NCBI GenBank assembly: GCA_947460235.1
Contig: CANHGK010000025.1
Span: forward strand, 1-33,803
Direction: 5' to 3'
DNA: 33,803 nt
Source: Paenibacillaceae bacterium
Lineage (GTDB): Bacteria > Bacillota > Bacilli > Paenibacillales > CANHGK01
Positions 1 through 33,803 of the stretch are shown here, in pieces. Position 1 is the first letter of the stretch; each line of letters begins with the position of its first letter. The notes below the pieces were generated by a model that did no database searches, was not told the DNA's origin, and saw nothing but the letters and a program-made list of their open reading frames with translations. The position numbers and the translations under genes are program-made.

Positions 1-124
1 ATATCTAATACTGAATATCTAATACTGAATATCTAATACTGAATATCTAATACTGAATATCTAATACTGAATATCTAATACTGAATATCTAATACTGAAT
101 ATCTAATACTGAATATCTAATACT
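1..124. repeat. 14-bp tandem direct repeat, about 8.9 copies
   Basis: The unit ATATCTAATACTGA occurs eight times without any change from base 1, followed by 12 bases of a ninth copy. The array continues past the left edge of the window, so its full length is unknown. The perfect identity points to recent slippage or expansion. It could be iterons of an origin, a minisatellite or an assembly edge. No replication gene is visible nearby. Confidence 0.95.
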
Positions 125-305
125 TCTAAAATTCTATTGAATTTGGAAACTAATAAGAAACAGAGTATATAATATTTAATATTATATATATGATATTATA
201 TTTCTAAAGCGTGAGTTGGTAACCATTGAAGTTAATTGATATTTATCACAGAAAATAAGATGATGTATTCGGAAACAAAAAAAACGGATGAGTGAGGTTC
301 TTACA
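125..305. other. AT-rich leader with palindrome, no gene
   Basis: This stretch holds no convincing ORF. It contains a perfect 17-base palindrome at 169-185, with arms ATAATATT and AATATTAT around a single T, followed by more alternating AT sequence to about 205. It separates the tandem repeats from the first operon and presumably holds the operon promoter, although I see no good -35/-10 pair. Confidence 0.5.
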
Positions 306-941
306 ATGAAAGTAGATCATCTATTATTTGATTATAATGGTACGTTGGCAGAATCAAAACCGCTTGCGATCGCGATTTTTAACGAATTGGCAGGGATATA
401 CGGTTTCAATCCGATGAAACCTGAAGATATCGATTATTTAAGTACGCTGAGTATTATGGAAAGAGCAAAATTACTAAAAGTACCGATCTATAAGTTTCCG
501 AAGCTTAGAAGCGAATATAAGCTCATATACAAGCGTTTATTACCATCACTGCGCGTGGCACCGGGTGTTGATGAGATGTTGCGAGAGGCAAAACTACAGG
601 GGTATAAATTGATCATTGTATCATCGCATAATGCAGAAAATATCCATTACTTTTTGAAGAACAACAATATTGATTTTTTTGATTCGGTTCATTCAGCATC
701 AGATTGGTTTGGTAAGCATCAAACAATCAATTCTTTTGCGCGTTCGTCCGGCGTGAATAAAAATCAAATGTTGTACTTTGGGGATGAAATTCGAGATGTT
801 AAAGCATGTCAAAAAGCTGGCGTAAAAATGGTGGCTGTCGGCTGGGGTTATGATGCATTGTCACGTATGAAAGAAGAAAAGGTCGACTTTTTAATAGGAA
901 AGCCCTCGGAAGTTATGGACATATTAAAGCGATTATCGTAA
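306..941 (+). CDS. HAD-superfamily hydrolase-like protein with altered DxD motif
   Basis: This is a cytoplasmic haloacid-dehalogenase-fold protein of 211 aa, in the size range of phosphoglycolate phosphatase-like HADs. Motif I reads FDYNGTL (D9, N11), motif II is the Ser of IIVSS near residue 105, and motif IV is FGDEIRDVKAC near residue 160. The second Asp of the canonical DxDGT is Asn here; that Asp is normally the general acid/base of HAD phosphatases, so activity may be weak or different. The start at 306 is chosen because GTGAGG lies about 7 bases upstream; an in-frame ATG at 288 has no obvious ribosome site. The gene ends 15 bases before the histidine kinase and is probably co-transcribed with it. 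The substrate is unknown. Confidence 0.8.
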   Translation: MKVDHLLFDYNGTLAESKPLAIAIFNELAGIYGFNPMKPEDIDYLSTLSIMERAKLLKVPIYKFPKLRSEYKLIYKRLLPSLRVAPGVDEMLREAKLQGYKLIIVSSHNAENIHYFLKNNNIDFFDSVHSASDWFGKHQTINSFARSSGVNKNQMLYFGDEIRDVKACQKAGVKMVAVGWGYDALSRMKEEKVDFLIGKPSEVMDILKRLS

Positions 942-956
942 AAGGGGAATTCCTCA

Positions 957-2399
957 ATGTTACAAGTTTTTATGTTTTTGATGTTTATAACAAATTTAAT
1001 TGCTTCGTTTATGCTCTACTTTTCTGATCGAAGAAATTTACCAAACCGATGGGCTGCGTTATTTGTGTTAGGAGCAAGTATAGGTGCGTTAGGGTATGTG
1101 ATCAAAGATACGGTGATTCCATGGACGATGGAGTCACAACTAATAAATGAATTTTTAGATTCGATATGGATTGTTCAAAAAATGATGTTAGTAGGATCTA
1201 ACTATCTATGTCCGTTTGGTATGCTTTTATTTTCACTTACATATGCGCAGTGGATAAATACTAAGAAAAAACACCGTACGACAATTGCCATATTGCTCAT
1301 TCCAATTATGGCGATGGCTTATAATACTTCATTTGAAAAGGCAGAACCATTTTCGTTTGTATGGTTATTTACTTGGGCAGGACCATATTTTTTTGGTGCT
1401 TGTATCATCTTAATCATTTCATATTGGAAAGAAACAAATTTAAATCAAAAACGAAATCGAAGAAATATGGCGATTATTTTGATTCCGCCAACAATTGCGA
1501 CATTGCTGTTAAATAATATTTTGCGCATTTTTTATGGTGAATTAGAGTTGTTTCGGTACCTTCCGGTTTTTGCAGTAATCGCATTTGTAGTTTACGGAAT
1601 ATTTTTATATCTGGATGGTGTATTGGGGATACGGATTCGCATCGAAAGGCAAACGATTTCGAATCAATTAAAAGCAATCTCAATGAGTTCATCGATGTTG
1701 AATCATGCCATACGAAATCGGTTAGCCATTATGGATTTAAGTCTTGAACATATTCATTCGGAGTCAATTCAAAACAAATGTTCAAGCATTGAACAATATG
1801 CAGATGTTGCAATGACGGAATTAAAGCAGATGTTAGCAATGATTGAACGGATTCAAAAGCAATTAAATGATGTGACCGTAGAATTAAAACCAATTCGGAT
1901 AATAGAATTAATCAATTATGTCGTTGACGGATTCATGAAATTGCCGGGATCAAATAAAATAGTTGTGCATTATGAGTATTCAATTGACCCGATTATTTTG
2001 TGTGATCAAGTACATATTTCTGAGACGTTATTAAATTTAATGAAAAATGCTTCGGAAGCAATGGGGCCGAATGGCGGATCAATCCGAATATCAATGAACA
2101 TAGAACGCAAACAATTAGTAATAAAGGTTTCTGATAATGGACCAGGAATTCGGGAGGAAGATGTTTCGAAGTTGTTTGAACCATTTTTCTCAACAAAGAA
2201 AAGAAATGCGAACTTTGGATTAGGGTTAACGTATTGCTACTTAGTGGTACAAGCTCATCGAGGAAAATTGGAGGTAGAAAGTGAGCTAGGAACGGGGACG
2301 ACATTTAGCATTCGTTTCACACAAAAGTTGAATTTGAATGATGACAGGATACGTTCAATCGAAAGCGAAAGGGGAGTTGGTCAAGTTGGCATCAATTAA
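957..2399 (+). CDS. Membrane sensor histidine kinase, 7-TM type
   Basis: This 480-aa protein should autophosphorylate a histidine in response to an unknown signal and pass the phosphate to the regulator encoded next. Seven hydrophobic segments fill residues 1-222 (about 1-22, 32-50, 72-95, 106-122, 132-157, 168-188 and 199-222). The kinase core follows: an H box with H250 in LNHAIRNRL, an N box with N364 in LMKNASEA, a G1 box DNGPGI, and a GLGL box near residue 422. The end, GTGTTFSIRF, is the usual close of an HATPase_c domain. An AAAGGGGAA ribosome site lies 8 bases before the ATG. The gene overlaps the response regulator start by 14 bases. The ligand cannot be read from sequence. Confidence 0.92.
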   Translation: MLQVFMFLMFITNLIASFMLYFSDRRNLPNRWAALFVLGASIGALGYVIKDTVIPWTMESQLINEFLDSIWIVQKMMLVGSNYLCPFGMLLFSLTYAQWINTKKKHRTTIAILLIPIMAMAYNTSFEKAEPFSFVWLFTWAGPYFFGACIILIISYWKETNLNQKRNRRNMAIILIPPTIATLLLNNILRIFYGELELFRYLPVFAVIAFVVYGIFLYLDGVLGIRIRIERQTISNQLKAISMSSSMLNHAIRNRLAIMDLSLEHIHSESIQNKCSSIEQYADVAMTELKQMLAMIERIQKQLNDVTVELKPIRIIELINYVVDGFMKLPGSNKIVVHYEYSIDPIILCDQVHISETLLNLMKNASEAMGPNGGSIRISMNIERKQLVIKVSDNGPGIREEDVSKLFEPFFSTKKRNANFGLGLTYCYLVVQAHRGKLEVESELGTGTTFSIRFTQKLNLNDDRIRSIESERGVGQVGIN

Positions 2400-3066
2400 G
2401 CTCATCATTTGTGATGACGATGATTTGTTTCGAGAATTATTGGCAGATTTTTTGAAGCGTGATCAAGAACTTGAGATTGTCGGCATGGCCAACTCTCCAA
2501 TAAGCTTGAATGAATGCTTAAATACAACGGAAGCAGATGTATTGTTACTCGATATTAATTTAACGAATAGTAATTATGACGGCATCGAGATTGCATGGGA
2601 TTTGCATCGCAAAAACACATCAATGAAAATCATTGCATTGTCTTCATTGAATCAGGAAGAAGTAGTGACACACGCACTCACATTTGGCCATGTGACAAAC
2701 TATGTCGTGAAAGAACATTTTCGTGACCTTCCGCAAGCGATCCGTGATGCAGTTGCCGGAAAAGCCAATCTCCACTATTCATCAAGTACAAAACTAGTGA
2801 ATCATTTGATGAAGTCACAAGTAGAACAAATACAGCAGCGATTTTCAGAATTGCAATTGGACATCTTAAAATGCTTAGAAAAAGGCTTAACACGAGGGGA
2901 AATAGCAGAAAAGTTGTTTCATACGGAAGCAAATATCCACAAGGAAATTTGCAAAATATCGAAGTGTTTGAAAGGGACATTTCCATACTTGGAGCATTGG
3001 CATTTGAAACGAGTGGATACAGAAGAATTGATCGAATTGGCTAAACGAGTTGGGGTAATTGTCTAG
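2386..3066 (+). CDS. Response regulator, NarL/LuxR-like
   Basis: The N-terminal receiver domain (residues 5-120) has the acidic cluster CDDDD at 9-13, the phosphoacceptor D56 in LLLDINLT, the Ser pair of ALSS and the Lys of VVKEHF. The C-terminal part (about 145-226) has a helix-turn-helix pattern, LDILKCLEKGLTRGEIAEKL, similar to the GerE/LuxR class but less canonical after it. A TTG start at 2386 is preferred because AAAGGGGAG lies 9 bases upstream; a longer reading from ATG 2338 would add a non-conserved stretch encoded inside the kinase gene. The protein has 226 aa from TTG. The overlap with the kinase gene suggests translational coupling and a cognate pair. Target genes are unknown. Confidence 0.88.
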   Translation: MASIKLIICDDDDLFRELLADFLKRDQELEIVGMANSPISLNECLNTTEADVLLLDINLTNSNYDGIEIAWDLHRKNTSMKIIALSSLNQEEVVTHALTFGHVTNYVVKEHFRDLPQAIRDAVAGKANLHYSSSTKLVNHLMKSQVEQIQQRFSELQLDILKCLEKGLTRGEIAEKLFHTEANIHKEICKISKCLKGTFPYLEHWHLKRVDTEELIELAKRVGVIV

Positions 3067-3088
3067 ATTATGATAAAAATTAATAATA

Positions 3089-3117
3089 TTGACATTGTTT
3101 GATTTCCATATTATTCT
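3089..3117 (+). promoter_or_regulatory. Promoter of tracrRNA
   Basis: There is a consensus -35 TTGACA at 3089-3094, a 17-base spacer, and -10 TATTCT at 3112-3117. Predicted initiation is near 3123-3125, immediately before the anti-repeat. This is a good SigA-type promoter in exactly the position needed for a tracrRNA. Confidence 0.8.
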
Positions 3118-3122
3118 TAAAT

Positions 3123-3217
3123 AGGTTCTAGCACAACCAGAGACTATCGGTAGTTATAATAAGGCCTTGTGCCGCCAAGTATCCCCTCCTTGCTTATGCA
3201 GGGAGGGTATCTTGTTT
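3123..3217 (+). ncRNA. tracrRNA of the type II-C CRISPR system
   Basis: The RNA guides processing of crRNA and anchors it in Cas9. Bases 3125-3160 resemble the array repeat on the same strand, so they are complementary to crRNA made from the opposite strand. Fifteen bases (3129-3143, TAGCACAACCAGAGA) and eight bases (AGTTATAA, 3152-3159) match exactly, with a mismatched middle that should form the usual bulge. Next comes a nexus-like AAGGCCTTGTGCCGCC, closely similar to the ATAAGGCC...TGTGCCGC part of Neisseria meningitidis tracrRNA. A 13-bp stem with one mismatch (3181-3193 with 3198-3210, loop TTAT) and the run TTGTTTT form a Rho-independent end. The exact ends are estimates. Confidence 0.92.
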
Positions 3218-3239
3218 TAAAGGCGAATTAAGATATTAT
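3212..3239 (+). promoter_or_regulatory. Candidate cas9 promoter
   Basis: TTGTTT at 3212-3217 and TATTAT at 3234-3239 are separated by 16 bases. They lie after the tracrRNA terminator and 35 bases before the cas9 start, so cas9 would not depend on read-through. The -35 overlaps the terminator T tract. The match is modest. Confidence 0.4.
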
Positions 3240-3274
3240 GAATATTATTCCAGTAAATTAGGGGGCAGTCCAAC

Positions 3275-6200
3275 ATGGGTTATCGATTTGGTATGGATAT
3301 TGGAATTGCTAGTTGTGGTTGGTCTGTAGTTGATATAGATAATGGACGAATTGTGGATATGGGTGTGCGTATTTTCGAGAAAGCAGAAAATCCTAAAACG
3401 GGAGAATCATTAAACTTGCCGCGCCGTACAGCAAGGGGACAACGACGACGCCTGAGAAGAAGGTCGTATCGGATTGAAGATATAAGAGATCTATTCGTCG
3501 AGCAAGGAATGTTCAGTTCAACGGAAGATTTGTTAGATGAATTGTCTATGGTTAGAGAATTCGATCATTCGGTTTGGGATTTGCGAGTTAAAGGGTTGGA
3601 ACACAAGTTGACTGCAATCGAATGGGCACGTGTGCTAATTCGGATTGCAAAAAGACGTGGTTATCAATCGAATCGACGGTTGGAAGCAGGAGAAACAGAA
3701 GATACGAAAGCAGAAGAACGCGGTGTTGTATTACAAAAAATTCAATCACTTCGAATGCATCAAGAGCAAGGGTCATTTCGCACGATTGGTGAAACGTTAG
3801 CGAAGCATGAATCATATCAGGAATATAAAAGAAATCGACATGGCAAACATCGTTTTCATATTAATCGATCAATGTTAGTTGAAGAAGTAGATCTACTTTT
3901 TGAAGCACAGCGTCGAGATGGAAATCCATATGCAACCGAAGCGTTTCAACAGCAATATCGGAAATTAGCATTTGATCAACGTCCTTTTGCGACGAGAGAA
4001 TTGTTGGAACGTAAAATCGGCTATTGTACGTTTGTAAAAACGGACAAGCGTTCTCCTAAATTTTCGAGAAGTAGTGAATTATTCGTGATGTTGCAAAAGA
4101 TTAATCATTTGCGATTAATTGAAGCAGGAGCAGAACGTGGATTAACAGATGAAGAACGACAATTATTAATAGAACATGCACATGACCAAAAAGAATTGAA
4201 ATACACAAGTGTTCGTCGTTTGTTGAAGCTGTCTGATACTCAAAAATTCAAAGGATTAACGTATGGCGGTATCTCGATTAAAAGCTTGAACGAGGCTGAG
4301 TCGGAAACAGAGAAAACGAAACCAGTTAAAAAAGCTAAAAATCCAGAAGATACGAGATTTGTTCAACTGAAATTTTATCATGTTGTAAAGGACGCGTTAG
4401 CTGAACATGCTCAATTAGATTGGGAAATGTTGTTGCAAGATCGAAAAAGTTTTGATCAATTAGGCGATGTCCTTACCTTGTGTAAAAACGAATATGAAAT
4501 GGAACGTGACTTGAATATATTAGGATTGTCTGAGCAAGCGAAACAGGCTTGTGTGGGGTTGAGTTTCTCAGGTTATGGACATCTATCGAATGCTGCTTAC
4601 GATCGAATTATACCTTTTCTTGAAGAAGGACTGACATATGATAAGGCTTGTGAAGCTGCAGGTTTTGATTTTAGGGATCAAACGCATGAAAAACAAAAAT
4701 TCTTAAAAGTAATTGATCCCGAAGAAATTCGTAATCCAGTTGTGTTACGCGCTTTGACTCAATCCCGGAAAGTAATTAATGCAATGATTCGTGAATATGG
4801 TACGCCAGGGGCAGTGCATATTGAGGTTGCGCGTGAAATGTCCAAGCCTTATGAGGAACGAAAGAATATTAAGAAAATGATCGAATCGAATCGTGCCGAG
4901 AAAGATAAGGTCGTAGAGTTCATGAAAAAGGAATTTCCGATGTTTCGTAATCGAGATCCTAAAGCGTTTGATGTGCTCAAATATAAATTGTACCGTGAAC
5001 AACATGGAAAATGTTTATACTCTGGGTTAGCGATAGATCTAAATCGTATTTTTGGAGAAGATGGTTACGTAGAAGTAGATCATATCTTACCTATGAGTCG
5101 AACAATGGATGATTCTTATATGAATAAGGTACTTGTATTGCAAAAAGAAAATCGAAATAAACGCAATCAAACACCATTCGAATGGTTCGGCCGAGATGCG
5201 AAACGGTGGGCTGAATTTGAAGCAATCATAAAAGTAGTTCCCTACAAAAAGCAATTAAATCTATTACGTAAATCGCTGGGCGAGGAACAGACAAAAGATT
5301 TTATGAGCCGGAATTTAAATGATACTCGCTATATCGCAAGGTTTTTTAGCAAATTTGTTCGCGATCATTTGATTATTGAGAGTGGAAAAGTTGTATGCGT
5401 GAACGGTCAACTTACCGCATTTTTACGAACACGATTTGGGTTAGGTAATTTGAAGGATCGTTCAGAAGATATTCATCATGCTGTGGATGCGGTGATGATT
5501 GCCATTGCCAATGAAGCGATGATGAAACGTGCATCCGAGTTTCATAAACGGAAAGAATTGTACGGAGTGAAAGCGGGCGATCATTTTGTGGACCGAGAAA
5601 CTGGAGAGATTCTGGATGATCGGTATTGCCATGTCGATCGTGACGAGAAATTCCCACTTCCTTGGAACGATTTTCGTTTTGAAGTGTTGTGCCGGTTAGG
5701 AATTGATCCGCATGAAAAGCGATCGGATCTTCCAGATGAATCCGATTTGCGACGCATTCATGATCCAAAAGAACTTCTTGAGAAATATAGCTTAAATGCA
5801 TATGTTGGGTTGACTGAAAAAGAGTGGAGATGGGTCCGTCCAATGTTCGTCTCACGTGCACCGCGCCGAAATGTGACGGGAAAAGCACATCAGGATACGA
5901 TCAAAGGACTACGTACATTAGAAGAAGTTGAAGTGAAAGTGAAAAAGACATCTCTTGCATCGCTTGTTGGAAACTCCAAAAAAACGATGGGGCGAGACGA
6001 AGTCGATAAAATAATTAACACGATCTTCGGTGAGGATCCGAATATGAAAAAAGCAGTTCGCGATTGGTTGCTGTATACACCAAATCTACAAGAAGCAATT
6101 AAGAATGAGGATTTCCCTAGAAAGACTGCCAAAAATGGATTGGGACCAATGATTCGTAGCGTGAAAATTATTGAATCATCCTTGTCCGGCGTCCGATTAA

Positions 6201-6643
6201 ATGGCGGAAAAGCAATTGCCGAAAATGATGCAATGGTACGGATTGATATTTTCGAAAAAGCAGGAAAGTATTATGCAGTGCCTATCTATGTTGCGGATAC
6301 AGTAAAGATAGAGTTGCCTAATCGGGCGGCGCTTGCTCATAAACCAGAAACAGAATGGGATATCATGGATGAAAATTATAGGTTTTGTTTTACCTTATAT
6401 CCGAATGATTTGGTTAAATTAGAAGTTCGAGGAAGTAAATATTTTGGTTATTTTGGTGGCTTTGATCGGTCGACAGCATTGTTGGAAATTCTTTCACATG
6501 ATCGTAGTGGTGGTAAAGACGGAAAGTATAGGGGATTAGGGTTTAAACTTGGCGTTATTAAATTTCAAAAATATGTGATTGATCCAATTGGTTATTACTA
6601 TCCGGTAAAAGGGGAAAAGCGTCTTGGCTTTTCGCAGTGTTAG
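3275..6643 (+). CDS. cas9: CRISPR-associated endonuclease Cas9, type II-C
   Basis: This is an RNA-guided nuclease that cuts both strands of target DNA. At 1122 aa it is compact, in the II-C range. RuvC-I is FGMDIGIASCGW with D8. An arginine-rich bridge helix (RRTARGQRRRLRRRSYR) lies around residues 50-66. RuvC-II is VHIEVAREMSK with E517. The HNH domain has D602-H603 in VEVDHILPMS and N626, and RuvC-III is IHHAVDAVMIA with H735 and D738. All catalytic residues are present. The remaining C-terminal part should hold the WED and PAM-interacting domains; the PAM cannot be read from sequence. TAGGGGGCAG provides the ribosome site before ATG. The end overlaps cas1 by 20 bases. No csn2 or cas4 is present, which fits subtype II-C. 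Confidence 0.97.
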   Translation: MGYRFGMDIGIASCGWSVVDIDNGRIVDMGVRIFEKAENPKTGESLNLPRRTARGQRRRLRRRSYRIEDIRDLFVEQGMFSSTEDLLDELSMVREFDHSVWDLRVKGLEHKLTAIEWARVLIRIAKRRGYQSNRRLEAGETEDTKAEERGVVLQKIQSLRMHQEQGSFRTIGETLAKHESYQEYKRNRHGKHRFHINRSMLVEEVDLLFEAQRRDGNPYATEAFQQQYRKLAFDQRPFATRELLERKIGYCTFVKTDKRSPKFSRSSELFVMLQKINHLRLIEAGAERGLTDEERQLLIEHAHDQKELKYTSVRRLLKLSDTQKFKGLTYGGISIKSLNEAESETEKTKPVKKAKNPEDTRFVQLKFYHVVKDALAEHAQLDWEMLLQDRKSFDQLGDVLTLCKNEYEMERDLNILGLSEQAKQACVGLSFSGYGHLSNAAYDRIIPFLEEGLTYDKACEAAGFDFRDQTHEKQKFLKVIDPEEIRNPVVLRALTQSRKVINAMIREYGTPGAVHIEVAREMSKPYEERKNIKKMIESNRAEKDKVVEFMKKEFPMFRNRDPKAFDVLKYKLYREQHGKCLYSGLAIDLNRIFGEDGYVEVDHILPMSRTMDDSYMNKVLVLQKENRNKRNQTPFEWFGRDAKRWAEFEAIIKVVPYKKQLNLLRKSLGEEQTKDFMSRNLNDTRYIARFFSKFVRDHLIIESGKVVCVNGQLTAFLRTRFGLGNLKDRSEDIHHAVDAVMIAIANEAMMKRASEFHKRKELYGVKAGDHFVDRETGEILDDRYCHVDRDEKFPLPWNDFRFEVLCRLGIDPHEKRSDLPDESDLRRIHDPKELLEKYSLNAYVGLTEKEWRWVRPMFVSRAPRRNVTGKAHQDTIKGLRTLEEVEVKVKKTSLASLVGNSKKTMGRDEVDKIINTIFGEDPNMKKAVRDWLLYTPNLQEAIKNEDFPRKTAKNGLGPMIRSVKIIESSLSGVRLNGGKAIAENDAMVRIDIFEKAGKYYAVPIYVADTVKIELPNRAALAHKPETEWDIMDENYRFCFTLYPNDLVKLEVRGSKYFGYFGGFDRSTALLEILSHDRSGGKDGKYRGLGFKLGVIKFQKYVIDPIGYYYPVKGEKRLGFSQC

Positions 6644-7541
6644 AATTAGTAATCCAACCGACCTAAGTGTGCAAAATCAGCAATTGATGATTAAACAAAA
6701 TGGAGAGATTATTAAAGTTCCTCTGGAAGATATTGCAACGATTACGCTGGAAGATCCAGCGATTCGACTAAGTGTTCACGTATTGCGAGAAGCATCAATT
6801 CGGGGGATTATGGTGATTGTGTGCGATGAACAACATATGCCATCAGGAATTCTGACTCCTTTTATGAATCATTCTCGTCAGTTACAAGTCATGCAATTGC
6901 AATTAGGTTTATCTAAGCCTTTTCTAAAACGAATCTGGCAAAAAATTATTCGTCGTAAAATTGAAAATCAAGCGAGATGTTGTGAACTGTTGGGTGAAAC
7001 CGACGCAGCAACAGAATTGAGAACGATAATGGATGCAGTTGGTTCTGGTGATCCCACGAACCGAGAAGCTGTTGCGGCCAGAATTCATTTCATCGCTGTA
7101 TTCGATTCGAAATTTCGAAGGCGAAACCCAACTGATTGGCGCAATGCTGCGCTTAATTATGGATATGCAATTTTGCGAGCGGGTATTGCACGCGTTGTGA
7201 CGGAATATGGTTTCCTGCCTGCGTGGGGAATTGAACATGAGAGTGAATTAAATCCATTTAATTTGGTAGATGATTTTCTCGAACCTTATCGACCGATTGT
7301 CGACTTATTTGTGGTAAAATGGGAAGAACAGGATGAGTCGGGACATCATCTTACACCTCCACTCAAGTCTGGTTTAACCGGCTTGTTGCACAGTTCAATT
7401 CGAATGAACGGGGAGGAATGTAGCGTGTTACATTCAATGGATTTGATGTTGAAAAGTTATGTAGGTGCGTGTCGGGCAGAAGATGTTAGGCAACTGGTAT
7501 TGCCTGAATTGATTCCCATCAAACGGCACAGTTATGAGTAA
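6624..7541 (+). CDS. cas1: CRISPR-associated integrase Cas1
   Basis: Cas1 with Cas2 inserts new spacers into the array. The 305-aa product has the expected metal ligands E148 (NREAVAARIHF), H205 (GIEHESELNPF) and E220 (DDFLEPYRPIVD), matching the spacing of type II Cas1 proteins. The start is TTG at 6624, supported by AAAGGGGAA at 6608-6616 and by MAFRSVRISNP as a typical N-terminus. It lies inside the end of cas9 (20-base overlap). The stop overlaps the cas2 start by 8 bases, so translational coupling is likely across cas9-cas1-cas2. Nothing appears broken. Confidence 0.96.
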   Translation: MAFRSVRISNPTDLSVQNQQLMIKQNGEIIKVPLEDIATITLEDPAIRLSVHVLREASIRGIMVIVCDEQHMPSGILTPFMNHSRQLQVMQLQLGLSKPFLKRIWQKIIRRKIENQARCCELLGETDAATELRTIMDAVGSGDPTNREAVAARIHFIAVFDSKFRRRNPTDWRNAALNYGYAILRAGIARVVTEYGFLPAWGIEHESELNPFNLVDDFLEPYRPIVDLFVVKWEEQDESGHHLTPPLKSGLTGLLHSSIRMNGEECSVLHSMDLMLKSYVGACRAEDVRQLVLPELIPIKRHSYE

Positions 7542-7857
7542 TCAATTTATGAGACTCATGGTCTTCTTTGATTTGCCGGTGGTCACTAAAGCAGAACGAA
7601 GGATTTATTCAAGATTTCGGAAGTTTTTAATTGCGGACGGGTACGACATGTTACAGTTTTCTGTATATAGCCGAATTTGTAATGGAAGTGATGCATTGGA
7701 CAAACATATGCGGAGATTAATGTCTAATTTACCTCCTAGAGGTTCCGTTCGTGCAATGCGCGTCACTGAAAAACAATATACGATGATGAAGATTTTGGTC
7801 GGAGCTCCAACGTTACATGAAGCGAAAGTGAACCATCAACTCGTATTGGATTTTTGA
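7534..7857 (+). CDS. cas2: CRISPR-associated protein Cas2
   Basis: Cas2 forms the dimeric scaffold of the Cas1-Cas2 spacer-acquisition complex. The 107-aa ferredoxin-like protein has the N-terminal beta strand RLMVFFDLPV with the conserved D13, followed by RRIYSRFRKFLIADGYDMLQFSVY, a typical type II Cas2 pattern given here in outline by its key parts RKFL and QFSVYSR. ATG 7534 overlaps cas1; ATG 7549 (MRLMVFF) is an alternative start that would give 102 aa. It is the last gene of the cas operon, followed by a terminator and then the array. Confidence 0.95.
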   Translation: MSNQFMRLMVFFDLPVVTKAERRIYSRFRKFLIADGYDMLQFSVYSRICNGSDALDKHMRRLMSNLPPRGSVRAMRVTEKQYTMMKILVGAPTLHEAKVNHQLVLDF

Positions 7858-7911
7858 GAAATGAATAAAACATTCGTAAATACTAATTTCAAAATACATT
7901 TTTAAAAAAAG

Positions 7912-7958
7912 AAAAACCCTCGAAACCCGCGTTAATAGCGAAGGGATCGAGGGTTTTT
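7912..7958 (+). terminator. Rho-independent terminator between cas2 and the array
   Basis: A perfect 12-bp stem, AAAAACCCTCGA (7912-7923) with TCGAGGGTTTTT (7947-7958), encloses a 23-base loop. The A and T runs make it usable in both directions, so it can end the cas transcript and also crRNA transcripts arriving from the right on the minus strand. Confidence 0.88.
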
Positions 7959-7967
7959 GGTTTGTCC

Positions 7968-9790
7968 ATTTTAGCACAACCAGAGATCACCGGGAGTTAT
8001 AACAAAATTATATTCGTTTAATAAGCGAATTTAATTTTAGCACAACCAGAGATCACCGGGAGTTATAACTTTTGTTTCGCTTTATTGTTGTTTGGCTTTA
8101 TTTTAGCACAACCAGAGATCACCGGGAGTTATAACAATAATAAAGAAAACAGGCGACAGCCCAAAATTTTAGCACAACCAGAGATCACCGGGAGTTATAA
8201 CTAAATCGACCGGAATATAAATTGCCATTTTATTTTAGCACAACCAGAGATCACCGGGAGTTATAACTTTCACAATGCACGATACTTTTTTAGAGGTGAT
8301 TTTAGCACAACCAGAGATCACCGGGAGTTATAACTCCACCTCTACTCTCATACGTCTTAACTACATTTTAGCACAACCAGAGATCACCGGGAGTTATAAC
8401 CGGAGCTTACGTTGGGGGTGGCAAGCAGTTATTTTAGCACAACCAGAGATCACCGGGAGTTATAACTGAAACCATTCAAAGTGGTAAGCCTATTAAATTT
8501 TAGCACAACCAGAGATCACCGGGAGTTATAACATAACAACCGTTCTAGGCTCGAACCTGCTTATTTTAGCACAACCAGAGATCACCGGGAGTTATAACTC
8601 AGATTCGATCACCTTCACCATTTCGATGATTTTAGCACAACCAGAGATCACCGGGAGTTATAACGAATCGACTTTCGCATTAAGCTGCACCTTAATTTTA
8701 GCACAACCAGAGATCACCGGGAGTTATAACTGTTGGTTGTTGCGTCCTTTTTAATCTTTTGATTTTAGCACAACCAGAGATCACCGGGAGTTATAACCAC
8801 TATAAATGCCATCAGATGCTAATGTTTATTTTAGCACAACCAGAGATCACCGGGAGTTATAACGCTGCCGTAGCAGTAACCGTAATTGACGTTATTTTAG
8901 CACAACCAGAGATCACCGGGAGTTATAACTCTTAAGGGTGAGTTAAGGGTAGCTACTGTATTTTAGCACAACCAGAGATCACCGGGAGTTATAACCAGTG
9001 TATACGCGTTATTCGATAAGTTATCAATTTTAGCACAACCAGAGATCACCGGGAGTTATAACAATGCGTTTGCAGGGTCTGTTTTGCGTTTTGATTTTAG
9101 CACAACCAGAGATCACCGGGAGTTATAACATATCGATACTGCACTGACTTCTCCTGAGTATTTTAGCACAACCAGAGATCACCGGGAGTTATAACAACAG
9201 GCAACGCACTTGCTATCAATGCAGAATTTTAGCACAACCAGAGATCACCGGGAGTTATAACCCGTTTCGTTGTAGGCTCAACCTGCACTCTATTTTAGCA
9301 CAACCAGAGATCACCGGGAGTTATAACCATTGCCGCGGCTTTCTGCATCTTTCAAAAATTTTAGCACAACCAGAGATCACCGGGAGTTATAACGAGCCTC
9401 AAAGATGAACTCGCGGCATGGGAATTTTAGCACAACCAGAGATCACCGGGAGTTATAACGATGTTTTACGTTTATACTTTACTATAGGAATTTTAGCACA
9501 ACCAGAGATCACCGGGAGTTATAACTCCAGGAAGCAGCTACTCTATGGGGATTGTATTTTAGCACAACCAGAGATCACCGGGAGTTATAACTCGCCTTCA
9601 TATTGTATAAAAAATTCTACTGATTTTAGCACAACCAGAGATCACCGGGAGTTATAACATCACCAATCAGAATTACATCATCAGCAATATTTTAGCACAA
9701 CCAGAGATCACCGGGAGTTATAACTTGTCAACTTCAGTATATCCATTGCCCTCTATTTTAGCACAACCAGAGATCACCGGGAGTTATAAC
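7968..9790 (-). CRISPR. Type II-C CRISPR array, 28 identical repeats and 27 spacers
   Basis: The 36-base repeat reads ATTTTAGCAC...GGGAGTTATAAC on the plus strand; the crRNA sense is the minus strand (GTTATAACTCCC...TGCTAAAAT), as shown by complementarity to the tracrRNA. Repeats start at 7968, 8034, 8100, 8166, 8232, 8299, 8365, 8431, 8497, 8563, 8629, 8695, 8762, 8828, 8894, 8960, 9027, 9094, 9160, 9226, 9292, 9358, 9424, 9490, 9556, 9623, 9689 and 9755. I see no change in any copy and no degenerate terminal repeat. Twenty-two spacers are 30 bases; those at 8268, 8731, 8996, 9063 and 9592 are 31. The array runs against the cas operon. Its 66-base period creates false ORFs. Confidence 0.99.
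9755..9763 (-). promoter_or_regulatory. Extended -10 promoter inside every repeat (example: rightmost repeat)
   Basis: On the crRNA strand each repeat ends with TGCTAAAAT, which fits the extended -10 pattern TGnTAnAAT. N. meningitidis type II-C repeats end with TGCTACAAT at the same place and drive one transcript per spacer. Initiation would fall inside the following spacer, so each crRNA could be made without upstream processing. The coordinates mark the copy in the last plus-strand repeat; the same box is present in all 28. Confidence 0.7.
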
Positions 9791-9812
9791 TATGAATGGT
9801 ATCGAGTGTAAT

Positions 9813-9860
9813 TGTCAATTCAAAACTGCACCAAATCGCAGCTGAAAAGTGTACCAATTT
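9813..9860. mobile_element. Possible remnant of an IS21-family end
   Basis: Two imperfect copies of a motif, AAAACTGCACCAA near 9822-9834 and AAAAGTGTACCAA near 9845-9857, follow TGTCAATTC. Repeated short boxes of this kind (contact sequences ending GTGTACCA) are typical of IS21-family termini. No transposase is present. It lies 22 bases beyond the array on its promoter-proximal side. Recognition is by eye only. Confidence 0.35.
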
Positions 9861-9929
9861 CATTCAATCGTTATTATTAATATGACTGTCTATGTTTGAC
9901 GTGTCCAATTTAAAATCTAACATCAGATA

Positions 9930-10967
9930 TCATAACTGAGAGAGGTAATAAGCATAATCCAACGGTCTACTATAAATTAGTTTTTTGCTTTTAAAATTTT
10001 TCATGTCATCGTACATACTTTTTTGAGGTTTTCCGTTCAGTTCAATAATCTGTAGCTTACTATCTTTGTCAATGACAAAATCCACACTCAATTCTCCCAA
10101 TAAACCCATATGAATTTCTGCTTCTTTTGCGGCGTTTACACTTACATCGTGAAGTGATTGAAGTATGTCATTCACTTTTTCCTGCGAAAATAATCGGGGA
10201 AGAACCTCAACTACATCATAAATATGTTCACACATACTTGTGTTAAAGTACCGTTTGTGAGCCACTCTACATGCTATTGTGGGAATCGCCCATTCGCCCG
10301 TAATCCCCTTTTGCACAAGGACCCGGAAATCAAAATACTGATGTTCAAGTTGACTCATTGGGATCCCTTGCTGGACCATGTATGTCTTTGGTCCGAGAAG
10401 TTCATCCAATTTTTTCTGAATGCTTTCATTTTTTCTACAAATATATCTTGGAGCTAAGCTGTGTAAAGAAATGTGTATCTCATCATTATCCATTAATTCA
10501 ACCCGATATACAGACGCTCCTTTGTTTCCATAAATAGGCTTTATATAGACGAGTTTATAGAATTTTAATAGGTTGGAAATGTTCACTTCATGATATAGAA
10601 ATGTGTTCGGTACATATGGCTTTAGATTGGATTGAACTAGTATGTTATAGAGATCCCATTTGTTAAAAGAATTGATAGAGTTGAAGCATTTATTACTTCC
10701 TATTACCGCTTCAAGACGTTGAATGGTGATAGGCTTTTTGTTATAACATCGGTTGTAGACGGTATGAGGAAAAGGGAACGAACTTTGTATCCATTTTCCT
10801 TTTTTTAAGCTAAGTCCAATAATTCCTTGTTTATTCCAGAGTATATCTGTTGGAGTAAAGGCGAAAAGTTTCAAGTTTAGATTCTGATAACGATGACTAA
10901 GATCCAATATTCCTTTTCTATTACCCCTATTACTTACCATAATACCTATCAATGGGCGCTCGTCCAT
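9930..10967 (-). CDS. YheC/YheD-family protein (ATP-grasp fold, spore-associated)
   Basis: The 345-aa product resembles Bacillus YheC/YheD proteins, which are endospore coat-associated and have an ATP-grasp-like fold; their reaction is not known. Visible family features are the N-terminal GIMVSNRGNR, the TVYNRCYNK segment near 90, KPIYGNKGASVYRVE near 145-160 (nucleotide-binding loop), the QQGIPMSQLEHQYFDFRVLVQK block near 205-225 given here by its parts QQGIPM and DFRVLVQK, and LGELSVDFVIDKDSKLQIIE followed by LNGKPQKS, the typical metal-binding end of the fold. The ATG at 10967 is preferred to the GTG at 10976 because AGGGAG lies 8 bases before it. It is divergent from the collagen-like exosporium gene, which also suggests sporulation expression. 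Confidence 0.85.
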   Translation of the reverse strand: MDERPLIGIMVSNRGNRKGILDLSHRYQNLNLKLFAFTPTDILWNKQGIIGLSLKKGKWIQSSFPFPHTVYNRCYNKKPITIQRLEAVIGSNKCFNSINSFNKWDLYNILVQSNLKPYVPNTFLYHEVNISNLLKFYKLVYIKPIYGNKGASVYRVELMDNDEIHISLHSLAPRYICRKNESIQKKLDELLGPKTYMVQQGIPMSQLEHQYFDFRVLVQKGITGEWAIPTIACRVAHKRYFNTSMCEHIYDVVEVLPRLFSQEKVNDILQSLHDVSVNAAKEAEIHMGLLGELSVDFVIDKDSKLQIIELNGKPQKSMYDDMKNFKSKKLIYSRPLDYAYYLSQL

Positions 10968-11051
10968 TCTTATCACTCCCTAGTCATCGATCCTAAAATT
11001 ATATTATGCGAACGCAGTTAACATGGCATGGGACAAACACATAGTAGATCT

Positions 11052-11079
11052 GAAATGAAATAATTTTGGGTTTCATTTC
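11052..11079. promoter_or_regulatory. Inverted repeat between divergent spore genes
   Basis: GAAATGAAA (11052-11060) and TTTCATTTC (11071-11079) are perfect 9-base arms around a 10-base loop, ending one base before the -35 of the candidate SigK promoter. This could be an operator or a weak hairpin; the T-rich loop and flanks do not make a convincing terminator. Confidence 0.45.
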
Positions 11080-11080
11080 C

Positions 11081-11108
11081 ACAATTTTGTTTTGGTAGGC
11101 ATATACTG
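11081..11108 (+). promoter_or_regulatory. Candidate SigK promoter of the collagen-like gene
   Basis: AC at 11081-11082, a 17-base spacer and CATATACTG at 11100-11108 fit the late mother-cell pattern AC / CATAnnnTA with one departure. Initiation would be about 55 bases before the ATG. SigK expression is what an exosporium protein would need. Confidence 0.45.
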
Positions 11109-11170
11109 TGTCAATCTGATTTGACTCTTAATATGATGAACTAGACTGATTACAGGGAGATGAGATTCAT

Positions 11171-12283
11171 ATGGGAAAATGTAATTGCCCTCCAGGACCT
11201 CCTGGACCTGAAGGTCCTGAAGGACCACAGGGAGAACCGGGACCACAAGGACCACAAGGAGCGCAGGGAGCACAAGGAGCACAAGGAGCACAAGGAGCAC
11301 AAGGAGCACAAGGAGCACAAGGAGCACAAGGGGCACAAGGAGCACAAGGGGCACAAGGGGCACAAGGAGCACAAGGAGCACAAGGAGAACCGGGACCACA
11401 GGGAGAACCGGGACCACAAGGAGCGCAGGGAGCACAAGGAGCACAAGGAGCACAAGGAGAACCGGGACCACAGGGAGAACCGGGACCACAAGGAGCGCAA
11501 GGAGCGCAAGGAGCGCAAGGAGCGCAAGGAGCACAAGGAGCACAAGGCGCACAAGGCGCACAAGGAGAACCGGGACCACAAGGAGAACCAGGACCACAAG
11601 GAGAACCAGGACCACAAGGAGTACAAGGAGCACAAGGGGCACAAGGCGCACAAGGCGCACAAGGGGCACAAGGGGCACAAGGAGCGCAAGGAGCGCAAGG
11701 AGCGCAAGGACCACAAGGACCGCAAGGAGAACCGGGAGCAGCAGGAGGGTTAATTCCATTTTCAACGGGAATCATTCTCAGTGGTGCTAGCGTCGTATCT
11801 GCTGCTCCAATTTTAATGGGATTTGGTAATCATACGGTTGAAGTTATTAACGGGTCTGGTGAATCAACGATGCCACCAGAAGCAGGTGGTTTTGCTTTCC
11901 CAATTCCCTTTGCAGGAACTGTTCAAAATTTACAAATAAGCGCAGATTTACTGGTTGCTTCAGTGGCATCTATAAATGTGACTGCTCTAGTATATGATTT
12001 TACAGTTTTCGTCGCACCTTCAGTTCCTAATAATGGGATTAGTCATCTTTCTTCACTTTACTTAACAACTCCGCTGACTAGCTCGCTTACTTTTGGAGGT
12101 CCTGGTAATACAATTACTGCCGGTACTTTCAATACAGCAACCAATATAAATGTCGGATCATTAACAGTCGCAGCGGGTGATCGTATTGGTATTCGTATAA
12201 GGACGCGTGTTGCGTCTGATCCCTCATCAGCTGATATCACCCAACTCTCATTTAGTGCTAGTCTGTCTTATACGCCTGCTTAA
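11171..12283 (+). CDS. Collagen-like exosporium protein, BclB-type C-terminus
   Basis: This is a 370-aa likely surface filament protein of the spore. After [16 protein letters not shown] comes an uninterrupted Gly-X-Y tract to about residue 193, mostly GAQ with blocks of GEPGPQ; such tracts form collagen-like triple helices and vary in copy number. The C-terminal domain (about 194-370), starting [12 protein letters not shown] and including [26 protein letters not shown] and [11 protein letters not shown], resembles the BclB C-terminal domain that trimerises the tip. The classical BclA leader for exosporium attachment is not recognisable; two cysteines (C4, C6) near the N-terminus may serve instead. 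GGGAGATGAG before the ATG is the ribosome site. The repeat tract gives long false ORFs in other frames. Confidence 0.9.
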
Positions 12284-12292
12284 AAATAGCGT

Positions 12293-12309
12293 AGCCCTAA
12301 AAAAGGGCT
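12293..12309 (+). terminator. Weak hairpin after the collagen-like gene
   Basis: AGCCC (12293-12297) and GGGCT (12305-12309) form a 5-bp stem with TCTT after it. The stronger terminator lies 50 bases further on. Confidence 0.35.
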
Positions 12310-12358
12310 TCTTAAATCATCAACTTCTAAAGAACCGTTTATTTTGTGAGAAGGTGAG

Positions 12359-12392
12359 AAGGATCTGTCGCGGCAGAGGCAGATCCTTTTTT
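12359..12392 (+). terminator. Rho-independent terminator used as group IIC intron target
   Basis: AAGGATCTGTC (12359-12369) pairs with GGCAGATCCTT (12378-12388), 11 bp with one G-T pair, loop GCGGCAGA, then a run of six T. The intron starts about five bases after the T run. Group IIC introns choose exactly such terminator stems as insertion sites. Confidence 0.92.
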
Positions 12393-12916
12393 GTATTGCG
12401 CGCCCAGAGGCGCGCATCTTCTTGCCGGTGAAAGTCCGGTCACAGGAGGGGCCAAGCCCCTGTGTAGCTAGGATACCTACGTATGGCGAAATCTGTGTGT
12501 AGAAGCGTATCGACAAAAGTACTGTTCGGAGAGCAGGCGAGCAATTCATCAGGTCGTAACATGAAGTGAATCCTGCCGCGTCGTCAAAAAGGCCTTGCAA
12601 AAGGGAAAAGAGGAAGTCGAGCCTTGAGTACATGGGCGAAGACCAAGGAAGTTGCTTAGAACTTGGATCGGCAACGAAGAAACCTCCGGCGTAAGGGGAA
12701 CGACATGATGGAACAGAAGATGCAGCGAACTGGGGAGACCCTCCCCTGCACGATGAACAACATCGTAAAACGAACCGCTATAAGTCGAAGTGACGAAGTG
12801 CGGGTTTGGTAGGAAGGGAGTCAGAGGGGTGCATAGTACCGAAGAGCGCAGGACAACACAACCTGCGGGAGGGAAGGCGCCCTGCTTTGTTCACGTTTTT
12901 CGAGGAGGTAAGCACC

Positions 12917-14197
12917 GTGAATGCCGAACGGCTAACGACACCAACAGAAAAAGTGCAAGAACTTCAAGAGAAACTAGGTCATGCGGCCAAGGAAAACAAG
13001 AAGCGAAGATTTCACGCCCTGTATGACAAAGTGTACCGGATGGATGTGCTCAGAGAAGCGTGGCGGCGGGTGAAGAAAAACGGTGGTGCGGCAGGTGTCG
13101 ATAGAATCACAATCAAAGACATCGAAGAACAAGGAGAAACGCTGTTCTTACTAAAATGCCAACACATGCTCCGTGAAGGGAAATACCGCCCCAGTCCAGT
13201 TCGGAGACAATATATTCCGAAGAAGGACGGAAAGCAACGACCACTCGGGATACCGACGGTACAGGACCGAGTCATACAAATGGCGACCAAGCTCGTGATT
13301 GAACCGATCTTTGAGGCAGATTTTCAAGACACATCGTTTGGCTTCCGACCAAAACGAGACGCGAAACAAGCGCTTGATCGCGTCCGAAAAGCATGCAACC
13401 GAAAAGGGAATTGGGTGATCGACGTCGACATCCAAGGCTACTTCGACAACATCAACCAAGAGAAGTTGATGAAACTGGTGGAAATGCGAATCAGTGATCG
13501 ACGAATCCTGAAATTGATCCGGAAGTGGTTAACGGTAGGCGTGATGGAGGAAGGAAGCGTCAAACGATCGGATGTGGGAACCCCTCAGGGAGGGGTCATC
13601 TCACCTTTGTTGGCGAACATTTATCTGAATTACTTTGATGTACTCTGGGATACGTATGGGGAACTGACGAGATACGCGGACGATTTCGTGGTGGTCTGTA
13701 AAACAAAAGCAGATGCAGATCGAGCATTTGAAGTGATCAGAACGATCATGGAAAGATTGGAACTCACGCTTCACCCAACCAAAACCCGAATCGTAGGATT
13801 ATGGACAGGAGAAGAAGGATTTGATTTCCTTGGGCTACACCATCGGAAGACAAAAGCGGAAAACTCGCAGGGGAAACTGTACTTCACAACCCAACAATGG
13901 ATCGGTAAGAAAGCTGAACAAACGATCCGCGATGAAGTCAAAGAACGACTCGCCCCGCCAAGCATGCGATTTCTGTCATTCGAAGACCATATAAGATGGT
14001 TGAATGAACGAATCCCGGGTTGGAGGAACTACTACCATACACCGTATGGACTGAAGAAATTGGCAAAGTTGGACTGGTACGTACATCAACGGATGACGAA
14101 GTGGTATGCGAAGAAGAGACAACGAAGTAGATGGATGGGTTCATCAAGAGAAGTGAAAAGGATTTCTAAACAACTTGGATTAAAGACGCTATTGTGA
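12917..14197 (+). CDS. ltrA: Group II intron reverse transcriptase/maturase
   Basis: The 426-aa protein binds its intron RNA, helps splicing and copies the intron into DNA. RT motifs run in order: KNGGAAGVDRIT near 55, RRQYIPKKDGKQRPLGIPT near 105-125, SFGFRPKRDAKQAL near 155, VDIQGYFDNI near 185, GTPQGGVISPLLANIYL near 235-250 and the catalytic YADD in LTRYADDFVVV near 270. A maturase X domain fills the rest (for example PGWRNYYHTPYGLKKL). No C-terminal HNH endonuclease domain is present, as usual for class C. The GTG start at 12917 is chosen because GAGGAGG lies about 8 bases upstream; an ATG at 12806 would lie inside the ribozyme and add an unrelated N-terminus. The gene symbol is by family analogy. 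Confidence 0.93.
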   Translation: MNAERLTTPTEKVQELQEKLGHAAKENKKRRFHALYDKVYRMDVLREAWRRVKKNGGAAGVDRITIKDIEEQGETLFLLKCQHMLREGKYRPSPVRRQYIPKKDGKQRPLGIPTVQDRVIQMATKLVIEPIFEADFQDTSFGFRPKRDAKQALDRVRKACNRKGNWVIDVDIQGYFDNINQEKLMKLVEMRISDRRILKLIRKWLTVGVMEEGSVKRSDVGTPQGGVISPLLANIYLNYFDVLWDTYGELTRYADDFVVVCKTKADADRAFEVIRTIMERLELTLHPTKTRIVGLWTGEEGFDFLGLHHRKTKAENSQGKLYFTTQQWIGKKAEQTIRDEVKERLAPPSMRFLSFEDHIRWLNERIPGWRNYYHTPYGLKKLAKLDWYVHQRMTKWYAKKRQRSRWMGSSREVKRISKQLGLKTLL

Positions 14198-14227
14198 TCT
14201 GCATGCACATGAATGACGAACATCGGA

Positions 14228-14299
14228 AAGCCGTATGAGGGAAAACCTCACGTACGGTTTGATGAGGAGGGGCAGGAAAACTCCTGCCCTTTACTCTAT
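14228..14299 (+). ncRNA. Intron domains V and VI
   Basis: Domain V (about 14228-14261) has the catalytic AGC at 14229-14231, the stem CCGTA/TACGG and a GAAA-type tip (GAGGGAAAACCTC). Domain VI has the stem GGGCAGGA/TCCTGCCC (14270-14277 with 14282-14289), followed by TTTACTCTAT, where A14293 is the likely branch point seven bases from the 3' end. Confidence 0.88.
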
Positions 14300-14667
14300 T
14301 ACTACTCCTCAGCAAGTACTTGTCGAGAATACAGTCATCCTTTTCAAGGGTTAGCATGAAAACTCAAATAGTATTTGATAGTTGTTTTAGAAATACATTT
14401 TTTACTAATATCCGCTAAACCAACGAGGAAATAAAGTTCAGCAAAACTTATCACGAGACTAATTTTATGGCTTATTATTTATGTTCAAACGTAAACCTCA
14501 AATATTGCAAACATATTCGTAATTACACAAACGTGGGATAATCATATCAACTTGATTTGTGAGAAGGGCAACGATGAAATCAAACAATAGTTGGCGGTTA
14601 TTATAAATACATAAAAAATATATGAAGGCGTTAAAAAATGATCGAATATGATTTTGTGAAAATAAAA
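14300..14667. other. Intergenic, no gene seen
   Basis: I find no convincing coding region here. A 10-codon ORF at 14574 has AGAAGGG before it but is too short to support. The sequence downstream of the intron (TACTACTCCTCAGC) is the 3' exon side of the insertion. Confidence 0.5.
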
Positions 14668-14693
14668 AAACAAACGCCTAATAGCGTTTGTTT
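14668..14693 (-). terminator. Terminator of the small secreted protein gene
   Basis: AAACAAACGC (14668-14677) and GCGTTTGTTT (14684-14693) are perfect 10-base arms with a 6-base loop. On the minus strand the stem is followed by a long T run, so it ends transcription from 14981 leftwards. Confidence 0.8.
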
Positions 14694-14765
14694 AGATGTA
14701 AACTTTTTTTATCGATCATCATTGTTTAATATTCAAGAATCTATAGCATTTAGTATGCAATATTT

Positions 14766-14981
14766 TTATTTTTTGACAACACAAGTTCCCATACCGCTTG
14801 AACCAGTAGTATAACTCCATACTTTGCAACTAGCGTTATAAATGGTAATTGAGCTTGTTGGTGCAGAATAATCTTTTAAAATTCCATTTGTTGTTCCAAG
14901 TTCCAAACTAGCAGCAAATGCGCTATTACTCATCATTACAAGTGCTGAAATTCCAATAATAATCATACTAATCTTTTTCAT
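14766..14981 (-). CDS. Small secreted protein, unknown function
   Basis: This 71-aa protein has a clear signal peptide: MKK, a hydrophobic core ISMIIIGISALVMMSN and a likely cut after SAFA. The mature part is about 46 residues with two cysteines (in NASCKVW and GTCVVKK) that could form one disulfide, and it is rich in Ser, Thr and Gly. I recognise no family. The start at MKKI is preferred on signal-peptide grounds; AAGGATGG lies 10-13 bases upstream, which is slightly far, and a GTG at 14993 or ATG at 14996 would extend it. It is monocistronic with its own terminator and a 278-base gap to the gene on its right. It could be a secreted peptide or a small spore or surface protein. Confidence 0.6.
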   Translation of the reverse strand: MKKISMIIIGISALVMMSNSAFAASLELGTTNGILKDYSAPTSSITIYNASCKVWSYTTGSSGMGTCVVKK

Positions 14982-15259
14982 TACTAAATACACCATCCTT
15001 AATTTTCAATAATTCAATTTTATCATATCAATATTCACTGTAAAGACAGTTTGGAAAAATACACATATTTAACATAAATAGATAGCTAGAGAAGGTTCGA
15101 CGATATTTTGGGATTGCGTTCAATCTTTTGTGCGATAATTCAAATCACGAAAATACGAGAGTAAAATTTACAGGTTAAAAATAAACGTAACAAATCGTAT
15201 AAGGATAATTTTTCCGTATTACGTAACGAAGGTTATAAATGATTCGCTGCGATCATGTA

Positions 15260-16201
15260 TTAATTGCTTTTGGTTGTTGTGACTTCAGATTTTACAGTTG
15301 TTCCATCGTCTTCATACGTAGTAACCGTGATTGTACGGTTTTTATTTTGATAATCCAACACATTTTGAGTTTTGGTAGTCATTAAATTATTTTCGAAGCT
15401 TGTACGCGTTGTTTCCTCGCCAATTGACGTCCGATTAAAAACGATTTCTTCGGTTAATATTCCTTTCGAATAACTCTCTTGAAGAGAATAATATGAACGA
15501 ATGTCGTTCTTTTTAGCAATAGGCCCATAAAGTTCTTTTCTCAAATATTTCGTTGTTTTGCCATCGGGTTCAACATTTCTAAGCAGTTGATTGATTTGTA
15601 TGCCATGTGAAAAAGTAATTTCTTGTTCACTAGATAATGTTCCATCCAATCTGAAGGTTTTTTCATGAGCAGTGCCATGTATTTCACTATTAATAATAAC
15701 TTCTTTTGAATTCTTGATTGCGACGTATGGAGTATCGCTTTGAAACAGTACGAGACCCGCTTGTAGATGTGTTTCGCGTGAAATGCCCACGGGATAACCA
15801 TTGTTCTTAGGGGTGCGGATAATTGTCTTTAAATCCCCTTGATAATCAGCATATGTGGATGTCCAAATACCATCCTCAACATTGTGATGTAAGGTAGTGG
15901 AAGTAGTTAATACAGCGCCAGATTCCATCCATTCAAGTTCTGTGTGTCGACCTTCGGCAAGTCCTTTGTCATAGTAAGTTTGTTCTAAACGACATGGATG
16001 TCCGTTTTGATCGTATGTAGCAATGGTTTCAAGTCCTTGTTTATGCTTTCCGAGCATCGTGCTTTTTGTAATCATTCGGAACCCATTTTGGATGATGGTA
16101 CTTGTTTTTGTCGTCGTTTTTGTAGAAGGAGCTGCAATTGCAGTGCCGTCAAACAGTAATGTAACAATCAAAATTGTTGTTAATTTAGGTAAAATACGCA
16201 T
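15260..16201 (-). CDS. Secreted repeat-like protein, unknown function
   Basis: This 313-aa protein has an N-terminal signal peptide (MRILPKLTTILIVTLLFDG, likely cut after AIAA) and a Thr-rich mature part. Several stretches have the rhythm of MORN-like or YwqK-like antiparallel repeats, for example YDQNGHPCRLEQTYYDKGLAEGR, given by its parts YDQNGHP and YYDKGLAEGR, LEWMESGAVLTTSTT, FRLDGTLSSEQEITFSHG and YEDDGTTVKSEVTTT. Such repeats give beta-rich surface structures; assignment to a named family is not safe. AGAGGGAT precedes the ATG by about 6 bases. It is divergent from the conjugation operon, across a 169-base gap with a strong inverted repeat. It could be host or element cargo. Confidence 0.6.
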   Translation of the reverse strand: MRILPKLTTILIVTLLFDGTAIAAPSTKTTTKTSTIIQNGFRMITKSTMLGKHKQGLETIATYDQNGHPCRLEQTYYDKGLAEGRHTELEWMESGAVLTTSTTLHHNVEDGIWTSTYADYQGDLKTIIRTPKNNGYPVGISRETHLQAGLVLFQSDTPYVAIKNSKEVIINSEIHGTAHEKTFRLDGTLSSEQEITFSHGIQINQLLRNVEPDGKTTKYLRKELYGPIAKKNDIRSYYSLQESYSKGILTEEIVFNRTSIGEETTRTSFENNLMTTKTQNVLDYQNKNRTITVTTYEDDGTTVKSEVTTTKSN

Positions 16202-16271
16202 AATATCCCTCTGTTTTAGTCAAGTTTTCAAATCGAAATTTTATTATAATACCATATTCACCTCTCCCTGT

Positions 16272-16295
16272 ATATACCCAATCTGTTGGGTATAT
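16272..16295. promoter_or_regulatory. Inverted repeat, candidate operator of the XRE regulator
   Basis: ATATACCCAA (16272-16281) and TTGGGTATAT (16286-16295) are perfect 10-base arms around TCTG, between the divergent secreted-protein gene and the conjugation operon, 76 bases before the regulator start. A T8 run follows on the plus strand, but no plus-strand gene lies upstream that would need a terminator, so an operator for XRE autoregulation is the better reading. Confidence 0.5.
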
Positions 16296-16370
16296 TTTTT
16301 TTACCCTGATACAGTTAGCATTTGATCTGTAGAAGACATCTCCATATTGAATTACGAAGGGAGCAGAAAG

Positions 16371-16586
16371 ATGAAGGAAATTCAAATGATTATTAAATCA
16401 ATTCGTGAATCAAGAGGTATTTCGCAGGGTGAGCTGGCTAGGTTAACTGGAGTAAGTCAATCGGCAATTTCAGATATTGAAAATAACAAAAGAAATCCAT
16501 CGTTACTCACGATTACGCTGATTGCTGAGGCACTACAATTACCGGTGGATGCATTAATGCAATCAAAGTTGGATGAGACGAAATGA
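16371..16586 (+). CDS. XRE-family HTH regulator
   Basis: A 71-aa DNA-binding protein that is almost entirely one lambda-repressor-like helix-turn-helix: IKSIRESRGISQGELARLTG (helices 1-2), VSQSAISDIENNKRNPS (recognition helix) and LLTITLIAEALQLPVDALMQ. It most likely represses or switches the conjugation operon it heads, through the inverted repeat at 16272-16295. The ATG at 16371 is preferred over the ATG at 16347 because AAGGGAG lies 7 bases upstream. Its stop overlaps the virD4 start in ATGA, so the two are translationally coupled. Confidence 0.9.
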   Translation: MKEIQMIIKSIRESRGISQGELARLTGVSQSAISDIENNKRNPSLLTITLIAEALQLPVDALMQSKLDETK

Positions 16587-18562
16587 ATCAACCGTATGGT
16601 CGAACACGAACTTCTTTAATTGACGGCTGGGATTGGATCGTAATCGGTTGCGTTTACGTTTTTGTGGCATGGATCGTGTGGCACTGGGCCATGGTGAAAG
16701 TCATGTATGTTGATCGTTCGACCTTGGATATTCTGTGGGTACTTTTCGATCAACTGGATGAAAAGCCGTTTGAATTCACATGGAACGATTCCATTTGGAA
16801 TCAGTTTTGGAGTGTGCAACTTCTGCTTGTTCCAGGTTATTTGATTGCGTGTCTGATGTATGTAACGAGACGTCCAAAACGAGATTATGCACGAATCGAA
16901 TACGGATCAGCTGCGTGGGCATCCACAGAAGAAGTAAAAGCGTTTGCTGGGATGGAAGGGAAGATTGTACTGAGTCAGGATCTATTTTTGGATCCAGCTA
17001 CTCGGCAAGTGAACTTGAACCAACTCGTCATTGGAGGATCTGGAGCTGGTAAATCAAGAAGCAAAATCATTCCGGATTTATTACAAGCGAATACAAGTTT
17101 TGTGGTGACAGATCCAAAGGGTGAATTATATCGCACGTGTGCGGGGGTGTTATTGGATCAGGGATATCAAATTCGCATGTTACATTTAATCGATCCTTCA
17201 CTTTCCCATCGGTATAATCCGTTCCATTATTTGCGGGAGGATAAAGATGTTCTGATTCTTGTGGATACGATCATGAAGAATACGAGTGATCCGCGTAAAA
17301 GTGGGGGAGATGAGTTCTGGGTCAAATCCGAGACTGCGCTGTTGCAGGCGATTTTATATTACTTATGGCATGTGAGACCGCCTGAGGAACAACACTTGGC
17401 TGGTGTGCTAGCAATGGTTACATCGGCCCGTGTGGCAGAGGAGAGCTCAAAAGAATCGGATAATCCACTTGAGCGAGTCTTTGATGATTTATCAGCGATG
17501 GATGCAAGACATATTGCGGTTCGTTGCTACGATGTTTTCCGGCTTGCGACGGGGAAAACGGCGAAATCCATTTTGGTGTCGCTTGCGGTACGCTTATCAG
17601 TTTTTCAGACGGATGATATGGCAGCACTCACTGCAAGTGACGAAATGCAACTTGATCAAATCGGTGCAGAAAAAACAGCGATTTTCTTAATCCTTTCGGA
17701 TTCGCACAGCGCGTTTCATGTCATTGCCGCGCTATTTTACTCGCAGATGTTTCAGTTCTTATTTTATGAGGCGGACCATCGTTATGGAGGGCAATTGCCA
17801 ATCCCGGTTCAAGCGTTGCTTGATGAGTTTGCAAACATTGGTAAAATTCCTGATTTTGACCAGTTAATTGCAACGATGCGATCGCGCCGGGTGAGCGTGA
17901 CGGTGGTTTTGCAATCACTATCGCAATTGAAAAATCGTTACCGAGATTCATGGGAAACAATCGTAGGATGTTGTGATTCGCTCATTTATTTGGGGACGCA
18001 GGACCAAGAAACAAGGCAGTACATCTCGCGGATGCTTGGGAAAACAACGATTATCGTAGACGGAAAAAGCAAAACACGTTCAAGCAGAAGTGCTTCGCGG
18101 AGTGAAAACGAACAGCGTATCTCCCGTGAATTGATGAGTGCGGACGAGCTGTTACGAATGGAACGGATCAATAGCATTGTTTTCGTAAGAGGATACCGGC
18201 CGTTTTGGACGAGAAAATTCGATGTGACCACGCATCCATGTTATTCATGTGTCCGAGTTCCAGATCCACTCATTCAGCGAAAGGGAACAGACATCCCGAC
18301 TTTCCGTCCAGGTGATGTGGTTCACGATCGGAATGATCGGTCGTTAGATCAGGATCAATTGATTCAGCTAGTTCAATTGCAACAAGACGCGAAACATCAA
18401 ATGGAATTGAGTGAACAACGGGCATTTCGCAAGAAATTGGATGAACGCGTGGAGGGTACGAAGTTGCATCCACTGACGATTCAAATGATCGACCCGCTTG
18501 GGGATGAGGATGAATCGATTGATGATCTGACACATGAGATTGAACGATTATTACAAAAATGA
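16583..18562 (+). CDS. Type IV coupling protein (VirD4/TraG ATPase)
   Basis: This 659-aa inner-membrane ATPase brings the relaxase-DNA complex to the secretion channel. Two transmembrane segments lie near residues 10-35 and 65-92, followed by a cytoplasmic RecA-like domain. Walker A is GGSGAGKS (G151-S158, K157) and FVVTDPKGELYR follows; Walker B is LLDEFANIG (D414, E415). The STRYSQL-like QSLSQLKNRY segment near 455 and the arginine-rich region beyond fit the TraG/TraD/VirD4 family. The start overlaps the regulator stop by four bases, and the end overlaps the pilin ORF by four. All key residues are intact. Confidence 0.95.
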   Translation: MNQPYGRTRTSLIDGWDWIVIGCVYVFVAWIVWHWAMVKVMYVDRSTLDILWVLFDQLDEKPFEFTWNDSIWNQFWSVQLLLVPGYLIACLMYVTRRPKRDYARIEYGSAAWASTEEVKAFAGMEGKIVLSQDLFLDPATRQVNLNQLVIGGSGAGKSRSKIIPDLLQANTSFVVTDPKGELYRTCAGVLLDQGYQIRMLHLIDPSLSHRYNPFHYLREDKDVLILVDTIMKNTSDPRKSGGDEFWVKSETALLQAILYYLWHVRPPEEQHLAGVLAMVTSARVAEESSKESDNPLERVFDDLSAMDARHIAVRCYDVFRLATGKTAKSILVSLAVRLSVFQTDDMAALTASDEMQLDQIGAEKTAIFLILSDSHSAFHVIAALFYSQMFQFLFYEADHRYGGQLPIPVQALLDEFANIGKIPDFDQLIATMRSRRVSVTVVLQSLSQLKNRYRDSWETIVGCCDSLIYLGTQDQETRQYISRMLGKTTIIVDGKSKTRSSRSASRSENEQRISRELMSADELLRMERINSIVFVRGYRPFWTRKFDVTTHPCYSCVRVPDPLIQRKGTDIPTFRPGDVVHDRNDRSLDQDQLIQLVQLQQDAKHQMELSEQRAFRKKLDERVEGTKLHPLTIQMIDPLGDEDESIDDLTHEIERLLQK

Positions 18563-18927
18563 GACGAGGAATGAGCGATATGACAAAAAGTTGGGTAAAA
18601 GCAAAACAAGTTTGGTTCCATCCGAAAACACATCAATTCGTGATGTATAGTGTGACAATTATTGGTGCGGTGATTATTTTTACGGAACCTGTATATGCGG
18701 CTGGCGGTGCTACTGGGGCAACAGGAACAAAAATCGACCTACTCGCACAAACCATCGCTGGGTGGTCACAAAAGGTTGGCGGCGTGATTGCCTTCTTCGG
18801 CGGATTGCAAACGGCGATGGGGTTTAAGAACGATGATCCAGAAGTCAAAAACAAGGGGCTCAAAACCATCGCATCGGGCGGATTGGTGGCGGCCGTTGCG
18901 ACTGGGTACGCAACATGGATCGACTAA
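18559..18927 (+). CDS. VirB2/TrbC-like pilin subunit
   Basis: A small membrane protein of 115-122 aa. A signal-like segment (MYSVTIIGAVIIFTEPVYAA, near 29-48) is followed by a Gly-rich GGATGATGT stretch and two hydrophobic helices, about 75-87 (GGVIAFFGGLQTA) and 104-119 (IASGGLVAAVATGYAT). This plan matches VirB2/TrbC pilins and the Maff2-type proteins of Gram-positive conjugative elements. Position between coupling protein and VirB6 also fits. Starts are uncertain: ATG 18559 (ATGA overlap with virD4), 18571 or 18580; the last has GAGGA about 9 bases upstream and may be the true one. The end overlaps the virB6 start by 13 bases. Confidence 0.7.
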   Translation: MRRGMSDMTKSWVKAKQVWFHPKTHQFVMYSVTIIGAVIIFTEPVYAAGGATGATGTKIDLLAQTIAGWSQKVGGVIAFFGGLQTAMGFKNDDPEVKNKGLKTIASGGLVAAVATGYATWID

Positions 18928-20246
18928 GTGATTTGACGTTCTCTAAATACATATTCGCTTTTGTCGTAATGATCTCGATTTTTGGATGGGGCGGACAGCT
19001 TGCAAGTGCAGCTGGAATCGATCCCATCCGAGTTACGGCACTGAGTAGCGAAAAATGGTATTTCGAATGGGATGGTATCCCAACATCAAATTGGTACCGT
19101 GTTGTATTGAATGCACCGGGATGTTTTGGAATAACGACGAGTTATGACCGAAGTGCGATTTTTGCAAATGAGTTATCCGGAAAAACATCGGCGACGCTAA
19201 CAGTGATCGGGATTCAGGTTTACGGTGTCGATGAGCAAGGGAACTATCAGTCACGGGAAGCGGGAAGAAAAACATTCACATTTAATCCTGAGCAAGAACT
19301 TTCGCCGGACGGGATGCTTGACGCACTGCAAAAGGGATTTGATCGCGTCGCCGTGACGACAACGAATTTGCCGCAATTATTTGCCGCAGATTTGAACGAA
19401 TCGTTTCAGCGAATTCTATTTGAACTTTGGAAGACGATTACGATGTGGATGGGCATGATTCAGGAAAAAATGCAGCAAGACGACATCACGACCATCCCGA
19501 TTGTCCAAGCAGTAGAGCAAGCGGTCAGGCCAATCGCTTATAGCTTACTCGCGTTATTCTTTGTGATGGAGTTTTCGACGAAGACGATTCGTTTTGAAAC
19601 GTCGACGAACGAAGGAATCGCAAAAGTCATCTTACAACTTCTGTTCGCAAAATATATGACAGATAGCAGTTTGTTCATCATTCAACTGATTTTGGATGTG
19701 AATCACGAACTTGTGGATCTCATATTTCATGCAGGCAACGTAAAAAACATCAATGATCTGATTGCCTATCAGACGATTTTTACTCCAGATTCGATTGGGG
19801 TGATTCACGGGGTGATCGATAGCATGATTGCCGTCATTGGTTTATTGATCGCGTCACTTGTGATTGTCGTACTTTGGTTGCTGATTTACGCAATTATTTA
19901 CATCCGAGTCATGGAACTATGTGTGATGACCGCAGTGTCTCCGCTGTTTTTTGCAACACTGGCCGGGGACGTAACGAATGATGTGTTCAAGGGATTTATC
20001 AAGTCACTGATTGGCTTGGCACTTCAAACGACGTTCATGTCGGTATCGATCGTATTTTTCTCGAACGGCCTTGTAAATATGATGACGTCAGGACAGTCAA
20101 TGTTTCAAGGGGTCGGTGATTTTATGATTGGGATGCTAACACTTGCAATTTTCATCATCAAAACACCAAACGCATTACGTCAAGTGCTCGGCGGAGGCGG
20201 AGCGTCAGGAAGTTTGTCGTCACTTTTATTACTCGTTCGAAAATAA
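18915..20246 (+). CDS. VirB6/TrbL-like channel protein with extracytoplasmic N-domain
   Basis: This 443-aa protein is the polytopic inner-membrane part of the secretion channel. It starts with a signal peptide (TFSKYIFAFVVMISIFGWGG, cut near SAAG). Residues about 35-130 read like a fibronectin-III-like beta domain (for example SEKWYFEWDGIP, NWYRVVLN, TATLTVIGIQVYG-like ATLTVIGIQVYGVDEQGNYQ). Five or more hydrophobic segments follow from about 210 to 420, including GLLIASLVIVVLWLLIYAII, CVMTAVSPLFFATLAG and DFMIGMLTLAIFIIKTPNAL, the VirB6/TrbL hallmark plan. It overlaps the pilin gene by 13 bases. The N-terminal domain is unusual for VirB6 and may face the cell wall. Confidence 0.85.
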   Translation: MDRLSDLTFSKYIFAFVVMISIFGWGGQLASAAGIDPIRVTALSSEKWYFEWDGIPTSNWYRVVLNAPGCFGITTSYDRSAIFANELSGKTSATLTVIGIQVYGVDEQGNYQSREAGRKTFTFNPEQELSPDGMLDALQKGFDRVAVTTTNLPQLFAADLNESFQRILFELWKTITMWMGMIQEKMQQDDITTIPIVQAVEQAVRPIAYSLLALFFVMEFSTKTIRFETSTNEGIAKVILQLLFAKYMTDSSLFIIQLILDVNHELVDLIFHAGNVKNINDLIAYQTIFTPDSIGVIHGVIDSMIAVIGLLIASLVIVVLWLLIYAIIYIRVMELCVMTAVSPLFFATLAGDVTNDVFKGFIKSLIGLALQTTFMSVSIVFFSNGLVNMMTSGQSMFQGVGDFMIGMLTLAIFIIKTPNALRQVLGGGGASGSLSSLLLLVRK

Positions 20247-20260
20247 GGAGAAAAAAGATC

Positions 20261-20812
20261 ATGTCACGAATGCTGATGACCGTTGTTTCCATCGTGTTGA
20301 CGATGTTTTTGTTTGGTTGTGCTACGACTGCATCGCCTCATGTTCGTTCCGAAATGGTTCCGATGCCAACTTCGGAAGTGATACCTCCGGAAGAAGATTG
20401 TTATCGCGGAAAATCTTCTGATCAGTGGTGCATGCAAGTTACAGGCGTGTCAGATGGAAATTTGCTAAAAGGAATCATACATCAACCTGGACAAGCTGAA
20501 TACGAAGGACGAATTGAGCTGCTTGGTGTAGGTGAAACGACTGATCAGGCCAAGGTCGTACTCGAAAAGCAGTTGGTTGGAAAAACAGTTTGGTTGAATT
20601 TTGATTCCAATATGACAAGTAGCGAAAATTTCGCAATTCCAGCATATGTGTTTGATCACGAGAACGAGATCAATATGGAATTGATTGAACAAGGTTACGC
20701 AAAAGTTACTAACGATTTTACGCAGTTAGATCATGAAGTTGGAATGCGCGAAGCGGAACATATGGCAAAGATGCAAAAGCTTGGCGGTTGGGGAGATGGG
20801 ACATGGAAGTGA
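20261..20812 (+). CDS. Lipoprotein with degenerate SNase/thermonuclease-like domain
   Basis: This 183-aa exported lipoprotein has a lipobox LFGC (C20), so it should be anchored outside the membrane. Residues about 57-183 follow the staphylococcal-nuclease fold: VSDGNLLKGII for the first Asp strand, GRIELLGVGET where active enzymes have RLxGIDxPE, and NMELIEQGYAKVT and AEHMAKMQKLGGWGDG at the end. The usual catalytic region is changed: the DxPE part is GVGET, and the YGR arginine motif is not seen (NFAIPAYVFDHE instead). It probably binds rather than cuts, or works weakly. AAGGAG lies upstream of ATG. It overlaps the prgI start by 10 bases. Such surface nucleases occur in some Gram-positive elements, but the role is unknown. 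Confidence 0.75.
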   Translation: MSRMLMTVVSIVLTMFLFGCATTASPHVRSEMVPMPTSEVIPPEEDCYRGKSSDQWCMQVTGVSDGNLLKGIIHQPGQAEYEGRIELLGVGETTDQAKVVLEKQLVGKTVWLNFDSNMTSSENFAIPAYVFDHENEINMELIEQGYAKVTNDFTQLDHEVGMREAEHMAKMQKLGGWGDGTWK

Positions 20813-21159
20813 AAATTCCGAAAGACATTCGTACGTATCAGGAGAAAGTGTTTATGGGAATGTCGGTCCGTCAAACGATCAGCATGGTCCTTGCACTTGG
20901 GATCGACGTACCAATGTATTACGTGCTGACGGCACATGGGGTGGGCACTGAACTTGTTAGTTGGATTGTCATTGGATTTGGAATGGCCTTCTTGAGTATT
21001 GGTTTTTTCAGTTACAACGGAATGACGGTTGAGAAATTTATTATTCAATATATCAAAACACAGTTTTGGTGGCCAATGAGACGAACGTACCAAAGTGGTC
21101 ACGCATGGGGAGGGGAATGGGATGAACTGGTTTCGAAGCGTGGCAACGAAAGAAAATAA
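20803..21159 (+). CDS. PrgI-family membrane protein (VirB3-like)
   Basis: A 118-aa membrane protein that typically sits next to VirB4 and corresponds to VirB3. Family features are the opening VKIPKDIRTYQEKVFMGMSV, then two hydrophobic helices (TISMVLALGIDVPMYYVL, about 26-43, and LVSWIVIGFGMAFLSIGFFS, about 51-71) and NGMTVEKFIIQYIKTQFW. The ATG at 20803 is preferred to 20788 because it starts exactly at the family N-terminus and has GGGAGATGG about 6 bases upstream. It overlaps the upstream lipoprotein gene by 10 bases and the virB4 gene by 38. Confidence 0.9.
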   Translation: MEVKIPKDIRTYQEKVFMGMSVRQTISMVLALGIDVPMYYVLTAHGVGTELVSWIVIGFGMAFLSIGFFSYNGMTVEKFIIQYIKTQFWWPMRRTYQSGHAWGGEWDELVSKRGNERK

Positions 21160-23488
21160 ATCGGTAACGATGCGATCGCGAAAATTGACGGTGCCCAAAA
21201 CCGTACAAGCAACCATGCCATTTGAAACGTTGTTTTTGGGTGGTCTCATCCAAGTCGATCCGATGCGCTATGCGCGGATCGCTATGTTTCAAAACGTAAA
21301 CTATACCTTGGCAAAAGTGGACGAGCAGTCATTTTTATTTTCGCAATATAGTGAGTGGTTGAATTCGCTCGATCAAGAAATTCATGTGCAACTTTTTTTG
21401 AGTACATATGCGATTGACCCAGAGACCGTGTGGGAGGCAATGGCTCCTTTGGAAGTGGACCCAAAATATGCGGAACTAGCCAGCGATTATGAACGAGTGA
21501 TGCACGTTCAAGTGCAAGAGAGCCACCATCAAACATCCGAAAAGCGTTATTATGTCGTGATCAGTGTGGAGGCAAAAGATCCAGATCATGCCGATCAGCG
21601 ACTGAGCCGTGTGATGCATGAATCCGAGGCTCATTTTCAAAAAATGGGGAGTAGTATGCGGCCCGTCGGTTCGGAGCAAGTCGTTCAGCTATTGTATGGG
21701 CTATACAATATGAAAGAAGAACATACGCAGCCCCTTCGCGGAAATGAAACTGCGATTGGTAGGGGCGCATCCGTGAAAGATAAGATTGCACCACCGAGTT
21801 TTAAGTTCAAGATCAATCATGTGCATGTTGGCGAGACCTTCGCGCGAACGCTGTTTGTTCGAGATTTTCCGAGTTCGCTGAACGATGCGATGATTGCAAG
21901 CTTGGTGGATTGTCCATTTACATTATCCGTTGCAATTCATATCCAACCGACGGATTCCGCCGATGCGATCCGTTTGATCAAGAAAAAGATCACGGGGATG
22001 GAGTCCAATAAATTGGATTACATTCGAAAAGGTGCACGAATCAGTCCGCACTACCAGTTTGTACCTTATGAGTTACAGACGGCCCTTGAAGAGGCACAAC
22101 ACTTGTTGAATCAGATCGTGAAAGAGAATAAGAAACTGTTTTTTGTGGGGATCTATTTAACTGTGTTTGCGGATTCACTCGATGAACTCGATGGTCGAAC
22201 GAAAACCGTACAAAGCATTTGTCGTCGTTTTTTGACTCGGGCAGATGTGCTCACGCATCAGCAGGAAGATGGATTGGCAAGTGTGTTGCCCTTTGGAAAG
22301 GACAAAATCGGTAATACGCGTACGATGCTCACGGACAGCACGGCGATCTTTTTACCGTTCTCGACGCAAGATGTATTTCAGCCTGGTGGATTCTGTTACG
22401 GCCGAAATCGTGTGTCCGGTAGCTTGATTGTTTTTAATCGAAAGCAATTGCAAAATGCGAGTGGATTCATTCTTGGTGTTCCAGGTAGCGGCAAGTCGTT
22501 TCGGGCAAAACGGGAGATTGTCGATGTGCTGCTGAATACCGGAGATGATGTGATCGTCATCGATCCCGAAAGGGAGTACAGTACGCTTTGTGAAAACTTC
22601 GGCGGTGAAGTGATTCGGATCGCATCCAATTCATCGCATACGATCAATCCGATGGACATGTCGAAGGACTATGCCGATGATGACAATCCGCTTACGGTTA
22701 AAGCAGAGTTTATTTTATCGCTGTGCGAAAGTTTGATGGGAAGTTTGAAACCGTCCGAAAAAACGATCATTGACCGTGCGATTTTGCGGACATATTCTGC
22801 GTATTTGAGTAGCGATTTTGACGAAGCTAAAATTCCAACGCTCCATGATTTTTATGAAACGGTGTGTCAGCAACCCGAAGAGGAAGCGAAAAATATTGCA
22901 CTTGCCTTAGAGATTTACATCAAAGGATCACTGAACATTTTCAGCAAGCGGACGAACATTAATTTGAACAATCGGTTCACCGTGTTCGATACGAAGGATC
23001 TCGGGAAGCAGCTTAAAAGCCTGGGGATGCTTGTCGTCCTCGATGCAGTATGGAACCGAGTTTGCAAAAACCGGAACAACGGCAAATACACGTGGATCTA
23101 TACCGATGAATTTTACTTACTATTTTCGAGTGAATACTCAGCTAACTTTTACTATGAACTGTACAAGCGTGCACGGAAATGGGGAGGGATTCCGACAGGC
23201 ATTACGCAGAATATTGAGGATCTGCTACGGAGTGATACGGCCCGGACGATGCTGTCGAATTCGCAGTTTTTACTATTACTGAATCAGGCAGCCTCAGACC
23301 GTCAAGAGCTTTCGAAACTGCTAAAAATCAGTTCCATGCAACTGTCATTTGTGACGAATGCGGACGAGGGTTGCGGACTACTCATCAGCACGAAACACGT
23401 CATTCCATTTCAAGATCGGTTCCCGAAAGACAATCGGCTGTACCGAATGATGACGACGAAAGTGGACGAGCTGCGGGTAGGTGATTGA
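21122..23488 (+). CDS. VirB4-family type IV secretion ATPase
   Basis: This 788-aa ATPase drives assembly and transport by the conjugation channel. The N-terminal half is the VirB4/CagE-type domain. The C-terminal ATPase has Walker A GVPGSGKSF (G452-S459, K458), the VIVIDPEREYSTL segment, and Walker B IYTDEFYLLF (D662, E663); GITQNIEDLLRS and LLLNQAASDRQELSKLL near the end are typical of the family. The ATG at 21122 follows GGGGAGGGG and starts inside prgI; an ATG at 21095 would extend it by nine residues without a good ribosome site. All nucleotide-binding motifs are intact. It is the last T4SS gene before the oriT candidate. Confidence 0.95.
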   Translation: MNWFRSVATKENKSVTMRSRKLTVPKTVQATMPFETLFLGGLIQVDPMRYARIAMFQNVNYTLAKVDEQSFLFSQYSEWLNSLDQEIHVQLFLSTYAIDPETVWEAMAPLEVDPKYAELASDYERVMHVQVQESHHQTSEKRYYVVISVEAKDPDHADQRLSRVMHESEAHFQKMGSSMRPVGSEQVVQLLYGLYNMKEEHTQPLRGNETAIGRGASVKDKIAPPSFKFKINHVHVGETFARTLFVRDFPSSLNDAMIASLVDCPFTLSVAIHIQPTDSADAIRLIKKKITGMESNKLDYIRKGARISPHYQFVPYELQTALEEAQHLLNQIVKENKKLFFVGIYLTVFADSLDELDGRTKTVQSICRRFLTRADVLTHQQEDGLASVLPFGKDKIGNTRTMLTDSTAIFLPFSTQDVFQPGGFCYGRNRVSGSLIVFNRKQLQNASGFILGVPGSGKSFRAKREIVDVLLNTGDDVIVIDPEREYSTLCENFGGEVIRIASNSSHTINPMDMSKDYADDDNPLTVKAEFILSLCESLMGSLKPSEKTIIDRAILRTYSAYLSSDFDEAKIPTLHDFYETVCQQPEEEAKNIALALEIYIKGSLNIFSKRTNINLNNRFTVFDTKDLGKQLKSLGMLVVLDAVWNRVCKNRNNGKYTWIYTDEFYLLFSSEYSANFYYELYKRARKWGGIPTGITQNIEDLLRSDTARTMLSNSQFLLLLNQAASDRQELSKLLKISSMQLSFVTNADEGCGLLISTKHVIPFQDRFPKDNRLYRMMTTKVDELRVGD

Positions 23489-23544
23489 CGTGGGTTGTTT
23501 GGTGGAAAGGGCTTGAAGTGCTTTTTACTGGTTTTGCAAGCATT

Positions 23545-23622
23545 GAAAGATGGCGCCATTCTGCTTCATCTTTCGGGGCCTCGCCCCCTTCCCCGCCTGG
23601 TGGCTCCGCCCCCAGACCCCTG
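23545..23622. promoter_or_regulatory. Candidate oriT
   Basis: The only sizable gap in the transfer operon (23489-23660) contains an 8-base inverted repeat, GAAAGATG (23545-23552) with CATCTTTC (23567-23574), then a sharply GC-rich patch (23575-23622) with the hairpin GGGGC CTC GCCCC and GCC TGGT GGC. Position just before mobC and the relaxase, inverted repeats and changed base composition are what an oriT should show. The nick site is not identified. Confidence 0.5.
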
Positions 23623-23660
23623 GTCAAAACAACAAAAAATATACGAAAGAGGATTTTTAA

Positions 23661-24044
23661 ATGACAGTAAGGGATCAGAGAACACTACGCATGAACCACC
23701 GAAAACCGGAACAAAGTGAACCGTTTCGGTATCCAAACATTCGGTTTACAGAGAGCGAGTGGGACCTTCTTCAGCTGCGTTTGGAGCAGTCTGGAATGAG
23801 TGCGCAGTCTTTCGGAAGGGACTGTTTACTTGGTCAACCGGTCGTTGTGATGAGCGGATTTTTAGAAATGGCAGAGCAGATTCGGCGCATCGGTGTGAAC
23901 GTGAATCAGGTCGCCAAAGTAGCAAATTACGATACGAGAATTAATGAAGAACATTTGGATGAAATCCATAAGGAACTAAAAATGATATGGCGATTACTAA
24001 GCAGCTTTCTATCCGAAGTTCGAGCAAAATCATCAACACGCTAA
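23661..24044 (+). CDS. mobC: MobC-like relaxosome accessory protein
   Basis: A 127-aa DNA-binding accessory protein that helps a relaxase open oriT. It has the usual MobC pattern: a ribbon-helix-helix-like stretch, PNIRFTESEWDLLQLRLEQS (residues 28-47), then GMSAQSFGRDCLLGQ, and the typical C-terminal block IRRIGVNVNQVAKVAN near 76-91, where the phrase GxNVNQ is characteristic. AGAGGA about 9 bases before the ATG is the ribosome site. It lies directly behind the oriT candidate and overlaps the relaxase gene by 58 bases. Confidence 0.9.
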   Translation: MTVRDQRTLRMNHRKPEQSEPFRYPNIRFTESEWDLLQLRLEQSGMSAQSFGRDCLLGQPVVVMSGFLEMAEQIRRIGVNVNQVAKVANYDTRINEEHLDEIHKELKMIWRLLSSFLSEVRAKSSTR

Positions 24045-25303
24045 ACTATATTATGAGGGCGGACAAGACAGAATCGATTTTAATTACCGGCATTCACTGT
24101 AATTCGGAAACGGCAAACGAAGAATTTGAGATGGTCAAATTGATGTTTGATAAATCTGATGGCGTGATCGGTCATCATGTGATTCAGAGTTTCACGCCTG
24201 GTGAAACGAATCCTGAACAAGCACATCGAGTTGGTGTTCAGCTGACCGAAGAAATCGCGCCGGGTTTTCAGGCGGTGGTTGCTACTCATTATGACAGGGA
24301 ACATGTACATAATCATATTTTGATTAATAGTGTGCACCCAGAAACGGGGCAAAAGTACTATGCGAATTTGGAACAGTATGAGCGGATTCGAGCGGTGAGC
24401 GATCGTCATTGTCTAGAAAATGGACTTTCGGTCATTTTAGAACCGAAGGATAAAGGATGGAATCAGGAGACGTACCAGACGGCACTTCGCGGCGAAAGTT
24501 GGAAAGTTCGCTTGATGAAAACGATCGATGAAGCGAAACGAACGAGCGGGGATCGCGATGAGTTTGTTGGATACATGGAGTCGATGGGGTTTGAAGTGAA
24601 GTGGCAGAACCGAAATGTGAGTTTCCGGGACCCAGATCATGAGAAATTTGTGCGGGGGAAGACGCTCGGAAAAAACTATACCAAGGAGTCGATTGAACAT
24701 GCCTTCGAAAGAGGAATTGATTCGGAGACACCAAACGCCGATCGAAGCGATGGAAGAGCGGATCGAGAAACAATTGAACCGAGTCGAGACGTTGCTCGGG
24801 ACGAACAAAGAAATGAACCGAGTGACACTCAAAGCGATTCAGCAGCTGATCGCGCAGCAACGAACGATCCAAACCGAATTGGAGACGATCAAGGCATCCT
24901 TGAATCGCGGGTAATGGAACGACTCAGCCGTGTGATCCGAACGGATGGACATGGCGAAGATGCCTTTGATGAACAAATGCGACTAGCAGGAGCGGTTGTT
25001 CAAATGATGGGATCGATGAATCGGACTGAGGAAACGGAGCAGGCAAAACGATATCGCGAGATGAAAGCGAGCGGGGAGCAAGTTACGTTCGAGAGGTTGA
25101 GTGAAAGTGAATGGGACAACATTAAAGGTATGGGAAAGGCGGCAGGATTTCGGGAAAAAGAAGGAATATTGGTGGCATATTTGCAGAAGGATCGGGAAGA
25201 GGTAAGAAGGCGAGTAGAGAGGAAAGCGATAAAAGAAAAGGATAGTTCGCGAGCGTTTAGAATGGAACATAACAAGATACGGGAGCGTGGATCGGATAGA
25301 TAA
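23987..25303 (+). CDS. MOBP-type relaxase (MobA/VirD2 family)
   Basis: The relaxase nicks oriT and leads the strand into the recipient. In the 438-aa product the likely nucleophile is Y21 (LNYIMRADKT). Motif II-like HHVIQSFTPGET lies near 65. Motif III is HYDREHVHNHILIN with H101, D103, H106, H108 and H110. The family resemblance is to relaxases of Gram-positive ICEs. Residues about 238-310 are charged, low-complexity and probably disordered (SDGRADRETIEPSRDVA and on), and this is where a second gene seems to be encoded in another frame. The C-terminal 100 residues are helical and basic. AAGGAA lies 12 bases before the ATG. A strong terminator follows the stop. Confidence 0.92.
   Translation: MAITKQLSIRSSSKIINTLNYIMRADKTESILITGIHCNSETANEEFEMVKLMFDKSDGVIGHHVIQSFTPGETNPEQAHRVGVQLTEEIAPGFQAVVATHYDREHVHNHILINSVHPETGQKYYANLEQYERIRAVSDRHCLENGLSVILEPKDKGWNQETYQTALRGESWKVRLMKTIDEAKRTSGDRDEFVGYMESMGFEVKWQNRNVSFRDPDHEKFVRGKTLGKNYTKESIEHAFERGIDSETPNADRSDGRADRETIEPSRDVARDEQRNEPSDTQSDSAADRAATNDPNRIGDDQGILESRVMERLSRVIRTDGHGEDAFDEQMRLAGAVVQMMGSMNRTEETEQAKRYREMKASGEQVTFERLSESEWDNIKGMGKAAGFREKEGILVAYLQKDREEVRRRVERKAIKEKDSSRAFRMEHNKIRERGSDR
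24699..24914 (+). CDS. Embedded overlapping gene: small coiled-coil protein
   Basis: A 71-codon frame lies wholly inside the relaxase gene, shifted by +1. It starts ATG at 24699 with a proper AAGGAG ten bases upstream (24683-24688) and ends TAA. The product, from MPSKEELIRRHQTPIEAMEE to TIQTELETIKASLNRG, has a strong heptad pattern (MEERIEKQLNRVETLL, LKAIQQLIAQQ) and looks like a real coiled coil, while the relaxase frame over the same bases is low-complexity. ColE1-type plasmids encode MbeB and MbeD inside mbeA in the same manner, and MbeD-like proteins are short coiled coils. Relaxase partner, mobilisation or entry-exclusion roles are possible. Similarity to MbeB/MbeD is in arrangement only. 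Confidence 0.6.
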   Translation: MPSKEELIRRHQTPIEAMEERIEKQLNRVETLLGTNKEMNRVTLKAIQQLIAQQRTIQTELETIKASLNRG

Positions 25304-25305
25304 AT

Positions 25306-25359
25306 ATGGGGCTGTCCCAAAAGTAGATTATCTACTTGGGGACGGCCCCATTGTTTTTT
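25306..25359 (+). terminator. Strong terminator at the end of the transfer operon
   Basis: ATGGGGC...GTAGAT (25306-25328) pairs with ATCTACTT...GCCCCAT (about 25329-25351) to give a stem of about 22 bp with two mismatches or bulges, followed by TTGTTTTTTC. It separates the relaxase from the convergent HNH gene. Confidence 0.88.
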
Positions 25360-25365
25360 CTTAAC

Positions 25366-26478
25366 TTATTTCTTAATAAGCATTTTCATTTGCTCGATAC
25401 TTAGAACGTTATCTTTTCTTCGATGAATCATTTTATGACAATTGGAACAAACCGGAACCAAATCCGTTTTTGGATTAATATCAGTTTCTTTGCCAACAGA
25501 GCTCAAGGGGTTCAAATGGTGTATTTCGATAAATCCCTTTCCTCTAAGGCCATAAACCTTTTCAAAATCAAATTGACAAATCGTGCATTTCGTTCCGTGA
25601 TACTTTATGGCTTCAACGCGGTTCTTTTGATCCCGCTCGTATTGTTTACCGTAAATATACCTAACTTTTCCTTCTCTTCTACTTTCGGGATCCACTTCAG
25701 TTAGTGCGAGTCCCTCGTCCCCGTCAATTTCTTCGACAATATCTTCTTCGATTTCAATTGGATAAACAAAGTCTATATTGAATCGGGTGCCATTAACCTT
25801 AGTAAAGCGTATTTTCGGAAGTTTACTCTCTTCCACTTTAGAACCATTTATAAACAGATCATAATAACTTGGCATTTCTTCCATAAGTAAATCTCTAAAA
25901 TCAGCCTTCCAAAACAGTCGGCTTCTTGGTGTGTCCAAGGTATCCATTTGAACATAAGCAAAGAATGCTGAGTCATCATAAAAAAGATTTAGTTCTTTCT
26001 TTTCGCGCTTTCCAAGATGACCTATTTCAAAGAAATCTCTGACGCCAAATGGAACCCCTGTACCTGAATGAGCGAACGTTGATTTATCAATTGTCTTTAG
26101 AGCGATATTATTGTCGAACAGTTCCCATGAATCAAAAACTTGAGATATAATACAAGATTTCTGATATCTTGAAATGCTGTCTATTACAGTTTTGAAGTGT
26201 GTTAAGTTCTGCTGGGACATTACATTTATAGCATGATCAATACTAAAACCAATAAATATACCTTTATGAGGATTTTTTATTCCTAAGTGATGCAAAACAC
26301 CCATAGACTGCCAACCCTTACTCAGATCAGAGTCTAGGCCAAGTATTTGTTCGTCTATTTTTCTATTGCTCACGCCTTTTACAAATAAGAAATTATACAC
26401 AATAGTATCCCGTTGCTCTTGAGTGCAGTTATTGAATTCTCTATCTCGATCGACAGGATCTAAATTTGGCACGAACAC
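25366..26478 (-). CDS. HNH endonuclease
   Basis: The 370-aa protein has an unrecognised N-terminal domain (about 1-250) and a C-terminal HNH nuclease. The C-terminal part has the classical order YIYGKQYERDQKNRVEAI, CTICQFDFEKVYG, GFIEIHHLNPLSS, TDLVPVCSNCHKMIHR; the paired His of EIHHL and the final His, with Cys pairs for zinc (C-x2-C, C-x2-C), match McrA-like HNH domains often found in restriction or defence proteins. The GTG at 26478 is preferred because AGGAAGAGG lies 8 bases upstream; a GTG at 26487 is directly against that site. It sits convergent to the relaxase gene, just outside the transfer operon, and is divergent from the zinc-ribbon gene. Target DNA is unknown. Confidence 0.85.
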   Translation of the reverse strand: MFVPNLDPVDRDREFNNCTQEQRDTIVYNFLFVKGVSNRKIDEQILGLDSDLSKGWQSMGVLHHLGIKNPHKGIFIGFSIDHAINVMSQQNLTHFKTVIDSISRYQKSCIISQVFDSWELFDNNIALKTIDKSTFAHSGTGVPFGVRDFFEIGHLGKREKKELNLFYDDSAFFAYVQMDTLDTPRSRLFWKADFRDLLMEEMPSYYDLFINGSKVEESKLPKIRFTKVNGTRFNIDFVYPIEIEEDIVEEIDGDEGLALTEVDPESRREGKVRYIYGKQYERDQKNRVEAIKYHGTKCTICQFDFEKVYGLRGKGFIEIHHLNPLSSVGKETDINPKTDLVPVCSNCHKMIHRRKDNVLSIEQMKMLIKK

Positions 26479-26593
26479 AAAATCCACCTCTTCCTAAACG
26501 TAATTTTTCCATTCTATTGCGATCTATGTTTGGAATTATTTTATCGTCATAACAATTCGAATCGAATAATTCTAGTAAATCATATCTTTCCTG

Positions 26594-26616
26594 TGCTAAA
26601 ATAAGAACAAATGTTC
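26594..26616 (+). promoter_or_regulatory. Extended -10 promoter with LexA (SOS) box
   Basis: TGCTAAAAT at 26594-26602 is an extended -10. GAACAAATGTTC at 26605-26616 fits the Gram-positive LexA/DinR core GAACRNRYGTTC exactly and covers the predicted start of transcription, so LexA would block it until DNA damage. The gene starts 22 bases further on. Confidence 0.7.
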
Positions 26617-26637
26617 TTTTTTTGGAGTGGATATAGG

Positions 26638-26943
26638 TTGTTCAAATTAATTACGAATCCCAAACACGCAGCTAACAATATCAGATTTGAAAACTGGATT
26701 ATATATTTGCAGAATCAGGACGGCAAACAAATTTGTCCCCGTTGCAAAGCATCTTTAATGACTAGCAACGCAAAACCTTCGAGACTATGTGAACGTATTT
26801 TCATCTGTTCCACATGTGCTTGGTTGGAAGTCACGGAATGGGTCTATTATGCCACGATTCCGGCACCTACCTATAAAGAATGGCTAATGTTTGAAGATTT
26901 TCGGTCGGAATGTAAAAAATATGGTGTTAATTGGGATGAATAA
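26638..26943 (+). CDS. Small zinc-ribbon protein under SOS control, unknown function
   Basis: A 101-aa protein from the TTG at 26638, which has GGAGTGG about 8 bases upstream. An ATG at 26611 is in frame but lies within the LexA box, so it is a poor start. The centre has a zinc-ribbon pattern: CPRC (in GKQICPRCKA), then CERIFICSTC, with about 25 residues between the Cys pairs. The C-terminus is acidic and aromatic (YKEWLMFEDFRSECKKYGV). No family is recognised. It is monocistronic, with a terminator at 27068-27090. Control by LexA would link it to DNA damage, phage induction or element transfer. Confidence 0.65.
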   Translation: MFKLITNPKHAANNIRFENWIIYLQNQDGKQICPRCKASLMTSNAKPSRLCERIFICSTCAWLEVTEWVYYATIPAPTYKEWLMFEDFRSECKKYGVNWDE

Positions 26944-26990
26944 ATTATGCCTCTCAACATTTGTACTTTTGCATCAATTGACTATGAATA

Positions 26991-27017
26991 TGTGATCATA
27001 AAGCCACCTTGATCACA
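26991..27017. repeat. Inverted repeat
   Basis: TGTGATCA (26991-26998) and TGATCACA (27010-27017) are perfect 8-base arms with an 11-base loop. The arm spacing is not that of a CRP site. It lies between the zinc-ribbon gene and its terminator, and the function is unknown. Confidence 0.45.
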
Positions 27018-27067
27018 ATGAAGCCAATAATTTTCATTTTAAAAAGTGAAGTGAAAAGAAATTTTTT

Positions 27068-27090
27068 CCCCAATTCGGGGTTTATTTTTT
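27068..27090 (+). terminator. Terminator of the zinc-ribbon gene
   Basis: CCCC AATTC GGGG (27068-27080) with flanking A and T runs is followed by TTTATTTTTT on the plus strand. The stem is short, extended by A-T pairs. Confidence 0.6.
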
Positions 27091-27236
27091 GTTGATTTTC
27101 TAAATTACGAATTTATGAATCGGATCGAAATTACTATTTTAAAAACTGATGTATGTTTCTGGTCCCAATACATCTTAAATCCAATACGTTCTTTTTTTGT
27201 GCTGGGATACCACAAATAGCCTCTATAGATTTTGTC

Positions 27237-29909
27237 TCATCCGGTTGGAATCCAGAATATAAATGTCGTTCCCTTGCCAACATCCGATTGTACTCGTAAT
27301 GTGCCGCCAATCTTCTCGATTTCTTCCTTAACTGCCGCCATTCCAATCCCGCGTCCAGATAATTGGTTAACCTCATCTTTAGTAGAAAAATCATCAGCAA
27401 AAATATATTCGATCACTTGCTCTGTTGTCATTTCTTCTGCTTGGGACGGAGTACAAAGTCCCTTTTGAATTGCTTTTTTCATTACTCGTTCTCGGTCAAT
27501 TCCTCTTCCATCATCACCGATATGAAGCTCAAGTGCATGGGGGTTATCAATAAATTCACATGTCACTATTCCATATTCATTTTTTCCAGAATTAGCCCGT
27601 TCATCAATGGTTTCGATGCCGTGGTCTAAGATGTTTCGAAATACATGAACTAAAGAATGTGCAAATGGTGAATAATGTTGTTCGTCTACTAAACGGTTTC
27701 CACCTTTGATTTCGAGTGGATGAATATATTTTTCTAATCCAATCGCCAATTCAGAAACAAAAGAAGGATAGGTTTCAAGCAATGCGCGGAACGGTTTTTG
27801 ACGAACTTCATCAAACATTAGAATCATCTGTTCCATATATTCTGGCTTTACGAAACGAATCATATGTTGTTTTAATTGTTCTAATTTTGCATTAGTAATG
27901 GTGGATGTTGATTCCTGTTCAAAAAAATCATCGCCTAGCGCGTCGCGTAGGATCTTTTCATCATCTGCAATTGCTTGAATTAATTCTAAAGAAGGAAGGT
28001 GATGAGCTAAGTTTTTGTGAGTTACGTCAGAATCTTCAAATTGACTTAATTTATCTTCGAGTGCATGTAAAAATGAACCGATGTGTACGAAATGAAATTG
28101 CGCAAATGTCCCTTTGAACGTATGAACTTGTCTCATTAAATGTTCATAAGCATCAAATTCATCGTTAGCTTCATCGAGTCTAATTGCAATTTCAACCATC
28201 GCAAATTTTTTATAAGTGCTGATGGTTTGAAGAACATCATTTCTTGATTGCACTGCTTTGATGATCATTTTCATGGATTTGGATTCTTGGTCTAACTTTG
28301 ATTCCAATGCGCGCTTTTCCGTAATATCCGTAAAAATCACCATGCATGCAGAATTGTTATACTTGGTAATCATTTTGTATTCTAACTGATAGGTTTGATA
28401 TACAATATTCACTTCATTTGGAAGCAGTGACAAATACGTATTTTGCTGGTTTGGATCCACTAATGAGAAAACCTCATTAAAGATTTGATGAAGGAATGTA
28501 ATTTCATGAGGAAATGTAATCTCGACAAAATCTCGACCAATAAATGATGTTCTTCGGTATATATACTCAATCTCCGAACTATATTCCTCATGGATTTTCA
28601 AATCGCTTCCAAATGAAAGAATGCCATGTCCGGTATTATCGAGCAGATACTTCACTTCATTGCGGTTTGCTTTGGCCAATTCAGACTGTTCTTTTACTTG
28701 GTCTAATAGATTCGCAACGAAATTCATCGTTCGTCCGAGTGTGCCGATTTCATCACTCGAGTTAATGTTGACCCTCTCAATACTGGTTGCACCATGCTCG
28801 ACAGATGCGATTGCGGATGAAAGTTGGATTAGCGGTCTACTAATTACACGCTGAGCAAAAATTGAAATTAATATGGATACAATTGCGACAAACACGATTA
28901 GCCCAACGATGAACATGATTATCAAAGTCGTTGGGTATAGTGGTATAGAACTTATGGGAGTAATATGAAAGATTGTCCAATCGTTAACCGCGGAACGTGC
29001 AAAACTGATTAACAAATCACCTTCTGGCGCACTTTGTAATAAGTATCCTGATTTTTGACCAGGTTTTATTACTGGGTTTATTACTGTTGGAAGAGATAAT
29101 TGTTCAGCATCTTCATCATAAATAATCTCGTTGTTATTATTTATCACTAGATTTTGTTTTGTTGATGAATCGGTTCCCATGGTGTCTCGAAATAAATTGG
29201 TACTGATTTCGGCAATCACAAATGAGAGAGTATCCTCTGAATGAATGGGATAACCGACAGTAAAGGTAGGTGATTTGTAGCCACTATTCATGATTCGATG
29301 ATTGCGATCGTAAAATAATAGCTCATTTTCCAAACCAAACGAAAAAGAACTTATTTTTGAAGGAATCCAAATTACGTGATTTGATGTTGCAATTTGACTT
29401 AACCAGTGGAGATTTGTATTTGTGAAGGTGAAGCCGGATAAGTCCGAATCTAGCGAGCGATGCATAAATTTAATCCCATCATAATTGATCGATGATGGAG
29501 CGTTTATCGGCTTAAATTGATTATCATTTGTTGATTTTCCAACAATAAAAAGGGTATTAATGTATTGGTTCTGCGCTGCGTATCCAGAAAGGAGTTTGTT
29601 GATTGGTGTACCGAATTTTAAATCACACACCAAAAGATCACCACAAGCATCGTGATTCTCAGTTGCGATGAGCCTTTTGATATCAGGATTTTGAGCAATT
29701 TGAATTGCCATCGTACGAATGGATACAAGGTTTAAATCGATCGAATCTCTGGACATTTCAACACTTCGTTGCATAGAGTCAGCAAACTGAGTAACTGCAT
29801 TTTGTTTTACATACGTCAATGCCCCATATCCAATTATGCCAACAATGATCGAGATGCTGATGAAGCAAAAAATAAATAATTTGGTTACAAGTTTCATTTT
29901 AATGCGCAT
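27237..29909 (-). CDS. Membrane-anchored CheA-like hybrid sensor kinase with Hpt domain
   Basis: This 890-aa sensor kinase departs from the usual design: phosphorylation is on an Hpt-like His, as in CheA. TM1 is near 8-30; an extracytoplasmic sensor domain (dCache-like) fills about 31-315, TM2 about 320-345 (LIIMFIVGLIVFVAIVSILI), then a HAMP domain (about 350-405) and a PAS-like domain (about 415-540). The Hpt site is H596 in QVHTFKGTFAQF. The ATPase part (about 740-890) has HSLVHVFRNILDHGIE, DDGRGID, GRGIGMAAVKEEI and GTTFIFWIPTG, like CheA. No CheW-like domain follows. GGGAGGTG precedes the ATG at 29909, 8 bases upstream. No partner regulator lies next to it, so the target is unknown. Confidence 0.85.
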   Translation of the reverse strand: MRIKMKLVTKLFIFCFISISIIVGIIGYGALTYVKQNAVTQFADSMQRSVEMSRDSIDLNLVSIRTMAIQIAQNPDIKRLIATENHDACGDLLVCDLKFGTPINKLLSGYAAQNQYINTLFIVGKSTNDNQFKPINAPSSINYDGIKFMHRSLDSDLSGFTFTNTNLHWLSQIATSNHVIWIPSKISSFSFGLENELLFYDRNHRIMNSGYKSPTFTVGYPIHSEDTLSFVIAEISTNLFRDTMGTDSSTKQNLVINNNNEIIYDEDAEQLSLPTVINPVIKPGQKSGYLLQSAPEGDLLISFARSAVNDWTIFHITPISSIPLYPTTLIIMFIVGLIVFVAIVSILISIFAQRVISRPLIQLSSAIASVEHGATSIERVNINSSDEIGTLGRTMNFVANLLDQVKEQSELAKANRNEVKYLLDNTGHGILSFGSDLKIHEEYSSEIEYIYRRTSFIGRDFVEITFPHEITFLHQIFNEVFSLVDPNQQNTYLSLLPNEVNIVYQTYQLEYKMITKYNNSACMVIFTDITEKRALESKLDQESKSMKMIIKAVQSRNDVLQTISTYKKFAMVEIAIRLDEANDEFDAYEHLMRQVHTFKGTFAQFHFVHIGSFLHALEDKLSQFEDSDVTHKNLAHHLPSLELIQAIADDEKILRDALGDDFFEQESTSTITNAKLEQLKQHMIRFVKPEYMEQMILMFDEVRQKPFRALLETYPSFVSELAIGLEKYIHPLEIKGGNRLVDEQHYSPFAHSLVHVFRNILDHGIETIDERANSGKNEYGIVTCEFIDNPHALELHIGDDGRGIDRERVMKKAIQKGLCTPSQAEEMTTEQVIEYIFADDFSTKDEVNQLSGRGIGMAAVKEEIEKIGGTLRVQSDVGKGTTFIFWIPTG

Positions 29910-30412
29910 CGTTGCACCTCCCAATTGCTGGATAACGATATATTCGATGAGAGTATTCTTAAAACCTGTAAACATGGGAAGCATGTTCAATGATGAGTGG
30001 TTTTTGCAAACAACCGAGTGTAAAAGAATTTAAGTTTGTTTTATCCGGAAAAGGAACTTTGTCAAAATTATTGACGCTATCGTCAAATTGATTTCAGATA
30101 ATCTTTCAGTTGTGTTTTATGCTTTAATAAACGTTACATAAAAGTAAAACTTTATTTATACTTATTAAATTTGGAAGAAACACTACTGTAATTCTTGTTA
30201 ATTTGTATAATTTGGAGTATTGTAATTTTATGTATTGGTTATTTAATGTATGAGGCCACAAATTATTGGGATTAAATGGATTCATTAAATCCTATATATT
30301 TCTATTTAGGTTTTAAAATTTCATCGAATCATTTTGTAGTATTATATTTTAAAGCTATTTTTAGATTCATGTACTGATAAATTAAATCAATAAACATTTA
30401 CAGGGGGAGTTA
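29910..30412. other. Intergenic with small inverted repeat, no gene
   Basis: This divergent gap lies between the sensor kinase and the EcsC-family gene and is strongly AT-rich. TTGACG (30071-30076) and CGTCAA (30081-30086) flank CTAT, a perfect small inverted repeat that could be an operator for the kinase gene. I see no coding region. Confidence 0.5.
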
Positions 30413-31333
30413 ATGTTGGAATCGAAAATGTCAAAATATGAAAAAGATGCAATTAAACAGATACATGAATGGAAAAATCCTAAGTTAAGTATTTTTGATC
30501 GGGCTATGGAATTAATAAATTATCCATTTGAAAAAGCGTTAGAATTAACAAGCGAGATTCCAGGTGCTGATAATCTCAAGGAAGTTGTATATAAATCTGT
30601 TCAAGGAGTATTGGAGATTCTGAACGATTTTGCTCAAAAGTCAGTGAGAACTGAAGCAATTTTTAAGGAATTTCGAGAAGGTAATTTAGATGTATATGAA
30701 CATAAAGATATTTACAATATTGATCTTCAAAAAGTAGATCACATAGTGGGATATTTGGGGGCGAAATACAAGTCATTAGCGTTGGCAGAAGGTAGTGCAA
30801 CTGGATTAGCTGGAATCGTTGGAATTCCAATTGATATTTCTTCGTTATTAACTTTAAATTTAAGAGCAATTGGAGAATATGCAACTTATTATGGATTCGA
30901 TATTAACACCCAACACGAACGATTCTTTGCAATGAATATTTTGGGCTATGCTTCTAGTTCAAAAGATTCAACAAAGTATGTTGTATTATCACAACTCGAA
31001 AAAATTGCCGTTGACGTAGCTAGAAATAAGTCATGGAGCACACTTCAACAAAGTATTATAGTTCGAGTAATTAAAAATATTTCAGAATCTATAGGAATTA
31101 GGTTAACTAAAGCAAAATTAGCACAAGTTATTCCAGTTTTAGGAGCTTTAGTTGGTGGTGGATTTAATGCATATTATACAAACAAAGTATGTGAAGCTGC
31201 ATATTATTTGTATCGTGAAAGATTTTTGGCAACTAAATATGAAAAACCTGAAGTTATAGAAATTAATACAAATTGGGAAAATAATTTTGATATAGAATAT
31301 TTGTCCGGAGATGAGAGAAAGGAATTGAAGTAA
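30413..31333 (+). CDS. EcsC-family protein
   Basis: This 306-aa protein belongs by appearance to the EcsC family, whose founder lies beside the Bacillus EcsAB transporter; the activity is unknown. Typical features are YEKDAIKQIHEWKNP at the N-terminus, the hydrophobic GSATGLAGIVGIPIDISSLL (about 122-141) with LNLRAIGEYATYYGFD following, FFAMNILGYA near 170, and VIPVLGALVGGGFNAYYTN near 235-255. The conserved order of the Gly-rich helix and the RAIGEIA-like motif drives the assignment. GGGGGAG lies close before the ATG (about 4-5 bases); ATG 30428 (MSKYEK) is an alternative. The gene stands alone, with its own terminator. Confidence 0.88.
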   Translation: MLESKMSKYEKDAIKQIHEWKNPKLSIFDRAMELINYPFEKALELTSEIPGADNLKEVVYKSVQGVLEILNDFAQKSVRTEAIFKEFREGNLDVYEHKDIYNIDLQKVDHIVGYLGAKYKSLALAEGSATGLAGIVGIPIDISSLLTLNLRAIGEYATYYGFDINTQHERFFAMNILGYASSSKDSTKYVVLSQLEKIAVDVARNKSWSTLQQSIIVRVIKNISESIGIRLTKAKLAQVIPVLGALVGGGFNAYYTNKVCEAAYYLYRERFLATKYEKPEVIEINTNWENNFDIEYLSGDERKELK

Positions 31334-31372
31334 ACCGGTTTATTTTCTAAGGACAAAATATTTTGCAGAGTT

Positions 31373-31404
31373 CCTACACACATTTAATGTGTGTAGGTTT
31401 TTAT
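31373..31404 (+). terminator. Terminator of the EcsC-family gene
   Basis: CCTACACACAT (31373-31383) pairs perfectly with ATGTGTGTAGG (31387-31397), 11 bp around TTA, followed by TTTTTATTTTTT. Confidence 0.92.
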
Positions 31405-31832
31405 TTTTTCATAAATATACTGCTTTTTTTTATATGTAACATATACAGTTTCTAATTTCTTTTTCGCACAAATGTGCTTTTATCGTGTAATTTGAAGGGG
31501 CAATATCAGAGATGTTGAAATCACTTTTTAAGTATAGTGAATATTCCATTCTGAAAAAGCCACTGTGGCGCATTATGCACCGGAATATTCAGTATAGATC
31601 ACTAATTAGAAATATATTGAATAAATCGTTATAAATTTTCTTGATGTAAGTAACAAATGGCAGCTGCAAATGATGCAAAATCGATTACTTTTCCGAAGAT
31701 AAGCATCGATTTTAATAGTCCTCAACAAAGTAAACACCTCATGCTAATTTCTCGTCATTTTAAGGAACTAGAAATTAGCATGAAGTTTGTAATTTAGCAG
31801 AAATTTCATTGTTAATTATTCAGAGACTTCGA
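31405..31832. other. Gene-free gap with three perfect palindromes
   Basis: No ORF is convincing here. Three inverted repeats follow each other: TGAATATTCC/GGAATATTCA (31538-31547 with 31582-31591, and inside it GCCACTGTGGC), AAAATCGAT/ATCGATTTT (31677-31685 with 31705-31713), and CATGCTAATTTCT/AGAAATTAGCATG (31740-31752 with 31770-31782). The last could be part of a minus-strand terminator for the gene at 31833 but lacks a T run. The rest may be operator sites, a structured RNA or remnants of a small mobile element. Confidence 0.6.
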
Positions 31833-33206
31833 TTAAATCTTATCAATTATCGAGATCCATTTCTCAGTAAATCTATCACCAGTTGGGCCCAGTGTTTCGA
31901 GAATCATGTACCAAAGCGACCGTATTTCGTTGTGTGTTCGAGTTGCATCCAGTTGTATCGTCCAATCAATCGATTGTTTTAACAGGGATGTAAATTCATC
32001 TTCGTAACTTGTTCGTAATCGATCTCTTTGCGGTCCACTCGTATACCATATCAGTCGCTTGAGTTGTAAAGAAAGTCTCTCAACGCTATTTTCATTCATT
32101 TCGATTCGATTCACGATACATTCAGCCTCTTGGGCGGTCATCGAAGAGCCGTTAATTGCCTGATACAAATGAGAAACCAGGTTCTGTGCAGTTGAGGAAT
32201 CCAGTTCCCATTTCGATAGCGCATTTACAAGAACACGATGATATGGTGAAAAATCACAAATCGTACGAATAAGCATACGCATGTCCTCGGGGTTCAAACT
32301 GTAAAAATCTTCATCTGGCAGTGAGTTTCCGCGTGGAACAGATAACTCAACTTGTGGTCGGTCCCATGAAATCTCTTCGTCTGCTGGATTTAACTTCGAT
32401 TGTGGGTATGACAAACGATTGATCAAGGTTGATTTGGGCATTTTAGAATAAAGATATGCTTCTAGATGTTTATGAAAATCAAGGTTTGGATCAAATATTA
32501 TCCGGTAGCGAATTAAATAGTTATTGATCCAGCCTAGCCAATGTGCTTTTTTGTCATACAGCCCCTTATTCAATTCCGGAACCGCTTCCGGAGTGAGTTT
32601 AGCCACTTCCAAATCGGGTTTTCGATGTCCTACGGCGTCCAAACAAACAGGTACACCAAAGATGATGTCGGGCATTTCCTCCGTCAAAACCGGATCAGGT
32701 ATTAGTCTGACGACATACTCTGGTTCGAGATCGTCTTCTAATTGATACCCTCTCGCATGTAATATCTCAATATTTTTATGCTTGTTTAAAAATATCTTAG
32801 GCTTTTCCTGTAATGGCTTATACAGAATGTATTGCCCCTGATGGACCTCAAATGATTTCACCGTAATCGATCGAGTTGGCCTAGCTTGTAACACTACTTC
32901 AATGTCAGTGGGAGGCCCATCGTAAATGAAGGGTATGCTTGATAACCAACGGTTGGAGTCGATTTTCTTCCACGCATTGCGAAAATAGGATGTGCATGAT
33001 TCATTGTACACGTAGTTTCCATCGAAGAATTCATATTTCGAGCTTTTTGTAATTCGAAACAAGATTCTTATGAGATGATGCAATTGATGAATGGTCATCT
33101 GTGAATCGATTAAACAAGTTCTTGAATAATTGGGTTCGTCTGCTTTTTCGATTCTGCAAAGGTAATTCTGAATTGGTCCATTTGGTTGTGGTTGCGAATG
33201 AATCAT
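31833..33206 (-). CDS. Unknown protein with possible pRiA4b ORF-3-like N-terminus
   Basis: This 457-aa cytoplasmic protein has no signal peptide or membrane segment. Residues about 15-60 (YLCRIEKADEPNYSRTCLID, MTIHQLHHLIRILFRI, YEFFDGNYV) have the spacing of the pRiA4b ORF-3 fold, where a strand is followed by L-H-x-x-I and HxF-like residues, but the match is weak. The remaining 390 residues, including NKGLYDKKAHWLGWINNYL and HNEIRSLWYMILETLGPTGDRF, I do not recognise. ATG 33206 has GGGGGA about 8 bases upstream and overlaps the macrodomain stop in TGATG, so the two genes are translationally coupled; a TTG at 33209 is possible. It could be the partner of the ADP-ribose-processing enzyme. Confidence 0.6.
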   Translation of the reverse strand: MIHSQPQPNGPIQNYLCRIEKADEPNYSRTCLIDSQMTIHQLHHLIRILFRITKSSKYEFFDGNYVYNESCTSYFRNAWKKIDSNRWLSSIPFIYDGPPTDIEVVLQARPTRSITVKSFEVHQGQYILYKPLQEKPKIFLNKHKNIEILHARGYQLEDDLEPEYVVRLIPDPVLTEEMPDIIFGVPVCLDAVGHRKPDLEVAKLTPEAVPELNKGLYDKKAHWLGWINNYLIRYRIIFDPNLDFHKHLEAYLYSKMPKSTLINRLSYPQSKLNPADEEISWDRPQVELSVPRGNSLPDEDFYSLNPEDMRMLIRTICDFSPYHRVLVNALSKWELDSSTAQNLVSHLYQAINGSSMTAQEAECIVNRIEMNENSVERLSLQLKRLIWYTSGPQRDRLRTSYEDEFTSLLKQSIDWTIQLDATRTHNEIRSLWYMILETLGPTGDRFTEKWISIIDKI

Positions 33207-33739
33207 CAATATTCCCCCTTAATCAATGTAAGATACAATTCCATTTGTTCCGCTTCATAGCATACAAAGCGCACTTCTAATGACATATGATTTATGGATA
33301 GAAACGAACGAACTTCATGAATTGCGATTGCCGCTGCTCGCTCTTTCGGGTAACGAAATGCACCGGTACTTATGTTTGGAAACGCGATAGATCTTGCGCC
33401 GTTTTTAACTGCGAGATCTAACGATTTGCGGTAGCAAGCTCTTAATAATTCAGGCTCACATTGTTTCCCGTCATTCCATATAGGACCTACCGTATGGATT
33501 ACGTACTTTGCGGGTAGATTGCCCGCTGTTGTGATCACGGCTTCGCCTGGAGGGCATGGACAATCACCTTTTTTCTGTCTAATGGCTAGGCATTCTGCTA
33601 AAATCGATGGGCCACCAGCGCGATGAATCGCCCCATCAACGCCCCCGCCGCCAAGTAAACTTGATTTCGCGGCATTTACAATGACATCTACAGCTTGTTT
33701 CGTAATATCACCGTGCACAACAGTGATCCGGCTTCGCAT
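33206..33739 (-). CDS. Macrodomain protein, O-acetyl-ADP-ribose deacetylase-like
   Basis: This 177-aa protein is a single macrodomain of the YmdB/MacroD type, which binds ADP-ribose and removes acetyl or ADP-ribose groups. It begins ITVVHGDITKQAVDVIVNAA (D11, N22), followed by the phosphate-binding loop SSLLGGGGVDGAIHRAGG (catalytic D35), the VIHTVGPIWNDG strand, and the second loop IAFPNISTGAFRYPKERAA. All expected residues are present, so activity is likely. The ATG at 33739 is preferred over 33781 because GGAGGAGG lies just upstream. It heads a two-gene operon with the unknown protein. The window ends 64 bases beyond, so earlier operon members may exist. Confidence 0.9.
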   Translation of the reverse strand: MRSRITVVHGDITKQAVDVIVNAAKSSLLGGGGVDGAIHRAGGPSILAECLAIRQKKGDCPCPPGEAVITTAGNLPAKYVIHTVGPIWNDGKQCEPELLRACYRKSLDLAVKNGARSIAFPNISTGAFRYPKERAAAIAIHEVRSFLSINHMSLEVRFVCYEAEQMELYLTLIKGEY

Positions 33740-33803
33740 CTGAAGATCCTCCTCCAATTTGCTTGATGGCTTAAAATACAATCAACAACAAAATTACCAA
33801 TAC

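Follow-up and report, generated by a model that had tools for sequence, protein, structure and literature searches.

Does the relaxase gene in this stretch of Paenibacillaceae DNA (the window, 33,803 nucleotides in all) hold a second gene in another reading frame and, if so, to which family does the second gene belong? A first-pass annotation had pointed to an open reading frame in the +1 frame of the relaxase gene, with an ATG, an AAGGAG ten bases upstream and a product of 71 residues, and all of these are present in the sequence as described (Table 1). In our judgement the frame is probably mobB, lying inside the relaxase gene in a mobC-relaxase operon; it would be a homologue of the mobB of pC221/pC223-type plasmids that is short and has no membrane anchor.

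Table 1 Features of the conjugation module and of the nested open reading frame (coordinates of the window)
Feature	Position	Strand	Remarks
VirD4-type coupling protein	16583..18562	+	PF02534, E 1.5e-70
Possible TrbL/VirB6-like membrane protein	18915..20246	+	PF04610, E 0.002, below family cut-off
VirB4-like ATPase	21095..23488	+	Full length; best matches annotated as CD1110 family
GGTGGCTCCGCCCCCA, candidate oriT element	23599..23614	+	Upstream of mobC; putative
MobC/NikA-like relaxosome accessory protein	23661..24044	+	PF21983, E 1.6e-13; PF05713, E 1.1e-10; overlaps relaxase start
MOBP-type relaxase, 438 aa	23987..25303	+	Pfam Relaxase PF03432, E 6.9e-35
AAGGAG ribosome-binding site of nested ORF	24683..24688	+	10 nt before ATG; conserved in relatives
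Nested mobB-like ORF, 71 aa	24699..24914	+	Relaxase +1 frame, relaxase codons 238-308; no membrane helix

The relaxase has a MobA/VirD2-like nuclease domain, with the HxDxxHxHNH motif present as THYDREHVHNH, and AlphaFold2 predicts a folded nuclease domain (residues 1-241, approximately) and a helical C-terminus. The relaxase frame opposite the nested gene had been called low-complexity, and this holds as a prediction: residues 245-303, a stretch that overlaps the nested gene, are disordered in the AlphaFold2 model (pLDDT about 30-40). Neither the plasmid collection nor 200 genomes of the order nor Pfam yielded a relative of the C-terminal 130 residues (codons 309-438, 24911-25300). The CD1110 family of VirB4 proteins is known from Tn1549-like elements. 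Between virB4 and mobC, GGTGGCTCCGCCCCCA sits in a GC-rich patch, and three other loci (L039, L129 and L130) have this 16-mer upstream of distant relaxases; it may represent an oriT element common to them all.

The same contig carries a type II CRISPR locus (3275-7541), in which a Cas9-like protein of 1122 aa with HNH and RuvC domains is followed by Cas1, as well as a group II intron reverse transcriptase/maturase at 12806-14197. A collagen-repeat protein is encoded at 11171-12283, and the long overlapping ORFs on both strands there are a by-product of the repeat.

Nested starts in related relaxases

The nested ORF runs from the ATG at 24699-24701 to a TAA at 24912-24914 and encodes MPSKEELIRRHQTPIEAMEERIEKQLNRVETLLGTNKEMNRVTLKAIQQLIAQQRTIQTELETIKASLNRG. 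Its AAGGAG is written within the Lys-Glu codons of the relaxase (TKES). Loci were collected from plasmids, GTDB genomes, IMG/VR and a genome search, and 157 relaxases could be aligned. A +1-frame start was found at the exact homologous codon, after the relaxase RGxxLGxxYxK motif, in 46 of these, so that the window ATG shares its codon with 45 relatives; the start is ATG in 41, TTG in three and GTG in two, and all except one have a ribosome site (at least 4 bases of AAGGAGGT upstream). The remaining 111 relaxases, mostly of the Tn1549/ICE type, have no start at this codon. Staphylococcal plasmids such as pC223 and S. epidermidis pSERP have mobB in this frame, beginning at this codon. The frame opens there also in Macrococcus, Carnobacterium, Vagococcus, pNe-1 and Alicyclobacillus plasmids, and throughout these plasmids it encodes a coiled-coil protein with C-terminal membrane helices. 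The idea that a nested gene of this kind would be new for a Gram-positive MOBP relaxase was thus mistaken, and it is contradicted as well by wholly nested copies in an Alicyclobacillus fastidiosus plasmid (L007, 163 aa), a Dethiobacter MAG (L051, 163 aa), Bacillus sp. V3B (L049, 185 aa) and clostridial elements (119-191 aa, including L052, L073 and L143).

On a tree of 96 relaxase cores the nested-start trait requires two changes, compared with 27.8 in shuffles. The window relaxase lies inside the mobB clade (37 rows, support 100/99), where a long branch attaches it close to the base. Its nearest neighbours are relaxases of rumen Clostridia (L048, L067 and L103), all without the start, and either the trait was lost in these three or the place of the window in the tree is unsure, given the long branches. 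No additional nested copy was found among further clostridial relatives (around G675, in IMG/VR), nor did GTDB genomes, IMG/VR or searches of the same family and order yield a close relative of the window relaxase. Searches with the 71-aa protein gave no plasmid match and weak matches only in genomes, and in Pfam and NCBIfam no family above cut-off, with generic coiled-coil matches only (e.g. DUF4200, E 0.0009).

Sequence similarity within the MobB family is low and partly low-complexity. By eye, the N-terminus of the window product, MPSKEELIRRHQ, resembles that of a clostridial MobB, MPSMEELKKKNQ; other clostridial nested N-termini are MNLIENLKEKNQ and SLEELKQRN, the clostridial nested MobBs having an N-terminal motif (S)xEELxxxN, and the bacillar consensus is MSLKDKLN. 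The match between the window and the clostridial proteins is suggestive, not proof, because on a simple profile built family-wide from the first 12 MobB residues the window ranks below every training sequence (p 0.05 against shuffles).

Pairs of close relatives, some of which share sequences and are therefore not independent, were compared for relaxase changes at codon positions 1/2/3 in the core and in the overlap. The counts were 30/15/109 of 220 in the core and 60/34/34 of 155 in the overlap for L025/L050, 42/22/90 of 219 and 32/16/14 of 146 for L016/L021, and 20/17/43 of 228 and 16/4/2 of about 119 for L052/L079. The third-position excess that is usual in the core vanishes over the overlap, which fits selection on the nested frame, since position 3 of the relaxase is position 2 of the nested frame. 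An alignment of homologues, which the first-pass annotation had proposed as a check, thus reveals in the relatives a clade that keeps the start, the ribosome site and an open +1 frame, with depressed third-position variation, and as far as these relatives are concerned the claim of a nested gene under selection stands, as judged from the pattern of substitutions.

For the same reasons, namely that the clade conserves the place of the start, its ribosome site and the openness of the +1 frame, and that third-position variation is depressed, the presence of a second gene in the relaxase gene is well supported by the homologues. Its homology to pC221/pC223-type mobB is indicated by position, frame and ribosome site and, less surely, by N-terminal sequence.

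The short product and the membrane anchor

AlphaFold2 predicts helices at residues 4-10 and 14-70 of the nested protein (pLDDT 93-98 in the core). The coiled coil claimed for it agrees with this single long helix and with the heptad contrast (p 0.008, see below). The product lacks a C-terminal membrane helix, its maximum 19-residue hydropathy being -0.02, whereas each of the remaining complete and intact copies reaches at least 1.6. No copy is shorter: the remaining complete MobB ORFs are 119-269 aa long and close with a membrane helix. L035 alone departs from this; like the window copy it has no hydrophobic segment, and it looks broken in comparison with its close relative L017. A sequencing frameshift was considered as an explanation for the shortness and rejected, as no membrane-helix sequence follows the stop in other frames and the relaxase frame is intact throughout. 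There are two readings of the window form, a soluble variant of MobB or a remnant left by truncation.

A remnant, which would still be of mobB ancestry, is a serious possibility, although we would place it somewhat short of even. The C-terminal part would have been lost as the relaxase tail changed, and the 71 codons may be translated into a non-working product. The membrane helix of the other complete copies is consistent with such a loss, and the truncated nested mobB of pAsal1 has been described as probably non-functional, since membrane anchoring depends on the C-terminus (PMC4655240). The state of the element is also compatible with decay. In related plasmids of Paenibacillus (L162 and L163), virB4 is followed by a gene for an NlpC/P60 wall hydrolase, and because this gene is missing from the window (23488-23661) the conjugation module may be incomplete; a search of the window's own genome, run without a positive control, found no homologue. 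Against a remnant, the nested gene retains its start and ribosome site as well as the heptad pattern and the predicted helix, the relaxase, MobC, VirB4 and VirD4 of the window are intact open frames, and no trace of a degraded membrane helix is seen past the stop in the other frames.

The alternative, which we put forward tentatively and regard as possible and not as probable, is a soluble, anchor-less MobB, a 71-residue coiled coil serving a conjugation module with its own VirD4 and VirB4. Neither VirD4 nor VirB4 was detectable in the short flanks of most nested-gene relatives, and possession of this module distinguishes the window from most of them. If the soluble form is real, the membrane anchor of MobB would be dispensable where the element brings its own secretion channel.

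For a working nested mobB we envisage the following course of events. Ribosomes translating the mobC-relaxase message would start MobB at the internal AAGGAG/ATG, at a point where the relaxase protein is probably a disordered tether. The coiled coil would form an oligomer that binds the relaxase or the relaxosome, contacting relaxase/MobC, and may help to deliver the relaxase to, and dock it at, the coupling protein and secretion channel. According to Projan and Archer (1989), mobB of pC221 is reportedly needed for mobilisation and not for relaxation. In the relatives MobB would be held by its C-terminal membrane helix, whereas the product of the window, lacking this helix, would have to act in solution; loss of the anchor is perhaps linked to the VirD4 and VirB4 that the element carries itself.

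The open frame and chance expectation

Synonymous shuffles of the relaxase gene, with protein and codon usage kept, served to estimate what the window ORF is worth by itself. The length of the ORF was rejected as evidence on its own, because a +1 ORF of at least 71 aa beginning with ATG arose in 57% of the shuffles. With a ribosome site added to the ATG the fraction was 16%, and the combination of ATG, AAGGAG and at least 71 open codons at the exact site 24699 had a probability of 5%. Given the relaxase residues, the probability of the ATG is 0.86 and that of the AAGGAG 0.14. The heptad contrast of the product was matched by 0.8% of the open synonymous shuffles. As shuffles so often give similar ORFs, the window by itself is weak to modest evidence, with a heptad content above chance.

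These figures bear on the view that the frame is open by chance, the Arg/Asp/Glu-rich codons of the relaxase tail yielding open, charged, helix-like +1 frames, and the ATG and AAGGAG following from residues conserved in the relaxase. The commonness of equally long ORFs and the high expectation of the ATG speak for it, but the start and ribosome site coincide with those of a clade-wide nested gene under selection in relatives, the heptad contrast exceeds what the shuffles deliver and the N-terminus is similar to clostridial MobB, so that chance seems unlikely. That the real product is instead a longer one, begun at ATG 24639 (91 aa) or TTG 24693, is very improbable: the +1 frame is open from 24621 and both codons are in frame, but no ribosome site precedes ATG 24639, TTG 24693 is too near the AAGGAG, and the relatives start at the homologue of 24699.

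The probable mobB of the window among known systems

We therefore return to a nested, anchor-less mobB as the preferred reading. Since nested mobB itself is already known, the new point is the short form without an anchor, whether functional or decayed, and it raises the question whether MobB needs a membrane anchor. Nested mobB can be located in Bacilli and Clostridia alike by one rule, namely a start placed at the codon that follows RGxxLGxxYxK[EG], together with AAGGAG, and this opens to testing both the evolution of the gene and its lack in Tn1549-type relaxases. The rule is also of practical use, as automatic annotation can start nested mobB too late or drop one of the overlapping genes (pC223, Alicyclobacillus fastidiosus). 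In the A. fastidiosus plasmid record (L007:3001-4338) the nested gene is annotated and the intact surrounding relaxase ORF is not.

The comparison with ColE1 drawn in the first-pass annotation is apt for the gene arrangement. In ColE1 the small helical helper genes mbeB and mbeD are nested in the MOBP relaxase gene mbeA, and mbeD is similar in size to the window ORF; the likeness is one of arrangement by analogy, the ColE1 system being Gram-negative and of the MOBP(HEN) subclass. The mobB of R1162/RSF1010 (MOBQ; PMC4655240), which lies within mobA in a frame other than that of the relaxase and encodes a small relaxosome helper, likewise resembles the window ORF in arrangement, but it belongs with another relaxase family and has a C-terminal membrane domain needed for anchoring.

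Closer than either is the pC221/pC223-type staphylococcal mobB, often annotated as a DUF334 protein, with relatives in Macrococcus, Carnobacterium, Vagococcus and Bacillus plasmids. It shares with the window the +1 frame of a MOBP relaxase, the identical start codon after RGxxLGxxYxK, a ribosome site about 10 nt upstream, a coiled-coil body and the order mobC-mobA-mobB. These proteins are longer (177-269 aa), their genes as a rule extend beyond the stop codon of the relaxase, and they finish in membrane helices, whereas the window copy has 71 aa, is wholly nested and has no membrane helix. The wholly nested MobBs of Alicyclobacillus, Dethiobacter, Bacillus and the Clostridia have in common with it the location inside the relaxase gene and the same start site, and differ in their greater length (119-185 aa in L007, L049, L051, L052, L073 and L143) and their C-terminal membrane helix.
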